A stretch of DNA of 64,000 bases from Thiothrix litoralis. Its GTDB lineage: Bacteria > Pseudomonadota > Gammaproteobacteria > Thiotrichales > Thiotrichaceae. Shown in pieces: positions 1 to 64,000 of this stretch. The stretch's first letter is position 1. Every line of letters starts with the position of its first letter. The notes below the pieces were generated by a model. The model was not told where the DNA came from. It did no database searches and worked only from the letters and a program-made list of their open reading frames with translations. Made by a program: the position numbers and the translations under genes. The stretch lies in NCBI RefSeq assembly GCF_017901135.1, contig NZ_CP072801.1, positions 2,232,001 through 2,296,000 of the forward strand, given 5' to 3'.

Positions 1-312
1 CGCCCACCGTTTGACGTGGTGCTCGCACCGCAGGAAATCCCTATCGGCCCGCCGACCGAATACCATTCCTCGTTTCTGGCGATGATGCAGACCAACCGGG
101 CACTGTTCCCAATCGCCAAGATGGCGGTGTATACCAGCCTGTTCTTTGGCGGGGCGGCAAGCTGGCCGGTGTTTTTCCTCAAGGTATTCCTGCTGTACAT
201 GTGGTCGGCGTTTGTCGGTGTGGTATTCCCGCGTTTCCGGGTGGAACAGGCGATCCGCTGGTTTTTAATCTGGGCGGTGCCATTGGGCATCATCGCCGTG
301 GTAATGGTGTAA
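1..312 (+). CDS. NuoH/HycD-like membrane subunit, 3' end
   Basis: Partial gene: the reading frame is already open at base 1, so its start lies upstream. The visible part has the late H-subunit pattern PFD...QEIPIGPPTEYHSS followed by hydrophobic helices (LFFGGA, WPVFFLKVFLLYMW) and the PRFRVEQ loop before a last helix. This is typical of complex I subunit H and of the matching subunit of group-4 membrane hydrogenases. The protein would anchor the peripheral B/C/D arm in the membrane and form part of the quinone or ion-translocation path. It is followed after 4 bp by the B-like subunit. The QEIPIGP version of the loop is closer to the hydrogenase-type proteins than to true NuoH, which is an inference from memory of the family. 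Confidence 0.85.
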   Translation, partial: RPPFDVVLAPQEIPIGPPTEYHSSFLAMMQTNRALFPIAKMAVYTSLFFGGAASWPVFFLKVFLLYMWSAFVGVVFPRFRVEQAIRWFLIWAVPLGIIAVVMV

Positions 313-316
313 GGCT

Positions 317-958
317 ATGAAAGAAGAATTACTCAAACGTATCGTGAAAACGCCTGATGGTCAGGAAATCGAGATCGAGCCGCTGCTGGATTATTACTGT
401 CAGGAAGGCCCGACAGTACAGCCGCCCGCTTACACCGCGATTATCGAAAAGCTGTTCAACTGGGCACGTTCCGAGTCGCTGTGGATTCTGGGTTTCGGCA
501 CCGGCTGCGGGGCGATTGAAATGCGCCCACTGATGACACCGCGTTTCGACGCTTACCGTTATGGCATTCAGTGGCGGGCGACGCCTCGGCAGTCCAATTT
601 GTTCGTGATTTCCGGCTATTTGTCGGTGAAAACGCTCAAGCGCGTGATCCGCTCCTACGAGCAGATGCAAGGGCCGAAATACGTGGTGGGACTGGGTTCC
701 TGCACCATCAACGGCGGCATGTACTGGGATTCCTACAACACCATCAAGCGGCTGGACGATTACCTGCCGGTGGATGTGTACATCGCTGGCTGTATGCCGC
801 GCCCGGAAGCCTTGCTCGCCGGGTTTGAAGAACTGAAAAAGATTATCCGCGCAGGCAAAGCGGAAGGCGCTAATCAATATGCCGAGAACTTTGCATGGTA
901 CAAGGCAAACCAGAAAAGCGTCATCCACGATTGGGATATGCCGGACTACAACTGGTGA
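317..958 (+). CDS. NuoB/HycG-like iron-sulfur subunit with altered cysteine pair
   Basis: Homologue of complex I subunit B, which carries cluster N2, and of the small subunit of group-4 hydrogenases. Recognisable blocks are WILGFGTGCGAIEM (Cys64), GLGSC followed by NGGMYWDSY, and VDVYIAGCMPRPEAL. Canonical NuoB has two adjacent cysteines in the first block; here only Cys64 is present and the next residue is Gly65, leaving three of the four usual N2 ligands. Cys28 lies near the N-terminus but not in a known ligand position. Its stop codon overlaps the next start (TGATG). At 213 residues it is normal length. The role as electron-transfer subunit of a complex-I-like complex is secure at family level; the electron acceptor is unknown. 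Confidence 0.88.
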   Translation: MKEELLKRIVKTPDGQEIEIEPLLDYYCQEGPTVQPPAYTAIIEKLFNWARSESLWILGFGTGCGAIEMRPLMTPRFDAYRYGIQWRATPRQSNLFVISGYLSVKTLKRVIRSYEQMQGPKYVVGLGSCTINGGMYWDSYNTIKRLDDYLPVDVYIAGCMPRPEALLAGFEELKKIIRAGKAEGANQYAENFAWYKANQKSVIHDWDMPDYNW

Positions 959-1500
959 TGGTTATGCAGGCACTTTACGACACCTTGAAACAACGCTTCC
1001 CGCTGGGCGAATTTACCGCGCAACGTGACAATCTGGCGTTCATCACGCTGGAAGCGGTGCGGCTGTACCCGCTGCTGCGTTACCTGCGCGACCACGAAGG
1101 TTTTTCCCATCTGGTGCTGCTAACGGCGGTGGACTGGCTGGAAGAGGGGCAATTCCAGCTCACTTACCTGCTCAACAATCGCACCAAATGTCAGGATGTG
1201 GGCTTGCGGGTCATGATTCCGCGTGATCAGGCCAGCATGGAAAGCATCCACGACCTGTGGCCTGCCGCCAGTACTTACCAGCGCGAACTGCGTGAAATGT
1301 TCGGCATCGACTTCCCCGGCAGCCCGCGCGTCAACGAGGAATTCATTCTGGAAGGCTGGAACGATATGCCCCCCTACCGGCGCGATTTCGACACACTGGA
1401 ATATGCCCGCAAAACTTACCGTGACCGCCCCGGACGCGAAACCCGCGACCCGGCGGCGCACATGAAACAACAACTGTACGGGGACAAAGGCGATGTTTGA
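958..1500 (+). CDS. NuoC-like subunit
   Basis: Equivalent of the 30-kDa complex I subunit C. The start is taken at the ATG that overlaps the upstream stop as TGATG, giving 180 residues beginning MVMQALYD; an in-frame upstream start would sit inside the B gene and add residues unlike the family. Diagnostic blocks are HLVLLTAVDW, the ERELREMFGID-type segment (here QRELREMFGIDF) and the terminal MPPYRRDF, matching the LRKDFP-type end of NuoC. It would bridge the B and D subunits in the peripheral arm. It overlaps the D gene by 8 bp, so all four genes are probably translationally coupled. Confidence 0.88.
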   Translation: MVMQALYDTLKQRFPLGEFTAQRDNLAFITLEAVRLYPLLRYLRDHEGFSHLVLLTAVDWLEEGQFQLTYLLNNRTKCQDVGLRVMIPRDQASMESIHDLWPAASTYQRELREMFGIDFPGSPRVNEEFILEGWNDMPPYRRDFDTLEYARKTYRDRPGRETRDPAAHMKQQLYGDKGDV

Positions 1501-2665
1501 ACTAGACCGTAGCCAGTACCCACAAAAGAAAGCCGACGGCACGCTGGACATTGACCTGACCTCCGGCAAATACCTCAAGCTATGGCAAGGCCCGCAGCAC
1601 CCCGGCATTACCGGCAATATGGCGATTGAGCTGACCGTGTGCGGCGACGAAGTGGTAGAAGGCAAAACCCACGTCGGCTACCTGCATCGCGGCTTTGAAA
1701 AGCTGATGGAACGCCGCACCTTCATGCAGTGCTTCCCCATCGTTTGCCGTATTTGCGTACCGGAACCGGATTTCAACGAATACTGCTACGCCGCCGCCGT
1801 CGAAGAACTCGCTGGGCTGGAAGCACCGGAAATGGCCAAATGGATCCGCGCCATGATCCTCGAAATGGGGCGGCTCAACAGCTACCTGATGTACCTCGGC
1901 GGACAAGCGGGCGCACTCGGCCTCGGCGTGATCGGGCAATGGACAACCTACGTGCGCGACCTGATGCTCGACCGTTTCGAGGAACTGACTGGCGCTCGCA
2001 TCTACCACATGTTCATCCTGCCCGGCGGGGTGCGTGACCGGCTGCCGGACGGTTTCGCCGGGCGCATGGAAGACACCTTGCAGGAAATCGAAAGCGTGAT
2101 GGCCGATGTCGAGCGCGTCATGTTCCACAACGCCGTATTCAAGAAACGCACCGTCGGTGTCGGCGTGATCGAACCCGGCTGGGTAGACAGTTACGGCATC
2201 ACCGGCCCCAATGCCCGTGCCGCTGGAGTCGCCAAGGATGTGCGCAAGGATCAGCCCTATCTGGTCTACCCCGAACTCGATTTCGAGATCGTCACCGGCA
2301 AGGATTCCGACATTTACACCCGTGCCGATGTGCGCCGCCGCGACCTGTTGCTGTCAGTCGATTTGATCCGGCAGATACTGGTGAAAATGCCCAAAAGCGG
2401 CGACGTGATGGCAGCGTTGCCCAACGTGTTGCACTGGAAAATCCCGCGCGGCGAAACTTATGTGCGTGGCGAATGTTCGCGCGGTGAATACGGCTATTAC
2501 CTCGTTACCGATGGCAGCGGCTACCCGCGCCGGGTGAATGTGCGCGGGCCGTCCTACACCCATTCCATCGCCCTGTTTGAACGCATGGTGGTGAACACCA
2601 ATATTTCGGATGTCGCTGCCCTGCTGGTGTCACTGCACACCTATCCACCGGAGATCGAAAGATGA
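1493..2665 (+). CDS. NuoD/HycE-like large subunit lacking C-terminal NiFe ligands
   Basis: Homologue of complex I 49-kDa subunit D and the large subunit of group-4 hydrogenases (390 residues). GPQHPG and the HVGYLHRGFEK block are conserved. Near residues 78-85 there is a VCRIC segment resembling the N-terminal CxxC of hydrogenases. At the C-terminus, where hydrogenases have DPCxxCTxR, this protein reads LHTYPPEIER: the two cysteines are replaced by Tyr and Glu. It therefore cannot hold a normal NiFe site and fits the energy-converting-hydrogenase-related (Ehr) class or a quinone-reducing D subunit. ATGA overlaps the next gene. Family assignment is strong, the reaction is not known. Confidence 0.87.
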   Translation: MFELDRSQYPQKKADGTLDIDLTSGKYLKLWQGPQHPGITGNMAIELTVCGDEVVEGKTHVGYLHRGFEKLMERRTFMQCFPIVCRICVPEPDFNEYCYAAAVEELAGLEAPEMAKWIRAMILEMGRLNSYLMYLGGQAGALGLGVIGQWTTYVRDLMLDRFEELTGARIYHMFILPGGVRDRLPDGFAGRMEDTLQEIESVMADVERVMFHNAVFKKRTVGVGVIEPGWVDSYGITGPNARAAGVAKDVRKDQPYLVYPELDFEIVTGKDSDIYTRADVRRRDLLLSVDLIRQILVKMPKSGDVMAALPNVLHWKIPRGETYVRGECSRGEYGYYLVTDGSGYPRRVNVRGPSYTHSIALFERMVVNTNISDVAALLVSLHTYPPEIER

Positions 2666-4464
2666 GTATCCGTGACGTTATCTCCCCGTTTACCGCGTGG
2701 AAAAACCTGTTTCGCGACCCGGTAACGATTAAAGACCCGCTCAACGAGCGCCCCGGTTCCGCCCGTTATCGCGGCTTCCACCAGAACGACATGAGTAAAT
2801 GCATCGGTTGCGGCACCTGCGAAACCATTTGCCAGAACGGCGCAATCGACATGCTGCCGGTGGAAGGTATTCCCACCGTGCAAGGCGATTCCGGCCTGCG
2901 CCCACGCATCGACTACGGGCGCTGCTGCTGGTGTGCGCTGTGCGTGGATGTGTGCATGACCGGCTCGCTCACCATGTCCAACGAATACAAGTGGATCGAG
3001 AGCGACCCCGACAAATACCTCTACATGCCCGGCGTGGACAAGAAGCATTGGGACAATGCCGAGCTCGGCTACCAGCGCCACGAAGAAAAGCACCTGATGC
3101 CGGTTGAGCGCATCGAGATGCCGGAACTGGAGCCAGCAGCGCGGATCGACTCCTTTGTCGAAATCGTCCACGGTTACAGCATCGAACAGGCCAAACTGGA
3201 AGCAGACCGCTGTGTATCCTGCGGGCTGTGCATTGCCACCTGCCCGGCGCACATGGCGATTCCCCAATACATTCAGGCGGTACGCGACGGCGATTATGAA
3301 CGCGGCGTGCAATTGCTGTATGAAACCAACCCGTTTTCACAGGTCTGCGGCAGGGTTTGCACCCACCGTTGCGAAGATTCCTGCGCGTCACGTCACGAAG
3401 GCGACCCGATCGCTATCCGCTGGCTCAAGCGCCACATCATTGATCAGGTTCCGCAGGAAAAGGTCATTGAGCTGATCGGCAAACCTGCTGCACCAACTGG
3501 CAAGAAAGTCGCCGTTGTGGGTGCTGGCCCGGCTGGTTTGACGGCTGCGTTTGACCTTGCCCGCAAAGGCCACGCGGTTACGGTGTTTGAAGCGCAGGCG
3601 GCTGGCGGCGGCATGACCCGCTACGGCATCCCCGAATACCGCCTGCCCTACGATGCGCTGGACCGGGACATTGCCGTGATCACCGCGATGGGTGTCGACA
3701 TCAAATACAACCAGCGCGTTGGCACAGACATTGCCATGCAGCAACTGGAAAGTGATTACGACGCGGTGATGCTAGCAATCGGCCTGCATCAGGGGCGTTC
3801 CACCCGCATCCCCGGTTCCGACCATCCGCAGGTACGCAAGGCCGTTGACCTGTTGCGCCAGATTACTGCCGGTGAAAAGATCGAAGTGCCCAAATCCCTA
3901 GTCGTGATCGGCGGCGGCAACGTGGCAATGGACATTGCCCGCAGCATGGCACGTCTGCAATTGCAGCAACATGGCGAAATCCGCGTCACCCTGACGGCAC
4001 TGGAAGACAAGGCGCACTTCCTCGCCGACCCGGTAGAAATCAAGGAATCCGGCGAAGAGCAGGTCAACATTCTCGACAGCCGTGGCCCGCAAGCCTGCGT
4101 CATTGACGACGACGGCAAACTGCTCGGCCTAAAAACCTGGAAAGTCCTGTCGATATTCGACGAAGAGCACCGTTTCGCCCCAAAATACGACGAATCCGAC
4201 GAACAGATTCATGAAGGCGACATGGTGATTGAGGCCATCGGTCAAATGGCGGATGTCAGCTTGCTCGGCGATACCCTCACCGAAAAGCTGGAATGGAACC
4301 GTGGCCGCATCCAGATCGACCGCAACGGGCGCACGTCCGAACACTGGCTTTGGTCAGCAGGCGATTGCGTCAAAGGCCCGGATGTCATCAACGCCGTTGC
4401 CGACGGACACCGCGTCGCCGCCAGCATCGACCGCGTATTCACCCAGCAGGAGGTAAAATCATGA
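2662..4464 (+). CDS. NuoI-GltD fusion: ferredoxin domain plus FAD/NAD(P)H oxidoreductase
   Basis: A 600-residue fusion. Residues about 40-110 are a NuoI/HycF-like double 4Fe-4S ferredoxin (Cys 47/50/53/57 and 88/91/94/98, both CxxCxxCxxxC). Residues about 180-260 form the iron-sulfur domain of glutamate synthase small subunit and dihydropyrimidine dehydrogenase (Cys 184/187/190/194 and 229/233/237/241). The rest is a two-Rossmann flavoprotein, with GAGPAG at 287-292 for FAD and VVIGGGNVAMD for NAD(P)H. This arrangement suggests that NAD(P)H (or a partner ferredoxin) delivers electrons through FAD and four clusters into the complex-I-like arm, in place of NuoEFG. It overlaps its neighbours by 4 bp on each side. 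Domain calls are firm; electron direction is inferred. Confidence 0.88.
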   Translation: MSIRDVISPFTAWKNLFRDPVTIKDPLNERPGSARYRGFHQNDMSKCIGCGTCETICQNGAIDMLPVEGIPTVQGDSGLRPRIDYGRCCWCALCVDVCMTGSLTMSNEYKWIESDPDKYLYMPGVDKKHWDNAELGYQRHEEKHLMPVERIEMPELEPAARIDSFVEIVHGYSIEQAKLEADRCVSCGLCIATCPAHMAIPQYIQAVRDGDYERGVQLLYETNPFSQVCGRVCTHRCEDSCASRHEGDPIAIRWLKRHIIDQVPQEKVIELIGKPAAPTGKKVAVVGAGPAGLTAAFDLARKGHAVTVFEAQAAGGGMTRYGIPEYRLPYDALDRDIAVITAMGVDIKYNQRVGTDIAMQQLESDYDAVMLAIGLHQGRSTRIPGSDHPQVRKAVDLLRQITAGEKIEVPKSLVVIGGGNVAMDIARSMARLQLQQHGEIRVTLTALEDKAHFLADPVEIKESGEEQVNILDSRGPQACVIDDDGKLLGLKTWKVLSIFDEEHRFAPKYDESDEQIHEGDMVIEAIGQMADVSLLGDTLTEKLEWNRGRIQIDRNGRTSEHWLWSAGDCVKGPDVINAVADGHRVAASIDRVFTQQEVKS

Positions 4465-4955
4465 GCGAAGCCAGCATCAACAGGCTGAAAAGCAAAACCA
4501 CACTCGGGGAAATCCTCGAAGTCGCCACCGAATTTGAGCGTACTGCCCGCGATTTTTATGCTGACCTCGCCCCCAAGGTACGCAAAAATATCCGCTGGCT
4601 GGTGCAGGAACTGGCGGAAGAAGAACAGCGCCATTACGACCTGTTTACGGAACTGGCGGCGCGAGATGATATTGGTGGGCAACTGAAAGCCGAGATCGAA
4701 CGTCCGGTCAGTGATCACAAATTTTCCGATTGCATTCAGTTACCCGACCTCGGCGAGCAGCCCGATGATCAGGCTGTGCTGCAATATGCCTTGATGCGCG
4801 AACACGCGGCGATGGAACAGTATCACTCATTGGCGCAGAGCACAGAACCGGGGCCGATTCACGACCTGTTCCTGTTCCTTGCCAATGAGGAAACCAAGCA
4901 CAAAAATGAGCTTGAGAAGGTTTATTACGAAATCGTGCATAGCGGTGGGGTATAA
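4461..4955 (+). CDS. Ferritin-like diiron protein (rubrerythrin-type)
   Basis: The 164-residue start is fixed by ATGA overlap with the previous stop and by AGGAGG 9 bases upstream; a longer open frame exists upstream but runs inside the fusion gene. The protein is a helical bundle with two ExxH-type motifs (EEEQRHYD near residues 53-59 and NEETKHKNE near the end) and matching glutamates in LGEILEVATEFE and MREHAAMEQYH, the ligand pattern of rubrerythrin/ferritin-like diiron proteins. No rubredoxin Cys4 domain is present. Being last in the operon, it may protect or regulate the complex against peroxide or oxygen, or handle iron for its clusters; that role is inferred only from position. Confidence 0.8.
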   Translation: MSEASINRLKSKTTLGEILEVATEFERTARDFYADLAPKVRKNIRWLVQELAEEEQRHYDLFTELAARDDIGGQLKAEIERPVSDHKFSDCIQLPDLGEQPDDQAVLQYALMREHAAMEQYHSLAQSTEPGPIHDLFLFLANEETKHKNELEKVYYEIVHSGGV

Positions 4956-5102
4956 ATCACCACAGTAACCCTCATGGGTTACAAACAGACCAAAAGCTAT
5001 TGGTTCACCTTGGCGAAAACACTATTAATAGTAGCAATTTACCTATATTATTTATTAATAGAAAAATTCAAACCCCCAATAATACAATAATGAGGTGTCC
5101 CC

Positions 5103-6119
5103 ATGAGCAACCGGCTCATTCTCGGTGCTATCGTCGCAGCGGCGTTATGCACTCCACCCGCCATTCAAGCAGATACCATGCTTGGTGCCTATGTTAAAAG
5201 CGATGGCTGGTCTCTCAGTGCAATGGATGAATTTAATTTAGCCACGGGAAAACCGATGGCAGTGACGAATTTATTTACTAATTTTGACTATCACTGGGGC
5301 TATTTGAAGTACCAGTCAGACAATATTATTTCCCGGGGCGGCGTACCTTTGATTTCGTGGATGCCCGCCACTTCTACCCGCCTGAATGCCAACCTGCTAC
5401 CGGAAATTGCCGCCGGGCAGTGGGATGCGTATATCGACCGTTGGATCAACGGTTTCAAATGGTGGCGCTCCGGCGTACCGGCTGGTTCCCATTCAAACAT
5501 CATGTTGCGGTTCGGACATGAATTCAATGGCAACTGGTATCCGTGGGGCAATGACCCGGAAAACTTCAAGGCAGCTTGGCAGCATATTCATGACCGCTTT
5601 GAACAAGCTGGTATTAACCCTTATATCGAATGGGTCTGGTGCGCCAATAATGCCGACGTAGATTCCGTTAAAGATATAACCCGTTATTATCCTGGTGACG
5701 CTTATGTCGACTGGACATCACTGGATGGTTATAACTGGGGCAGTAATTACTCCTTTTCCAGTTGGAAAAGCTTTGATGAAGTATTCAGCGCACCCTATAA
5801 CAAGCTGATTGACAACTACCCAAGCAAACCCATTCTTATTGCCGAAGTCGGTGCTCCCGAACCAAGCGACTTACCCAACCCTAATTACGGCCAAAATGGT
5901 AATGACACTGACCGCCATGAAAGCAAAGAAGCTTGGGTTGCGAATATGTTCACCCGTATTGAAGAATCTTACCCCGCCATCCGCGCCGTTAGCTGGTTCA
6001 ATATCAACAAGGAGCTAAACTGGGCATTGGATCAACCCAATAACACCGGATTGACGGCTTACAAAGCCACCACTCAAAGCTCGCATTACAGCAGCACTTA
6101 TAGCCCTATTACCCAATAA
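5103..6119 (+). CDS. Secreted glycoside hydrolase family 26-like protein
   Basis: Predicted secreted glycosidase of 338 residues. A signal peptide covers residues 1-23 (cleavage near IQA-DT). The GH26 (beta-mannanase-type) core shows the acid/base motif RFGHEFNGNWYPWG with Glu140, and the nucleophile motif PILIAEVGAPE with Glu248. WVWCANN and SLDGYNWG blocks also fit the family. It probably cleaves beta-mannan or a related glucan or xylan outside the cell or in the periplasm. The gene and its upstream region are visibly AT-richer than the flanking operon, which suggests recent acquisition. A small secreted protein follows after 19 bp. The substrate cannot be read from sequence. Confidence 0.85.
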   Translation: MSNRLILGAIVAAALCTPPAIQADTMLGAYVKSDGWSLSAMDEFNLATGKPMAVTNLFTNFDYHWGYLKYQSDNIISRGGVPLISWMPATSTRLNANLLPEIAAGQWDAYIDRWINGFKWWRSGVPAGSHSNIMLRFGHEFNGNWYPWGNDPENFKAAWQHIHDRFEQAGINPYIEWVWCANNADVDSVKDITRYYPGDAYVDWTSLDGYNWGSNYSFSSWKSFDEVFSAPYNKLIDNYPSKPILIAEVGAPEPSDLPNPNYGQNGNDTDRHESKEAWVANMFTRIEESYPAIRAVSWFNINKELNWALDQPNNTGLTAYKATTQSSHYSSTYSPITQ

Positions 6120-6138
6120 TTGATGAAGGAGAGTAATG

Positions 6139-6444
6139 ATGAAAACCCTGACATTAACGTCTCTCGCGTTTAGCATGACCCTGCTGGTGAATACTGGCGC
6201 ATGGGCAGAATCGACGACGCCAAATGCAAACGTGCCAACCTCCGCAACACCGACCAGACCTGCCTCGAATAATAACAGTGATGCCCATAAGACTGCTGCC
6301 GCTGCACGAAGGGCTTTAGCATTAAGCAAGCGCCCTGCCATTGTGGGCGTTGAAAAGCTGGCACTTGAAGCTGAGGGGCTACGTCAGTTAACACCCGCAG
6401 CAATCTATAATTGGCGTTTAAGCCGCCTCATTCCTGATATTTGA
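6139..6444 (+). CDS. Small secreted protein of unknown function
   Basis: A 101-residue protein with a clear signal peptide (hydrophobic residues 4-20, cleavage near AWA-ES), followed by a Thr/Pro/Asn-rich linker and a basic Ala-rich helix. Two in-frame ATGs lie side by side; the second is chosen because AAGGAG sits 7 bases before it but only 4 before the first. It lies just downstream of the GH26 gene and is probably cotranscribed. No family is recognised. The low-complexity region after the signal peptide suggests an exported peptide or a cell-surface spacer. Confidence 0.6.
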   Translation: MKTLTLTSLAFSMTLLVNTGAWAESTTPNANVPTSATPTRPASNNNSDAHKTAAAARRALALSKRPAIVGVEKLALEAEGLRQLTPAAIYNWRLSRLIPDI

Positions 6445-6521
6445 GCGCCACGGGTACAGCACATCAATCCAACGACGACCCGCCCCACCATTCTCGGTAT
6501 GGGCGGCAATTTCGAGGCGGG

Positions 6522-6737
6522 TTACTTTACATTCAGTGATGTAATGCCCGTCTGCTGTCCCTGCTTATTATAAGCGTACAGCAACGAGCCTTTTTGCACG
6601 CTGATCGAGCTGGCGGTATAAGCCTTCAGACCATCGGTAGGCCATCGACTCGGAGCAGAAATCGAAGTGACTGCCTGACCGTCCTGATCGTAGATGTAAA
6701 TTAATGTGCCGCGCTGCACTGCCTTGCTAATAGCCAT
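6522..6737 (-). CDS. Small two-repeat protein, unknown function
   Basis: A 71-residue protein preceded by a good ribosome site (AAGGAG, 9 bases before ATG). It is built from two copies of a 21-residue unit, VQRGTLIYIYDQDGQ... at residues 7-27 and VQKGSLLYAYNKQGQ... at 47-67, spaced 40 residues apart. Each reads as a beta-strand pair with a Gly turn. There is no signal peptide or membrane segment. The repeat, good ribosome site and protein-like composition argue that it is real. The function is not known, and the gene stands alone beside a long gene-poor stretch. Confidence 0.6.
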   Translation of the reverse strand: MAISKAVQRGTLIYIYDQDGQAVTSISAPSRWPTDGLKAYTASSISVQKGSLLYAYNKQGQQTGITSLNVK

Positions 6738-7446
6738 GCTTAAATCTCCTTAGTGTGGTGGGAATCTGTGATCCCATTAGAATTTTCAATAATTGCGCTG
6801 ATGATAGCGCGTAAAACCTGAGAATGATTGACCTAAATCAACCAGAATCTCCCTCAAAACCGAGCCATCACGAAACTGACGGATATATCCGACAAACGGT
6901 AGAACCAACCCCATTGAAGACACAACCACCTCAAAACGTTCGTCGGATGTATTGCGCTGCCTATTGATTAGTGAAAGCGATAAACTTCTGCTGCTCCGTG
7001 GCTACTGACCCGCCCATGACTTCGGCGACAGCACCACCAAACATGCGACCCAGCAAACCTGCATTCATACAACCTACTTGTAATAATCCTGAACCTGCCC
7101 AATCGCACCCTGACTTATCGTTTTTTCTAATAACTTGAATATCAAACCCCACCTCAGGGGACACTTTGAAGTTACACCCATACCCGCCTTCATGCCTTGA
7201 TGTGTATCAAGCAAACCCGCACGGGCATTGCACCAATTTGATAAAAAAGCACTTTTTGTCAAAACATGTCCAGCGTTTACTTGCCGGAGATTTGTGGGTA
7301 TAGCACTGACAAAGCAAGGGCTGATCGCTGTCCATGACCATAAAATTGAACGGGTCAATATCGAAGGCTTGAAAGCCATGCTAAGTATCGACTTTTAAGT
7401 TAAGGTACAATAGCCGAAACGCCAACAATGACGAGGGATATATCTG
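6738..7446. other. Gene-poor stretch with possible decayed sequence
   Basis: About 700 bp without a convincing gene. On the plus strand, an open frame without a start codon (about 7201-7398) ends in a peptide reading LIAVHDHKIERVNIEGLKAML, which looks like the C-terminal tail of a lost gene. On the minus strand a 67-codon frame at 6961-7164 has no ribosome site and no recognisable family. No tRNA, terminator or inverted-repeat element was found. The right end (about 7400-7446) must hold the promoter of the YceI gene. Confidence 0.4.
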
Positions 7447-8019
7447 ATGCAACACGTATTGAAACTGCTGGGGGCAACTGCCCTGACTTTCGCCCTGCTC
7501 TCTGGTTCTGCCTTCGCTGACTGGACGCTGGATAACAGCAAATCCGCCCTGTATTTTGTCTCGATCAAGAAAGAGAATATCGCCGAAACCAACACCTTCA
7601 AAAATCTGACTGGCCTCATCACCACAGCCGGTCAGGGTTCATTGAATATTGATTTGGCCAGCCTGAGCACCAATATCGACATCCGCGACCAGCGGATGCG
7701 CGACCATCTGTTTGATACTAAAACCTTTCCCAATGCGACGGTCAGCGTTGACTTGAGCAAAACCGGGATCAATCCCGGCATCCAGACCGTGAACGTCACG
7801 CTGGATCTGCATGGGGTCAAAAAAGACATTCCCGCCACCGTGGCGATTACCGAAGTGGGCGACACCGTGCAAGTCGTCACCGTTGCCCCGGTTTTGTTGA
7901 ATGCGGCAGACTTTGATCTGGCAGGCGGCTTGACGATTTTGCGGGAAATTGGCGCAGTCAGCAGCATTAGCAATGCCGTACCCGTGACGTTTTTCCTGAG
8001 TTTCGTCAAACAGGCTTAA
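7447..8019 (+). CDS. YceI family periplasmic protein
   Basis: A 190-residue exported protein: signal peptide 1-24 (cleavage at AFA-DW) followed by a YceI lipocalin-like barrel. Family marks are the opening DWTLDNSKSALYFVSIKKENIAETNTF, the central IDIRDQRMRDHLFDTKTFPNATV block and the D-L-H-G-V-K-K turn. YceI proteins bind isoprenoid-like lipids or amphiphiles in the periplasm. GAGGG precedes the ATG at suitable distance. It converges on the ATP-grasp gene, and the two stop codons overlap by 4 bp, so no terminator fits between them. Confidence 0.85.
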   Translation: MQHVLKLLGATALTFALLSGSAFADWTLDNSKSALYFVSIKKENIAETNTFKNLTGLITTAGQGSLNIDLASLSTNIDIRDQRMRDHLFDTKTFPNATVSVDLSKTGINPGIQTVNVTLDLHGVKKDIPATVAITEVGDTVQVVTVAPVLLNAADFDLAGGLTILREIGAVSSISNAVPVTFFLSFVKQA

Positions 8020-8903
8020 GGCAACACCCCCAAATGCCGTAGCAGGGCGTCACTCAGCGCCCCTGCTGCTACCTGATCGAAACCCGCAAACATTGGGTTG
8101 GTATTGATTTCCAGAAATTGCAGTTCGCCGCTCACCACATCCGTCTTGAAATCGGCGGCAGCAAACGTCAGCCCTAAATGGTCGGAGAGCTTTGCCAGCT
8201 TTTCAACCAGATCGCCGGGCGGCATAACCACTGCCATGCGTGTGGCGGCAGAACTGCGGTAATCCAGCGCATCCGACACCACCCGAAACCCGAACCACTC
8301 GTGACCGATACGGAATATCCGCATCTCAGGTTGTTCCAGACGACGCTGCACGATTTGTGGATACGACAGAATCGTATTGCCCTGCCCTTCATGCTTGTCG
8401 AGCACGGTACAATAGGCCCCCCCCGTGACGGGTTTCACTATCCAGTCACCGCTGTCGTGCAGTTGATCCATCGCGGGAATATCATTGCTGATATAGGTAT
8501 CCGCCACGTTAAAACCCAGTTCCAGCGCCAGCCGCAACACATGCGGCTTGTTAACGCCCCCGCACGCCAGAAAACGGCGGTTACACACCGTAATATCCGG
8601 CGAGCTTAACAACCAGCCGGATACCGTAACGAACCATTCCCGCGCCAAAGCATTATCCTGCACATCATTGCTTTTCAGGTAAGCAAACACATCCTGACGG
8701 ATGAAAGCGGCAGATACCTGCACACCTTCACCATCATCCAGCAAGCGATTCTGGCGAATGTCCCAATGCAGGCGCGGGGAACCCGATTGCCCAGTCAGCA
8801 GGCTATGCACCGGAATACCATGCAGCGCCGCCCGTTTCAACAGACGCACCATCTGGGGGTCAGTATCACCACCTGCTAATAACAATCGGGTTCTGTTTGC
8901 CAT
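8016..8903 (-). CDS. ATP-grasp ligase, putative graspetide-forming enzyme
   Basis: A 295-residue ATP-grasp protein. DWIVKPVTGGAY (Lys157) is the nucleotide-binding lysine strand; FRIGHEWFGFRVVSDALDYRS (Asp214, Arg216) resembles the core-binding DWR/DYR segment of MvdC/MvdD/PsnB-type macrocyclases; ADFK (Asp251) and FLEINTNPMFAG (Glu265, Asn267) are the Mg-binding end. Such enzymes phosphorylate Asp/Glu side chains and join them to Thr/Ser or Lys side chains of a precursor peptide. The gene starts 3 bp after the DUF6174 protein with TTxxxxEE motifs, whose 3' end carries its ribosome site (AAGGCGG). RimK-like glutamate ligase activity is the main alternative. Fold is secure; macrocyclase activity is inferred from motif and context. 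Confidence 0.8.
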   Translation of the reverse strand: MANRTRLLLAGGDTDPQMVRLLKRAALHGIPVHSLLTGQSGSPRLHWDIRQNRLLDDGEGVQVSAAFIRQDVFAYLKSNDVQDNALAREWFVTVSGWLLSSPDITVCNRRFLACGGVNKPHVLRLALELGFNVADTYISNDIPAMDQLHDSGDWIVKPVTGGAYCTVLDKHEGQGNTILSYPQIVQRRLEQPEMRIFRIGHEWFGFRVVSDALDYRSSAATRMAVVMPPGDLVEKLAKLSDHLGLTFAAADFKTDVVSGELQFLEINTNPMFAGFDQVAAGALSDALLRHLGVLP

Positions 8904-8906
8904 TTA

Positions 8907-9938
8907 TTAATCCGCCTTGATAGGAGGGCCAAGATAGATAGGCAGCTCGTTAGTGAAACCACCATCTTCCTCACCAATCGCTAGTGTGGTCGCAATCGGT
9001 GGTTCTACCGGTGGCTTGATTGGGCCAGGCGTAATACCACCGCCGTCTTCTTCACCCACCGCCAACGTCGTAAAGACTGGCTCAGGCTGGAAGTTGGAAA
9101 TCGTATAACTCACCTCGTCATCCACTGCTTGCCCGATCTGATCAATGTAGATCGAGGTTGGCAAGCCGAATTGCTTGTCATACGTTGCATCGACTTGCGC
9201 CGCACCACTGTTGATACCCTGCTGAACGAGATTAAATAGGCCATCCCCATTCAGGTTATACACCGACTGTTTATTGTATTGCCGATCATCAGGAATCAGT
9301 TCCCCAGTATCCGCGTAACGTGCCTCGGTGACGCTACCATCCCGCACTTGAATATTAATGGGACGCGTCGACTCCGGTGTGCAGAAACAACTGCGCTGGA
9401 ACGTCAAAGAATAATCGCTGATACCCAACGAATCCCACTTCTTGAGATTAGTATTCAGTTGTTGTTGCGCCGTGGAAGTCGTGCCACCACTGTTAATGGC
9501 TTTCACATCTTTAGCTGTCAGCTTCTGCCGGGAAATTTCCCCGCCGGTAATCCCACCAGAAATCACCAACGTATCGCCTGCGCTCAGCTTGCCATCCTTT
9601 TTGCTATCCAGCACTTCATAGGTCAGTGAACCACCGATATTGAAACGCTCACGGATTGCTGCATCCTGTTGCTTGCTCAGCTCCAGCGGCTTGTCTACCG
9701 GCGTGGGGGGTTTTGGCCTGCAACCTTTGCCAAGCTGATCAATCAGTTGCTGGATAAGTGCCATCAACGCATCATTGTTGCCACCCAGCGGGTTACGCGC
9801 CTGATCCTGAATGCCCGTAACGGCGTTCTTGAGTGCTGTAGAGGTCGCCGTCGTCACCTGTGAGGATGAGCTGCTGCTGGATGTCTGGTTGTTGGGTTGG
9901 CTATCCCGAACCCCACTTCCTTGTGTTATAGCTGTCAT
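8907..9938 (-). CDS. DUF6174 protein with two TTxxxxEE motifs: putative graspetide precursor
   Basis: A 343-residue protein with no signal peptide. Segments: Ser/Thr-rich N-terminus (1-35), a helical part, an EF-hand-like loop (Asp111-Asp122), a DUF6174 domain at about 165-283 (CFC at 184-186, DATYDKQFGLPTSIYID), and a Pro/Gly-rich tail. The tail carries two near-identical units, TTLAVGEEDGG at 290-300 and TTLAIGEEDGG at 317-327. TTxxxxEE is the core motif of plesiocin-type (group 2) graspetides, in which Thr hydroxyls are esterified to Glu side chains. Known precursors are short; here a whole folded domain would act as leader or carrier. GGAG stands 7 bases before the ATG. The DUF call is firm, precursor status is inferred. 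Confidence 0.78.
   Translation of the reverse strand: MTAITQGSGVRDSQPNNQTSSSSSSSQVTTATSTALKNAVTGIQDQARNPLGGNNDALMALIQQLIDQLGKGCRPKPPTPVDKPLELSKQQDAAIRERFNIGGSLTYEVLDSKKDGKLSAGDTLVISGGITGGEISRQKLTAKDVKAINSGGTTSTAQQQLNTNLKKWDSLGISDYSLTFQRSCFCTPESTRPINIQVRDGSVTEARYADTGELIPDDRQYNKQSVYNLNGDGLFNLVQQGINSGAAQVDATYDKQFGLPTSIYIDQIGQAVDDEVSYTISNFQPEPVFTTLAVGEEDGGGITPGPIKPPVEPPIATTLAIGEEDGGFTNELPIYLGPPIKAD
8967..9071 (-). repeat. Twin TTLAxGEEDGG core repeats at the 3' end of the DUF6174 gene
   Basis: The two TTxxxxEE units are encoded at 9048-9071 and 8967-8990, 81 bp apart, joined by a Pro-rich linker (ITPGPIKPPVEPPIA). Codons differ between copies (ACG ACG TTG versus ACC ACA CTA), yet the peptide is conserved apart from a Val/Ile exchange. 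This suggests selection on the peptide rather than a fresh DNA duplication. Confidence 0.75.
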
Positions 9939-10144
9939 GTTGAATTCTCCGCTTATAAAGTTTATGCCTAGTTTGGCACTTAAGTTCTTAACCCAAGCGC
10001 CTGAGACATGACAATCATCATCAGACAGGCAGACAACATCCTCCTATCAACGGATAGGGCAAGCATCCCACTTGAACCCAACGCCGATTTGCTTTACAAC
10101 AACACCTACTCGCAACTATCGCATTAATCGCCTTTGGAGGAACT

Positions 10145-12319
10145 ATGGCAACTCGGGAAGAACTCAGCGCACAAGCATCCGCCTGCAACGACGCAGCCTC
10201 TTACGCAGCACTCGCCAAACAGGCAGCCGCAGAACCAGCCGATCTGGACTACGCCAAAGAACTGCTGGCAAAAGGCGAATCCAACTGCTCCTTCCCCGAT
10301 CATTACGTAGCCGTTGCCGAAGGCTATGTGGCCGCCGGTGATCACGACAAAGCCGCCGCCCTGTATGACGAAGCTGCAAATAGCTGCTTTGATGCCAAAG
10401 AAAAAGCCGAAACTGGCTACAGCATTGCCAAATACCTCGGCGACCGCGACAAAGGCCGCGCCCTGCTGGAAGAGGCCATTGCCGAAACCACCAACACCAC
10501 CGAATTACTGTCTTATGCCGGGTATGTTCAGGATGCTCTGCAAGACAACGAATTAGCCAACAAGCTGTTCAGCAAAGTCACCGCCAACTGCAAAAGCATT
10601 GCCGATTACCAGAAACTGGCGACCGACATCAAAAACAGCGGCAACCCCACTACCGCGCTGATGGTCTTCAAAAAAGCGGCACCTTCCAGCAATGACACCA
10701 CCGATGTGGTCGACTTCGCCAAGGGTCTGAAGGACTTGTTTGGGGATGATAAAGAGGTCGCCGCCACCCTCGCCGATGCTGAAAGCGGCTGCATGTTCCC
10801 CGGTCAGTTTGTTGCGCTCGCGGGCGGTTTCATCAACCTGCTCGACGACAAAGCCAAAGCCGAAGACCTGCTCGAACAAGGCAAAAACTTTGCCATGAGC
10901 GGCGAAGAAAACCTCGACCTTGCTACCGGCTACGCCAGCTTGCTCGGCGACCAGTCCACTGCTGCCGACATGTACAACGTTGCCCTCAACGAATTCAGCA
11001 ACAAAGATGACCTGCTGAAACTCGCGGGCTCCGTTGCCGCCAACATGGATGACAAAAGCATCGCAGGCAAAGCATACGACAAGCTCGCCAGCAAACTCAG
11101 CAACCCGGCTGACATCGCCATGCTGGCAAAAGCGGTCAACGACAACCTCGGCGACAAAGACAAAGTAGCCAGCCTGTATGCTGCTGCCGAAGAAAAGGCC
11201 ACCACTGCCGCCGCGCTGGTCACACTGGCAGGCGAAGTCAACGCCAACCTGCAAGACCCCGCCAAAACCAATGCGCTGTACGCCAAAGCCGTGGACGCTT
11301 GCAAAGTCTACACCGATGCCACCAGCATCCTCGAAGCGCTTGCCAAAAACCCGGCGGATGCCGCCCTTGCTGCCACTTCCCTGCAAAAAGCGCTGGAGTT
11401 GACCGAAACCAATGCCCAAGTGCTGGACGTTGCCCAACGCGCCCAAAAGCTCACCCCCGGCGACAACACCGTGGTAGAACAGGCACTCGACAAAGCCGAA
11501 GCCAACGTCAGCTCACTGGACGAAATGCGCAAACTCGCCAACGCATCCAAGCAATTGCTGGCTGATGACACCGAGCGCAACGAGCGTATCGGCGCGAAAC
11601 TGGCCAAACGTGAAGCCAGCCAAGCGCGTTACACCGAATTCCAGAATCAGGAAAAAACCCTGACACGCCCCGGCCAGTTCATTACGCTAGCCAGTACCGT
11701 GGTCGAAGAACTGGAAGATACCTCCTACGCCACCCAGTTGCTGACCACTGCCGAAGAAAAGATGCAGGCAAACACCTTCAGCTTTGCCGCCTACCAGCCG
11801 CTGATCGTTGCGGTTGGCAATCTGGTGAAAGACAAAACATGGCTGGCGCGTTTGCTGGACTTGGCTGCCAGCCACAGCAACACGTTCGCGCAAGTACGCA
11901 GCCTCGGCGAAACCGTCAGCAAGCAGCTCAGCGACACCGCTTTCGGCAAGGAATGGACGCAGAAATTCTACAGCGCCCAACTCGACAAGCTGGATGCGGG
12001 CAGCGCCAGTACTTTCGAGTACAACAAGCTGGCGAAAGTAGTCAAGGAACACCTCGGTGACGACACCCAAGCCCAGCAAATTCTGGACAAAGGCGAAGCC
12101 AAGGCCGAAAGCCATTTCCATTTCGCCTACATGGCAGAACTGGCGCAAAAATGGGGCAATGCCGACAAAGCCAAAAGCCTGTACGACAAAGCGACTGCCG
12201 CTTGCCACAATCCCGCGCAGCAACGCGAACTTGCCGACCTGATGCGTAAAGCAGGCGTTGCCAATAGCGTGACGCAAGCTGCCACCCAAACCCAAGGCGG
12301 CAAAGGCACTTACTGGTAA
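10145..12319 (+). CDS. Large TPR/SEL1-like helical repeat protein
   Basis: A 724-residue cytoplasmic protein without signal peptide or membrane segment. It consists almost wholly of degenerate helix-pair repeats of about 33-37 residues with the pattern A..LY..A....(N/D)..DL..LA..... (for example DHDKAAALYDEAAN, DQSTAADMYNVALN, DKDKVASLYAAAEE, NADKAKSLYDKATA). This spacing matches tetratricopeptide or SEL1-type solenoids, which bind peptides or proteins. Several repeats share SNCSFPDHYVAVA / SGCMFPGQFVALA-like openings with a conserved Cys. TTTGGAGGAAC places a strong ribosome site before the ATG. It is divergent from the putative graspetide precursor, from which it is separated by 206 bp. Function unknown. 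Confidence 0.75.
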   Translation: MATREELSAQASACNDAASYAALAKQAAAEPADLDYAKELLAKGESNCSFPDHYVAVAEGYVAAGDHDKAAALYDEAANSCFDAKEKAETGYSIAKYLGDRDKGRALLEEAIAETTNTTELLSYAGYVQDALQDNELANKLFSKVTANCKSIADYQKLATDIKNSGNPTTALMVFKKAAPSSNDTTDVVDFAKGLKDLFGDDKEVAATLADAESGCMFPGQFVALAGGFINLLDDKAKAEDLLEQGKNFAMSGEENLDLATGYASLLGDQSTAADMYNVALNEFSNKDDLLKLAGSVAANMDDKSIAGKAYDKLASKLSNPADIAMLAKAVNDNLGDKDKVASLYAAAEEKATTAAALVTLAGEVNANLQDPAKTNALYAKAVDACKVYTDATSILEALAKNPADAALAATSLQKALELTETNAQVLDVAQRAQKLTPGDNTVVEQALDKAEANVSSLDEMRKLANASKQLLADDTERNERIGAKLAKREASQARYTEFQNQEKTLTRPGQFITLASTVVEELEDTSYATQLLTTAEEKMQANTFSFAAYQPLIVAVGNLVKDKTWLARLLDLAASHSNTFAQVRSLGETVSKQLSDTAFGKEWTQKFYSAQLDKLDAGSASTFEYNKLAKVVKEHLGDDTQAQQILDKGEAKAESHFHFAYMAELAQKWGNADKAKSLYDKATAACHNPAQQRELADLMRKAGVANSVTQAATQTQGGKGTYW

Positions 12320-12333
12320 GGTCGAATGCAAAA

Positions 12334-12367
12334 GCAGGCTAACCCGATTTTAGCCGGGTTAGCCTGC
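12334..12367 (+). terminator. Strong 13-bp-stem hairpin, candidate terminator
   Basis: GCAGGCTAACCCG pairs perfectly with CGGGTTAGCCTGC around an 8-base loop, 14 bp after the stop of the repeat-protein gene. No T-run follows on the plus strand; a short T4 run is on the minus-strand side. It is probably a transcription end or mRNA 3' stabiliser. Confidence 0.55.
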
Positions 12368-12473
12368 GATGCATCTGGCGCAATAATGAAAATGTCTTGG
12401 GTGTTTTTAAAAAAAATGTGTGAGCTAGGTTAGATGCATTGATTTGACAACAGCGTTTTTAGGGGAAAACGCC

Positions 12474-12502
12474 TTGATTTAACTAGACGATCGGTCTAAT
12501 AT
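12474..12502 (+). promoter_or_regulatory. Predicted acuR promoter
   Basis: TTGATT (12474-12479), 17 bp spacer, TAATAT (12497-12502). The spacer and first bases of the -10 box contain the AcuR-like palindrome, so binding would block RNA polymerase. Start of transcription would fall around 12509, almost on the ATG at 12510, predicting a leaderless or nearly leaderless mRNA. Confidence 0.5.
12484..12498. promoter_or_regulatory. Palindromic operator upstream of acuR
   Basis: TAGACGATCGGTCTA: TAGAC/GTCTA arms around a GATC-containing centre. The same site with one changed base occurs before acuI, which is what is expected for a TetR-family repressor acting on its own gene and its target. Confidence 0.75.
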
Positions 12503-12509
12503 TGACGGG

Positions 12510-13148
12510 ATGGAAAAACACAGCACTAATATCCGTCGCCGTGGTCGGCCACCCAAGCGATTGGATGAACAGTTCGATACTCGCGAAATGCTTCTGCGTG
12601 CAGGTGTCGAGGTTTTGACGGAGAAAGGTTTCAGTGCGACAGGTATTGACGAAATTTTGCGGCGTGTCGGTATCCCGAAGGGGTCGTTCTATCATTATTT
12701 CGAGAGCAAGGAAGCCTTTGGTGCTGAATTGATTGCGCGGTACGGTGCCTATTTCGCACGCAAGTTGCAGCACCATTTGGATGATGAGTCACTCTCACCG
12801 CTTGAGCGCTTGAAAGCCTTTGTTGCGGATGCTCAGTCCGGGATGGCTAAATACGGTTATACACGTGGCTGTTTGATTGGCAATCTTGGTCAGGAAATGG
12901 GGGCGCTACCGGCATCCTTTGGTGAGCGCTTGAGCGCGGTATTTACCGACTGGCAGGAACGGGTAGAGCGTTGTTTGTTAGCGGCGCAAGTGGCTGGTGA
13001 GATTCCACCGGACATTGACTGCGAGCAACAAGCCGCCTTTTTCTGGATTGGCTGGGAAGGGGCGGTGTTGCGGGCAAAACTTGAGCGTCAACCTACTGCT
13101 TTGCGCATTTTTTCTGATGTTTTTTTCACCGGGTTACAACGCCGGTAA
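12510..13148 (+). CDS. acuR: TetR-family repressor AcuR-like
   Basis: A 212-residue TetR/AcrR regulator. The N-terminal helix-turn-helix shows RGRPPKR, then AGVEVLTEKGFSATGIDEILRRVGIPKGSFYHYFESKEAFG, the typical recognition helix. The C-terminal ligand domain contains YTRGCLIGNLGQEM and a TetR_C-type WIGWEGAVLRAKLE end, as in AcuR, which senses acrylate/acryloyl-CoA-type ligands. It directly precedes acuI in the same direction, and the same palindrome lies before each gene, so autorepression and acuI control are likely. No Shine-Dalgarno is visible before the ATG, which agrees with the predicted leaderless transcript. A general TetR regulator is the alternative to AcuR. Confidence 0.82.
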   Translation: MEKHSTNIRRRGRPPKRLDEQFDTREMLLRAGVEVLTEKGFSATGIDEILRRVGIPKGSFYHYFESKEAFGAELIARYGAYFARKLQHHLDDESLSPLERLKAFVADAQSGMAKYGYTRGCLIGNLGQEMGALPASFGERLSAVFTDWQERVERCLLAAQVAGEIPPDIDCEQQAAFFWIGWEGAVLRAKLERQPTALRIFSDVFFTGLQRR

Positions 13149-13163
13149 TTTTTTATCTTTTTA

Positions 13164-13178
13164 TAGACGATCAGTCTA
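13164..13178. promoter_or_regulatory. Palindromic operator upstream of acuI
   Basis: TAGACGATCAGTCTA, identical to the acuR operator except one central base. As at acuR, the right arm runs into a TAAT -10-like element (13177-13182), 16 bp after the acuR stop. It indicates that acuI has its own repressible promoter. Confidence 0.75.
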
Positions 13179-13197
13179 ATTTAGCGAGGCGTGATAT

Positions 13198-14181
13198 ATG
13201 TTTAAAGCCATCATGATTGAGAAGGACGAAACGGGCTACCGGGCAAACCTTAAGGAGGTTGATGAGTCGCAACTTCCCGCAGGCGATGTGACAGTACGGG
13301 TCAGTCATTCAACCCTCAACTACAAAGACGGTCTTGCCATTACCGGCAAGGGGCCGGTTGTCCGCAAGTTTCCGATGGTTCCCGGTGTTGATTTGGTTGG
13401 TACAGTTGAAGAGACCAGCCACCCGGCCTATAGCGTCGGCGATGCCGTATTGCTGAATGGTTGGGGTGTTGGCGAAGGTCATTGGGGGGGCTTGGCTCAG
13501 AAGGCGCGTTTGAACGGTGAGTGGTTGGTTCCCTTGCCGTCTCAATTTACACCGCAGCAGGCCATGGCTATAGGTACGGCTGGCTATACGGCTATGTTGT
13601 GTGTGCTAGCGCTTGAGCGTCACGGCGTGACACCGGACAAGGGGGAAATACTGGTGACTGGAGCTGCTGGCGGTGTGGGTAGCGTTGCTGTTTCCATTTT
13701 GTCAAAACTGGGCTATACCGTTGTTGGTGTAAGTGGGCGTCCAGAAGAGAATGCCTACATTAAGCGCCTGGGTGCTAGCGAAGTTCTGGAGCGGTCGGCG
13801 TTCTCATCCGCTGGTAAACCACTGGCTCGGGAACGTTGGGCAGGGGCGGTCGATGTCGTCGGTAGCCATACCTTGGCGAATGTGTGCGCTGCTACCCAAT
13901 ACCGTGGCGTGGTGACTGCGTGTGGTTTGGCGGGTGGTATGGATTTTCCTGCGACTGTTGCACCCTTTATCTTGCGCGGGGTGACGCTTGTGGGAATTGA
14001 TAGCGTTATGTGTCCACGCGCTGAGCGTCTTATCGCTTGGCAACGTCTGGGAACAGATCTGGATATTGCCAAACTGAACCTCATTACTAATGAAATCGGT
14101 CTAGCAGAGGCTATTCCCATGGCTACTAAACTGCTAGACGGTCAGGTTCGTGGGCGGGTTGTCGTTGACGTGAATGCCTGA
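13198..14181 (+). CDS. acuI: Acrylyl-CoA reductase, AcuI/YhdH family
   Basis: A 327-residue zinc-independent medium-chain dehydrogenase/reductase. Marks include the STLNYKDGLAITGKGPVVRKFPMVPGVDLVGTV-type N-terminal block, the NADPH-binding GAAGGVGSVAVSIL motif, VVGVSGR, and the closing GRVVVDV. AcuI-type enzymes reduce acryloyl-CoA to propionyl-CoA with NADPH, detoxifying acrylate that arises from DMSP or from propionate-related metabolism. The start has GAGG 9 bases upstream. It follows acuR and its operator; no DMSP lyase or CoA ligase gene is nearby, so the enzyme is probably a stand-alone detoxifier here. Confidence 0.87.
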   Translation: MFKAIMIEKDETGYRANLKEVDESQLPAGDVTVRVSHSTLNYKDGLAITGKGPVVRKFPMVPGVDLVGTVEETSHPAYSVGDAVLLNGWGVGEGHWGGLAQKARLNGEWLVPLPSQFTPQQAMAIGTAGYTAMLCVLALERHGVTPDKGEILVTGAAGGVGSVAVSILSKLGYTVVGVSGRPEENAYIKRLGASEVLERSAFSSAGKPLARERWAGAVDVVGSHTLANVCAATQYRGVVTACGLAGGMDFPATVAPFILRGVTLVGIDSVMCPRAERLIAWQRLGTDLDIAKLNLITNEIGLAEAIPMATKLLDGQVRGRVVVDVNA

Positions 14182-14232
14182 TAGCCAGTGATTTGTTCTC
14201 CGGCGTGTAGGTATACTTTAAACGCCCACCAA

Positions 14233-14270
14233 TGCTGACCCCTCGAAGATCTGAAAATCGAGGGTCAGCA
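14233..14270. terminator. Hairpin between convergent genes acuI and the STY0301-like gene
   Basis: TGCTGACCC(C)TCGA pairs with TCGAGGGTCAGCA with one bulged C and an 11-base loop. It sits between converging genes, the usual place of a bidirectional terminator. Neither side has a strong T-run, so it could also be an mRNA-end stabiliser. Confidence 0.5.
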
Positions 14271-14283
14271 ACGAACCCAATGC

Positions 14284-14760
14284 TCAAGATGGTTTTTCAG
14301 GCGTACATGTCAGGACATTGTTTGCCGCATCCGGGGTAAAGTGCCAAGTGCAAGATTTAACCGGAGCTGTCATTTTCTTGAACACCCCCATACTAGAACC
14401 CTCATAATGACAGGCAACATAGAGCGGATTTTTATTCTGCTCAGCCACAGAGCCAAAAGACCACAAGCTATCGCCGCCTTCTTCGGCAAGGCTGTCCGCA
14501 TTGTCTGGTTCTAGTGGAGCCTGATCTTTAGGCTCACCCGCGTAGAGCGCAATCTCTACCAGATCAACCGTATCACGGATTTCATTGCCATCCGCCGTAA
14601 CAATTTCGCCAGAACTTTTTTCATACATGCCAGACCAGTCGGCTGGTTCAGATACCAGCTTTGCTTGAATATCCAGCGATAATGGACAGGTATAATCATC
14701 CGCAGCCACACCCGCAGAAAACATTGATGCTATTGTCAATAAAAGCCACTTTTTATTCAT
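14284..14760 (-). CDS. STY0301-like small exported protein
   Basis: A 158-residue exported protein with signal peptide MNKKWLLLTIASMFSAGVAA-DD. Two in-frame ATGs are 6 bp apart; the second is chosen because the AGGAG site is 8 bases before it and only about 2 before the first. The mature part begins YTCPLSLDI and ends with CHYEGSSMGVFKKM...VKSCTW, the cysteine-bounded pattern I associate with STY0301-family periplasmic proteins of unknown function. Four cysteines in the mature part could form two disulfides. A CpxR-like box lies 71 bp upstream, pointing to an envelope-stress role. Confidence 0.7.
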   Translation of the reverse strand: MNKKWLLLTIASMFSAGVAADDYTCPLSLDIQAKLVSEPADWSGMYEKSSGEIVTADGNEIRDTVDLVEIALYAGEPKDQAPLEPDNADSLAEEGGDSLWSFGSVAEQNKNPLYVACHYEGSSMGVFKKMTAPVKSCTWHFTPDAANNVLTCTPEKPS

Positions 14761-14830
14761 GATCATTTCTCCTTACAGACTCACTATTCAATCTTACTTA
14801 TAGACGCTAAAACACCAATAAAGCAGATGC

Positions 14831-14845
14831 TTTACATAACTTTAC
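14831..14845 (-). promoter_or_regulatory. CpxR-like box between the STY0301-like and LysM genes
   Basis: TTTAC-ataac-TTTAC on the plus strand, i.e. GTAAA-N5-GTAAA on the minus strand, identical in form to the E. coli CpxR consensus. It lies in the divergent intergenic region, so either or both genes could be controlled. Two further sites of the same form occur upstream of the cpxR-like operon and the efflux operon in this window. Confidence 0.65.
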
Positions 14846-14930
14846 ACTTCAAATCCCAACTTTATATTCAGCGTGGTCTAAACTTAAAAGTGAGGCTAGA
14901 TAGTCAATAACCAAATTAAGGAGAACAATC

Positions 14931-15251
14931 ATGAAACCACGTCATTTCATCGTAACTGCGTTAACTACTGCAATCCTGCTAACAATGGGGGGAGCTACTT
15001 TTGCAAAAGGCTCTGATCCGGTTCAACAAAAACCGATGCAGAGTGCGCAACAGCAAATGCCAATGAAGCAGTCTCCACAGCAAAAACCCATGCAACAGCA
15101 CCCGCAGAAAGCACGCTTCATTCGTGTTCATCGGGGTGATACACTCAGCGGGATTGCCCATAAATACCGCACACGAGTTTCCACGCTGAAACGCCTGAAC
15201 CACCTGCGGGGCGACACAATTTTTGCAGGTCAACGCCTACGCATTCGTTAA
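14931..15251 (+). CDS. Small exported LysM protein
   Basis: A 106-residue protein. Signal peptide 1-25 (cleavage at TFA-KG), a Gln/Met/Pro-rich linker with repeated QQKPMQ units (residues about 33-60), and one C-terminal LysM domain (FIRVHRGDTLSGIAHKY, LKRLNHL, IFAGQRLRIR). LysM binds peptidoglycan, so this is probably a periplasmic wall-binding protein. AAGGAG precedes the ATG. A CpxR-like box lies 86 bp upstream and a strong terminator follows, so it is a single-gene unit likely tuned by envelope stress. Confidence 0.82.
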   Translation: MKPRHFIVTALTTAILLTMGGATFAKGSDPVQQKPMQSAQQQMPMKQSPQQKPMQQHPQKARFIRVHRGDTLSGIAHKYRTRVSTLKRLNHLRGDTIFAGQRLRIR

Positions 15252-15273
15252 TCCGGTAACGGGTTTACTATCA

Positions 15274-15309
15274 ACTTCAGGGTGCATTAAATCGCACCCT
15301 GAAGTTTTT
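15274..15309 (+). terminator. Rho-independent terminator of the LysM gene
   Basis: Perfect 12-bp stem ACTTCAGGGTGC / GCACCCTGAAGT, 8-base loop, then a T5 run. It lies just before the convergent end of the glycosyltransferase gene. Confidence 0.88.
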
Positions 15310-15313
15310 CGTC

Positions 15314-16819
15314 TTACCGAAACAATTGATCCCACACTAACCGCTCACCGCAATAATGCAGCAACGCATCAACAATCTGCTGCTTGCGCCCCTGCCGGTG
15401 TGATTCAGACTGAATCTGTTGCCAAGCCTTGGCCTCATCCCCGAAATTCAGCTCAATATTGCGCAGGAATTGCGTGATCTGGTACAACGCAGGCGTTCCA
15501 GCCCAGCCTTGTTGCGCCTTGACCCACGTTTCAAGCTCGCGGCGACGGCTATTCACCGCCTGATGCTTCGCCCGATACAAAGCCAGCATGTCGGCTTCCA
15601 CCTTATCCACCACCTGCTGCAAACGTTCGCCATCCGCTAATTGCGTCAGGTCGTAGTGCTTGAACCATTCCACCACCGAAAACAGCATCAAATCGCCAAA
15701 AAACTGGCGTTCAAACTCGTCTGAAATATCCATCGCGGCATCATGCTGCTGTTCCACACCGGGGCGGAATCCTTCGTCCTCAGCGGTCGTGCGCTTGTGC
15801 AACATCGGCAAGTTGGCCGACACAAAACGTGCGCCGATTTCAGCCTGAATCAAACGCCCCGCTGTCGGCCCCGACATCCGCAGCCGCAAATGCCCAAACG
15901 GAATAATGTACTTCAGCCCCTCAAAATTGACGATGTAGTTACCGGGGTAAATCGTGCGTGCCGGAGCCAGTGCTGTCACAGCGCTATCAGGCTGAAACGC
16001 CGTTTTGCGGGTCAGATGTTCCCCAAAAAAGAACGCCTGCAAACGCCCCGCAAAGGTCGCCAAACAAGCCGTATGGTCATGCGCCCCCGTTAACGGACAA
16101 CGGTAGTCAAAATGATCTACCTGCTGCTTAAAGCCAAACATGTTCGCCATGTCGTGATAAGCCGCATCCCCCGGCAAGGGCGTGTCACGGTGGAACTGGC
16201 AGTCAGATTGCGGCGCAAGCCCAGCGATTTCATGCAGAAAAGCGGTCACGTCATCCAGAAAATTAGCCGCCATCACCGCAGGCGATACCGGCGGGTCGCC
16301 CACCAGTTTCCCGGTCAGCATCGCAATGTCGTTGGTTTGGAAAATCTGGTTGATGTGGTGAAAATAATCCAGTTCCGGCAAAAACAACTGGTCGCTATCC
16401 ACCAGATAATACAGGGTGCGCTCTTTATCCTCAGTGAGTTGCAGCATTTTCAGGTAGCTGAGGTTGCGGTTGGCGGCCTGCCCCTTACGGTAAAAGCGTT
16501 CAGCCGGTTGCGTGGTCAGCACCCTGCCCAACTGCTGGCGCTGCGCTGCCGGGATGCTTTGCAATACCTGATATTGTTCGGGCAAATCGAAATGAATAAC
16601 GTCCAAGCCTTTCGCGCAATACTTCGCTACTAACGCCTTGTGCGCGTCGATATGCGGCGGTTCACGACTGTCTTCCGCAACCACGATCGTCATACCGCCG
16701 CGATAAGCATAACGCTCACCCAGCTGGAAAATGCTTTCCAAGCAATTGCGCAAATGCGGCGGGCGGTCAGCCACCGGAATGCTGATAATGAAACGGTAAA
16801 AGTCAGTAACACCCGACAT
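15314..16819 (-). CDS. Family 2-like glycosyltransferase, large
   Basis: A 501-residue cytoplasmic protein. N-terminal FYRFIISIPVADRPPHLRNCLESI is the start of a GT-A fold, and YYLVDSDQLFLPELDYF contains a DSD metal/nucleotide-sugar motif (DxD). The remaining C-terminal half is long and helical with no recognised domain. It probably transfers a sugar from a nucleotide donor; acceptor unknown. ATG at 16819 is preferred (TAAGGG 6 bases upstream); a TTG two codons earlier is possible. The start lies 10 bp past the stop of the TPP-enzyme gene, so the two are cotranscribed, an unusual pairing. Confidence 0.65.
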   Translation of the reverse strand: MSGVTDFYRFIISIPVADRPPHLRNCLESIFQLGERYAYRGGMTIVVAEDSREPPHIDAHKALVAKYCAKGLDVIHFDLPEQYQVLQSIPAAQRQQLGRVLTTQPAERFYRKGQAANRNLSYLKMLQLTEDKERTLYYLVDSDQLFLPELDYFHHINQIFQTNDIAMLTGKLVGDPPVSPAVMAANFLDDVTAFLHEIAGLAPQSDCQFHRDTPLPGDAAYHDMANMFGFKQQVDHFDYRCPLTGAHDHTACLATFAGRLQAFFFGEHLTRKTAFQPDSAVTALAPARTIYPGNYIVNFEGLKYIIPFGHLRLRMSGPTAGRLIQAEIGARFVSANLPMLHKRTTAEDEGFRPGVEQQHDAAMDISDEFERQFFGDLMLFSVVEWFKHYDLTQLADGERLQQVVDKVEADMLALYRAKHQAVNSRRRELETWVKAQQGWAGTPALYQITQFLRNIELNFGDEAKAWQQIQSESHRQGRKQQIVDALLHYCGERLVWDQLFR

Positions 16820-16828
16820 AAGCAACCC

Positions 16829-18502
16829 TTAGCGGCGTGAGGAATAATTCGGGTAAGCATCCTGATCAATCATTAGTTCGATCAGGTTAATCCCGCGATG
16901 AAAATCAGCTTGTGCAAACACCCGTTCGCAATCGGCATCGGTTTCTATTTTAAAATGGTTAATCCCAAACGATTGCGCCAACAAAGCATAATCCGGGTTT
17001 TTAAAATCGCAATCCAGAAAACGCTGTTCATACTGCTGATGCTGGTTTTTACGGATCAATCCCAAAGTCTGGTTATTGAACAACACAATGTTTAAGGGAA
17101 TGTGGTAATTCACCGCTGTCATGATCTCCATGCAGCACATTTGAAAACCACCATCGCCAATCACCGCAAAAGTTGGCTTGTCCACCGTAAAGCGTGAACC
17201 AATCGCTGCCGGGATAGCATGACCCAGCGATGAAACCCCGGTATTCGGTACAAAATGATCTTGAGGGGTGACGCGATAAAAATTCTGCGCAAAAATAATA
17301 TTATCGTCCACCAAAACGATGCCATCGTTAAACTGCTGTTCCAGCAAGGCGAAAAAGGTTTTTACCAAATCAAACTTTTCACCGAAAATCACCGCACCGT
17401 CTGCTTCCATTTGCTGGTCGATGCCGCGTTTGAAGGCAGCCAAATCCGGGCAGATTTTGGGTTCAATAACCCGCTGGGCGCACCAGCCATTAATCGACTG
17501 TAAAAAATCCCCAAGGTCGGATTGAATCGCCAAATCAGCCTTGAAGACCTTTTCCAGTTGCGTCACATTGCGGTCGACTTGAATAATCTTTTTGCCGTTT
17601 AATAACGCGGCATTCCACACATAACTGGTGCGCTCATTAAAACCCGCACCCAGCAAAATAATCAGGTCAGCTTCATGTATAAAATAGTGCATGGCATGAC
17701 CGCCGGAAGTGACCCCTAAACTGCCGAGTGAAAGTGCTGAACGCTCATCAATCGCGCCCTTGCCTTTCAAACTGGAAGCGACTGGAATATTCAAACGCTG
17801 ACTGAATTCGCACAAGGCATCATGGGCGGTAGCGGACTGAATGCAGCCATAACCTGCCAACACCACGGGGCGCTTGGCGCTACGGATCATGTCACCGCAC
17901 TGTTCCAGCGTTTGCGGGGCAATTTTCAACTTTGGCAAAGGGTGTAAATCGGGCAACTTGTCGAGAATCGACGCATCCACCAGTTCTTTTTGCACATTCA
18001 CCGGAATGCTTAAGACCACGGGGCCGGGGACATCCGACACCAGTTGCCGTGCCGCTTGATTGAGCACATTGACGAGGTAATCGGTACGTTCGATCAGCTT
18101 GTGGTAGCGGGTCACGCCGGAAAACAGCGCGGTTTGGTCGATGCTGCCGCCTTCGCCCGAGCTTTCCTGCAAGCCGCCGCGCCCAAAAATGTAGGTGGGC
18201 GCTTCGCCAGTAATCACCAGCACCGGCAATTTGTCGGCATAGGCGTTAGCAATGCCAGTAATCAGGTTACTGGCACCGGGGCCAGCCGTGGTGATGCAAG
18301 CACCGATGCGGCCGCTCACACGGGCATAACCACCCGCCATGAACGCCGCACCTTGTTCGTGCTTGACCAACACTGTCTGGATACCAGACCCATACAGGTC
18401 ATCGTAAACCGGCAAAATATGTGCACCGGGCATCCCAAAAAGGGTATCGACACCCAAACGGTGCAGAAATTTGACGAGGAGTTCGCTGACCTGAATTTTC
18501 AT
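16829..18502 (-). CDS. TPP-dependent enzyme, acetolactate-synthase-like
   Basis: A 557-residue thiamine diphosphate enzyme of the acetolactate synthase/pyruvate oxidase superfamily. The N-terminal domain has FGMPGAHILPVYD and the catalytic-Glu motif VKHEQGAAFMAGGYAR; the C-terminal cofactor domain has GDGGFQM...N followed by FNNQTLGLIRKNQ. No IlvN-type regulatory subunit is adjacent and no branched-chain amino acid genes are near, so it is unlikely to be the housekeeping IlvB. A carboligase, decarboxylase or oxalyl-CoA/sulfo-sugar-type activity remains possible. It is followed by the glycosyltransferase and preceded by the mutarotase-like gene on the same strand. Confidence 0.82.
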   Translation of the reverse strand: MKIQVSELLVKFLHRLGVDTLFGMPGAHILPVYDDLYGSGIQTVLVKHEQGAAFMAGGYARVSGRIGACITTAGPGASNLITGIANAYADKLPVLVITGEAPTYIFGRGGLQESSGEGGSIDQTALFSGVTRYHKLIERTDYLVNVLNQAARQLVSDVPGPVVLSIPVNVQKELVDASILDKLPDLHPLPKLKIAPQTLEQCGDMIRSAKRPVVLAGYGCIQSATAHDALCEFSQRLNIPVASSLKGKGAIDERSALSLGSLGVTSGGHAMHYFIHEADLIILLGAGFNERTSYVWNAALLNGKKIIQVDRNVTQLEKVFKADLAIQSDLGDFLQSINGWCAQRVIEPKICPDLAAFKRGIDQQMEADGAVIFGEKFDLVKTFFALLEQQFNDGIVLVDDNIIFAQNFYRVTPQDHFVPNTGVSSLGHAIPAAIGSRFTVDKPTFAVIGDGGFQMCCMEIMTAVNYHIPLNIVLFNNQTLGLIRKNQHQQYEQRFLDCDFKNPDYALLAQSFGINHFKIETDADCERVFAQADFHRGINLIELMIDQDAYPNYSSRR

Positions 18503-18511
18503 GGGGTGCGA

Positions 18512-19372
18512 TTATACCCCGTATTCCGCCACCAAACGGAATTCCCCGCCTGCCGGAACGTTTACCACGTCGTCCGCCGCATTGGTGGTTTCGACGCAAA
18601 CGAAACGGGTGTAATCGTCATCCTGCAAATCGGCCATGCCTGCCGCGATTTTTGCCCACGGATTCCACACCACGGCGGTTTTGTTGCCGCTGGAAGTGAT
18701 ACGGATGGTACGGTTCTGTGCACCATCGACAATCGCCAATTCCGCCGGGACACCAAGGTAAACCCGGTCAACTTCACTGTTGATGCTGATTGCGCCGGAC
18801 TGCTGCTTGGTTTCACCGTTACCGTCAGCGGCTTTGTCGAGGTATTGCGTCCCTTCCAGCCCGGTGACAGTCGTTTTGGCAATATCGCCCACTGCAAAAT
18901 AAGTGTGCAGCGCTTGGGTAATGTTGAACGCCTGATCGCCGGTGTTCTGTGTGACCAGTGCCAACTGCAAGGTTTTACCGACGGTAATTTCCATTGCCAA
19001 CTTGAACGCATAAGGCCAGATTGCCAGCGTTTCCGGGGAAGAAGCCACGCCCAGCCTCACGGTGGTGGAACCGTCGGCATTTTCGCTGCTACCCCACACT
19101 TCCCACATCCGGTTACGCATGAAACCGTGTGCTGGGCGGCCTTTGCCTTCTGGGTCAGCGCCAAACCACGGCCAGCAAATCGGTACGCCGCCCTTGATCG
19201 CCTTGCCTGCTGCGTAATAAGCCTTGTCGCTGACAAACAGCAGATCCGCCGCGCCTTTGGGCTGGAAAGACAACACTTGCCCGGCGTATACCGAAATCAC
19301 AGCATCGGCATGGTCATTGCTAACGTTGATAAAGGGCAAACCGCCGTTGCCTTCTACATGGGTAATGGTCAT
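18512..19372 (-). CDS. Aldose 1-epimerase-like protein (YeaD family)
   Basis: A 286-residue glucose-6-phosphate 1-epimerase-type mutarotase. The start is set at the internal Met of the longer frame because AGGA lies 8 bases upstream and family proteins begin near LPFINVSN. Recognisable: GGVPICWPWFG, HGFMRNRMWEV (catalytic His region), ALHTYFAVGDI and the WNPWAKIAAGMADL-YTRFVCVE end with the catalytic Glu. It interconverts sugar anomers, probably hexose 6-phosphate. It lies 35 bp after copA on the same strand, but a functional link to copper is not evident; it may belong with the downstream TPP enzyme and glycosyltransferase. Confidence 0.85.
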   Translation of the reverse strand: MTITHVEGNGGLPFINVSNDHADAVISVYAGQVLSFQPKGAADLLFVSDKAYYAAGKAIKGGVPICWPWFGADPEGKGRPAHGFMRNRMWEVWGSSENADGSTTVRLGVASSPETLAIWPYAFKLAMEITVGKTLQLALVTQNTGDQAFNITQALHTYFAVGDIAKTTVTGLEGTQYLDKAADGNGETKQQSGAISINSEVDRVYLGVPAELAIVDGAQNRTIRITSSGNKTAVVWNPWAKIAAGMADLQDDDYTRFVCVETTNAADDVVNVPAGGEFRLVAEYGV

Positions 19373-19407
19373 GGTGCATTCCTGTTTATGGTTTAAATCG
19401 GCGCTAA

Positions 19408-21660
19408 TCATACCGTATCACCCGGCGAAGGTGCAGCCGTGCGAAGCTTTGCTTTAGCCAAACGATTGGCATTGGTGACAACCGTGACGGAAGACAACGC
19501 CATCGCCGCCCCAGCAATCATCGGGTTCAGCAACAACCCCATGAAGGGATACAGCACCCCTGCTGCTATCGGAATACCCAACGAGTTGTAGACGAATGCA
19601 CCCAACAGGTTCTGCCAAATCGTGCGGTTGGTGGCCTTGGAGATGGCAATCGCATCCGCAATCCCGCGCAGGGATGATCCCATCAGGGTAATGTCGGCGG
19701 CGGCAATCGCCACATCCGTGCCTGCCCCGATGGCGATGCCGATGTCTGCCCGCGCCAGTGCCGGGGCATCATTCACCCCATCACCCACCATCGCAACGCG
19801 GTGGCCTTGCTGTTGCAAGTCCGCAATGACCTGTGATTTGTCGGCGGGCAGCACGTCGGCGTGCAGCGTGAGAATACCAACCTGTTGCGCAATGTGTTCC
19901 GCCACTGCCCGACGGTCGCCGGTCAGCATAATGACATTCAGCCCTTGAGCTTGCAGGCGTTGAATGCTGGCCTTTGCATCATCCTTGATGGCATCCGCAA
20001 TGCCGAGCAGCATCAGGATTTGCTGTGAATCGGCCAGAAACACCGGGGTTTGGCCTTGCGCATCCAGCGCGTGCAAGCGGGCTTGCCAAGGTTCCAGCGC
20101 CAAATGTTGCTGCTGCATCAGGCGGGTATTACCGATGAAATACGTTTGCCCGTCGACCGTCGCTTGCACACCGTGCCCGGCGATGGCGTTGAAATCCTTA
20201 ACGGGCAAATCCTGCAAACCTTTGCCCTTGGCGGCGGCGCGAATGGTTTCGCCCAAGGGATGTTCCGAACCACGTTCCAGACTGGCGGCCATTTGCAGTA
20301 AACGTTCAGCATCCTGCCCGTCCGCCACGTAGGTCGTGTTGAGGCTAGGCTTACCTTGGGTAATCGTGCCGGTTTTATCCAGCACGATGGTGTCCAGCTT
20401 GGCGGCCTGTTGCAACGCATCACCGTTACGGATCAGGATACCGGACTGCGCCGCCCGCCCGACCCCGGCAATGATCGAAATCGGCGTAGCCAAACCCAGC
20501 GCACACGGGCAAGCAATCACCAGCACCGTCATGGACGTGACCAGCGCGTAACTCAAGGAAGGTTCCGGCCCCAGCCAGTACCACAGCATGAAGGTAAGGA
20601 TGGCGATGGAAACCACCACCGGCACAAACACCGAGGCCACTTTATCCACCAGCCGCGCAATCGCCGGTTTGGAACTTTGCGCCTGACGAATCATGTCGAT
20701 GATTTGCGCCAACACCGTATCCGCGCCGATATGACTGACCTGCATCAGAAAGCTGCCGGAACCGTTCATCGTGCCACCCGTAACGCTGTCGCCCGCCACT
20801 TTGGCAACCGGCACGGATTCGCCAGTGAGCATGGATTCATCCACATACGACTGGCCTTCCAGCAGCTTGCCGTCCAACGGAATGGTTTCGCCCGCCCGTA
20901 CCCGCAGGGTTTCTTCCAGCCCCACCTCTTCCAACGGCAAATCCAGATCTTCGCCGTTGCGGATAACGTGGGCAATCGGCGGTTGCAGCTTCATCAAGCT
21001 TTTAATCGCGGCAGACGTGCGCCCCCGCGCCCGCATTTCCAGTGCATTACCAACACTGACCAAGGCGATGATCACCAGCGCGGCCTCGAAGTAAGCGTGC
21101 CGCGCCAGCGAGGGGACAACCGTCGGGAACAGCACCACCAACATCGAATAAAACCAAGCCGTGCCCGTGCCGAGCGCGATCAGCGTATCCATATTGCTGC
21201 TGCGGTGCTTGAGTTGCTGCCATGCGCCTTTGTAGAAATGCCCGCCGGAATAGACCATCACCACCAGCGTCACCAGCCCGGCAATCAGCCAAAACCAGCG
21301 ACCTGCACCCTCAATACCGGGCAGGAAACCCGGCATCATCCCCGCCAGCATCAGGAAAGCCCCCGGAACCCCGGCAACCCACACCCGTTTCCACAAGTGC
21401 TGGTATTGCTGCTGTTCGTGCGCTTCTTTTTCAGCTTCGGCGGCGCGGCCTTGCATGACGGCGGCGGTGAAACCGGCATCCTTGACGGCTTTTACTACGG
21501 CAGCGGGGTCAACATTGCCCGTGACCATTGCAGTGCGCTCCGCCAGATTGACGCTGGCTTGGGTGACACCGGCAACCGCTTGCAGGGCTTTTTCGACCGC
21601 GCCGACACAACCGGCACACATCATGCCGGTGACGGAAAGGCGAATGGTGGGTGCTGACAT
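19408..21660 (-). CDS. copA: Copper-exporting P1B-type ATPase
   Basis: A 750-residue P1B-ATPase. One N-terminal metal-binding domain (TGMMCAGCV, Cys15 and Cys18), eight predicted membrane helices, the [10 protein letters not shown] ion-path motif, TGES actuator, [11 protein letters not shown] phosphorylation site, SEHPLGE and [10 protein letters not shown]. The CPC motif plus the N6/N7 pattern fit Cu(I) exporters of the CopA class. It pumps Cu(I) from cytosol to periplasm at ATP cost. Its start is 5 bp after the small HMA protein gene, so the chaperone and pump are coupled. Two long open frames on the opposite strand here are shadows of codon bias. Confidence 0.93.
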
Positions 21661-21664
21661 GGCC

Positions 21665-21865
21665 TTAATCGCTTTGCAGGCTAGTGGGATAACCGGCTGC
21701 GTTCAGCGTGTCGATGACCTGCTGGGCATCAACGCCGCCTTCGACTTCGGCACTGGCAGAGGCCAGATCAACCGTGACCTTAGTGACGCCCTCCAGTGCT
21801 TCCAGCTTGGACTGCACGTTGCTGACGCAACCGCCGCACATCATTTTTTCAACTTTGAATTTCAT
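21665..21865 (-). CDS. Heavy-metal-associated domain protein, CopZ-like
   Basis: A 66-residue single HMA (ferredoxin-fold) domain: [24 protein letters not shown] with the metal-binding Cys-Gly-Gly-Cys. The start is the Met after a GGAG ribosome site; the longer open frame upstream lacks one. It resembles CopZ copper chaperones (usually MxCxxC, here MMCGGC). It would hand Cu(I) to the adjacent CopA. Confidence 0.88.
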
Positions 21866-21878
21866 AGTTATCTCCGTT

Positions 21879-22490
21879 TCAGGTTTGAATCCAGTTATTG
21901 TACAGCGCGGTTCCGGCGACACCTAACGCCACTACCGCGATGATGGCTTGCACCCAATTGATCATTTGAATGGGTTCTTTCACCCTGATTTCACACACAC
22001 CACCGGGGCAATGGCTGGCTTTGGTGCGGTTGAACAGATTGTAGATACTACAACCAATACAAATACCAAAGGCGGCCTCACTGAAAAGCAAGATTAAACA
22101 GGCGAGGCAAACGTAGATTTTGAGCGGAGTCATCACTTCCAGCAAGACAACCCAGCGAAACATGACGATGGCGAGAATCAAACCAATGCTCCACGCAAAC
22201 CGCTTTTGCGCCGCGCCGACGTATTCTGGCTTTTGATGTGATACAAAAAAACGCCCCACAATCAGGCTAGGTGCGTATTTGGGATTGACCAAAACGCGGA
22301 TAAAGAAATCCACCAAAAAAAAGATAATAAAAATACTGGTGTAGCGGAAATCCATCGTTCGATACGCATACAAAAATGACATGAACGCACACACAAACAG
22401 CAGACCGGCGGCGGCACGTGCTTCACGCTCATTCAACACTCGCACGTCGTAACCAGCGACGACTTCTCCAAAGTGGAAATATGGTTTCAT
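21879..22490 (-). CDS. DUF4395 family membrane protein
   Basis: A 203-residue integral membrane protein with four or five predicted helices. The DUF4395 pattern is clear: VRVLNEREARAAAGLLF, ...NPKYAPSLIVGRFF, and FGICIGCSIYNLF near the end, followed by a Cys motif HCPGGVCE and a final membrane segment. Family proteins are found near thiosulfate/sulfur and metal genes; function is not established. It lies 14 bp before the CopZ-like gene on the same strand and just after a terminator, so it probably heads the copZ-copA transcription unit. The CIGC and CPGGVC cysteines are possible metal or sulfur sites. Confidence 0.8.
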   Translation of the reverse strand: MKPYFHFGEVVAGYDVRVLNEREARAAAGLLFVCAFMSFLYAYRTMDFRYTSIFIIFFLVDFFIRVLVNPKYAPSLIVGRFFVSHQKPEYVGAAQKRFAWSIGLILAIVMFRWVVLLEVMTPLKIYVCLACLILLFSEAAFGICIGCSIYNLFNRTKASHCPGGVCEIRVKEPIQMINWVQAIIAVVALGVAGTALYNNWIQT

Positions 22491-22519
22491 TATTTCGTTA
22501 TCATCTCTTATGAAGTACT

Positions 22520-22553
22520 AAAAAAACCAGTCCTACCTGTTGGTAAGGCTGGT
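22520..22553 (-). terminator. Rho-independent terminator of the RND efflux operon
   Basis: On the minus strand, CCAGCCTTACC and GGTAGGACTGG form an imperfect stem with a 4-base loop, followed by a T7 run (A-run at 22520-22526 on the plus strand). It separates the RND set from the DUF4395-copZ-copA unit. Confidence 0.85.
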
Positions 22554-22566
22554 ATTGGTGAAGATG

Positions 22567-22992
22567 TTATTTTTTCACATCCTCCGCTGCTGGTGTAGCT
22601 TCCGCTTTCTGGAACGGCGCAAAGCGGGCAGTCATTGGCGCAGGCGTGACCGACAACAGCACTTTCATGTCATCGCTGATGTTGAAGTCGCCGCTTCCCT
22701 TTAGCAAGTTTTCTTCGGCAGGTTCGAGCTTCACTTCGACTTTGGTTTCACCCGACAGCACCGTAGCAGTAGCGGTCATCCCCACACTCGGCTGGGCTTC
22801 GTTGCCGTGATTCATGACGTACACGGTGATGTCCTTGTCTTTAATCACCAATTCGAGATGATGGGTGTCAGTCATGCGTACCTGCCCGCCATGCGGGGAT
22901 TTTTGGGTGTCGAGGAATTCATCGGTATGCGCCATTGCGTAACCGGCCATCAGCAGGGATACAGCAAACAGGGTAGTTTTAAACAGTTTCAT
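22567..22992 (-). CDS. Small periplasmic protein of the metal-efflux operon
   Basis: A 141-residue exported protein (signal peptide 1-21, cleavage at AMA-HT). The mature chain starts HTDEFLDTQKSPHGGQVRMTDTHHLELV, rich in His, and continues as a beta-rich domain. The SPHGGQV start resembles small periplasmic proteins that accompany RND-type Cus/Czc pumps. It overlaps the RND gene by 14 bp and ends just before a terminator, so it closes that operon. It may act as a periplasmic metal carrier. Function not proven. Confidence 0.7.
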   Translation of the reverse strand: MKLFKTTLFAVSLLMAGYAMAHTDEFLDTQKSPHGGQVRMTDTHHLELVIKDKDITVYVMNHGNEAQPSVGMTATATVLSGETKVEVKLEPAEENLLKGSGDFNISDDMKVLLSVTPAPMTARFAPFQKAEATPAAEDVKK

Positions 22993-25900
22993 GGTTAGCT
23001 CCTTGATTGGATAGTAAAGAAATCAGGGGCTTTTCGCCCCAACGGTAAAACAATACGGGGGTAAGCAAGGTATCCAGCAGGGTGGAACTGACCAACCCGC
23101 CAAAAATCACCAAAGCCACCGGATGCAAGATTTCCTTGCCCGGATCGCCCCCCGCCAACAGCAGCGGCAACAGTGCAAACGCTGCTACCAGTGCGGTCAT
23201 CAGCACCGGCACCAGCCGTTCCAGACTGCCACGCACAATCATGGCCGTACCGAAGGTTTCGCCTTCCTGCGCGACCAGATTGATGTAATGGCTGATTTTG
23301 AGGATGCCGTTACGGGTACTGATCCCTGCCAGCGTGATGAAACCGACCAGACTGGCCACCGACAATGCCTGCCCGGCAAGCCACAGTGCGATGACACCGC
23401 CGACCATTGCCAGCGGAATATTACCCATGATGATCAGTACCAACACGCTGGATTGGTAACGGCTGTACAGCACCAAAAAGATCAACGTCAATGACACCAA
23501 CCCCAGCAAGGCAATCAACTGACTAGCTTCTTCCTGTGCTTGAAACTGCCCTTCCAGTTGAGTGAAATAACCTTCGGGCAGGGGGAATTTCGCCAATTCT
23601 GCACGGATGTTGCTCACCACTTGCGCCATGTCTGCCCCGCCTGCGGCATTGGCTGATAGCACGATGCGGCGACGGCTGTTTTCGCGCACGATCTGGTTGG
23701 GGCCGCTGCCGTCTTCGATGCTGGCAACCTTACTCAGTGGGATATAGCCTGCGTGGGTTTCCACCAACAAATTGCGCAAACCTTGCGCGGTGCGGTCACT
23801 GTCCTGCAAGCGGATCACCACGTCGGCGCGGCGGTTGTTGTCGATCACTTGCCCGACAGTTGTGCCATTGGAGAGGGTTTCCAGTGCATGATTGATACTT
23901 GCTGGGGTCGCACCGTATTGCTGCGCCTTGCTGTAATCGACCCGCACCTGTAATTGCGGGATACGTACCTGCTTTTCGAGCTGCAAATCGACCAAGCCGG
24001 GGATGCCTGCCAAGCGCGTTTGTAAATCGCTTGCCAGACTGCGCAAAGCATCAGTGTCATCGCCGAAGATTTTCAGCGCAATCTGCGCCCGTACCCCTGA
24101 CAGCAAATGATCCAGCCGATGCGAAATCGGTTGTCCAATGTTGATGGAAGCGGGAATCACTGCCAAGCGGGCGCGGATGTCAGCTAACACTGCCTCGCGG
24201 GGTCGTTCTGACGGCTCAAGGTCTACGTCGATTTCGCTGGAATGCACGCCTTCCGCGTGTTCGTCGAGTTCCGCCCGCCCGGTACGTCGCCCGACCTGCG
24301 TAACCTCTGGCACTTGCAGCAACAGATTTTCTGCCAATGTCCCCATGCGGTTGGATTCAGTCAGGGAAATGCCCGGTTGCAACATCAAACTCACCGTCAA
24401 CGTGCCTTCGTTGAAGGCAGGCAGAAAGGCTTTGGGGAAAAACGGGATGCTAGCAGCGGCGATTAATACGACGATTACGGCGGCACTGAGCAACAGGCGG
24501 GCGCGAGGGAATGACCAGTTCAGCAAGCGTTCGTCAGCGCGTTTGAGGAAGCGAACCAGTGGGGAGTCGCCATGTGCTTTCCCGCTCTGTTTCCTCAATA
24601 AGTAATAACACAACACCGGCGTGACCGTGACAGCCACTCCCAAACTTGCCAATATCGACACGATGTAGGCAATCCCTAACGGCGTAAATAGCCGCCCCTC
24701 AATTCCCGCCAGAAAGAACAGCGGCACGAAGACCAGCACCACAATCAGCGTGGCATACACCACCCCGGAACGCACTTCCCGCGAAGCGGCTGCAATCACG
24801 CGCAAGGCAGGCAAGGGTTGCGATAACAACGCATTCTGGCGCAAGCGGCGCAGCACGTTTTCCACATCCACCACCGCATCGTCCACCAGTTCCCCCAAGG
24901 CAATCGCCAAACCACCCAGCGTCATGGTGTTGACCGACAAGCCAAACGCATGGAACACCAGCCCCGCCGCCAGCAAGGAGAGCGGGATGGCGGTGAGTGA
25001 AATCAGCGTGGTGCGCACATTCAGCAGGAACAAAAACAGCACGATTACCACCATGATTGCGCCGTCACGCAAGGCTTCTTCCACATTGCCGATGGCGCTT
25101 TCGATGAAATTCGCTTGTTTGAAGAGGATATTGTCAGCTTTCACCCCCGCAGGCAGGCTACGGTTGAGGTCTGCTAACGCCGCTTCCACTTGGCGGGTGA
25201 GTTGCACGGTATCGGTGGACGGCTGCTTTTGCACCGAGAGGATCACCGCTGGTTTGCCCTTGAAACTGGCTTCGCCGCGTTTTACCCCAGCGGCAAATTC
25301 TACTTTTGCCACTTGTTGCAACAGGATGGGCACGCCGTCGCGGTGTGTCACCACCAACTGGCGCATATCCTCCAGCTTGGTGGTGCGCCCGATATTGCGG
25401 ATCAGGTATTCCTGCGCCTGTGCTTCCAAAAAGCCGCCGCTGGTATTGCTGGCAAACCCGGCGAGTGCGGTCTGTATTTGCTCAAGGCTGATAGTGAGGC
25501 GTTCCATGTTCGCCACATCCGGTGTTACGCGGTATTGGCGGACTTCGCCACCCATGGGAATCACTTGCGACACGCCGCTGATACTCAATAAGCGCGGACG
25601 GATAACCCAGTTGGCTAAGTCCCGCACTTCCATCGGTGTTGCCTTTGCACCCTCTTCCACTGTCATCGCAATCAGCAGGATTTCCCCCATGATCGAACTG
25701 ATGGGCGACAATTGCGGCGTGACTCCGGCGGGCAATTGCTGGCTGACCGTGCCGAGCCGTTCGGAAACTTGCTGGCGGTTGCGGTAAATATCCGTTCCCC
25801 AGCCAAATTCTACGTACACAATCGACAAGCCCACGCCGGAAACCGAACGTACCCGCGTGACGCCTTCCAGCCCGTTCATGGCGGTTTCCAGCGGGAAGGT

Positions 25901-26095
25901 GACGAGTTGTTCGACTTCTTCGGGAGCCATGCCCTCGCTTTCGGTCATCAAGGTGACGGTGGGTTTATTGAGGTCAGGGAAAACATCCACCGGCAACTGC
26001 GGCAAGGTAAACAGCCCGTACAACATCAACAGCAATGCACCTACCAACACAAACAGGCGTTGGCGCAAACTGATTTGAATAATCGCGTTAAACAT
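22979..26095 (-). CDS. Heavy-metal RND efflux pump, CzcA/CusA family
   Basis: A 1038-residue inner-membrane RND transporter. Typical features: [32 protein letters not shown] after TM1, two large periplasmic loops, and the TM4 segment [18 protein letters not shown]. In heavy-metal RNDs the TM4 signature reports substrate. This version differs from classical CzcA (DFGxxVDGAVxxxEN) and CusA (GAMVDAA), and fits a subgroup whose metal is not settled. The adjacent CopA system makes copper plausible. It works as a trimer with the adaptor encoded upstream; no outer-membrane factor is in this operon, although a TolC-like gene lies 13 kb away. Confidence 0.9.
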   Translation of the reverse strand: [1038 protein letters not shown]

Positions 26096-26104
26096 GGCTG
26101 CCTC

Positions 26105-27700
26105 CTAGCGCACTTGGGTGAGCAAAGCCGCACCGATGGTAACGGCACGCACGCTGCTATCGGGTAAGCCTTCCAGCACCACCACGGTTTCCGCATCCAA
26201 CGGTTGTACGTTCACCTTATGTGGAGTGAAACGTTCGGCGCTGGTATGCAGCCATACCGTTGGTTCTTGCTGGCTATTGTTGACCACGGCGCTGGCGGGC
26301 AAAGGCGTGCCTTGGCGTGTGAGTTGGGTTTGTACGGCAATTTTGAGGGGTTGACCGATGGCAAGTGTGTCTGCCCCCTCCACCCGAAAACGTAGTGGCA
26401 ACGCTTGGTTGCGTAATTGTTGGCTAGCGCCGACGAAGGCGAGTTTGAGGGTTTGCCCCGCGACGACGGCGGATGCACCGCTGATTTGCGCGGCAAGGCT
26501 GGGGTCGTAAGCCAAGGCTTCCACTTGCAAGCGTGAGGTGTCGATGATGTCAAACAAAACATCGCCTGCGTTGGCTTGTTGCCCGACTTGGACAGTGGCG
26601 GTGCTGATAATGCCGGACAGCGGCGCACGTAAGGTTTCCGGTTGTTGTACGCGACTTCCCTGTAAGGCTTTTAAACGGGCATTGAGGGTATCGGCGACAT
26701 TACGCGCGGCATCGACTTCCATTTGTGGAATGACTCCAGCAATGCTGGCGAGGCGTGTTGCGTTTTTCTCAGCTAAACCCAGTTCGGCACGGACTTCCGC
26801 TATTTTTTCTTGCTGGTCGGCTTTGTCGGTATTGCTAGCGGCAGGTTCGAGAATGGCAAGGACTTGCCCTTTTTCCACACGGCTTCCCAAGGTTGGAAAG
26901 CCAGCGGTGGGTGCAAGTAAGCGTCCACTCATGGTGGGTTGCAGGCGGGCGCTGGCGTTGGGGTCAGTGACGACCACACCGTTGAGTTCAATGCTTTGCG
27001 CCACGCTTTGCGGTTTGGCGGAAACGGTACGAATGCCTAACAAGTGTTGCACAGGTTTGGGCACGAAGACGCTGCCATCCGTTAAACGGGCAGGTTTGTC
27101 TTGCGCATTCGCGGGCAAAGCAGCAGCGGGGGCTTCGTCGGCGTGGCTGTGATCTTCACCGCCATGAGCGAAAGCGGCTTTGGGTAAGAAGGTATCTTCT
27201 AGTAGATTGCCCCATAATTTCCACCAAGGGGAGGACTCCGCTGTTCCCTGTTGCTTGACTTCAAGGTCGGGTTTAGGAATATCGGCCTTGCCTGCCAGCA
27301 AATCATTGACGCCTTTGGCTTGGATACTGACGGTCAGTTCATAATATCCGGGCTTGGCAAGCCATGCGGCATCCGCCTGTGCCACGCCATTGGCATCGGT
27401 TTGCAGGACAAGTTTTTGCCCCTTGCTTTCCAGTTCCACTTTGGCGTTGGGAATCGGTGCGTTGGTAGCGAAATGGTCGGCATACAAAGTCAGTTGGCCT
27501 TCGTGCAGAATACCGAGCAATTCGACATCGGGTGAAGCCAGTTCCAGCCGTACCCCGGTGCTGACAGGGGTAATAATGGGCGCAGGTGCATCATCGGCGT
27601 GGCTGTGGTCTTCGCCACCGTGCGCAAACACGGGAAGTGAAAGGCTTGCCATACCCACAAGCAAGCCACCGTACCATGCGGCAACAATCTGTTTTTTCAT
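26105..27700 (-). CDS. RND adaptor (CzcB/CusB-like) with duplicated His-rich module
   Basis: A 531-residue periplasmic adaptor, longer than typical CzcB. Signal peptide 1-26, then HGGEDHSHADDAPAP (27-41). A beta-rich extra domain of about 130 residues follows, then a second copy FAHGGEDHSHADEAPA at 177-192, and the usual adaptor: RVEKGQVLAILE lipoyl part, a coiled-coil hairpin (about 285-340) and beta-barrel end. The two His/Asp clusters probably bind metal before transfer to the pump. The gene is 9 bp before the RND gene. The insertion before the adaptor core looks like an internal duplication or fusion. Confidence 0.88.
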   Translation of the reverse strand: MKKQIVAAWYGGLLVGMASLSLPVFAHGGEDHSHADDAPAPIITPVSTGVRLELASPDVELLGILHEGQLTLYADHFATNAPIPNAKVELESKGQKLVLQTDANGVAQADAAWLAKPGYYELTVSIQAKGVNDLLAGKADIPKPDLEVKQQGTAESSPWWKLWGNLLEDTFLPKAAFAHGGEDHSHADEAPAAALPANAQDKPARLTDGSVFVPKPVQHLLGIRTVSAKPQSVAQSIELNGVVVTDPNASARLQPTMSGRLLAPTAGFPTLGSRVEKGQVLAILEPAASNTDKADQQEKIAEVRAELGLAEKNATRLASIAGVIPQMEVDAARNVADTLNARLKALQGSRVQQPETLRAPLSGIISTATVQVGQQANAGDVLFDIIDTSRLQVEALAYDPSLAAQISGASAVVAGQTLKLAFVGASQQLRNQALPLRFRVEGADTLAIGQPLKIAVQTQLTRQGTPLPASAVVNNSQQEPTVWLHTSAERFTPHKVNVQPLDAETVVVLEGLPDSSVRAVTIGAALLTQVR

Positions 27701-27714
27701 GTTTTTGTCCAGTA

Positions 27715-27789
27715 CTGTAGGTCAGGCTCTAGCCCGACAAGAAACGTTGGAATATTGGGATAGATGTCGGACTGAAGTCCGACCTACAG
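27715..27789. repeat. REP-like inverted repeat between two metal-efflux genes
   Basis: Two 25-base arms face each other: CTGTAGGTCAGGCTCTAGCCCGACA (27715-27739) in imperfect match with TGTCGGACTGAAGTCCGACCTACAG (27765-27789) read on the other strand. The right arm is itself a hairpin (GTCGGACT/AGTCCGAC). This is the architecture of REP/BIME-type extragenic palindromes. It lies exactly between two same-strand genes, ending 2 bp before the 27791 gene end. Confidence 0.75.
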
Positions 27790-27790
27790 T

Positions 27791-28120
27791 TCAGGCAATC
27801 GGAGGGCGATAGAGCACGTCGGTGCGTTCGGGCAGGACTTGTGAGGGCAGAAGCGTGGCGATAAAGTCACTGGCAGGTGCAGCGACTAGCATATCTGGCA
27901 GGCTGAGGATAAATTGCCCGTGCTGTAATTGGTCACAATGGCAGGTATCGGCAGCGGTATGGCTGGTTTGTTTCTGCCTATCCAAGCAGCAAGTGTGCCC
28001 GGATGCCTGCATATCCATCGTTTGCGGCATTGTTTGCACATGAGCACACATCATCGTCGCTGACCAGACAGGCAAGGCAGCCATCAGTAACATGAGGAAA
28101 ATGATGATATGTTTACGCAT
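27791..28120 (-). CDS. Small exported Cys/His-rich protein heading the metal operon
   Basis: A 109-residue protein with signal peptide 1-20 (PVWS-ATM). The mature region contains MMCAHVQTMPQTMDM, HTCCLDRQK and DTCHCDQLQH, an unusual density of Met, Cys and His suited to copper or other soft-metal binding. It ends in DVLYRPP-IA, similar in layout to DUF2946-like proteins often found before Cus/Czc pumps. It is first in the minus-strand efflux series and is separated from the adaptor by the REP-like repeat. Identity of the family is tentative. Confidence 0.65.
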   Translation of the reverse strand: MRKHIIIFLMLLMAALPVWSATMMCAHVQTMPQTMDMQASGHTCCLDRQKQTSHTAADTCHCDQLQHGQFILSLPDMLVAAPASDFIATLLPSQVLPERTDVLYRPPIA

Positions 28121-28265
28121 AATTCAAAACTCTAGCAGAAGTGTCTTGCTCATGCAAAATGCACCTATCCCACAACGGATTTGGATAAGCTGCCAGACCC
28201 TGATATTCTCGACATAACTGATAATATCACCGTCAATGCAAGGATACGGAAGAACCTTACCAACC

Positions 28266-29750
28266 ATGAAGATTACCCAACGCTTACGCTGGCTAATGGC
28301 AGGCGGCATGTTGCTGCTGACACTGCTGTTCCTGTTATTCCTGTTTTTTGCCACCAAAAACTTTCTCGACCTGTGGGATCGCCTGCACCAATTGCCAACA
28401 TGGTTATTTTACACCTACAGCACCCTGATTATGGCGGTGGTATTATTCAGTGGCTGGGTTATTGTCAAACTGGTCTTTGGCGGGCCAAGGGCGAAGACCA
28501 TTGCCCGCCCACTCCCCAAACCTGTCACCGAAGTAGGTCTGACACAAGAAATTGAGCAAATCAAAACTGCCGGGATGGATACCACCAAGCTGCAAGTCGA
28601 GCTTGACCGCTTGAACGCCCGTAAAGCCGCCGGACAAGTACACATTGCGTTCTTCGGTGACATTAGTACCGGAAAATCTTCCATTATCAAGGCATTGCTG
28701 CCGGAAGCTGGGGTGGAAATCAACCTGCGGGGTGGCTCTACCCGCGACATCCGCGAATACACTTGGCAGACCATTGCAGGCGACCACCTGATGCTGACCG
28801 ACCTGCCGGGGCGCAACGAAGCCGAAGGCACGCTCGACGCGGCTGCCCGTGATGAAGCCATCCGCGCCCAGATTGTGGTTTACGTCACCGACTCCGACCT
28901 CAGCCGCAGCCAATATCAGGATGTGCTGGAACTCGCCGCCTTTGGCAAGCCCATGTTGATTGCCATCAACAAAAGCGACCAGTACACGCCGGAAGAACAG
29001 GCACAACTCGTCCAACGCATCCGCTCCCGCTTCGGCGAAGTGGCATCGCCCGATATTGTTTTCATCCAGTCTGGCGGTGTGGAAGAAATCGTCCGCGTTT
29101 ACCCGGACGGGCGCGAAGAAACCGTGCAACGCCCCCGCAAGACGAACGTTTCCGCTCTCGCCAACCACTTACAAACCGACATTGACCAGCGGCTGGAATG
29201 GCTTTCACAACAACGCGACACCAGCGTGCTGAATCTGGTACAAGAAAAGCTCGATACCACCCGTGTGGACTACCGCCGGGCGCAAGCTGAAAAGATCGTG
29301 CGCAGTTATACCCACAAAGCCATACTAGGTGCACTGGCTTCGGTCAGCCCCGGTACTGATTTGGTCATTCAGGGTGTCATCGGCACACGTATGGTGCAAG
29401 AACTCTGCAAACTGTACGATAGCCCGGTCAGATCGCTCGACATTGACCAGTTCTTGAATTTCAGTCAGGGACAGGTGAAAAAAAGCGTGCCGTTGCTTCT
29501 GGCGGTTGCCGGTAATGGCCTGAAAGCTTTCCCCGGCATTGGCACAGTAGCGGGGGGATTGGTACACGCCGTCGCCTACGGGCTGATTTTCGACGCGCTC
29601 GGCCGCGCCGTTACCTATACACTCGAACAACGCGGCACGCTCAAAGCAGCACCCGCAGCAGCAACATTTCAGGAGATGCTCAGTGGAAATCTGGAAGAAC
29701 GTACAAAAACATTTGCCAGATTGGTTCTTGAACAATATCGGGGTAAGTAA
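28266..29750 (+). CDS. Membrane-anchored GTPase with DUF697-like C-terminus
   Basis: About 494 residues from the chosen Met (KITQRLRW follows); an ATG 30 bp earlier is in frame, but neither has a strong ribosome site. Two N-terminal transmembrane helices (MLLLTLLFLLFLFF and LIMAVVLFSGWVIVKLVF) are followed by an Era/dynamin-like G domain: GDISTGKSS (G1), DLPG (G3), NKSD (G4). A C-terminal hydrophobic region (AILGALASVSPGTDLVIQGVIGTRMV) resembles DUF697. It overlaps the next GTPase gene by 68 bp. These proteins probably act at the inner membrane, but their target is unknown. Confidence 0.8.
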   Translation: MKITQRLRWLMAGGMLLLTLLFLLFLFFATKNFLDLWDRLHQLPTWLFYTYSTLIMAVVLFSGWVIVKLVFGGPRAKTIARPLPKPVTEVGLTQEIEQIKTAGMDTTKLQVELDRLNARKAAGQVHIAFFGDISTGKSSIIKALLPEAGVEINLRGGSTRDIREYTWQTIAGDHLMLTDLPGRNEAEGTLDAAARDEAIRAQIVVYVTDSDLSRSQYQDVLELAAFGKPMLIAINKSDQYTPEEQAQLVQRIRSRFGEVASPDIVFIQSGGVEEIVRVYPDGREETVQRPRKTNVSALANHLQTDIDQRLEWLSQQRDTSVLNLVQEKLDTTRVDYRRAQAEKIVRSYTHKAILGALASVSPGTDLVIQGVIGTRMVQELCKLYDSPVRSLDIDQFLNFSQGQVKKSVPLLLAVAGNGLKAFPGIGTVAGGLVHAVAYGLIFDALGRAVTYTLEQRGTLKAAPAAATFQEMLSGNLEERTKTFARLVLEQYRGK

Positions 29751-31089
29751 GCAAGAAAACACCGCCGTAGTGGAGGTTCCTCCGCCGAACACCGGTGACA
29801 CCCACCTGCAACTTGCCACCGAAAGCTTGCGCCAGTTACTGGATGATACTCGCATTCCCGACGACATCCGCGAGAGCCTGCGGGATGACTACACCCAGGT
29901 GCGCGGAATGCTCGACAAACTGGAGTACGGACACCTGCATGTCGCTGTGTTTGGGCGCGTCAGCGTCGGTAAATCCTCCCTACTTAATGCCTTGCTCGGC
30001 CAGCCAGTATTCAGTGTCAGCGTCCTACATGGCGAAACCCGCAGCGTCAATATGCAGCAATGGCAGGAATACAGCGATGGCGGGATTTACCTCATTGACA
30101 CCCCCGGCATTAACGAAGTCGACGGCGAATCCCGCGAAAAAATGGCGCATGAAGTCGCTAACCGTGCCGATCTGGTGCTATTTGTGGTGGATGGCGACCT
30201 GACCGATGTGGAATTTCAGGCGCTCAAAATCGTCACGGGTTCGCACCGCCCCACCCTGTTAATCGTCAACAAGGCCGACCGCTACACTGAAGAAGAGCAG
30301 CGCCAGTTGCGCGGCATTATGCGTACCCGTACCCAAGGCATTATCGCCCCCGAAAATCTGGTGTTCACCACCGCACAGACCAAGCGCCAAACCGTCATTT
30401 ACGTGGATGAAAATGGCGAGGAGCGTGAAAGCATCCGTGAACGCTCGGTCAATATCAGCGCCCTCAAAACCCGCCTGTGGGATATTATCGAGTCCGAAGG
30501 CAAAACCCTTTCCGCCCTCAACGCCTCACTGTTTGCCGGGCATCTCAGCAAGGAAGTCGGGCAACGTATTCTTGCCATCAAACGCGAACTCGGCGAAAAA
30601 ACCATCCGCATGTACTGCCTGGGCAAGGGTGTTGCTGTCGCCCTGAATCCGATTCCCATCGCTGACTTGCTCGCCGCCGCCGTGCTTGACGCTGGCATGA
30701 TCATCCACCTGTCAAAACTGTACGGCTTGCCCATTTCGCGTAATGAAGCCAGCGACCTGATCCGCACCATACTGGGACAAATGCTGTTACTGGCAGGTAC
30801 GGTGTGGGCGGTGAATCTGGTGTCTGCTGCCCTCAAACTCGGCACCGGCGGTATTTCCACCATCATCACAGGTGCTGCCCAAGGGGCAATCGCGTGGTAT
30901 AGCACTCTGGTCGTCGGGCGCGTTGCCGAAGAGTGGCTGGCAAATGGCAAATCCTGGGGTGATGCGGGGCCAAAACTCACCGTGGAACGGATTCTGGACT
31001 CGCTGGATCGAGACTCGGTGCTCACCGAGGCGCGTGAAGAAATCCTCACCTATTTGCACAAAACCGTTAAAAGCAATCCCGGCACCTGA
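29683..31089 (+). CDS. GTPase with DUF697-like membrane domain, second of a pair
   Basis: A 468-residue GTPase starting at GTG: AGGAG lies 7 bases upstream, inside the end of the preceding gene. The G domain has GRVSVGKSSLLNALL, DTPGINEVDGES (G3) and NKAD (G4); the C-terminal part has hydrophobic helices (VAVALNPIPIADLLAAAVLDAGMIIHLSKLYG) typical of YcjF/DUF697. Its partner lies immediately upstream; the pair is homologous in layout but diverged, and the overlap implies translational coupling and possibly a heterodimer. Membrane remodelling or stress roles are suggested for related proteins, but nothing here identifies the process. Confidence 0.82.
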   Translation: MEIWKNVQKHLPDWFLNNIGVSKQENTAVVEVPPPNTGDTHLQLATESLRQLLDDTRIPDDIRESLRDDYTQVRGMLDKLEYGHLHVAVFGRVSVGKSSLLNALLGQPVFSVSVLHGETRSVNMQQWQEYSDGGIYLIDTPGINEVDGESREKMAHEVANRADLVLFVVDGDLTDVEFQALKIVTGSHRPTLLIVNKADRYTEEEQRQLRGIMRTRTQGIIAPENLVFTTAQTKRQTVIYVDENGEERESIRERSVNISALKTRLWDIIESEGKTLSALNASLFAGHLSKEVGQRILAIKRELGEKTIRMYCLGKGVAVALNPIPIADLLAAAVLDAGMIIHLSKLYGLPISRNEASDLIRTILGQMLLLAGTVWAVNLVSAALKLGTGGISTIITGAAQGAIAWYSTLVVGRVAEEWLANGKSWGDAGPKLTVERILDSLDRDSVLTEAREEILTYLHKTVKSNPGT

Positions 31090-31106
31090 TAAGGGTTTTA
31101 TTCATG

Positions 31107-31135
31107 CAAAAAGGGCGACTGAAACCAGTCGCCCT
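31107..31135 (-). terminator. Terminator between the GTPase pair and the export-lipoprotein gene
   Basis: Perfect 10-bp stem AGGGCGACTG / CAGTCGCCCT with a 4-base loop. On the minus strand it is followed by a T5 run, so it ends transcription of the polysaccharide-export gene. It may also help to stop the GTPase transcript from the other side. Confidence 0.85.
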
Positions 31136-31165
31136 AAAGCTATTTGCCCGTGAGAGTGCTAATGC

Positions 31166-31849
31166 TTAACGAAACAAGGTGAATGGTGACAGTAAACCAC
31201 CTATACCACCGTAATCCTGTACCGCTTCCTTGGTAGCTGAGGTATGCACCTGAATCTTGTCACCCGCAACTACCACTGGGTCAGCTACTTTGCCCATTTC
31301 CACTTCTGACAACAGCACGGTATAAGGCTTACCCCCCCGGAACACAGTGACATTATCTTTCACCGCCAGACGGCTCAAACCTTCCGCCAACGCAATGGCT
31401 TGTGTCAGCGTAGTATCACCCGCCAGTGGGTAAACGCCCGGCTTATTGACTGCACCTGAAACGGTGATTTTGCTGGCAGTAGATTCTTTCACCAACACAT
31501 TCACTTGTGGATTGTGCATGTAATCCTTTTCCAGACGGGTAGCAATCTGCTTTTCCAACTGGCTCGCAGACAAACCCTGCGCCCGTACTGTGCCGATCAA
31601 AGCGAGGGTGATATTGCCATTGTCATCAACACGTACTTCCTTAGAAAGATCTGGCACTTTGAATACGTCGATTTCCAGCAAATCCTGGGGTGCAATCCGG
31701 TCACTGCCTGAAGTGCCCGTTGGCAAACTGGCTGACGCTACACTCGCGGTAGAACCCGGCAAAGCCGAGTGCTGGGGGATATTATTGGAACAGGCTGACA
31801 GAATCATCGCAGCCAAAAACGGAAACATTAATTTCCAAGTCACTTTCAT
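31166..31849 (-). CDS. Polysaccharide export lipoprotein (Wza/BexD-like)
   Basis: A 227-residue outer-membrane lipoprotein: signal peptide with lipobox LSAC, then a Poly_export domain (IAPQDLLEIDVFKVPDLSKEVRVDDNGNITLALIGTVRAQGLS) and one SLBB domain (KITVSGAVNKPGVYPLAGDTTLTQAIALAEG). It is shorter than full Wza, as in many single-SLBB exporters. It would help form the channel for capsule or exopolysaccharide. No polymerase, Wzc or glycosyltransferase genes are adjacent, but galE lies 180 bp upstream on the same strand. Confidence 0.88.
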   Translation of the reverse strand: MKVTWKLMFPFLAAMILSACSNNIPQHSALPGSTASVASASLPTGTSGSDRIAPQDLLEIDVFKVPDLSKEVRVDDNGNITLALIGTVRAQGLSASQLEKQIATRLEKDYMHNPQVNVLVKESTASKITVSGAVNKPGVYPLAGDTTLTQAIALAEGLSRLAVKDNVTVFRGGKPYTVLLSEVEMGKVADPVVVAGDKIQVHTSATKEAVQDYGGIGGLLSPFTLFR

Positions 31850-32032
31850 GGGAATCTCCCTGATAATATTTTTAACAATTTAGTGGGATAAGGGGTTAGC
31901 CTTCTTCGCATCGGATACTAAATACCCTAACGATCATTCGCGACACCCGATGGTCTGAACGTAAACAATCCGCAGACAACAGGACTATAGACCAAATTGA
32001 CACTCGCTATCGTCTCTTATATAGCACAAACG

Positions 32033-33064
32033 TTAATTATAGCCCTGCGGATTATGCTTCTGCCAGTGCCAGGTATCTTGACACATTTCCACCAGATTTT
32101 TCTCGGCTTTCCAGTGAATCAATTGCTCAGCCAAAGCGGGGTCAGCATAACAACAGGCAATATCCCCAGCACGCCGCGCAACAATACGGTAAGGCACTTC
32201 ACGCCCGCTGGCTTCTGCAAAAGCTTTCACCATATCCAGCACCGAATAGCCTTGCCCAGTGCCAAGGTTAATCAGCAGCAGGTTAGGCACATCCCCACGC
32301 AGAAAAGCTTCCAGCGCTTTCACATGGCCTTTTGCCAAATCCACCACGTGAATGTAGTCACGTACCCCCGTGCCATCGTGCGTCGGGTAATCACCACCAA
32401 ACACGGACAGGTATTCGTATTGCCCCACGGCGACACGGGCGATATACGGCATCAGGTTGTTGGGAACGCCCTGCGGGTCTTCACCGATCTTGCCGCTTTC
32501 ATGCGCCCCAACCGGATTGAAATAACGCAACAAAGCAATCTTCCACCCAGGGTCTGCCTTGTAAAGATCGCCGAGCATTTCCTCAATCATCAACTTGGAA
32601 CGCCCATACGGGTTAGTAGCAGACAGCGGGAAATGCTCCTGAATCGGGGTGGTATGCGGGTCGCCATACACCGTGGCGGAGGAGCTGAACACAATATTCC
32701 TGACCCCATGCCGCTGCATCGCCTGTAATAGCGACACCGTGCCCGCGACATTGTTGTCGTAATAGTCCAGCGGTTTCTCAACCGACTCACCCACCGCTTT
32801 CAAACCGGCGAAATGGATGACGCTATAAATAGCCTGTTCCTTGAAAATCCTGTCGAGCAGCACCGGGTCACGAATATCGCCTTCGTAAAACGGAATGGTC
32901 GCTTGCCCGCTAATCTCGGCGACGCGGCGCAGTGATTCCGGCGAACTGTTACACAGATTATCCAGTACCACCACCTGAAAGCCTGCTGCCAGCAGCTCCA
33001 CACAAGTATGGGAACCGATGTAACCTGCCCCGCCTGTTACCAGAATCATTTTGCTTGTTTGCAT
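32033..33064 (-). CDS. galE: UDP-glucose 4-epimerase
   Basis: A 343-residue short-chain dehydrogenase. NAD-binding [10 protein letters not shown] (residues about 10-19), [11 protein letters not shown], Ser/Tyr catalytic region SSSATVYGD, and [12 protein letters not shown] with the YxxxK pair, all as in GalE. It interconverts UDP-glucose and UDP-galactose, supplying galactose for surface glycans. GAGGG lies 9 bases before the ATG. About 180 bp without a gene separates it from the export lipoprotein downstream, and no promoter can be assigned with certainty. Confidence 0.94.
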
Positions 33065-33131
33065 GTTGTTTGCCCTCGTGAATTGACAAGCGTAACGGCT
33101 GTTACGCCTGCCTTAGGGTAACAAAAATAGA

Positions 33132-33548
33132 TCAGGACTTGTCTGCCTTAATTTCCGCTTTATTGGATACTTTGTCGGTTTTTACCGCAGCGTCCACTTT
33201 TTTATCGGCCTTGTCATCCTTCATATCAGCTTTGTCAGCAGTTGTGCCATTTTTCTCAGTTGATTTGCCAGCAACGGTAGCTGCACCTTCTGTCAGAGAA
33301 ATGTCTTCTTTGATCTTATCGAACATTTTGTCGCCAATACCCGGCACTTCCTTAATTTCTTCCAGTGTCTTGAATTCGCCGTGCTCAGTGCGATACGCAA
33401 TAATGGCTTCAGCTTTCTTGGCACCGATACCATTCAGCGAATCCAGCGCGGCAGCATCGGCGGTATTGATATTGACGGTTTCCGCCAAAACCAGCGGGGA
33501 TACAAACAAGGAAACTAACAGGGATGTGATGGCAATTGTCTTTTTCAT
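33132..33548 (-). CDS. Exported helix-hairpin-helix protein (ComEA-like)
   Basis: A 138-residue protein: signal peptide 1-22 (VLA-ET), then a ComEA-type double helix-hairpin-helix domain (VNINTADAAALDSLNGIGAKKAEAIIAYRTEHGEF, EEIKEVPGIGDKMFDKI), and a Lys/Asp-rich charged tail with repeated KADKKD units. Such small ComEA paralogues bind DNA in the periplasm and are often linked to DNA uptake, though this one lacks other competence genes nearby. The low-complexity charged tail is unusual. Confidence 0.82.
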   Translation of the reverse strand: MKKTIAITSLLVSLFVSPLVLAETVNINTADAAALDSLNGIGAKKAEAIIAYRTEHGEFKTLEEIKEVPGIGDKMFDKIKEDISLTEGAATVAGKSTEKNGTTADKADMKDDKADKKVDAAVKTDKVSNKAEIKADKS

Positions 33549-33664
33549 TGCGGACTCTCTTAAAATTTAATTTATTGTTAGGGTTTGTGCGTGCACCCGT
33601 GAATTATCGCGGTAAACTGCACATTCCACAGCTTTTCCAGACAATCGGCATGAGACCCATTCAC

Positions 33665-34321
33665 ATGAGCAAACCTTACATCAAACGCATTTTTTCTTAT
33701 TCAATGGTAGGCAGCCTTGGGTTAACCATCCTTGCCAGCCTGCAAGGTTGCGGCGGCGACCAACCCTCTACCCCACCGCCGCAAAGCAACAACGCTGGCA
33801 CGATTTCAGACGCGGCGAAAGGCGAAGGCATGTTTATGGTAATCCAGCAAACCGGTGCCAACCCCGATACCTACGAGCTGAAAGAAAAATACCCAGCAAG
33901 TGAAACCCGCGCCATCCTCAAAGATCTGAACGGGGCTGAACGCATCCTGACGGAAGCCGAATTGAAAGCCATGGCGGCGGCAGAAGCCAAAAGAGTCGAA
34001 GAGGGCACGTCCAACCTGACCCAGCCTGTTGCTGAAAATCAGGGTTTGGGTTTGGGTGAAACCATCCTCGCTGCCGCCGCAGGTGCCTTGATTGGCGGTA
34101 TGATTGCCAACAAGCTGATGGGCAACTCCAATTACCAACAACACCAGCAACAACAAGCCAGCCGGGCGCAAACCTCCATCAGTCGCCCCAAAAGTGGTGG
34201 CATGGATACCCGCGCGGTCAATCCGAATCAAGGCCAACAACCCAAATCGGGCTTTTTCGGCAACAACAGCGGCACTTCCAACCCCAGCAACCGTTCCGGC
34301 ACCAACGCATTCGGTGGTTAA
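33665..34321 (+). CDS. UPF0323 family lipoprotein
   Basis: A 218-residue predicted lipoprotein starting MSKPYIKRIFSYSMVGSLGL, with lipobox LQGC near residue 32. Earlier in-frame ATGs exist but add sequence unlike the family. The middle (GMFMVIQQTGANPDTYELKEKYPASETRAILKDLNGAERILTEAEL) and the Gly-rich membrane-like stretch LAAAAGALIGGMIANKLMGN followed by NYQQHQQQQ and a Ser/Asn/Gly tail ending NAFGG match UPF0323 lipoproteins of epsilonproteobacteria. It lies 3 bp before the glutathionylspermidine-synthase-like gene, with which it probably works. Function not known. Confidence 0.82.
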   Translation: MSKPYIKRIFSYSMVGSLGLTILASLQGCGGDQPSTPPPQSNNAGTISDAAKGEGMFMVIQQTGANPDTYELKEKYPASETRAILKDLNGAERILTEAELKAMAAAEAKRVEEGTSNLTQPVAENQGLGLGETILAAAAGALIGGMIANKLMGNSNYQQHQQQQASRAQTSISRPKSGGMDTRAVNPNQGQQPKSGFFGNNSGTSNPSNRSGTNAFGG

Positions 34322-34324
34322 ATC

Positions 34325-35503
34325 ATGATTCAACTGGAAAAAGTACAACCCATCAGCACCGCATTGATGGAAGAAGTGGGCATGACCTGGCATACCGATC
34401 TCGACGGCCAGCCCTATATCGCCGATGAAATCGTGCAAGTCACCGAAGCCGAAACAGAAGCCTATTACACCGCCGCCAATGCACTCTACGACATGTACGT
34501 GGAAGCCGCCCAGCACGTCATCGACAACGACCTGTTTCTGGCGCTCGACATCCCCTACAACCTCATCGACCCGATCAGGCGTAGTTGGGAAAACGACCAC
34601 CGTCACCTTTACGGACGCTTCGATTTTGCGGGTGGTGTCGACGGCCTGCCGATCAAGCTGATTGAATTCAATGCCGACACCCCGACCAGCCTGTTTGAAA
34701 CCGCCATCGTGCAATGGGCACTGCTCAAAGCCAACGGCATGAACGAAGCCGCACAATTCAACACGGTGTACGACAGCCTCGTGAAAAACTTCCAGCGTTT
34801 GGTCACAGGCGAGGCAGACCCGCAAACGTTCGGCGACGCTTACAACTTCCAGAACATCCTGTTTTCCAGTATGCGCGACCTGCCGGAAGACGAACGCACC
34901 GTGCGCTTCCTGCAACAAATGGCGAATGATGCGGGTTTCCAGACCGATTTTTGCTACATGGACGAAGTGGGCTTTCTGGAACAAGAAGGCATTTTCAACC
35001 CTGCCGGAACGCGCTTCGACTACTGGTTCAAGCTCTACCCGTGGGAAGGCATTGCCCTGCAAACCGACGGCATCAACGGCATTCTGGATGACATCACCCG
35101 CAATACCGATACAGTAATCCTCAACCCGGCCTACACCCTGCTGTTCCAGAGCAAGGGCATTATGAAAGTGCTGTACGACTTGTTCCCGGATTCGCCCTAC
35201 CTGCTGGAAACCCGCACCGAAGTCTTGCAAGGCAAAAAACAGGTCGCGAAAAAAATGTTCGGGCGCGAAGGTGCCAACACCGTCATTTACGACGCGGCTG
35301 GCAATATCCTCAAATCAATCCCCGGCGAATACGACCGCTACCGCACCATTTATCAAGCATTTGCCGACTACCCGCAAGATGCGCAAGGGCGCAGCTATCA
35401 AGCAGGCGTGTTCTTTGCGTGGGAAGCCTGTGGACTAGGCTTCCGACGCGGCGGCGAGATCCTCGACAACCTCAGTAAGTTTGTGGCGCATCGGGTGAGG
35501 TGA
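34325..35503 (+). CDS. Glutathionylspermidine synthase-like ATP-grasp protein (YgiC type)
   Basis: A 392-residue protein of the GSP synthase C-terminal family. Blocks: MTWHTDLDGQPYIADEIVQVTEAE, LYGRFDFAGGVDGLPIKLIEFNADTPTSLFETA, LNPAYTLLFQSKGIMKVLYDLFPDSPYLLETR, and KKMFGREGANTVIY with the closing GVFFAWEACGLGFRRG. These carry the ATP-grasp residues of YgiC/YjfC. There is no amidase domain, so it is not full GspSA. It would ligate a peptide or polyamine to a carboxylate, substrate unknown. The adjacent lipoprotein gene resembles the YgiB-YgiC pairing of E. coli in layout. Confidence 0.87.
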   Translation: MIQLEKVQPISTALMEEVGMTWHTDLDGQPYIADEIVQVTEAETEAYYTAANALYDMYVEAAQHVIDNDLFLALDIPYNLIDPIRRSWENDHRHLYGRFDFAGGVDGLPIKLIEFNADTPTSLFETAIVQWALLKANGMNEAAQFNTVYDSLVKNFQRLVTGEADPQTFGDAYNFQNILFSSMRDLPEDERTVRFLQQMANDAGFQTDFCYMDEVGFLEQEGIFNPAGTRFDYWFKLYPWEGIALQTDGINGILDDITRNTDTVILNPAYTLLFQSKGIMKVLYDLFPDSPYLLETRTEVLQGKKQVAKKMFGREGANTVIYDAAGNILKSIPGEYDRYRTIYQAFADYPQDAQGRSYQAGVFFAWEACGLGFRRGGEILDNLSKFVAHRVR

Positions 35504-35510
35504 GGGGTAA

Positions 35511-36554
35511 TCAGGATTTCTTGTCAGCACCCTCAACCTTGGCAGCATCGCCCTTACCAAACGGGTCGGGGCGCGGCGTATCATTGGTGGAAGGCGCCAT
35601 CACCGGCAAAGTAATCTCTGGCTGCTTGCCCGTCAGCGTCTTCAAGAAAGCGACGATATTGGCCGTTTCCTCATCATTAAACTTCTTACCCAACTGGATT
35701 TGCCCCATGATATGCACCGCATCTTCCAGCGTTTTAGCCGCACCATCGTGGAAGTAAGGGTAAGTCATTTCCACATTGCGCAAGGTGGGCACTTTGAACT
35801 TGAAACGGTCGGCATCCTGCTTGCTCACAGCCACCAGACCCTCGGCCTTGTTGTCAGTCTTATACGGTTCCACCAAACCCATTTTCTGGAAGCTCGTACC
35901 ACCGACTGCCGGGCCGTTATGACAAGCCACGCAGCCGCTGTCCTTGAACAGTTTGTAACCTGCCAGTTCCTTGTCATCCAATGCCTTGTCGTCGCCTTTC
36001 AACCATTGGTCAAATTTGGAATCCGGCGTCACCAGCGTTTCTTCAAACGCGGCAATAGCGTCAGTCACCATACCAATGTCAATGGCCTCTTTACCAAACA
36101 CCGTTTTGAACTCTTCCTTATAGGCAGGAATCGAGTCGAGCACCTTGGTCGCCAATTCGTGGGTAAACGCCATTTCGCCGGGGTTGGCAATCGGGCCGCC
36201 CGCCTGTTCTTTCAAGTCTTTAGCACGACCATCCCAGAATTGTGCCACGTTCATGCTGGAGTTGAGGACGGTTGGAGAGTTGATCGGCCCTTGCTGCCAC
36301 TTGTCACCAATCGAGGTTTGCAGGTTATCTGTACCACCCAGACTTAGGTTATGGCAGGAGTTACAGGAAATAAAACCAGACTTGGATAGACGTGGGTCAA
36401 AATACAGCTTTTTACCCAACTCGACCATTTTAGGGTCTTTAACGACTGCTGCTTCAATCGGCTTGATCGGCTCGTCCTTGACCGTCCCTTCCGCCCATAC
36501 TGCCGTGGCAACGCTAAATGCCAACAACGAAATCATCAGTGCCTTCGCTTTCAT
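35511..36554 (-). CDS. ccpA: Diheme cytochrome c peroxidase
   Basis: A 347-residue periplasmic enzyme. Signal peptide 1-21 (VWA-EG); two c-type heme sites, CNSCH (Cys64-His68) and CVACH (about residue 200), and the MauG/CCP blocks SLGGTDNLQTSIG, NSPTVLNSSMN and LRNVEMTYPYFHDGAAKTLEDAV. It reduces H2O2 with electrons from periplasmic cytochrome c. An FNR-like site lies about 70 bp upstream, matching the anoxic or microoxic control of such genes in other bacteria. A second CCP/MauG-like gene is at 53346-54491. Confidence 0.9.
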   Translation of the reverse strand: MKAKALMISLLAFSVATAVWAEGTVKDEPIKPIEAAVVKDPKMVELGKKLYFDPRLSKSGFISCNSCHNLSLGGTDNLQTSIGDKWQQGPINSPTVLNSSMNVAQFWDGRAKDLKEQAGGPIANPGEMAFTHELATKVLDSIPAYKEEFKTVFGKEAIDIGMVTDAIAAFEETLVTPDSKFDQWLKGDDKALDDKELAGYKLFKDSGCVACHNGPAVGGTSFQKMGLVEPYKTDNKAEGLVAVSKQDADRFKFKVPTLRNVEMTYPYFHDGAAKTLEDAVHIMGQIQLGKKFNDEETANIVAFLKTLTGKQPEITLPVMAPSTNDTPRPDPFGKGDAAKVEGADKKS

Positions 36555-36623
36555 GACTATCTCCTACTTTTTTATGAGTAAATCTTTGCAGGGGTCATGT
36601 TAATCCTAAGCACCTGCACCGAC

Positions 36624-36637
36624 TTGATGCAGGTCAA
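36624..36637 (-). promoter_or_regulatory. FNR/ANR-like box upstream of the cytochrome c peroxidase
   Basis: On the minus strand TTGAC-CTGC-ATCAA, one mismatch from TTGAT-N4-ATCAA. A TTAACAT element about 30 bp nearer the gene could be the -10 box, which would place the site near -41.5, the position of class II FNR activation. Confidence 0.6.
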
Positions 36638-36695
36638 GAAATTCAGTATGTTCTAATATACTTTTTAGCTCATCATGATCGGTTTTCTAGATCGT

Positions 36696-37910
36696 TTACT
36701 CATGCCGTAAGGCATCAATCGGATCGAGCCGCGCCGCCCGCTTCGCAGGCATATACCCAAACAGCACGCCTATCCCCGCCGAAAATACAAACGACAACAA
36801 GTTGATACCCACGTTAAAGGTATACGGCACATTCATCACCTGTGACAATGCCAGCGACGCCAGCGTTGCCAGCCCAACGCCCACCGCGCCACCGAGGGAA
36901 GACAGCACCACCGCTTCAATCAAAAATTGCAGCAATACTTCGCGTTCCAGCGCCCCAATCGCCAAGCGGATGCCGATCTCGCGGGTACGTTCGGTAACAG
37001 AAACCAGCATGATATTCATAATGCCAATCCCGCCCACCAGCAAGCTGACCGAGGCCACCGCAGCCAATAACATCGTCAGGATCTGGGTAGTACCCGACAA
37101 GGCTTCGGTAATCTGCCGGGTATCCAGCACGTTGAAATTATCGTCCTTGTCATCCCCCAAACGGCGACGTTCGCGTAGCAGGCTGGTCAATTCCTCCGTC
37201 ACACGGGTAATGTCGTTTTCACTCTTGACCGACACCTGAATACTGGAAACGTTCTGGTTGCCCGCCAAGCGCCGCTGTACCGCCTTGATCGGCATAATGA
37301 CCGAATCATCCTGATCGCGCCCCATCGACGCCTGCCCCTTGGAGGCTAGAATGCCAATGATTTCGCAGGAAAAATTATTGACGCGCAAGCTGTCACCTAC
37401 CGGCTGTTGCGTACCAAACAACTCCTTGCGGATGGTTTCACCGATCAGGCACACGGTTTGCCCTGCCTTTTCTTCTGCATCCGTGAAAGTACGGCCTGCG
37501 GCAATTTTCCAGCTTCCGGCAATGAAAAAGTCGTTGGTCGTACCAGTCACACTGGTTGACCAGTTGTTAGACATGGATACCACGGTGGCACTCTTGCTCA
37601 CCTCTGGCGCAACCGCTGCAAGGCCGGAAATCTGGTTGCGGATAGCCTCCACATCTTCCAGTGAAAAGGGCGGCGAACCACCGCCACCGCCCCCCGGTGG
37701 CCCCATCATGCGTTGCCCGTTACGGATTTGCAGCAAGTTACTGCCCAAACTAGCCACCTGATTTTTAACTGCCTGAGTCGCCCCATTACCCAGCGTTACC
37801 ATGGTAATCACGGCAGAGACGCCAATCACAATCCCTAAAATCGTCAGAAACGAGCGCAACAAATTGCGGCGGACTTCGCGCAAGGCGAGTAAAAAGCTGC
37901 TCCATAACAT
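36696..37910 (-). CDS. MacB-like ABC permease (FtsX/MacB_PCD)
   Basis: A 404-residue permease: TM1 near the N-terminus (LLRSFLTILGIVIGVSAVITMVTLG), a long periplasmic MacB_PCD domain with a Gly-rich loop (PPGGGGGG), and three C-terminal TM helices (MLLAAVASVSLLVGGIGIMNIMLVSVTERTREIG, and VLFGYMPAKRAARLDPIDALRHE at the end). It transports antibiotics, heme or lipid-like molecules across the envelope with MacA- and TolC-like partners. Unlike E. coli MacB, the ATPase is a separate protein; the genes overlap as TGATG. Confidence 0.9.
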   Translation of the reverse strand: MLWSSFLLALREVRRNLLRSFLTILGIVIGVSAVITMVTLGNGATQAVKNQVASLGSNLLQIRNGQRMMGPPGGGGGGSPPFSLEDVEAIRNQISGLAAVAPEVSKSATVVSMSNNWSTSVTGTTNDFFIAGSWKIAAGRTFTDAEEKAGQTVCLIGETIRKELFGTQQPVGDSLRVNNFSCEIIGILASKGQASMGRDQDDSVIMPIKAVQRRLAGNQNVSSIQVSVKSENDITRVTEELTSLLRERRRLGDDKDDNFNVLDTRQITEALSGTTQILTMLLAAVASVSLLVGGIGIMNIMLVSVTERTREIGIRLAIGALEREVLLQFLIEAVVLSSLGGAVGVGLATLASLALSQVMNVPYTFNVGINLLSFVFSAGIGVLFGYMPAKRAARLDPIDALRHE

Positions 37911-38626
37911 CAGGCAACCCTCCTTTTGCTATCAATGGCACGGTTGCGGATGTCGCTGTCAATATTGCCGTCAACGAAGTGAATAATGCGTTTAGCGTAT
38001 TCCGCCATGTCGGGTTCATGCGTCACCATTAACACCGTAATCCCCTTGTCTTCGTTGAGCGATGTAAGCAAGGCCATGATTTCATTGCTGGTTTTAGTAT
38101 CGAGGTTGCCGGTTGGCTCATCCGCCAGCAAGATGGTCGGGTTGGTGACAATCGCCCGCGCAATCGCAACACGCTGCTGCTGCCCACCGGAGAGTTCCGC
38201 CGGAGTATGATGCCCCCAGCCTTCCAGCCCCACCTGTCGCAGGGCAGCTTCGGCGGCGGCATGGCGATCTAGACTGGATTCGCCCCGGTACAATAGCGGC
38301 AACTCCACGTTTTCCTGTGCGGAAGTCCGCGCCAACAGGTTAAACCCCTGAAACACGAACCCCAGATAATGCCGCCGTAACAGGGCGCGTTCGTTGCGTG
38401 ACAATGCTTCCACATGCACGTCGGAAAACAGGTATTCCCCACCGGTAGGCACATCCAGACACCCCAGAATGTTCATGGCGGTGGACTTGCCGGAACCACT
38501 CGGCCCCATGATGGCAACAAAATCGCCTTGGTCAATCGCCATGCTGACCTTATCCAACGCCTTGAAACTGGCCTGCCCTTGCCCGTAGGTTTTGGTAATG
38601 TCCCGCAATTCGATCAGGGCGCTCAT
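37910..38626 (-). CDS. MacB-type ABC ATPase
   Basis: A 238-residue ABC ATPase: Walker A GPSGSGKST, ABC signature LSGGQQQRVAIARAIV, Walker B ILLADEPTGNLD, and the LolD/MacB-type H-loop MVTHEPDMA. It energises the adjacent permease. It overlaps the adaptor gene by ATGA and the permease by TGATG, so all are translated together. Confidence 0.93.
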   Translation of the reverse strand: MSALIELRDITKTYGQGQASFKALDKVSMAIDQGDFVAIMGPSGSGKSTAMNILGCLDVPTGGEYLFSDVHVEALSRNERALLRRHYLGFVFQGFNLLARTSAQENVELPLLYRGESSLDRHAAAEAALRQVGLEGWGHHTPAELSGGQQQRVAIARAIVTNPTILLADEPTGNLDTKTSNEIMALLTSLNEDKGITVLMVTHEPDMAEYAKRIIHFVDGNIDSDIRNRAIDSKRRVA

Positions 38627-39948
38627 GGTGCACTCCCGACACTTTCAGTAATGACCTGCATTCCCGCCTTCAAGTCACCACTGATGATCTCAGTCATTTT
38701 GCCATCGCTAATGCCAGTTTCGACATCCACCGCAAGCGGCGCATTGTTGTCCAATACCCATAGGGTTTGCATTCCAGCGACATGGGTAACCGTTTTTTCA
38801 CTGTCATTAGTGCGTTTCTTTTGCCTCCCCATGCCGGGCGGACGCGGCATCAGCTTGGAAATAAAGCTGGTTTCAGCAGGTGCGTCGGGTGCAGCTTCGA
38901 CGGTCGGGGTAAAGTGCAGCGCCGTGTTGGGAACCAGCAAAACGTTTTCCCGCGCATCCGTCTTAATGGTCGCCGTAGCCGTCATGCCGGGGCGCAAGGT
39001 CAAATCGGTGTTTTGCACTGCCAACACGGTGATGTAGGAAACCACATTGTCAGAAATACTCGACCCCAGACTGACGCGGGTCAGTTCTGCCAGATATTTG
39101 CGCCCAGGCCAAGCGTCCACGGTGAATTCGGCTGATTGCCCGGCTTTGACCTGACCGACATCGGCTTCATCTACCCCGACTTCCACCTCCATCTGTGCCA
39201 AGTCTTCCGCCAAGGTAAACAAGGTAGGCGCAGACAGCGATGATGCCACCGTTTGCCCCGATTCGACCGTGCGGGTCAGCACTACCCCGTCAATCGGTGA
39301 AGTGATGATGGCTTTGTCCAGATTGGTTTGCGCGGAACGCAAATCAGCCGCAGCGGAGGTCACTGTCGTCTTGGCCACTTCCTCATCGGCTTGGGCACGT
39401 TCCAGCGTGGCTTCGGCAGTATCCAGCTCAGACTTGGCAGGCAATTTACCACCAGAAGTATTGTACAGCTCACGCAACCGCGCCAGTTTGGTGCGGGCTT
39501 CCTTGATGCTGGCGGCGGCCTGTTTGACCTTGGCTTGGGCGGAAGCCAGCGCTGCTTTGCCTTTGGTAATGGTATCTTGCAACTGAGTGGTATTGAGGCT
39601 TGCCAGTTTCTGGCCTTTTTTGACCACTTCATTGGCATCCACCAAGACTTCATCAATCGTGCCGGACAGCTCCGTGCCGATGTCGACCTGATTTTTGGGT
39701 TGTAGGTTGCCGGTTGCTGTAACGGTCACGCTGAGGTTGCCCATTTCGGCGGGCGTAGTTTTGTAACTGGCCTGATGACTGGTTTGGGATTGCCCCATGA
39801 AATAATACCACGCGCCACCGGCGACCAAGGCGGCGACCAGCAAGGTAAACAGCCACTTGCCGCCATTACCCTGGCGTTTTTTCCTGCCACCGGCTGCCAG
39901 CACCGCTTTGACGGAGCTACTTGAAGTTGAATCGACTGTGTTACTCAT
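38623..39948 (-). CDS. MacA-like periplasmic adaptor protein
   Basis: A 441-residue membrane-fusion protein with an N-terminal TM helix (WLFTLLVAALVAGGAWYY) rather than a cleavable signal. It has a biotinyl-lipoyl domain (GNLQPKNQVDIGTELSGTIDEVLV), a long alpha-hairpin (about residues 130-215, LNTTQLQDTITKGKAALASAQAKVKQAAA) and a beta-barrel end. It links the permease to the TolC-like channel. Between about residues 345 and 385 there is an extra Pro/Arg-rich segment with MPRPPGMGRQKKR that is not usual in MacA. Operon with MacB-like and TolC-like genes. Confidence 0.88.
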   Translation of the reverse strand: MSNTVDSTSSSSVKAVLAAGGRKKRQGNGGKWLFTLLVAALVAGGAWYYFMGQSQTSHQASYKTTPAEMGNLSVTVTATGNLQPKNQVDIGTELSGTIDEVLVDANEVVKKGQKLASLNTTQLQDTITKGKAALASAQAKVKQAAASIKEARTKLARLRELYNTSGGKLPAKSELDTAEATLERAQADEEVAKTTVTSAAADLRSAQTNLDKAIITSPIDGVVLTRTVESGQTVASSLSAPTLFTLAEDLAQMEVEVGVDEADVGQVKAGQSAEFTVDAWPGRKYLAELTRVSLGSSISDNVVSYITVLAVQNTDLTLRPGMTATATIKTDARENVLLVPNTALHFTPTVEAAPDAPAETSFISKLMPRPPGMGRQKKRTNDSEKTVTHVAGMQTLWVLDNNAPLAVDVETGISDGKMTEIISGDLKAGMQVITESVGSAP

Positions 39949-39960
39949 AAAATGGTGCTC

Positions 39961-41322
39961 CTACCATGCGCCGCCGACGGCTTTGTAAAGGCTGATGATG
40001 GCCTGGGTATTATCGGCTTGTGCCGACAGCAAGCTTTCCTGTGCGCTCAAGACGGCACGTTGCGCATCCAGCACGTTCTGGAAATCGTCGATGCCTGCGT
40101 TGTAACTCAGTTGCGCCAGCAGATCTGCGCTGCGTGCCAGCTCTACGTTTTTCGCCAGTAAGGGCTGTTGCTGACGCAGGGCTTGCAGGGTGGAAAACGT
40201 ATTCGCTATATCCTGTAACGCCCCCAGCACGGCTTTTTGGTAACTGGCAACGGCTTGTTCACGGGCGGCATCTTTCGCTTCAACCTGTTGTTTGAGGCGT
40301 CCGCCGTCAAACAAAGGCGCACTGATGGAGGCGGCAAGGGAACGAACAAGGCTACTCGTATCCAGAAAATCCACCAGACTCAGGCTGCTAAGGCCGAATG
40401 AACCACTCAAATTGAAACTGGGGTAAAGATTGGCTTTGGCTTCCCCTACCCGCAATGCCGCTGCGGTCACCTTGTATTCGGCTGCGCGAATATCGGGGCG
40501 TTGGCGGATGGCATTCGCTGGAATGTTATTGAGCAATTGCCCACCTGCCACAGGAATCGGTTTCGCAGTAGCCAAGCGGGTTTTGAGTGCGCCCGGTTCT
40601 TTGCCGGTGAGGATGGCGATGGCGTGTTGCGACTGGATAACGCTGTTTTCCAGAGCGGGGATTTGCGCTTGGGTTTGCCCAAGGCTCAGCCGCGCCTGAT
40701 CTGTCTCTAAGCTACTGGCAAGCCCGGCTTGCTGTTTCAGGCTGATCAGGCGCACGGTTTCATCCCGCGAAGCAAGGCTTTGGTTCGATACAGCAAGGCG
40801 TGCCTGCGCCAGCCGTAAGTTGACATAGGCAGTGGCGACTTCAGCGGCGAGCGAGGCTTTGACATCCTCCAGACTCGCTTGGGTGGCTTGCAGGTCAGCG
40901 ACAGAGGCGCGGTCGACCAGGTGATTGCCGCCAAAAATATCGGCTTCCCAACTGGCATCGAGGTTAGCGCTGTAGCTGTCACTGCCACTGCTGCGGCGGG
41001 TTGAGCCGCTGCTAGAGAGGCTGGGTAACAGGCTCGCACCGGCAATCACACGTTGCGCACGGGCAGCACGCAAACTGGCTTGGGCGGTTGTAATGTCGGG
41101 GCTGGCTTGCAGGGCTTCCTGAATCAGCGCGGTCATCAACAGGTCGTTGAAGCGTTGCCACCATGCGGCTTGGATGGGCTTGCGGGCAGCGGTATCGGCT
41201 GTCTGCACGCGGGTAGAAGCTTGCGGTGTTGCTGTATCCCGAACACTGGCGGCAGGAGTGCACGCATTCAGTGCCATACACACAGCCAGACTGGTCAACA
41301 GAATTCGCGGTGTCGAGGCCAT
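39961..41322 (-). CDS. TolC-like outer-membrane efflux lipoprotein
   Basis: A 453-residue outer-membrane factor. The start is the Met of MASTPRILLTSLAVCMALNACTP, because this gives a lipoprotein signal with lipobox LNAC and the AGGA site is upstream; a longer open frame lacks one. Two OMF repeats are visible, each with helix-rich ASLEDVKASLAAEVATAYVNLRLAQARL- and ISLKQQAGLASSLETDQARLSLGQTQAQIPALE-type segments. Its first gene position in the macAB-like operon and the two CpxR-like boxes about 55-90 bp upstream suggest envelope-stress induction. Confidence 0.9.
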   Translation of the reverse strand: MASTPRILLTSLAVCMALNACTPAASVRDTATPQASTRVQTADTAARKPIQAAWWQRFNDLLMTALIQEALQASPDITTAQASLRAARAQRVIAGASLLPSLSSSGSTRRSSGSDSYSANLDASWEADIFGGNHLVDRASVADLQATQASLEDVKASLAAEVATAYVNLRLAQARLAVSNQSLASRDETVRLISLKQQAGLASSLETDQARLSLGQTQAQIPALENSVIQSQHAIAILTGKEPGALKTRLATAKPIPVAGGQLLNNIPANAIRQRPDIRAAEYKVTAAALRVGEAKANLYPSFNLSGSFGLSSLSLVDFLDTSSLVRSLAASISAPLFDGGRLKQQVEAKDAAREQAVASYQKAVLGALQDIANTFSTLQALRQQQPLLAKNVELARSADLLAQLSYNAGIDDFQNVLDAQRAVLSAQESLLSAQADNTQAIISLYKAVGGAW

Positions 41323-41376
41323 AATCCTTGTTTCCTGATTATTAGTTTCCATAAGACAAGTGTGGCTCAAACAAAC

Positions 41377-41412
41377 GTAAAGGTGGGTAAGTCTCATGTA
41401 AAGATATGTAAA
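41377..41412. promoter_or_regulatory. Two tandem CpxR-like boxes between efflux operon and DUF4405 gene
   Basis: GTAAA-ggtgg-GTAAG (41377-41391) and GTAAA-gatat-GTAAA (41398-41412): four direct half-sites spaced 10-11 bp apart, about one helical turn. The region is divergent, so both the efflux operon (55 bp away) and the DUF4405 gene (75 bp away) may be controlled. Confidence 0.65.
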
Positions 41413-41486
41413 ACCCCTTTTTCCGTGAGCAAATGTCCGCAATCATGACGCCATTACAACTTTTCATGCTTGATTGGAGATTAACA

Positions 41487-41996
41487 ATGGATACCACCAC
41501 ACTGCGTCGCTGGGCGACACCACTGACCATCGGCGCTTTCATCTTGATGGCGGTCACGGGCATTTTGATGTTTTTTCATGTGCAACTGGGCATTATCAAA
41601 GTGGCACACGAATGGCTGAGTTGGGCAATGGTCATCGCCGTTGGCTTGCACGTTACCCTGCACTGGAAAACCTTTAACCGCTATTTCACCCAGAAACCTG
41701 CAATGGCCGTCATTGGCTTGTTCATCGTGATCATGGTCGCTTCCATGCTGATACCGGGCAAGGATGAGGAACGCCGTGGCCCTCCGGGTGGACAGATGCA
41801 AGTCACTAAAGTACTGATGGCAGCACCACTCGATAAACTGGCAGGCGTTACCGGCAAAACGCTGGAAGGTTTACAGGCACAATTGCAACAACAAGGCTTG
41901 AAAGTCGATGCGACAATGGCTTCGTTGGGAGATGTCGCCCAGCAAAATCAGCGTAATCCGGTGGAAGTGCTGAATGGGGTGATTGGGGCGAACTAA
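41487..41996 (+). CDS. DUF4405 family membrane protein
   Basis: A 169-residue protein starting MDTTTLRRWATPL, where GGAG gives a good ribosome site; longer frames do not. Three TM helices carry His residues at their faces (FHVQLGIIKVAHEWLSWAMVIAVGLHVTLHWKTF), the DUF4405 (cytochrome b-like) pattern that may bind heme. The C-terminal half is soluble and predicted helical (GKTLEGLQAQLQQQGLKVD). It is divergent from the efflux operon, sharing a CpxR-like control region. The link to efflux is unknown. Confidence 0.8.
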   Translation: MDTTTLRRWATPLTIGAFILMAVTGILMFFHVQLGIIKVAHEWLSWAMVIAVGLHVTLHWKTFNRYFTQKPAMAVIGLFIVIMVASMLIPGKDEERRGPPGGQMQVTKVLMAAPLDKLAGVTGKTLEGLQAQLQQQGLKVDATMASLGDVAQQNQRNPVEVLNGVIGAN

Positions 41997-42064
41997 CAGG
42001 CTTCACCTATTCCAGCACAGGTGATAGCATTGATAGCGAATAGCGACTACAGGAGTGCTAACGC

Positions 42065-42301
42065 ATGTCAAACTTGATTGTCCGAAAACTTGAACCCGAA
42101 ATTATCGAAGCACTGAAACAACGTGCTGCCCGCAACGGCAGAAGTGCTGAAATGGAACACCGTGCCATTTTGCGGGAAGTGTTATTGGTACTGAAAAAAC
42201 GTAGCTTGGCCGAAGTACTGGCTACGATGCCCAACGTCGGAACAGATGCGGATTTTGAACGCATCCAAGGTAAGCAACAGGTTTCCGATGTATTTGCTTG
42301 A
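42065..42301 (+). CDS. FitA/VapB-like antitoxin
   Basis: A 78-residue protein with an N-terminal ribbon-helix-helix domain (MSNLIVRKLEPEIIEALKQRAARNGRSAEMEHRAILREVL), the FitA-type sequence, followed by a C-terminal toxin-binding tail. It overlaps the PIN toxin gene by 14 bp, the standard layout of a fitAB/vapBC unit. It should bind the toxin and the operon's own promoter. Confidence 0.88.
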   Translation: MSNLIVRKLEPEIIEALKQRAARNGRSAEMEHRAILREVLLVLKKRSLAEVLATMPNVGTDADFERIQGKQQVSDVFA

Positions 42302-42704
42302 TACCAATGTCATCAGCGAAATCCGCAAGGGACAACGCGCCAATCCGGGTGTGCAAGCATTTTTCCAACACGTTACCCACAACCACGACAAGCTCTTTCT
42401 CTCTGCGGTAACGATTGGGGAATTGCGGCGGGGAATTGAACTGATCCGTTACCGTAACGATCATGTGCAGGCGCACCAACTGGAACAATGGTTGGAACAA
42501 ATCCTAAGCGACTATCAAGACCATATAATCGGGCTGGATGCTGATGCAGCACAACTGTGGGGACGGTTGCGTGTCCCCCATCATGAACACGAGCTGGATA
42601 AGCTGATTGCGGCGAGTGCCTTGCTCTATGATTTGACGGTAGTAACTCGCAATGTGGATGACTTCGCGGGGACAAGCGTTAAGCTGCTGAACCCGTTTAC
42701 TTGA
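42288..42704 (+). CDS. FitB/VapC-like PIN-domain toxin
   Basis: A 138-residue PIN ribonuclease beginning MYLLDTNVISEIRKG; a longer frame upstream reads out of the antitoxin. Acidic active-site residues are visible in LLDTN (Asp5), SEIRK (Glu11), LDADAAQLWG and the C-terminal TRNVDDF. LDTNVISE is the typical FitB start. Translationally coupled to the antitoxin. Its end lies 13 bp from the end of a second, convergent PIN toxin gene. Confidence 0.88.
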   Translation: MYLLDTNVISEIRKGQRANPGVQAFFQHVTHNHDKLFLSAVTIGELRRGIELIRYRNDHVQAHQLEQWLEQILSDYQDHIIGLDADAAQLWGRLRVPHHEHELDKLIAASALLYDLTVVTRNVDDFAGTSVKLLNPFT

Positions 42705-42717
42705 GTACGTGACCTAC

Positions 42718-43134
42718 CTAATCCCAAGGATTTATCAGTAATGCCCCCGTCGGCGAGAAATCATCAACGTTGCGTGTCATGACCCGTAAACCGTAACGAA
42801 TCGCGGTGGCGGCGATCAAGCCATCCGCTACCGCGACTATTTTGCCAGCCTGTTGTGCTTTGGCGGTGATGTCGCCCCACACGCGCACGGTTTCCAAATC
42901 GACAGGTAAAATGCGTTCGCCATACTGTTGTTCTAGGGTTTCCAACCAATCACGCAAGGCACGTTTACGCTTACTTTCATCCAGCAAGGCAATACCTTTG
43001 GCAATTTCGCCTAGGGTAATCACACTGACAAAAAGATCGAAATCATCCAATACTTCTACCGCTGACTTTACTTGTGCCGGGCAATCTTGCTTGCGTAATT
43101 CAGATAAAACGCAGGTATCCAGCAACACTCTCAC
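42718..43134 (-). CDS. PIN-domain toxin (VapC/FitB-like), second module
   Basis: A 138-residue PIN protein starting MRVLLDTCVLSELRKQ, with LETVRVWGDI and the C-terminal ATRNVDDF-type end (MTRNVDDFSPTGALLINPWD). Asp6, Glu12 and later acidic residues form the predicted Mg-binding site. It overlaps its Phd-like antitoxin by 4 bp. It is similar in length and ends to the FitB-like neighbour but pairs with a different antitoxin family. Confidence 0.88.
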   Translation of the reverse strand: MRVLLDTCVLSELRKQDCPAQVKSAVEVLDDFDLFVSVITLGEIAKGIALLDESKRKRALRDWLETLEQQYGERILPVDLETVRVWGDITAKAQQAGKIVAVADGLIAATAIRYGLRVMTRNVDDFSPTGALLINPWD

Positions 43135-43376
43135 AGCTCTACCTCACGCATGGGAGACTTGTCGCGGGATAAGTCCAGCCCCTCCAAGCTCGGTGTATGA
43201 TCCAACAAGAAACGTTTGAAGCTGGTACGTTTACCGGTCAAACGTTGATAATCCGCCAATGACAACACGACTACCGCCTCATCGCGGCGGGAAACTTGTT
43301 GCGGCCCCTCGCACAAAGCACGGTTGACCACTTCACTGAACCTGTTTTTAGCATCTGCCAAGCGCCATTGCATCAT
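43131..43376 (-). CDS. Phd/YefM-family antitoxin
   Basis: An 81-residue protein with WRLADAKNRFSEVVNRAL, EGPQQVSRRDEAVVVLSLADYQRL: the Phd/YefM N-terminal DNA-binding domain; the C-terminal arm (FKRFLLDHTPSLEGLDLSRDKSP) would wrap the toxin. Two ATGs are adjacent at the start and either may be used. It lies upstream of the PIN toxin with 4-bp overlap, so this is a complete phd-vapC unit. Confidence 0.86.
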   Translation of the reverse strand: MMQWRLADAKNRFSEVVNRALCEGPQQVSRRDEAVVVLSLADYQRLTGKRTSFKRFLLDHTPSLEGLDLSRDKSPMREVEL

Positions 43377-43540
43377 ATTTACCCACCTCGTTTAATCTAG
43401 CCAATCTAGCTATAATTATCAAATTAAGCTCATCAGAGGTCAAGTAAATACATTAGCCGAGTAAATCCCCGTGTTGCAAAACATCTGGTCGGGCATCATC
43501 ACAATGGTGTCGAGCAAACCAAAACCACCGCAAAGCCCGT

Positions 43541-43555
43541 GTAAAAAAATGTAAA
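43541..43555 (+). promoter_or_regulatory. CpxR-like box upstream of the cpxR-like gene
   Basis: GTAAA-aaaat-GTAAA, 67 bp before the response-regulator ATG. This fits the autoregulation known for cpxRA. It is identical in spacing to the sites upstream of the efflux operon and in the LysM/STY0301 intergenic region. Confidence 0.65.
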
Positions 43556-43621
43556 ACCCCGCCCCCACCCCACGCATTCGCCGTATGATTCAAGCTATAC
43601 ACTCACACTGGCACAAGCACC

Positions 43622-44308
43622 ATGAGCAAACTATTACTGGTCGACGACGACATCGAACTCACCACCATGCTGGCGGAATATCTGGAACGCGAAGGTTTCA
43701 GCGTCACCACCGTGCAAAATGGTGAGGCTGCTGTGCGCGAAGCCCTCAATGGTGACTACGCACTGGTAGTGCTGGATGTAATGATGCCCGGCATGAGCGG
43801 CATTGAAGCCTTGAGCCGCATCCGCACCCACAGCAAGATGCCCGTGCTGATGTTAACGGCACGCGGTGACGACATCGACCGTATTATCGGGCTGGAACTG
43901 GGCGCAGACGATTACGTACCCAAACCGTGTATGCCGCGTGAACTGGTCGCCCGTATCCGCGCTATCTTGCGACGTACCAGCAACGATAATGCAGCCATGA
44001 GCCATGAACCCTTGCACGTCGGCGAACTCAGCCTCCACCCCGACAAACGCCAAACCCTCTGGCACGGGCAAGCGCTGGAACTCACCAGCACCGAATTCAA
44101 CCTGCTGGAAGTATTGGCACGTCAGGCAGGGCAAACCGTCAGCAAAGCCGATCTTTCCACCCACGGGCTAGGCCGGGCGCTTACCCGTTACGACCGCAGC
44201 ATTGACGTACACATGAGCAGCATCCGCCACAAACTCGGCAACCTGCCGGACGGGCGTTCCTGCATCCAGACCGTGCGCGGCGTCGGCTACCAACTGATCG
44301 GGGAATAA
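43622..44308 (+). CDS. cpxR: CpxR-like OmpR-family response regulator
   Basis: A 228-residue response regulator. Receiver: acidic pocket VDDDIELT (Asp8-Asp9), phospho-acceptor VVLDVMMPGMSG (Asp52), conserved Lys in DDYVPKPC; then a winged-helix DNA-binding domain (LELTSTEFNLLEVLARQAGQTVSKADLSTHGLGRALTRYDRSIDVHMSSIRHKLG). The whole reads very close to E. coli CpxR. The sensor gene follows after 2 bp. The presence of GTAAA-N5-GTAAA before this gene supports the cpx assignment. It would respond to envelope damage. Confidence 0.88.
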   Translation: MSKLLLVDDDIELTTMLAEYLEREGFSVTTVQNGEAAVREALNGDYALVVLDVMMPGMSGIEALSRIRTHSKMPVLMLTARGDDIDRIIGLELGADDYVPKPCMPRELVARIRAILRRTSNDNAAMSHEPLHVGELSLHPDKRQTLWHGQALELTSTEFNLLEVLARQAGQTVSKADLSTHGLGRALTRYDRSIDVHMSSIRHKLGNLPDGRSCIQTVRGVGYQLIGE

Positions 44309-44310
44309 AC

Positions 44311-45666
44311 ATGGGCAGGCTGTTCTGGAAAATTCTCCTCACCTTCTGGCTCACGCTGCTAGTAGCAGGTGGTGTCACGGGCATTGCCGTGTGGGTACAC
44401 CATAACAACTTGCAAGCCATGGAAAAGGAAGTCATCGTCCGCCCCAGCTCCATCCTCGCTGTCAAAGCAGCCGCCAATACATTCCTCTACGGCGGAACAG
44501 CAGCGCTGCGCAATATGTTGCAGGAGCAAAAAGACGAAGCCCCTGAAGAGCTGCAAATCTACGCGGTGGATGCTAACGGCAAGGAACTGCTGGAACGCGC
44601 CGTATCGGATGACACCCTGCAACGTGTCCGCGCCAGCCTTGGGCAAAACCTCAAATTACCCATCGTCCGGCAGGTGCAAGCGGGTACGGAAAATTACCTG
44701 TTGTTCGCCCCCCTTGCCGGGCAATACCCGCAATTCCAACAAGAACGACGCTTATCCCCGCCTCGCCATATTTCAGCCTCCACCCTGATTATCTCCGGGA
44801 TTGCCGCGAGCTTTTTATCGAGCTTCTTCTTGGCGTGGTATTTCTCGCAACCTATCAACATCTTGCGCAAAGCCTTCCGTATCGCTGCCGAAGGTGATTT
44901 AAGCCAGCGCGTCACCCCCATCATCGGCTCACGCCGCGATGAAATCGCTGATCTGGGGAACGACTTCGATAATATGGCAACCAAACTACAAACCCTGATG
45001 GCCTCACAACGCCGTTTGCTGCATGATATTTCACACGAATTGCGTTCGCCCTTGGCACGCTTGCAAGCCAGCATCGGCCTTGCCCACCAACAACCTGAAA
45101 AAGTCGCCAGCAGCCTTGCCCGTATTGAGCACGAAGCCGAACGTCTGGATACGCTGGTCGGCGAAGTACTTACCCTTTCACGCCTTGAGTCCGGTGTGCC
45201 ACAGCCGCTAGATGAATACATCGACATTCTGGAGCTGGCGGATGCGGTGATTGATGATGCGCGTTTTGAAGCGAATGCGTTGTCCCGCCAAGTGGTGTTT
45301 CAGTGCGATGTGGAGAATAGCCCGATCATTCAGGGGCATGGTGAATTGCTGTACCGGGCTTTGGAAAATGTCGTGCGTAACGCTATCCACCACACACCAG
45401 AGGGTACAGCGGTAACACTGGCGATTCATCAAAATAGTGCTAATGCTCGCTTGCAGATCACAGTGGATGATCAAGGCACGGGTGTACCGGAAGAAGAATT
45501 GGGGAGTATTTTCGAGCCGTTCCAGCGCAGCAGTAATGCCAACCCCAGCCGTAGCGGTTACGGTCTGGGGTTAGCGATTGCCCGTAGGGCAGTTGAGAGC
45601 CACGGCGGCACGATTCGAGCGATGAACCGTGCAGACCGTGGCTTGCGGGTGGAAATTATCCTTTAG
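44311..45666 (+). CDS. cpxA: CpxA-like sensor histidine kinase
   Basis: A 451-residue sensor kinase: TM1 (residues about 7-28), a periplasmic domain of about 130 residues, TM2 (STLIISGIAASFLSSFFLAWYF), HAMP (SQPINILRKAFRIAAEGDLSQRV), dimerisation helix with LLHDISHELRSPLARL (phospho-His), and catalytic domain with NVVRNAIHHTP (N box), DDQGTGVP and GYGLGLAIARRAVESHGG. Architecture and sequence match CpxA. Its stop overlaps by 4 bp the stop of the convergent repeat-protein gene, so transcription units run tail to tail without a visible terminator. Confidence 0.87.
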   Translation: MGRLFWKILLTFWLTLLVAGGVTGIAVWVHHNNLQAMEKEVIVRPSSILAVKAAANTFLYGGTAALRNMLQEQKDEAPEELQIYAVDANGKELLERAVSDDTLQRVRASLGQNLKLPIVRQVQAGTENYLLFAPLAGQYPQFQQERRLSPPRHISASTLIISGIAASFLSSFFLAWYFSQPINILRKAFRIAAEGDLSQRVTPIIGSRRDEIADLGNDFDNMATKLQTLMASQRRLLHDISHELRSPLARLQASIGLAHQQPEKVASSLARIEHEAERLDTLVGEVLTLSRLESGVPQPLDEYIDILELADAVIDDARFEANALSRQVVFQCDVENSPIIQGHGELLYRALENVVRNAIHHTPEGTAVTLAIHQNSANARLQITVDDQGTGVPEEELGSIFEPFQRSSNANPSRSGYGLGLAIARRAVESHGGTIRAMNRADRGLRVEIIL

Positions 45667-47852
45667 TCAGCAACGACCCGGATAAAGTGATGGGTATCAT
45701 CGGCATCGCGACACACCACAATATTGCAGTAATGGAACAACACAGCAGAACCCTGCTCAATATTACTCACATCACCGCCGACTGCCACAAAACCGGCTCT
45801 GGGTACGCCGCAATGGCTGGAACCCAGTTTGTCGTAGGTAGCCGGTTGCAGGCTGAGCGACTCGAAGTCATCCAACGTTGAGCAATCACGGGTATTACCA
45901 CTACGCCACAAATGGCTGACGGCGCGATGGTTATGCCCTCGGTATGCAGCCTTGGCTTGTTGCACTAGCAGGAGCAGCCAGTTTTTTTCATCAGCATCAC
46001 TGTCGGCAACATCGGTATGATCGGTCGTTGCCTCATCAGCAGAACCCATGTCTGCTGCTATGGCATTTGCTACCAAACCTGCCCCGCCAGCCATGGCTGC
46101 GGCTTTGGCAGCATCCAACAAGCCGCTACCTTCGTCTATGCTGACTTCGGGTAAATCCACTTCTGGCAATTGCAGATCGACATCGGGCAGTTCCCTGTCC
46201 ATATCCGGCAAATCAAAGATTGGTTTGTGTGGGTCGATGCTGTCGAAGTCGATAGCAGGTGCTTTCAGACCCATGTTAGGCAAAGCCACTTCCGGCGCTT
46301 TTAACTCGACATCGGGCAGTTCCCTGTCCATATCCGGCAAATCAAGAATGGGCTTATGTGGGTCGATGCTGTCGAAGTCGATAGCTGGTGCTTTCAGACC
46401 AATGTCTGGCAAAGCCACTTCCGGCGCTTTTAACTCGACATCGGGCAGTTCCCTGTCCATATCCGGCAAATCAAGAATGGGTTTGTGTGGGTCGATGCTG
46501 TCGAAGTCGATAGCTGGTGCTTTCAGACCCATGTTAGGCAAAGCCACTTCCGGCATTTTCAGATCGACATCGGGCAGTTCCCTGTCCATATCCGGCAAAT
46601 CAAGAATGGGTTTGTGTGGGTCGATGCTGTCGAAGTCGATAGCAGGTGCTTTCAGACCAATGTCTGGCAAAGCCACTTCCGGCGCTTTTAACTCGACATC
46701 GGGCAGTTCCCTGTCCATATCCGGCAAATCAAGAATGGGCTTGTGTGGGTCGATGTTGTCGAAGCCGATAACAGGTGCTTTCAGACCGATGTCTGGCAAA
46801 GCCACTTCTGGCACTTTCAACTTGACATCGGGCAGTTCCCTGTCCATATCCGGCAAATCAAGAATGGGCTTATGTGGGTCGATGCTGTCGAAGTCGATAG
46901 CTGGTGCTTTCAGACCAATGTCTGGCAAAGCCACTTCCGGCGCTTTTAACTCGACATCGGGCAGTTCCCTCTCCATATCCGGCAAATCAAGGATGGGTTT
47001 GTGTGGGTCGATGCTGTCGAAGTCGATAGCAGGTGCTTTCAGACCGATGTCTGGCAAAGCCACTTCCGGCGCTTTTAACTCGACATCGGGCAGTTCCCTC
47101 TCCATATCCGGCAAATCAAGAATGGGCTTATGTGGGTCGATGCTGTCGAAGTCGATAGCAGGTGCTTTCAGACCCATGTTAGGCAAAGCCACTTCCGGCG
47201 CTTTTAACTCGACATCCGGCAGTTCCCTATCCATATCCGGCAAATCAAGGATGGGTTTGTATGGTTCAATATCACTCACGTCGATAGTGGGCGTTTTCAG
47301 GTCGACTGGTGGTACGTTCAGTGACACATCCGGCAAACTGAGTTTGGCTTCTGGTAGTTCTGTAACCGCCTCTGGCAATAACTCAATTTCAGGCATATCG
47401 GGTAAATCAACTTTAGGCGCGGTCAGCTCAAATTCAGGTAAATCGACTTTAGGCGCAGTCAGTTCAACGTTAGGCAAGCTCATATCAGGTGCGGTCAATT
47501 CAACAGCGGGCAAATCCATATCTGGCGGGTCGATAATCGGCTTGTGTGGATTGATTCCGCTGAAATCCATCGGTGGGGCTTTAGGCACATCAACCTTATG
47601 GCGAGCAGCGGCAACTGCACCCACAGCGGCAGCACCACCTAGCACCGTAGCTACTGATGGCACACTCACCTGAGCAGAAGTTTCCCTATGCACCGACGGT
47701 GCTTCGATAGGCCGACGTGGATGTAGCGTTGCATCCTCGGCCACCTCAGCAGCGCCATCGCAAAACAGCGACTTCAAGAGACGCCCAATACCATACCCCA
47801 GTACAAAGACCACCAATAACCAAAGCAAAGCCTGTAGCAAAAACATTGTCAT
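45663..47852 (-). CDS. Giant 43-residue-repeat membrane protein (AHNAK-like repeats)
   Basis: A 729-residue protein. One N-terminal TM helix (residues 4-24, LLQALLWLLVVFVLGYGIG), a Pro/Ala linker, a set of short related repeats (about 100-152), then nine tandem 43-residue repeats at 190-576 of the form DSIDPHKPILDLPDM-(D/E)RELPDV..., rich in alternating LPD/ELK/APE beta-strand triplets. A Ser/Ala-rich helical stretch and a distinct 100-residue C-terminal domain with five Cys and a final HHF follow (577-729). The strand-like repeat recalls eukaryotic AHNAK. It lies in an operon with the 32-residue protein and the OmpA/BON protein. No known family; probably a long envelope-spanning or cytoplasmic scaffold. 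Confidence 0.8.
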   Translation of the reverse strand: MTMFLLQALLWLLVVFVLGYGIGRLLKSLFCDGAAEVAEDATLHPRRPIEAPSVHRETSAQVSVPSVATVLGGAAAVGAVAAARHKVDVPKAPPMDFSGINPHKPIIDPPDMDLPAVELTAPDMSLPNVELTAPKVDLPEFELTAPKVDLPDMPEIELLPEAVTELPEAKLSLPDVSLNVPPVDLKTPTIDVSDIEPYKPILDLPDMDRELPDVELKAPEVALPNMGLKAPAIDFDSIDPHKPILDLPDMERELPDVELKAPEVALPDIGLKAPAIDFDSIDPHKPILDLPDMERELPDVELKAPEVALPDIGLKAPAIDFDSIDPHKPILDLPDMDRELPDVKLKVPEVALPDIGLKAPVIGFDNIDPHKPILDLPDMDRELPDVELKAPEVALPDIGLKAPAIDFDSIDPHKPILDLPDMDRELPDVDLKMPEVALPNMGLKAPAIDFDSIDPHKPILDLPDMDRELPDVELKAPEVALPDIGLKAPAIDFDSIDPHKPILDLPDMDRELPDVELKAPEVALPNMGLKAPAIDFDSIDPHKPIFDLPDMDRELPDVDLQLPEVDLPEVSIDEGSGLLDAAKAAAMAGGAGLVANAIAADMGSADEATTDHTDVADSDADEKNWLLLLVQQAKAAYRGHNHRAVSHLWRSGNTRDCSTLDDFESLSLQPATYDKLGSSHCGVPRAGFVAVGGDVSNIEQGSAVLFHYCNIVVCRDADDTHHFIRVVAD
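46125..47285 (-). repeat. Nine tandem 129-bp repeats within the giant repeat gene
   Basis: A 129-bp (43-codon) unit occurs nine times head to tail, most copies nearly identical, with variation concentrated at a few positions (ELPDV(E/K/D)LK, ALP(DI/NM)GLK, DM(D/E)RE). The first and last copies are most divergent, as expected for arrays grown and homogenised by recombination. A long open frame exists on the opposite strand only because the unit is 43 codons and lacks reverse stops. Confidence 0.92.
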
Positions 47853-47855
47853 GAC

Positions 47856-47954
47856 TTAATCCTCTTTCCCTGAGCGTGAAAACCAACCCATTACCAAGCC
47901 AAAGACAAACGCCAGTAACAGCCACGTGGACAATTCTGAAAATAAATACAGCAT
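47856..47954 (-). CDS. 32-residue single-helix membrane protein
   Basis: A short gene between the OmpA/BON gene and the giant repeat gene. AAGGAG lies 6 bases before the ATG, and the 32-residue peptide MLYLFSELSTWLLLAFVFGLVMG... is one TM helix with a charged GKED tail. It resembles the N-terminal helix of the repeat protein (WLLLAFVFGLVMG versus WLLVVFVLGYGIG), suggesting helix-helix pairing. Position, ribosome site and composition support it as a real gene. No homologue is known to me. Confidence 0.65.
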   Translation of the reverse strand: MLYLFSELSTWLLLAFVFGLVMGWFSRSGKED

Positions 47955-47965
47955 AACGCTCTCCT

Positions 47966-49141
47966 TCACTCAGGGTTGATGTCAAAAGTGATCCGACGGT
48001 TTTGGGAACGGCCTGCCTCATTGGCATTGGAAGCCACTGGCTTGCTTGCGCCAAACCCGACACTCTTGATCAGCCCGGCATCCACGCCCTTATTCACAAA
48101 GTAGTCTTTCACTGCATCTGCACGCTGCTGGCTCAACTTCTGGTTGTAAGCCGCATTGCCGACGCTGTCCGTATGACCACTGATCTGAATACCCCGGCCT
48201 GCCACCACATCCTTACAGGTCGTGACAATGCCAACCAGTGAATCCAGCAAAGCAGCGCTATCCAGCTTGATGCCGGACTTATTGGTTTCAAACAGAACGG
48301 TTTTGCCGTTCATGGCATCATTCAACTGTTGCTGGCAATTCGCAGCCGCTTGTTCTTCAGCGGCAGCTTCCGGCTTGGCATCAGCAGCAGGTGCCTGCTC
48401 AGGTATTTTCACCATTTGATCGGGTGCAGCTTCTTTCACCGCCAAATCATCGACAATCCCCTCACCCAGCAATGCCCTGGCCTTATCCAAAAAACTGGCT
48501 TTATCGGCATTTGACGGTGCTTGCCCACCGATGCTATTACCCGCAGCAGACACTTTCAGGCTGGCATTTTCCAAACCTTGCAAAGCCGGTAGCAAGCCAG
48601 CCAAATCCTTCACCCAAGCGGCGGGAGCAACACCCTCCGCAAGCTGCAACTGATTATCGACTTTGCCAACACCATATACACCTTGAGCGGCAGCCAACGC
48701 TTCATCAATTTCTTGCTGAGAACCCATCACACCTTGCAGCACCACTTTGCCATTCACCGATTGCAACAAAAACTCAGGTGTTTTGGAGGGAGCAGCTTGC
48801 GCTGGCTCAGACGCACTGGCAGCAGCCACCTCGACCATATTCTGCACATCACGCACGCCGTAAACGCTCTGCACCGTTTTGAAAGCAGCGATACGCTCCT
48901 GATCAGAAGCTGCCATACCATTAAGCAGCACATCACGCCCGCGCTGATCAAGGCTCACCTGCGCCCAATCCATACCGGCGGCTTTTAGCGCAGCTTGACT
49001 ACGGGTAGCTAAGTCCTTTTCAACGACGCCCTGACGCGCCCCTGTCATTAGGAAAAATAACAGAGGTAAGCCCAGTAAGGTCAACAACCACCACCACATT
49101 GCAGGCAGAGCACCGCAACAGCACGCGCTTTTTTTATCCAT
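47966..49141 (-). CDS. OmpA-family protein with BON domains
   Basis: A 391-residue protein. Cys-rich cytoplasmic start (SACCCGALP), TM helix (WWWLLTLLGLPLLFFLM), two BON-like domains (SQAALKAAGMDWAQVSLDQRGRDVLLNGMAAS and TPEFLLQSVNGKVVLQGVMGSQQEIDEALAAAQGVYGVGKVDNQL), an Ala/Pro linker, and a C-terminal OmpA domain (FETNKSGIKLDSAALLDSLVGIV, GHTDSVGNAAYNQKLSQQRADAVKDYF, GFGASKPVASNANEAGRSQNRRITF). It is anchored in the inner membrane and should bind peptidoglycan. It heads the operon with the 32-residue and repeat proteins; together these may form an envelope-spanning structure. Confidence 0.85.
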   Translation of the reverse strand: MDKKSACCCGALPAMWWWLLTLLGLPLLFFLMTGARQGVVEKDLATRSQAALKAAGMDWAQVSLDQRGRDVLLNGMAASDQERIAAFKTVQSVYGVRDVQNMVEVAAASASEPAQAAPSKTPEFLLQSVNGKVVLQGVMGSQQEIDEALAAAQGVYGVGKVDNQLQLAEGVAPAAWVKDLAGLLPALQGLENASLKVSAAGNSIGGQAPSNADKASFLDKARALLGEGIVDDLAVKEAAPDQMVKIPEQAPAADAKPEAAAEEQAAANCQQQLNDAMNGKTVLFETNKSGIKLDSAALLDSLVGIVTTCKDVVAGRGIQISGHTDSVGNAAYNQKLSQQRADAVKDYFVNKGVDAGLIKSVGFGASKPVASNANEAGRSQNRRITFDINPE

Positions 49142-49274
49142 AACACTATCCTTTGGTTATCATTGTGAAATATCCAACACGTAGTGTAGTAGCATCAATT
49201 AACAATAAAGTTTAAAAAATGTTAATTAAGCGGATAATATTACCCGTCGATCGGTTTACTGAATGCGACTAAGG

Positions 49275-51464
<2,190 letters not shown>

Positions 51465-51674
51465 TTATGGTGATTGGTATTGTTTACTCTCCTTTATAGT
51501 TTTAGTCCTTTCGCATCAAGCTATCCAGTTGATTAAAACGAATGTTTCAATCGGTTTTTTAACAAAAATGGATTGACTTTTCACGCGCTTGACGCTGCTG
51601 TTGTTCGTGTTGGCAATAAAGTCGCGGGAATACGCTACACTTTTCCCCATCAACAGATCAGAGGTAATCAACAA

Positions 51675-52268
51675 ATGATTTCAACACAACAACGCTTCGG
51701 CATCCTGTTACTGCTCTTGAGTTTGAGCACCAGCGTGTGGGCGCATTCCGATGCTGCTGGCATGAGCGGCGGCTTTTTCAGCGGTTTTACCCATCCCCTG
51801 TTTGGCTGGGATCACGTCGCCGCCATGGTCGCGGTTGGCTTGTGGGGTGCATTTTTAGGGCGACCTGCCATTTGGATACTGCCCGTGGTGTTTCCGGTCG
51901 TCATGGCGTTCGGTGGGGTATTGGGTATCGCGGGCGTTCCGATTCCTTCCGTTGAAACCGGCATTGCGCTGTCAGCCTTGGTGCTGGGGTTAATGGTGGT
52001 CTTAGCCGTTCGCCCACCGTTATGGGTGGCGGCTGTGTTGGTCGGTGCATTTGCGATTTTCCACGGTCATGCTCACGGTACAGAATTACCCGATGCTGCC
52101 AGCCCGTTGGCGTATAGCCTTGGATTTGTCATCGCTACCGGTTTATTACACTTGTCTGGCATTGTGTTTGGTGAACTGACCCGCTGGCCTTGGGGAAACC
52201 ATGCCGTAAGGGCGGGCGGTGCAATCATCAGCTTGGCTGGGGTGGGTTTTTTGACCGGGATGCTGTAA
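51675..52268 (+). CDS. HupE/UreJ family membrane protein
   Basis: A 197-residue protein; the start is MISTQQRFG, with GAGG upstream. Signal-like first helix (cleavage near VWA-HS), then six further predicted helices. The HupE/UreJ marks are HPLFGWDHVAAMVAVGLWGA, WILPVVFPVVMAFGG and FAIFHGHAHGTELP. These proteins import nickel or cobalt, or serve as metal chaperones for hydrogenase/urease. No NiFe enzyme gene is intact in this window, so its target is unclear. The HGHAHG cluster is a likely metal site. Confidence 0.88.
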   Translation: MISTQQRFGILLLLLSLSTSVWAHSDAAGMSGGFFSGFTHPLFGWDHVAAMVAVGLWGAFLGRPAIWILPVVFPVVMAFGGVLGIAGVPIPSVETGIALSALVLGLMVVLAVRPPLWVAAVLVGAFAIFHGHAHGTELPDAASPLAYSLGFVIATGLLHLSGIVFGELTRWPWGNHAVRAGGAIISLAGVGFLTGML

Positions 52269-52361
52269 GCCATCATCACCATTCCAGTGAAAAGTCCCTG
52301 TTTGGGTAATGCGCTGCATCGTGATGACCGCGTGTGCCTGAACAGAGATGGAGAGAGAGCG

Positions 52362-52829
52362 TTACATCTGCGATTGCAGGTAATTTTGCAGACCGATTTT
52401 GTCAATCAGACCGAGTTGTTTTTCCAGAAAATACGCATGGTCTTCTTCAGTATCGGATAACTGTAAGCGCAGCATTTCGCGGGTCACGTAATCGCTTTCA
52501 TCTTCACAAATCTTCATCGCGGCTTTTAACGCGCCCACGACGTGATATTCCAGTGCAAGGTCATTTTTGAACATGCTAGGCACATCCGCACCAATATTCA
52601 GGCCATCCTGATTGCCAAGATCCGGCAAGCCTTCGAGGAACAAAATGCGCTTAATGATCGCATCGGCATGGCTGCTTTCTTCCTGACGTTCATGCTCGTA
52701 ATGCTCAAACAGCTTGGTTAAACCCCAGTCATCACACATACGCGAATGGATGAAATATTGGTCGCGGGCTGCCAACTCACCGGCTAACAGGGTTTTCAGC
52801 ACGTCAATAACGCGGTCGTTTCCTTTCAT
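52362..52829 (-). CDS. bfr: Bacterioferritin subunit, ferroxidase type
   Basis: A 155-residue bacterioferritin beginning [18 protein letters not shown]. The ferroxidase ligands are all present (Glu18, Glu51, His54, Glu94 and the C-terminal pair Glu128-His131), but the heme-ligating Met52 of Bfr is Ser here. It therefore should oxidise iron but not bind heme by itself. It lies 12 bp after the partner subunit gene, which shows the reverse pattern. The pair matches the two-subunit (alpha/beta) Bfr of Pseudomonas and Neisseria relatives. Confidence 0.9.
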
Positions 52830-52841
52830 AATGTTGTCTCC

Positions 52842-53312
52842 TTATGCGCTCATCATGGACTGTAAATAATTGGGCAAACCCGCATTCTGGATTGCCCATT
52901 GTTGGGATTCGAGCCAGTCGATTTGCTCTTCCTCCTCTTCGAGAATCTCTTGCAGCATGTCACGGCTCACGTAATCCTGCGCTTGTTCACACGCGGCAAT
53001 CACGCGGCGTAATTCCGCCACGACTTCCCCAGCAAGGCGTAAATCGTTGGCGATGATTTCCGGCACATCTTCACCGAGATACAGCTTGCCCAAGTCTTGC
53101 AGGTTAGGCAGTGCTTCGAGGAACAGAATACGTTCGATCAACTCGTCCGCCTGTTTCATGGCTTTGATAGAACGTTTGTATTCGCGCTGGTTAAAACCTT
53201 CCAGACCCCAGTTTTTACACATGCGGGCGTGGAGGAAGTATTGGTTGATCGCCGTAAGCTGGCTGCGTAACGCCAAATTCAGCGAACGGTTAATTTCGGG
53301 GCTTCCTTTCAT
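52842..53312 (-). CDS. bfr: Bacterioferritin subunit, heme-binding type
   Basis: A 156-residue bacterioferritin, MKGSPEINRSLNLALRSQLTAINQYFLHARM. Met52, the heme ligand, is retained (AMKQAD), but four of the six ferroxidase ligands are changed: Glu18 to Gln, Glu51 to Ala, His54 to Gln, Glu94 to Ala; His130 is also Gln, Glu127 stays. It cannot form a normal di-iron site. It would join the ferroxidase subunit in a heteropolymer, carrying heme for electron delivery from Bfd. Gene order: peroxidase, this gene, ferroxidase gene. Confidence 0.9.
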   Translation of the reverse strand: MKGSPEINRSLNLALRSQLTAINQYFLHARMCKNWGLEGFNQREYKRSIKAMKQADELIERILFLEALPNLQDLGKLYLGEDVPEIIANDLRLAGEVVAELRRVIAACEQAQDYVSRDMLQEILEEEEEQIDWLESQQWAIQNAGLPNYLQSMMSA

Positions 53313-53345
53313 GGCACTTCTCCTGTTCAGGTGTTGAAAGATTTT

Positions 53346-54491
53346 TTATGGTAACAAAGACTCATAGCGTTTGTCCGTCAGCGTTTGCATGAATGCCACT
53401 AACGCATCCACTTCCGAATCTTTCAAGGCAGAGGCTTGAAACTCTTCGGTTTTCAAGGCAAGATTTTTATCCACCTCTGGCGCAGCCCACGGCTTACCCG
53501 TTTCTGGGTTGAGCTTGCGCTCAGTATTATTAAACTTGTCGTAAAACAAAACCACGGTGCGCAAATCAGCAAAGACTCCGTTGTGCATGTAGGGCGCTGT
53601 CACTGCCACATTGCGCAACGTTGGCACTTTGAATTTGCCTGCTTCCTTCTCATCGGTCACGCCGGGGTGTTCCAGCAAACCGTAGTCGATGAAAGCTTTG
53701 CCTTTGCCATTAGCTGCCCGCACTGCCTCATGGGGCGGCACGCCAAGGTTGTGGTATTCGTAATTGGAAAAGGTTTCGCCCTCACTACCCGGAAAGGTTT
53801 TCAATTGATGGCAGCGGTTACAGTTGGTGAATTGATTGGAAAAAAACAGCGATTCACCCAACGATTCCTGATCGGTCAGCTCGACTTCGCCTCTAAGATA
53901 ACGGTCGTATCTGGAATCAAACGGGGCAAATAGCGCGGTTTTTTCAAACGCAGCAAGGCTGGTGGTCATGGCAGCATACGCAGTTTCGGGTGCATCGAAG
54001 ACCTTATCCCCGAAAAGCTGTTTGAAAGCGGTCACATAATCGGCATTTTCCTGCAAACGTGCCACGACGGCGGCCTTATCAGGCATTCCCATTTCCACCG
54101 GATTGGTCGGGGGGCCACCCGCTTGCCCTTGCAAATCCTTTTCGCGCCCATCGAGAAACTGCCCACCGATGTAACGCTGGCTTTTCTTATTCTGGTGGAA
54201 ATCTGGGCTGAATTGGGCATAAGTTGCTGTCGGGGTATTCCTGTCTCCCAGCGATTTGCCGTCATCGCCCAATGACACCGCTTTGCCAACGCTAGTGGCA
54301 CGGTTATCGACAAAACCATGCTCAGGATTGTGGCAAGTAGCGCAAGATTGGGTACGGTTTTTCGACAGATTAACATCGGCGAATAGCTTTTCACCCAGCA
54401 TTTCCTTGCTAGAAATCGGCGTTGGCGCAGGCGTAACAGCAAGCACGATGCCTGACATCAATAGCGTCAGCGGGAGGATAACCTTGACCAT
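53346..54491 (-). CDS. MauG/cytochrome c peroxidase-like diheme protein
   Basis: A 381-residue exported diheme protein; the ATG of MVKVILPLTLLMSGIVLAV is chosen over an in-frame TTG five codons earlier, which would extend only the signal. Heme sites CATCH (with NPEHGFVDN after it) and CNRCH (about residue 240). It shows the CCP pattern but an unusual insertion after the first heme (SVGKAVSLGDDGKSLGDRNTP). It is 33 bp before the bfr pair, on the same strand, and follows a Fur-like box. Probably a periplasmic peroxidase; a MauG-type protein-modifying role is possible. Confidence 0.82.
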   Translation of the reverse strand: MVKVILPLTLLMSGIVLAVTPAPTPISSKEMLGEKLFADVNLSKNRTQSCATCHNPEHGFVDNRATSVGKAVSLGDDGKSLGDRNTPTATYAQFSPDFHQNKKSQRYIGGQFLDGREKDLQGQAGGPPTNPVEMGMPDKAAVVARLQENADYVTAFKQLFGDKVFDAPETAYAAMTTSLAAFEKTALFAPFDSRYDRYLRGEVELTDQESLGESLFFSNQFTNCNRCHQLKTFPGSEGETFSNYEYHNLGVPPHEAVRAANGKGKAFIDYGLLEHPGVTDEKEAGKFKVPTLRNVAVTAPYMHNGVFADLRTVVLFYDKFNNTERKLNPETGKPWAAPEVDKNLALKTEEFQASALKDSEVDALVAFMQTLTDKRYESLLP

Positions 54492-54528
54492 ACCAAATTC
54501 TCTCAATCAGTAACAAGCCGCCAAGAAT

Positions 54529-54547
54529 AAATGAGAACCATTATTAT
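54529..54547. promoter_or_regulatory. Fur-like box upstream of the peroxidase-bfr genes
   Basis: AAATGAGAACCATTATTAT; on the other strand AATAATGGTTCTCATTT resembles the Fur consensus GATAATGATTCTCATTATC at about 14 of 17 aligned bases. It lies about 38 bp upstream of the peroxidase start. Iron-repressed control of a unit ending in bacterioferritin would be unusual. Confidence 0.5.
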
Positions 54548-54575
54548 TACAATTGTGATAAATCAATAAACAGGC

Positions 54576-54599
54576 AAAAATAAGGGGGCTAGCGCCCCC
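54576..54599 (-). terminator. Terminator downstream of the Cys-rich gene
   Basis: GGGGGC-tagc-GCCCCC stem, followed on the minus strand by TTATTTTTG (A-run 54576-54580 on the plus strand). It is placed about 95 bp after the stop of the 54693-55022 gene and before the peroxidase promoter, so it supports that gene being transcribed on the minus strand. Confidence 0.7.
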
Positions 54600-54692
54600 G
54601 TTCAAGGTTCAAAATTCCAAGAGAGGAATCAGGCTCATCAGGCCAAGATTATTTTTATGAAGGCTAACCTGACAGATCGTACACACGTTGAC

Positions 54693-55022
54693 TCAGGCAC
54701 AATCACACTGCTGCATAGCAGCTTGCTTGAACCTGAAAGGAATAATGTTGGCACTCACGGGGTGCGGGAAAAAGTTGCTATAGATAGTTTCCAGTTGTTG
54801 GCGAACATCATGAGAGCACCGTGCCAACAACAAACACTTTACCAACTCTTGCTGTACTTTATGGCAGGGACTACACAACTCGCTCAGGCAGAAATCACCC
54901 TGTTCGAGGCATTCCTGCAATTCATTTTTTTCAAATTTAACAACGACTTCTCCAGTCTGCCGATTGTGCAGGCTAACAAATGGGTCAACCCGATCAAGCC
55001 ATGCATTTATGTAAAAGGTCAT
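54693..55022 (-). CDS. Cys-rich protein in the iron region, unknown function
   Basis: A 109-residue protein (MTFYINAWLDRVDPFVSLHNRQTGEVVVKFEKNELQECL...) with seven Cys, many in CxxxxxxC- and LCSPC-type spacing: ECLEQGDFCLSELCSPCHKVQQELVKCLLLARC and a final CDC. The start ATG has GGGG upstream; a GTG one codon earlier is possible. No signal peptide. It lies between Fur-like boxes, divergent from bfd, and ends before a terminator. I do not recognise the family. Clustered Cys suggest a metal or iron-sulfur site; a regulator or iron-handling role is a guess from position. A longer open frame on the other strand is a shadow. Confidence 0.6.
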   Translation of the reverse strand: MTFYINAWLDRVDPFVSLHNRQTGEVVVKFEKNELQECLEQGDFCLSELCSPCHKVQQELVKCLLLARCSHDVRQQLETIYSNFFPHPVSANIIPFRFKQAAMQQCDCA

Positions 55023-55146
55023 CACATACCCCGCTATTCCTTTAATGAAAGAAATAACCTGGCTGGTGCGGAGTTACAAAGTCATACACTGGCTTGGCTA
55101 CTTTTGTTGCCGTTTTGAGGAGAGGCAAAACCTGTTAGATGCATCA

Positions 55147-55168
55147 AATGATAATGATTCCTGTTTTT
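55147..55168. promoter_or_regulatory. Fur-like box 1 between Cys-rich gene and bfd
   Basis: Two consecutive AATGAT hexamers (AATGATAATGATTCCTGTT), the repeat unit of Fur boxes; 14 of 19 bases match the consensus. Nearest to the Cys-rich gene (about 125 bp upstream). Confidence 0.6.
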
Positions 55169-55184
55169 AAGTCAAGCACTTTTT

Positions 55185-55203
55185 GAGAAACAATCTCATT
55201 TTC
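55185..55203. promoter_or_regulatory. Fur-like box 2 between Cys-rich gene and bfd
   Basis: GAGAAACAATCTCATTTTC, an inverted repeat TGAGA-aacaa-TCTCA; 14 of 19 bases match the Fur consensus. With boxes 1 and 3 it forms a row of three sites over about 105 bp in the divergent region. Confidence 0.55.
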
Positions 55204-55223
55204 AAAAATACACTGAGAACTAC

Positions 55224-55252
55224 TTGCATTTGCAAATGAGGATGCTTATCAT
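55224..55252 (+). promoter_or_regulatory. bfd promoter overlapped by a Fur-like box
   Basis: TTGCAT (55224-55229), 17 bp, TATCAT (55247-55252). The spacer and -10 box are covered by AAATGAGGATGCTTATCAT (55234-55252), a Fur-type hexamer row, so iron-loaded Fur would block this promoter. The bfd ATG is about 40 bp downstream. Confidence 0.65.
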
Positions 55253-55293
55253 CCATCTTGTTATGAAGAATCATTACTGTTTAGGGGAAGTGT

Positions 55294-55500
55294 ATGTACG
55301 TTTGCATCTGCCACTCTGTTACGGACAAAGCTATCAAGAAAGCGGTCAAGCAAGGCCATGACTCGCTCGAAGCTATCCAGCAAGAACTCAAAGTCGGCAC
55401 CTGTTGCGGACGCTGCAAACACCATGCCCGCGAAGTAATCGACGAAACCCTTAACCCTGAGACCATTAACTTCAACTTGATGCAAGGTGCATTCGCGTGA
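55294..55500 (+). CDS. bfd: Bacterioferritin-associated ferredoxin
   Basis: A 68-residue Bfd: MYVCICHSVT at the start and GTCCGRC near residues 36-41, giving the four 2Fe-2S ligands Cys4, Cys6, Cys38 and Cys41. It delivers electrons to bacterioferritin to release stored iron when iron is short. AGGGGAAG precedes the ATG. It starts the plus-strand iron-acquisition run and is preceded by several Fur-like boxes; the bfr genes lie 2 kb away on the other strand. Confidence 0.93.
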   Translation: MYVCICHSVTDKAIKKAVKQGHDSLEAIQQELKVGTCCGRCKHHAREVIDETLNPETINFNLMQGAFA

Positions 55501-55700
55501 TGACTGGAACTTTAAGAATGACAGATGCAGAACCCAAGCGTGTCAATCTGGACGAATTGATGCGCGGTTGTAAAAAGATCATCCTTCAGCACGGCAAGCG
55601 CCCTTATTGCCTGACCATTACCCGCCGGGGCAACCTGATCCTGACATCAGCGGATGATGATACAGACAAGCAACCTTCTTCGGAGAAACCCCAACCATGA
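55500..55700 (+). CDS. hemP: Hemin uptake protein HemP
   Basis: A 66-residue HemP: VNLDELMRGCKKIILQHGKRPYCLTITRRGNLILT matches the family (RG..V.I.H.G..Y.L..T..GKLILT). The start is taken at the ATG of TGATG overlapping bfd; GTG one codon earlier and a later Met are alternatives. HemP is a small cytoplasmic protein that activates or accompanies heme uptake genes. Overlaps the imelysin gene by ATGA, so bfd-hemP-imelysin are coupled. No heme receptor is in the window. Confidence 0.85.
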   Translation: MTGTLRMTDAEPKRVNLDELMRGCKKIILQHGKRPYCLTITRRGNLILTSADDDTDKQPSSEKPQP

Positions 55701-56935
55701 AACGTATTAGCCAGATCGTGTCCACAGCCCTGCTGGGTGGCCTATTAAGCACTGCCCCCACCTTCGCCCACGCTGACACTGTGACTGCCAAAGCCGTGAT
55801 GGAACAGTACGTCAACCTCGCCAGCGCCAGCTTTAGCGACACCCTCGCCACCGCCAAAACCTTGCAGGCAAAGGTGGCTGCCTTCATTGCCAACCCCAGC
55901 GCCGACACCCAGCAAGCCGCTAAAGATGCCTGGCTCGCTGCCCGCAAACCTTACAGCCAGACCGAAGCCTTCCGTTTCGGCAACCCCAATGTCGATGCAC
56001 TGGAAGGTGAGATCAACGCTTGGCCACTGGACGAAGGGCTGATTGATTACGTCAAACAAGACGTTTACGACCACGAAGAAGGTAATGCCTTCGCCACCGC
56101 CAATATCATTGCAGGCAAAGACAACATCGACACCGCCTTGCTAAAAGCCTCCCAAGAAAAAGGCGGCTCCGAAGCCAATGTCGCCACGGGCTACCATGCC
56201 ATCGAATTCCTGCTCTGGGGACAAGATTTCAATGAAACCCCAACAACATCCGGCCAGCGCCCTTACACCGACTACGCCAAAGGTGATGCCTGCACCAATG
56301 GCCATTGCGAGCGCCGCGCCGCCTACCTGCAAGTTGTCACGGATTTACTGGTGGCTGACTTGCAACAACTGGCAGATGACTGGGCAGACGGCAAAGACAA
56401 TAACTACCGCAGCGCCTTTTTAACATTGGATGAAAAAGAAGCCCTGCGCCGCATGTTATTCGGCATGGGTAGCCTGAGCTTGGGTGAACTCGCCGGTGAA
56501 CGCATGAACGTGGCACTACTGGCGCATTCACAAGAAGATGAACATTCCTGCTTCAGCGATAACACCCATAACGACATCGCCGAAAATGCCCGCAGCATCC
56601 AGAACATTTTCAACGGCACTTACACCCGCACCGATGGCAGCAAGGTAGAAGGTGCAAGCCTCGCCCAACTGGTTGCCAGCAAAGATGCCAAAGCCAGTGA
56701 AACACTGGTCAACAAGCTGGCGGACACCCAACAAAAAGCCGAAGCCATTGTGGAAGCCGCCCAAAACGGGGAAAATTTCGACCAGCAAATTGCCCCCGAC
56801 AACAAGGATGGCAATAAGCGCATCAAAGCCACGATTACGGCTTTGCGTAGCCAAACGGGTGATATTGAAGCGGCTGCCAAAGCGGTAGGCGTGGAAAGCC
56901 TTAACCCGGAGAGCAGCGACTCATTTGGTGGATAA
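55697..56935 (+). CDS. Imelysin-family iron-regulated protein (GxHxxE type)
   Basis: A 412-residue exported protein: signal peptide 1-26 (AHA-DT), then an imelysin/peptidase-M75-type helical domain with the metal-site motif GYHAIEFLLWGQD (GxHxxE), TEAFRFGNPNV and CERRAAYLQVVTDLL. The C-terminus has a second, EDEHSCFSDNTHNDI, helical bundle. Imelysin-like proteins such as IrpA and ICMP act in periplasmic or outer-membrane iron uptake. It overlaps hemP and abuts the DHOR gene. Confidence 0.88.
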   Translation: MKRISQIVSTALLGGLLSTAPTFAHADTVTAKAVMEQYVNLASASFSDTLATAKTLQAKVAAFIANPSADTQQAAKDAWLAARKPYSQTEAFRFGNPNVDALEGEINAWPLDEGLIDYVKQDVYDHEEGNAFATANIIAGKDNIDTALLKASQEKGGSEANVATGYHAIEFLLWGQDFNETPTTSGQRPYTDYAKGDACTNGHCERRAAYLQVVTDLLVADLQQLADDWADGKDNNYRSAFLTLDEKEALRRMLFGMGSLSLGELAGERMNVALLAHSQEDEHSCFSDNTHNDIAENARSIQNIFNGTYTRTDGSKVEGASLAQLVASKDAKASETLVNKLADTQQKAEAIVEAAQNGENFDQQIAPDNKDGNKRIKATITALRSQTGDIEAAAKAVGVESLNPESSDSFGG

Positions 56936-58225
56936 ATGCACTCAACTCTAGCCATTGCCCTTGGTAGCCTACTAGCGCTACCGGGGCTAGCCAACAGTGA
57001 TAACACCCCACAGCAGCACGAAGATTTCGCCATCGGTGGCGCATTCTTCCAGCAGCCGTGGGTCATTGCGCCTGCCTCAACCACGGCGCGGGATGGTCTT
57101 GGCCCCCTATTCAAAGCCAATAGCTGCATTACCTGCCACGTCGGGCATGGGCGCGGTCATCCACCCCTGACGGACACAGAACCCTTCCTGTCCACCCTTG
57201 TGAAGCTGGGAATCCCCGCGCACACCACCGAACAGCAAGCACAAGCACAAACCTTGGGCGTAGCGCCTGATCCTACTTACGGCGACCACCTGCAACCCTT
57301 GGGTATCAAAGGCTTACCGGGGGAAGGCACGCCACGCTTCACCTATAGCGAGATTAACGGGCAATTCAAGGATGGTGAGCATTACACCTTGCAAAAACCC
57401 ACTCTGACGGTTGAAAACCTGCACTACGGCGCGTTGGCGCACGACATACAGTTTTCCGCCCGTGTTGCCCCGCCCCTGCCCGGCATGGGTTTGCTGGAAA
57501 GCATCCCCGAGGCTGAGATACTCGCCAACGCCGACCCGGATGACACCAATGGCGATGGCATTTCCGGCAAAGCCAATCAGGTGTGGGACATTGCCCAACA
57601 GCAAACCGTGTTAGGACGGTTTAGCTGGAAAGCCAACCAACCCAGCATCCGCCAGCAAAGCGCCGATGCCTTCCACAATGATATGGGGATTACCTCCAGC
57701 CTGTTTCCTGAGCAACCGTGCAGCGCGGCACAAACCGATTGCCATACCCTGCCGGATGGCGGCAAGCCTGAAATCCCCGATAATTTGCTGGAAAAAGTCG
57801 TATTCCACGTTGCCAACCAACCTGTCCCCGCCCGCCGGGAGGTGGATGATCCAGCAGTCATACAAGGGCAGAAACTGTTTCAGCAAGCGGGTTGTGCTGC
57901 GTGCCACGTTGCCCGTTTTGCTGCGCTGAACCAACAGCCACAACCTTATTCAGACCTGCTGCTGCATGATATGGGCGCGGGGTTAGCCGACAATCGCCCC
58001 GAATTCAGCGCCTCCGGGAGCGAATGGCGTACCCCGCCGCTGTGGGGCATTGGCCTGACCGAAACAATCAGCGGGCATACCCGCTTCCTGCATGATGGAC
58101 GCGCCCGCAACCTGCTGGAAGCCATCCTCTGGCACGGCGGCGAAGCAGAAACCGCCAAACAAAACGTCGTGTCCATGAACAAACCGGAGCGGGAAGCGTT
58201 GCTGCGTTTCCTCCATTCACTATGA
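56936..58225 (+). CDS. Di-heme oxidoredictase family protein
   Basis: A 429-residue exported diheme protein (signal peptide MHSTLAIALGSLLALPGLA-NS; TAAATG start touches the previous stop). Heme motifs CITCH near residue 62 and CAACH near residue 320, with GLGPLFKANSCITCHVGHGRG and GDHLQPLGIKGLPGEGTP, as in the DHOR (DUF1111) family found beside imelysin genes. Suggested role: reduction or oxidation of iron during uptake. It overlaps the next imelysin gene by ATGA. Confidence 0.88.
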   Translation: MHSTLAIALGSLLALPGLANSDNTPQQHEDFAIGGAFFQQPWVIAPASTTARDGLGPLFKANSCITCHVGHGRGHPPLTDTEPFLSTLVKLGIPAHTTEQQAQAQTLGVAPDPTYGDHLQPLGIKGLPGEGTPRFTYSEINGQFKDGEHYTLQKPTLTVENLHYGALAHDIQFSARVAPPLPGMGLLESIPEAEILANADPDDTNGDGISGKANQVWDIAQQQTVLGRFSWKANQPSIRQQSADAFHNDMGITSSLFPEQPCSAAQTDCHTLPDGGKPEIPDNLLEKVVFHVANQPVPARREVDDPAVIQGQKLFQQAGCAACHVARFAALNQQPQPYSDLLLHDMGAGLADNRPEFSASGSEWRTPPLWGIGLTETISGHTRFLHDGRARNLLEAILWHGGEAETAKQNVVSMNKPEREALLRFLHSL

Positions 58226-59376
58226 CGAGAAGATCAATGTTTAAAACCCTTTTCTTCTGCCTGCTGCTGTTGCCGCTGACTTTACACGCAGAAACGCCAG
58301 CCGTTGCCCCTGCCACGCCCCTTCCTGATGCTGACAAACTGCTGGCGCAAGTGGTCGATAATGCCATTATCCCGCTATACCGTGAACTGGAAGACACCGC
58401 CAACACGTTGGAACAGCGCAGCAACGCCTTTTGTGCTGAACCCAACGCGGACAGTTTCGCCGCAGTACGCACCGCTTGGGGCGAAACCTTGCTCGCATGG
58501 CAACGTACCGACGCGCTGATGTTTGGCCCTGCCATCGAAGAGCAGATAGATTTCAACATCAACTTCAACCCACCTAAAAAGATGATCATCAGCCGCCTGC
58601 TGACCGACACGCTGCCCTTAACCCCTGAGACGGTGGACAAAGCCGGGGTCGGTGGGCAAGGTTTGGGCACACTGGAATTCCTGCTGTTCGACCGCGAAAA
58701 ACCTGATACCGAACAACTCGCAGCCTTTCAAGGTGAAGCAGGTAAACGCCGCTGTGCTTATGTGCAAGCTGCCAGCGCATTGCTGCACACCCATATCAGC
58801 ACGATTGCGGATGCTTGGTTGAAAGATACCCAAGGTTACGCCAGCGCTTTCCGCACGGCGGACAAAGGCAATGCCACCTTCACCAGTTCCCGCCAAGCAG
58901 TGGATTTGCTGGTTGGCAAGCTGTTCCAATCCGCCGAGAAGTTCACCAAAAACCGGATTGGCAATCCCTTGGGCAAAGGCATTGACCTCAATACCGAAGG
59001 CAAACAGGAAGTGCTGAACACCTCCAACGCCTACCAATTGGAAGCGTGGCGCAGCGGCTATTCGATAAAAATCATCCGTGCCAACGTGGAAGGAATGCAA
59101 CGCATCCTGCAAGACGGCGGCATCTTCCAATGGCTGCGTGACCACAACGACCGTAAAGTCGAAAAGTTTGTCGCCGATGCCATGCAACAACGTCTGGAAA
59201 GCTACCTGAAACTACCCGTACCCACCACTGACCCGTTTGAGCTGATTAAGGCAGGTAAAGGCCAAGCACTGGATGCTTACTACTACAGCGGTAATGACAT
59301 CCTGATGGGCATCAAACGCCAGCTCGCCAAAACACTGGGGGTACAACTCGGCTTCAATGATAACGATGGAGATTAA
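58222..59376 (+). CDS. Second imelysin-family protein, His-less motif
   Basis: A 384-residue exported protein (MFKTLFFCLLLLPLTLHA-ET; the ATG overlapping the upstream stop or the Met five codons later may be the start). It is imelysin-like (VDNAIIPLYRELEDTANTL, TAWGETLLAWQRTDALMFGP) but the motif is GLGTLEFLLFD: the His of GxHxxE is Gly. This is the IPPA-type pattern rather than a broken gene. It follows DHOR and precedes the DUF1513 gene by 3 bp, the order known from gammaproteobacterial iron-uptake clusters. Confidence 0.86.
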   Translation: MTRRSMFKTLFFCLLLLPLTLHAETPAVAPATPLPDADKLLAQVVDNAIIPLYRELEDTANTLEQRSNAFCAEPNADSFAAVRTAWGETLLAWQRTDALMFGPAIEEQIDFNINFNPPKKMIISRLLTDTLPLTPETVDKAGVGGQGLGTLEFLLFDREKPDTEQLAAFQGEAGKRRCAYVQAASALLHTHISTIADAWLKDTQGYASAFRTADKGNATFTSSRQAVDLLVGKLFQSAEKFTKNRIGNPLGKGIDLNTEGKQEVLNTSNAYQLEAWRSGYSIKIIRANVEGMQRILQDGGIFQWLRDHNDRKVEKFVADAMQQRLESYLKLPVPTTDPFELIKAGKGQALDAYYYSGNDILMGIKRQLAKTLGVQLGFNDNDGD

Positions 59377-59379
59377 GCC

Positions 59380-60513
59380 ATGAATCGCCGCGCCTTCCTG
59401 TTACTCGCCACGGCTGGCACTTTCGGTAGCGCCTTGGGTGTTAATACCCTGATGCAACAAGCCAACGCCACCGAATCCCGAAAGGGCGTATTGACGATGC
59501 CCGCTACCACCTTGTATTCCGCCAGTGACAACCCGGCGGGGGGGCATTTCCTGACCCGGTTGGATCTGGCAAACGGGCAAATGCAATCCCGTGCTGTCCC
59601 CATGCGTGGTCATGCGGTCTTGCCATTGACACATGGGCGAGTACTGCTATTCGGGCGGCGACCGGCGTTGGAATGTGCCGTCGTGGACTGGCAAAAGGAA
59701 ATCAGCGGTATCCCCGCAACAGCAGGACGGCATTTCAACGGGCACGGTTGTCTGTCTGCGGCGGGTGATGTGCTGTTTACCAGCGAGAATGCTTACGATG
59801 AAAAACGTGGGGTCCTCGGCATCCGTGACAGCAAAACCTTCCAGCATCTGGGCGAATACGACACTTGCGGGCTTGACCCTCACGATGTGCAACTCATGCC
59901 TGATGGCAAAACGCTCGTCATTGCCAACGGTGGTATCGAACAGCACCCGGATTTCGGGCGACGCAAGCTCAACCTCGACACCATGCAACCTTCACTGGTG
60001 TATATCGACGCAGCCAGCGGCAAGAAAATCGACGAATACCGTTTACCCGACCATCATTTAAGCATTCGCCACCTGATCGCAACGGCGGATGGCAATGTCG
60101 GTGTGGCGTTACAGTACGAAGGTGATTTATATCGCCAGCAACCTGCCTCATTGGTAGCTTGGCAAGACAAAGGCGGCGATCTGCAATTACTCGATATTAG
60201 TCCCGCTGACGTTGCCCTGTTCAACGGCTACATGGCGGATTTGGCCTATGACCCACGCCAACAAATCCTCGCGGTATCGTCACCACGCGGCAACCACACC
60301 AGTTTCTGGAGCACCCGCGAACGGCGTTTTCTGCACGCACACCCCTTGCCAGAACCCAGTGGGGTTAGTTTTCTTGCTGATCAGCAACAATTTTTAGTAT
60401 CCGATGCCACGGGTGGCATCCACACTTTTGCCTCAACCTATCAACCCGCATCAGCCAGTCTGCTGCACCATTATCCCGACACGTTGTGGGATAACCATGT
60501 GGTGCTGTCATGA
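59380..60513 (+). CDS. DUF1513 family protein
   Basis: A 377-residue protein with a Tat-like start (MNRRAFLLLATAGTFGSALG), and beta-propeller-like repeats: GHAVLPLTHGRVLLFGRRP, HFNGHGCLSAAGDVLFTSENAYDEKRGVLGIRD, DPHDVQLMPDGKTLVIANGG. DUF1513 proteins are the usual companion of imelysin and DHOR genes, and are thought to take part in periplasmic iron handling. The twin-Arg is a pair (RR at 3-4) with a following hydrophobic run, so export in folded form is likely. The last member of this block before the porin. Confidence 0.87.
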   Translation: MNRRAFLLLATAGTFGSALGVNTLMQQANATESRKGVLTMPATTLYSASDNPAGGHFLTRLDLANGQMQSRAVPMRGHAVLPLTHGRVLLFGRRPALECAVVDWQKEISGIPATAGRHFNGHGCLSAAGDVLFTSENAYDEKRGVLGIRDSKTFQHLGEYDTCGLDPHDVQLMPDGKTLVIANGGIEQHPDFGRRKLNLDTMQPSLVYIDAASGKKIDEYRLPDHHLSIRHLIATADGNVGVALQYEGDLYRQQPASLVAWQDKGGDLQLLDISPADVALFNGYMADLAYDPRQQILAVSSPRGNHTSFWSTRERRFLHAHPLPEPSGVSFLADQQQFLVSDATGGIHTFASTYQPASASLLHHYPDTLWDNHVVLS

Positions 60514-60565
60514 GTATAGACAAGCCAATGCTACTTAAAAAATTGACAACTTTTGGAGTTCCCGC

Positions 60566-61459
60566 ATGAAACCTACCCTACTCAGCATTCTGATTGGCGC
60601 AAGCCTAGCAGCACCTGTTTTCGCCGAAACCACCTTGAGCGGTGCAGTTGAAGTTGAAGCGGGTTTTGTCAGCAATGACGACGGTGATACCAGTGATATT
60701 ACCGTGCCAACCGTGGAGCTGGGCATCGACAACAAGCTGAATGACAAGCTCGACGGGCATTTACTGTTCCTGTACGGACAAGGTGAAAACAGCGACAACA
60801 TCAGCGTGGATGAAGCCACCCTCACCTTCAAACCGCGTGAAGGGCTGGATGTCACCGTCGGGCGCATGTACGTGCCTTTCGGCAAATTCGACAGCAACAT
60901 GGTTTCCGACCCGCTAACGCTGGAACTGGCTGAAACACAGGAAGAAGCGCTGCAACTGGGCATGAGTGCAGGCAATCTCGCCGGTTCCGCCTACGTCTTC
61001 AAGGATGATGAAGATGGCGGTGACAAGATCGACGATTACGGCGCAAACCTCGACTATGCCACTGAACATTTCAGCGCGGGGGTTAGCTACATTTCTGACG
61101 TGAATGACAAGGCTGCGACGGGAGTTGGCCTCCATGCCGGTGCCAAGATCGGTAAGGCCAATGTGATTGCCGAACACATTGCGGTAGATGAAATCACCCT
61201 CGAAGACGACAGCACCGCCAAACCTTCCGCTACCAATCTGGAAGTGGGGCTGGACATTGGTAACGACCGCACCATCGCATTGGCCTACCAACAAACCAAG
61301 GAAGCCGAAGCGCTGGAACTGCCCGAAACCGCCACGGGCATTGCCTACCGGATGCCTGTCTTTGAGAAAGCCAGTTTCGCGGCAGAATACATGAATAACG
61401 AAGGTTACGACGGCGCGAAAGAAGATGTCGTCACCCTGCAAATGGCTTACGAATTTTAA
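60566..61459 (+). CDS. LbtU-family siderophore porin
   Basis: A 297-residue outer-membrane barrel (signal peptide 1-20, VFA-ET). The LbtU-type block VGRMYVPFGKFDSNMVSDPLTLELAETQEEALQLG, alternating strands, and terminal AYEF with Phe last, a BAM signal. LbtU of Legionella takes up legiobactin; here it presumably admits a ferric siderophore without TonB. It lies between the imelysin block and the Fe(III) ABC transporter and probably shares their transcript. Confidence 0.82.
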   Translation: MKPTLLSILIGASLAAPVFAETTLSGAVEVEAGFVSNDDGDTSDITVPTVELGIDNKLNDKLDGHLLFLYGQGENSDNISVDEATLTFKPREGLDVTVGRMYVPFGKFDSNMVSDPLTLELAETQEEALQLGMSAGNLAGSAYVFKDDEDGGDKIDDYGANLDYATEHFSAGVSYISDVNDKAATGVGLHAGAKIGKANVIAEHIAVDEITLEDDSTAKPSATNLEVGLDIGNDRTIALAYQQTKEAEALELPETATGIAYRMPVFEKASFAAEYMNNEGYDGAKEDVVTLQMAYEF

Positions 61460-61471
61460 GGAGCGAACCGT

Positions 61472-62482
61472 ATGAAAAAACAGCTATTGGGGCTGGTCAT
61501 CGCCAGCCTGACAACGCCAGCACTGGCAGATGGCGAAGTGAACGTCTATTCCGCTCGTAAGGAGCAATTGATCAAACCGCTGTTCGACAAATTTACCGCG
61601 CAAACCGGCATTGCCGTTAACCTCGTCACCGGCAAGGATGATGCGTTGCTGGAACGCCTCCGGCTCGAAGGCGACAATACCCCGGCTGACCTGCTGATGA
61701 CGGCTGATGCAGGCCGCCTCTACCGCGCGGTAGAAATGGGGCTAACCCAGCCCGTTGAATCTGAGGTACTGACAAAGGCCATTCCCGCTAATCTGCGTGA
61801 CGCAAATAACCAATGGTTTGGCCTGACTTCCCGCGCCCGCCCGATCTTCTATGTGAAGGGCAAGGTGAAACCGGAAGAACTTTCCACCTACGAAGATTTG
61901 ACTGACCCAAAATGGAAAAGCCGTATTTGTATCCGCTCTTCCGACAACATTTACAACCAGTCGATGCTGGGGTCGATGATGGCAGTCAATGGCACAGAAA
62001 AAGCACAGGCATGGGCTAATGGCTTGGTGAAAAACTTTGCCCGCCCCCCCGAAGGTGGCGACCGCGATCAGATCAAAGCGGCGGCTGCCGGACAGTGCGA
62101 CATTGCCATTTCCAACACCTACTACTACGGGCAAATGCTGGCAGGTGAAAATGCGGAAGACAAAGCCGCTGCCGAAAAAGTCGCGATTTTCTGGCCTAAT
62201 CAGGCCGACCGTGGCACGCACATCAATATCAGCGGTGCGACTGTCACCAAAACCGCTAAAAACAAGGATAACGCCGTCAAACTGATGGAATTTCTGGTGA
62301 ACGACGAATCGCAGCAATGGTACGCCGAAGCTAACCATGAGTACCCGGTGAAAGCGGGCGTCGCTAGTGGCGACATGCTGCAAGGCTGGGGTGAGTTCAA
62401 AGCGGATAGCCTGAACTTGTCGGAACTTGGCAAACACAATGCCGAAGCCGTCAAAATCATGGATAAAGCTGGGTGGAAATAA
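61472..62482 (+). CDS. Fe(III) ABC transporter substrate-binding protein
   Basis: A 336-residue periplasmic protein of the FutA/FbpA/HitA family (signal peptide 1-19, ALA-DG). EVNVYSARKEQLIKPLF at the start and the NTYYYGQML cluster with adjacent tyrosines give the ferric-binding site; GWK at the end. It overlaps the permease gene by 10 bp. RBS AAGGAG upstream. It captures Fe(III) in the periplasm. Confidence 0.92.
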   Translation: MKKQLLGLVIASLTTPALADGEVNVYSARKEQLIKPLFDKFTAQTGIAVNLVTGKDDALLERLRLEGDNTPADLLMTADAGRLYRAVEMGLTQPVESEVLTKAIPANLRDANNQWFGLTSRARPIFYVKGKVKPEELSTYEDLTDPKWKSRICIRSSDNIYNQSMLGSMMAVNGTEKAQAWANGLVKNFARPPEGGDRDQIKAAAAGQCDIAISNTYYYGQMLAGENAEDKAAAEKVAIFWPNQADRGTHINISGATVTKTAKNKDNAVKLMEFLVNDESQQWYAEANHEYPVKAGVASGDMLQGWGEFKADSLNLSELGKHNAEAVKIMDKAGWK

Positions 62483-64000
62483 AACCCCTGCTGTGGCGTG
62501 CTGTGCTGTTGAGCATGGCACTGCTGACCGCCTTGCCTATCCTTGCGGTGTTCGGCTATGTGTTCGTGCCTGCACCCGAGGTTTGGCAACATTTGCGTGA
62601 AACGGTGCTCAGCGATTACTTGTTGAATACCTTGTGGCTGGTGCTAGGCGTGGGTTTTGGCGTATTGCTGCTGGGGCTTCCGGCGGCATGGCTAAACAGC
62701 ATGTGCCAGTTTCCGGGGCAACGCTTTTTTGAATGGGCATTGCTGTTGCCGCTGGCTATGCCTGCTTACATTATTGCCTACACCTATACCGGGATGCTGG
62801 ATTTTTCCGGCCCCGTGCAAAGCCTGTTGCGTGAGCTGACCGGCTGGGGCTATGGCGATTATTACTTCCCGAATGTGCGTTCGCTGGGTGGTGCCATCAC
62901 CATGCTCTCCTTGGTGCTGTTCCCGTATGTGTATTTGCTGGCAAGGGCAGCCTTTCTGGAACAGTCGATTTGCGTGCTGGAAGTGAGCCGTACACTGGGG
63001 TCAAACCAGTGGCAAAGTTTCTTTCGCGTGGCTTTGCCGTTGGCGCGGCCTGCCATTATTACCGGCTTGTCGCTGGCGTTGATGGAAACGTTGGCGGATT
63101 TTGGCACGGTGCAATATTTCGGGGTAACGACGTTTACCACGGGTATTTTCCGCACGTGGTTTGGGTTGGGTGATCATGCGGCTGCGTCACAACTCGCGGC
63201 CTTGCTGATGGGGTTTGTGTTCGTGCTGATCCTGTTGGAACGCTGGTCACGGCACAAGGCACGTTACCATCATACGTCCAGCAAGTATTCGCGGTTGCCG
63301 CGCTATCCTTTACGGGGAAGTTATGCGGTCGCGGCGGTACTGGTCTGCGCCCTGCCCTTGCTGCTCGGTTTCGTGATTCCCGTCGGGCAATTGCTGTACT
63401 GGAGTGTCACCACCGCTACCAACGGCTTGGATGCTGATTTCATCAAGCTGGTGTGGAACAGCATTATGCTGGCAAGTTTGGCGGCACTGTTTGCCTTGCT
63501 CTTGGCGCTGATTCTGGGCTACGGCAAGCGCTTGAGCAACGATCCGCTGGTCAACCTGACAGCGCGGATAGCGGCGATGGGTTATGCGATTCCCGGCACG
63601 GTAATTGCGATTGGGGTACTGATCCCGTTTGCGTGGATGGATACGCAACTCAACACTATCAGCCAGCAATGGCGAGGCAGCACTATCGGGCTGGTGCTGA
63701 GTGGCACGCTGTTTACCGTGCTGTTTGCTTACAACGTGCGTTTTCTGGCGGTGTCCTTGCAAACGGTGGAAGCCGGGTTGGGGAAGATTAAACCGACGCT
63801 GGATAATGCCGGGCGTTCGCTGGGTTTGAGTGCGTTTGGTGTGCTGCACCGCCTGCATTTACCGCTGATGAAAGGCACGCTACTGACCGCTATTCTGCTG
63901 GTGTTTGTGGATGTGTTGAAGGAGCTGCCTGCTACGCTGATTTTACGCCCCTTCAACTTCAATACCTTGGCAGTGCGGGCGTATGAATTGGCTTCAGATG
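62473..64000 (+). CDS. Fe(III) ABC transporter permease, 5' part
   Basis: Open to the window end: 509 codons so far, starting at GTG (VEIKPLLWRAVLLSMALLTALP), which overlaps the binding-protein stop by 10 bp; the first ATG would lose the start of TM1. It is an FbpB/FutB-type double permease: two six-helix halves, each with the EAA loop (LEVSRTLGSNQWQSFFRVALPLARPAIITG; LDNAGRSLGLSAFGVLHRLHLPLMKG). It lies directly behind its binding protein; the ATPase gene should follow outside the window. Confidence 0.9.
   Translation, partial: MEIKPLLWRAVLLSMALLTALPILAVFGYVFVPAPEVWQHLRETVLSDYLLNTLWLVLGVGFGVLLLGLPAAWLNSMCQFPGQRFFEWALLLPLAMPAYIIAYTYTGMLDFSGPVQSLLRELTGWGYGDYYFPNVRSLGGAITMLSLVLFPYVYLLARAAFLEQSICVLEVSRTLGSNQWQSFFRVALPLARPAIITGLSLALMETLADFGTVQYFGVTTFTTGIFRTWFGLGDHAAASQLAALLMGFVFVLILLERWSRHKARYHHTSSKYSRLPRYPLRGSYAVAAVLVCALPLLLGFVIPVGQLLYWSVTTATNGLDADFIKLVWNSIMLASLAALFALLLALILGYGKRLSNDPLVNLTARIAAMGYAIPGTVIAIGVLIPFAWMDTQLNTISQQWRGSTIGLVLSGTLFTVLFAYNVRFLAVSLQTVEAGLGKIKPTLDNAGRSLGLSAFGVLHRLHLPLMKGTLLTAILLVFVDVLKELPATLILRPFNFNTLAVRAYELASD

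Follow-up and report, generated by a model that had tools for sequence, protein, structure and literature searches.

The window, i.e., the whole stretch of 64,000 nucleotides of Thiothrix litoralis DNA that was analysed, contains on its reverse strand a pair of adjacent genes that encode an ATP-grasp ligase and a larger protein with a repeated motif in its tail. The following features were assigned:

8016..8903, reverse strand: ATP-grasp ligase of 295 amino acids, similar to the plesiocin ligase PsnB (sequence and fold comparison)
8907..9938, reverse strand: putative modified-protein precursor of 343 amino acids (36.4 kDa), with N-terminal module, EF-hand-like segment, DUF6174 and two core units
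9801..9938, reverse strand: Ser/Thr/Gln/Asn-rich N-terminus (precursor residues 1-46)
9699..9800, reverse strand: N-terminal helix module (precursor residues 47-80), common to other Thiotrichaceae proteins
9495..9686, reverse strand: EF-hand-like segment (precursor residues 85-148), loop DSKKDGKLSAGD, motif recognised by eye
9084..9461, reverse strand: DUF6174 domain (precursor residues 160-285), Pfam
9039..9071, reverse strand: core unit 1, TTLAVGEEDGG (residues 290-300)
8958..8990, reverse strand: core unit 2, TTLAIGEEDGG (residues 317-327)

Both genes lie where the first-pass annotation had placed them, and the 3-bp gap that it described, which reads TAA, separates the stop codon of the partner gene from the ATG of the ligase gene. 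It had also been stated that neither a protease nor an exporter adjoins the pair; in agreement with this, none was detected among the neighbours scanned for domains, i.e., the YceI-like, TPR-like, GH26-like and TetR genes, which represent part of the genes in the window. An origin from a mobile element or phage was considered and rejected; tblastn with the ligase returned three plasmid records and one phage record, all below 31% identity and none covering 80%.

The residues previously highlighted in the ligase, i.e., K157, the DYR segment (214-216) and EINTN (265-269), are all present, and K157, E265 and N267 are invariant across the relatives aligned to it. The best sequence match in the PDB is 7drm (E 2.5e-12), and in a Foldseek search with the ligase model ranks 1-13 were all PsnB chains (7drp_A, E 2.4e-19), followed up to rank 30 by PruB, AMdnB, a Chryseobacterium RiPP ligase, MdnC and MdnB. 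ArgX/LysX and RimK were strong matches too, from rank 31, with RimK first at rank 36. Judged from its sequence and predicted structure, the ligase is closest to PsnB, then to other RiPP macrocyclases, with RimK further away; the locus therefore has the adjoining PsnB-related ATP-grasp ligase of group 2 graspetides. The identity to PsnB in the fold alignments is 20-23%. Pfam gave no match to the ligase at E<=1, and NCBIfam gave a weak match of the MptN type and matches to graspetide ligase models (TIGR04187, E 2e-17) that lie far under the curated cut-offs, with 63 of 350 bits for TIGR04187, 24 of 425 for TIGR04185 and 17 of 475 for TIGR04184. The protein shares approx. 24% identity with the canonical ligases of its family, from which a very long branch separates it in a tree of 31 rows; L118 is a long, doubtful row in this tree, and the L017 ligase and 17 of the 29 loci from the phylum of Caenarcanales (L090-L118) are absent from it. 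A wider class search matched 6 of 369 genomes at E<=1e-10, i.e., the own genome and five distant ones.

Plesiocin repeats carry the motif TTxxxxEE. The two tail units of the partner, as had been claimed, are exact matches to it, and the repeated core of group 2 graspetides is thus found in this protein. In the stop-to-stop frames of at least 100 residues in the window (41,059 residues), TT....EE occurs twice, both times in the 343-residue partner, so that a chance origin of the motif is excluded. Reading of the DNA also bore out that the two units differ in their codons, and all four Thr codons are in use across the 36 units of 15 partner proteins. In these units Thr2, Gly6, Glu7 and Glu8 are present in 36 of 36 and Thr1 in 35, with one Ser, and GG closes most of the units themselves. 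The number of [ST]TxxxGEE units per partner ranges from one to four, three relatives having a single unit that in one of them begins with Ser. At the level of sequence, the TTxxxGEEDGG cores at the partner C-terminus are under strong selection. A search of PDB sequences with the tail gave nothing useful.

The ligase clade was detected by profile search in 15 of 76 related genomes, including that of the window. All 15 clade ligases had a neighbouring same-strand protein with [ST]TxxxGEE, at a distance of approx. 0.55 kb in G034 (the same as L004) and with a short gap or an overlap in the other clade genomes. The residues that end the 15 partners vary (KAD, FYK, DYK, AAI, LLQ, PIK, YRE, NYR, YTK, NVE, NAE, GEE). 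The other four unit-bearing genomes (G009, G019, G030 and G036) have a longer, canonical-type ligase next to the units, with 46-78% mutual identity; those of G036 and G030 were not listed by the clade-ligase profile and were identified by reading and BLASTP. Likewise, the single units of G003 and G011 escaped the 23-row tag profile and were recognised by reading. Thiothrix G005 keeps the TPR-DUF6174 locus, without units and without ligase there, a joint absence read from an assembly with scattered ambiguous bases; a tag-profile match in this genome (E 0.0067) corresponds to one TTLALGEEA within an isolated frame of 118 residues and was left out of the counts. The plesiocin-like core and the PsnB-like ligase are inherited together and have apparently been lost together, and the proposal that the locus encodes such a pair is supported by the pairing, the joint absence in G005, the conservation of the units and the fold ranking.

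The DUF6174 domain reported for the partner was recovered as a strong Pfam match (E 1.7e-38), and it is conserved, with E-values of 1e-38 to 1e-44 in five tagged proteins scanned. However, the idea that the whole domain is the leader did not hold. The precursor of G002 (151 residues, same sequence as L006/L020) is formed by an N-terminal helix, Pro-rich linkers and cores only, and it adjoins a ligase that is nested inside the ligase clade in the tree. Since a clade ligase adjoins a precursor without DUF6174, the leader role was rejected and the domain is best described as an insert, which looks to have been placed between the N-terminal helix segment and the cores. The scaffold differs among the precursors of the relatives, i.e., DUF6174, RTX plus DUF6174, none, or DUF3060/RTX-like; HemolysinCabind (RTX) repeats are absent from the window protein and present in the partners L004 and L043. 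Thiothrix G009 has the canonical form, a precursor of 208 residues with six TT..xGEEDGG units and without DUF6174. The small precursor size of group 2 (<=150 residues in the survey of PMC8939145) is exceeded by the 343 residues of the window protein. Pfam did not match residues 85-148, nor did it find in the partner an NHLP, the nitrile-hydratase-like leader that is normally cut off; DUF6174 was found instead. The predicted structure of the partner is poor (pLDDT 52), and a fold search with this model gave no match at E<=0.001; weaker matches to a LolA/LolB-like fold for the DUF6174 protein were set aside, given the quality of the model.

Another aspect of the precursor is its N-terminal module. 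No Sec signal was recognised by eye in residues 1-46, and a helix was modelled with low confidence at residues 55-71. In the window's own genome, the module is also found at the start of a haem peroxidase and of a collagen-like protein; untagged DUF6174 proteins and repeat peptides beside radical-SAM genes begin with it as well. A conserved N-terminal helix, a candidate for the leader recognised by a group 2 ligase, is thus present in the precursor, but it is not ligase-specific, since it is also seen in proteins that have no ligase. The profile A7 includes peroxidase rows and hence its E-values for peroxidases are circular; the non-circular matches are those of A6 (approx. 1e-3) and those of A7 to proteins outside it (1e-5 to 1e-3). 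In the module alignment, L187 and L188 are local frames and not the helix itself. The helix shared with the haem peroxidase and the collagen-like protein suggests export of the tagged protein, a proposal based on the common N-termini and on the relatives with RTX or Calx-beta domains.

Group 2 graspetides show a high co-occurrence with NHLM-type or C39 transporters/peptidases (PMC13097080). Such a component was not seen among the neighbours scanned, and a search of the complete genome, positive in 8 of 14 control genomes, gave no Peptidase_C39. Ahead of the cores, a single double-Gly site is well conserved, SGGITGGE (residues 127-134), approx. 160 residues upstream of unit 1; this sequence is conserved in many partners and missing in G002, G003, G011 and G015, and one of its two GG is also present in the untagged relative L053. 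It fits the evidence that the modified whole protein would be the product.

A comparable layout was found in the phylum of Caenarcanales. At E<=1e-5 the tag profile matched only the Caenarcanales genome among 386 genomes of this phylum, obtained with a profile tuned to GEEDGG that misses the GEEGG cores exposed by the ligase search. A protein of G187 (L099/L189) consists of an HPFEL leader, Calx-beta domains and seven units; it has no GG after the leader, and a single GG before the units, 233 residues into the protein. In contrast, GG precedes the first unit in all eight short precursors of the phylum whose leader is PF(D/E)L or similar; of the two remaining frames below 150 residues, L090 has no GG and L104 is partly masked. 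Among the phylum's precursors with such leaders, L099/L189, with its Calx-beta domains, is the exception. On the basis of its domain order, the Calx-beta protein is an independent case of the leader-scaffold-cores arrangement.

From these results, it seems that the plesiocin-type ligase of this sulfur bacterium adds rings to the tail of a complete protein that is probably exported. The complete proposal, i.e., a plesiocin-like graspetide system that forms Thr-Glu esters on a whole protein that is exported uncut with hairpin heads, is given a probability of roughly 0.6. PsnB makes two lactones per repeat on PsnA2 (PMC9484694); very probably, the ligase described here would phosphorylate the side chains of both Glu in a unit and link them to the two Thr hydroxyls. 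As with PsnB on PsnA2, the result would be two nested omega-esters per unit, and up to four in this protein (-72 Da). The DUF6174/EF-hand-like part, flanked by the N-terminal helix module and the cores, would not be cut off, so that the product would be a protein with rigid hairpin loops on its tail. The N-terminal module, common to other apparently extracellular proteins, would direct the protein out of the cell. Plesiocin is a serine-protease inhibitor whose potency increases with the number of motifs (PMC13097080), and the exported hairpins would most likely be a multivalent inhibitor of this kind or protease-resistant heads.

It is rather unlikely that the locus encodes an ordinary secreted graspetide, in which one or two small hairpin peptides are released from the esterified tail by an unlinked protease and the DUF6174 protein is an oversized leader or carrier. 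This possibility agrees with the canonical short precursors that share this core within the genus and family (G009, G019 and G036), with the absence of any scaffold in G002, and with the protein-like folded leaders known in RiPPs, such as NHLP (PMC12455567); however, the five tagged proteins scanned also show conservation of the folded part, the genome search gave no Peptidase_C39, the double Gly is far from the cores and missing in four relatives, and the Calx-beta protein has no GG after its leader, in contrast to the eight short precursors of its phylum. Cleavage by a general protease could still free the tail. It is improbable that the ligase crosslinks units between copies or to another partner, by ester or amide, to form a covalent matrix instead of hairpin loops. 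Thiothrix forms sheathed filaments, and the scaffolds of the relatives are extracellular-type domains (RTX, Calx-beta), both of which would suit such a matrix. Cross-linking of assembled protein chains by a graspetide ligase has also been reported (PMC12291112); nevertheless, the TTxxxxEE spacing is that of the plesiocin repeat, with its two lactones (PMC9484694), and three relatives have a single unit. Finally, a RimK/LysX-type ligase that attaches Glu or a different group to this protein or another target, leaving the repeats as an unmodified acidic tail, shares the ATP-grasp superfamily, the strong ArgX/LysX and RimK matches to the model and the weak MptN-type match, but was rejected as very improbable because RiPP macrocyclases occupy ranks 1-30, ahead of RimK at 36, and because the partner C-termini differ, in contrast to the TT..xGEE units, which hardly vary.

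If the whole protein is indeed the substrate and product, a more general and tentative idea, to which we give somewhat less than even odds, is that graspetide chemistry is a form of protein modification, in which folded proteins of extracellular type (DUF6174, RTX, DUF3060, Calx-beta) bear portable TTxxxGEE(D/G)G tags, behind or within the fold, and the ester-hairpin protein, left unprocessed, is the product. The tagged protein of Thiotrichaceae would then belong to a surface or matrix set, together with the haem peroxidase, the collagen-like protein with glycosyltransferases and the radical-SAM-linked repeat peptides, with one common N-terminal export module. Graspetide chemistry may thus also serve protein decoration, and the module offers a testable handle on the possible export of such proteins by these bacteria. 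Graspetides have been mined as small peptides; should substrates of protein size prove real, such mining has removed part of the class. A large survey is described as keeping neighbours of <=150 residues and as dropping several large motif-matching proteins that were far from the ligase gene or had unfitting annotations (PMC8939145). The limit of 150 residues in that survey is a search filter and not a matter of chemistry.

Compared with known systems, the locus shares with plesiocin PsnA2/PsnB the TTxxxxEE repeats, the linkers between them, a single adjoining ATP-grasp ligase and PsnB as the nearest solved ligase. It differs in the 343-residue precursor with DUF6174 and EF-hand-like parts between the N-terminus and the cores, in that no transporter or protease was seen beside the pair, and in the 20-23% identity of the ligase to PsnB. 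The TTLALGEEGG precursors with HPFDL...GG leaders (L095-L097, L100, L101, L109 and L110) have an almost identical core, and their ligase is related, but they are frames of 76-128 residues with a double-Gly site and a ligase in another clade. Corallotide also has an unusually large precursor (CorA, group 15; groups 34/35/41 have long repeat precursors), of approx. 22 kDa, the N-terminal part of which is folded and helical (Carter et al. 2026, PMC13097080); in contrast, it is described with KxxxD isopeptide chemistry, an extra oxygenase and partner proteins, and from the genus Corallococcus only (PMC13097080). Proteusins likewise have a protein-like leader in the RiPP precursor (PMC12455567), whereas Pfam finds DUF6174 here and not NHLP. 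In the protein cyclisation engineered with ThfB, a graspetide ligase acts on whole proteins placed within its substrate (PMC12291112); there the engineered proteins lie between the crosslinked residues, while here the folded part naturally precedes the cores, and the present system, if real, would be a natural counterpart of that engineered crosslinking.

The first-pass annotation had proposed that an ATP-grasp gene and the gene preceding it form an adjacent ligase/precursor pair. Both genes were found in the genome (4.28 Mb, one contig), separated by 3 bases, so the pair is real:

8907-9938, minus strand, precursor protein of 343 residues, with a DUF6174 domain and two tail units
8016-8903, minus strand, ATP-grasp protein of 295 residues, starting 3 bases after the precursor gene

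The DUF6174 match covers residues 160-285 of the precursor (E 1.7e-38), and its C-terminal end carries the units TTLAVGEEDGG and TTLAIGEEDGG with their linkers. Among the stop-to-stop frames of at least 100 residues in the window (41,059 residues), the pattern TT....EE is confined to these two sites. At 8016-8019 the end of the ligase gene shares 4 bases with a YceI-domain gene (7447-8019) that converges on it. A 724-residue TPR-like protein (10145-12319) is encoded divergently from the pair, a position that is kept in loci L001, L002, L003 and L021, and also in the related genome G005; the product of 5103-6119 matches the GH26 glycoside hydrolases in part (E 1.9e-10).

The ligase had no match in Pfam at E<=1, and the NCBIfam graspetide ligase models matched it below their cut-offs (TIGR04187, 2e-17; MvdC, 1e-5; MvdD, 2e-3). 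The sole PDB sequence match at E<=0.001 was 7drm (E 2.5e-12), labelled by Foldseek as PsnB, the plesiocin ligase. The AlphaFold model of the ligase was good (pLDDT 88, pTM 0.87), and a Foldseek search with it placed 13 PsnB chains on top, followed through rank 30 by PruB, AMdnB, a Chryseobacterium RiPP ligase, MdnC and MdnB; ArgX/LysX appeared after rank 30, and RimK at rank 36. Residues K157, E265 and N267 are unchanged in 9/9 and 16/16 aligned relatives in two alignments. By its nearest relatives the genome belongs to a Thiothrix, the nearest named ligase, from T. lacustris, being 97% identical. In the ligase tree one long branch sets the relatives that group with the window ligase (the clade ligases) apart from the canonical ligases.

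A clade ligase was detected in 15 genomes including that of the window (76 relatives), i.e., 13 of the 16 Thiothrix genomes and two others of the family, and in all 15 a same-strand neighbour carries one to four [ST]TxxxGEE units. Seven loci with a ligase relative were also found among GTDB genome contigs, each adjoined by a protein with TTxxxGEE units (convergent in Caenarcanales, same-strand in the other six); judged by sequence, six of the seven loci appear to come from genomes already among the relatives. In G009, G019, G030 and G036 the units occur in short precursors, each adjoined by a longer canonical-type ligase; these ligases are 46-78% identical to each other and, where BLASTP aligns them, about 23-25% identical to the window ligase. 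Altogether, a graspetide-type ligase adjoins the units in 19/19 genomes counted as having them, a count that excludes the single weak unit match of G005, an isolated frame. Across the 36 units of the 15 clade-ligase partners no change is seen in the second Thr, the Gly or either Glu (36/36), and the first Thr is kept in 35, while all four Thr codons occur; linkers and C-termini differ among the partner proteins, and GG closes most units. In G005 the DUF6174 protein is divergent from the same TPR gene and its homology ends past the domain; the profile search found no ligase in this genome at E<=1e-6, and the translated region of the locus showed neither unit nor ligase. This joint absence is only suggestive because the assembly has scattered ambiguous bases. 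The graspetide reading of the pair is well supported, at the level of sequence, co-inheritance and predicted fold.

The folded part between the N-terminus and the units is variable. Ten tagged Thiothrix proteins have DUF6174 without RTX repeats (absence of RTX by eye, except in P0002, L021 and L022, checked by Pfam), and in G003, G011, G034 and G039 RTX repeats lie ahead of DUF6174 (by Pfam in L043, equal to G003, and L004, equal to G034 by sequence; by eye in G011 and G039). The Caenarcanales partners show DUF3060 and weak RTX matches, with the units within the chain. The G002 precursor, of 151 residues, has neither DUF6174 nor RTX; its ligase is nested in the clade as sister to those of G003 and G011 (support 98/89), and therefore the scaffold was probably lost in this lineage and would be dispensable for the ligase. 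At L007:5986-10932 (Ca. Caenarcanales) there are two tandem pairs, and in both the ligase gene converges with that of a DUF3060/RTX-like protein that carries TTxxxGEE-type units; the second pair has a 131-residue frame in between and a weak DUF3060 match. In one Thiotrichaceae genome (G017:C1:33602-42683), four large open frames of 610, 745, 794 and 844 residues together contain eleven DUF6174 matches.

Ligase relatives at E<=1e-6 were present in 48/386 genomes of the phylum of Caenarcanales, and TTxxxxEE-type cores, mostly GEEGG, in 18 of 29 other loci among the matches listed. In eight short precursors (frames of 76-135 residues) a PF(D/E)L-type leader occurs together with a double Gly ahead of the first unit; of two further frames below 150 residues, one is without GG and the other is partly masked. 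A G187 protein of 603 residues stop to stop, with the ligase gene adjacent, starts with MVAHPFEL, continues with Calx-beta (E 6e-16, Pfam run on 431 residues) and ends in seven units; its leader is not followed by GG, and the sole GG before the units lies 233 residues in. This is the same layout of leader, folded extracellular domain and cores, as an independent case in another ligase clade. Neighbours of related ligases of this phylum at L103:2520-3086 and L107:2508-3083 (189 and 192 residues open) have AYPSDDA-type repeats, not TTxxxxEE.

Besides the cores, Thiothrix precursors with or without scaffold have in common an NLIQQLIxQL-type helix preceded by a Ser/Thr/Asn/Gln-rich start; G003 and G011, both missed by the profiles, have it weakly or not at all. 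The helix profile A6 matched haem peroxidases near the N-terminus (E 1.3e-3 in the own genome and 9e-4 to 5e-3 in four other Thiothrix), identified by the Pfam family An_peroxidase in the own genome (E 6e-164) and in G023, and by eye in the remainder. Outside its own rows, which include some peroxidases, a second profile, A7, matched a collagen-like protein of 1398 residues in the own genome (E 6e-4), whose gene is followed by two glycosyltransferase genes, as well as repeat peptides encoded next to radical-SAM/SPASM genes in G036, G009 and G008 (1.6e-5 to 3e-4). Among the untagged DUF6174 proteins inspected, several start, by eye, like a lipoprotein or a Sec substrate, and others carry the helix. 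We read the helix as a putative export or targeting segment; on this reading the tagged protein would belong to a set of putative outer proteins that share it. This module with its amphipathic helix, which may be an undescribed export signal, heads unrelated Thiotrichaceae proteins, i.e., haem peroxidase, collagen-like and DUF6174 proteins and repeat peptides (L145/L151, G000:C1 about 524,300; L184, G000:C1 about 2,749,300; L170, L187, L188 and L142). Small (P/A)VYG-repeat proteins with the module lie by a radical-SAM/SPASM gene (L170:1381-1809, L187:1224-1712 and L188:1233-1634); the enzymes are near TIGR04103, and the two run against NCBIfam (G036 and G009) score under its cut-off; this is probably a second RiPP-type system sharing the N-terminus.

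Peptidase_C39 was not found in the whole genome by a search that was positive in 8/14 control genomes. The conserved GG pairs ahead of the cores lie about 160 residues upstream, in an EF-hand-like segment, and are missing in G002, G003, G011 and G015. These observations fit an uncut product, though another protease could act.

The literature searched, mostly non-subscription, gave no mention of DUF6174, and none of the matches listed reported a folded extracellular domain in a natural graspetide precursor. In Makarova 2022 (PMC8939145) the clusters admitted as candidates were mostly of <=150 residues. The initial proposal that the whole DUF6174 domain acts as leader is not supported in that form; a better description is that a plesiocin-like ligase would act on a protein with an export-like N-terminal segment, a folded part and C-terminal cores, for which the esters, the export and the uncut state are predictions. 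Large precursors are reported, such as CorA, of about 22 kDa with a helical N-terminal domain (Carter 2026, PMC13097080), ThfB tolerates whole proteins and a relocated leader (PMC12291112, PMC13003496), and PsnA2 has two lactones per repeat (PMC9484694).
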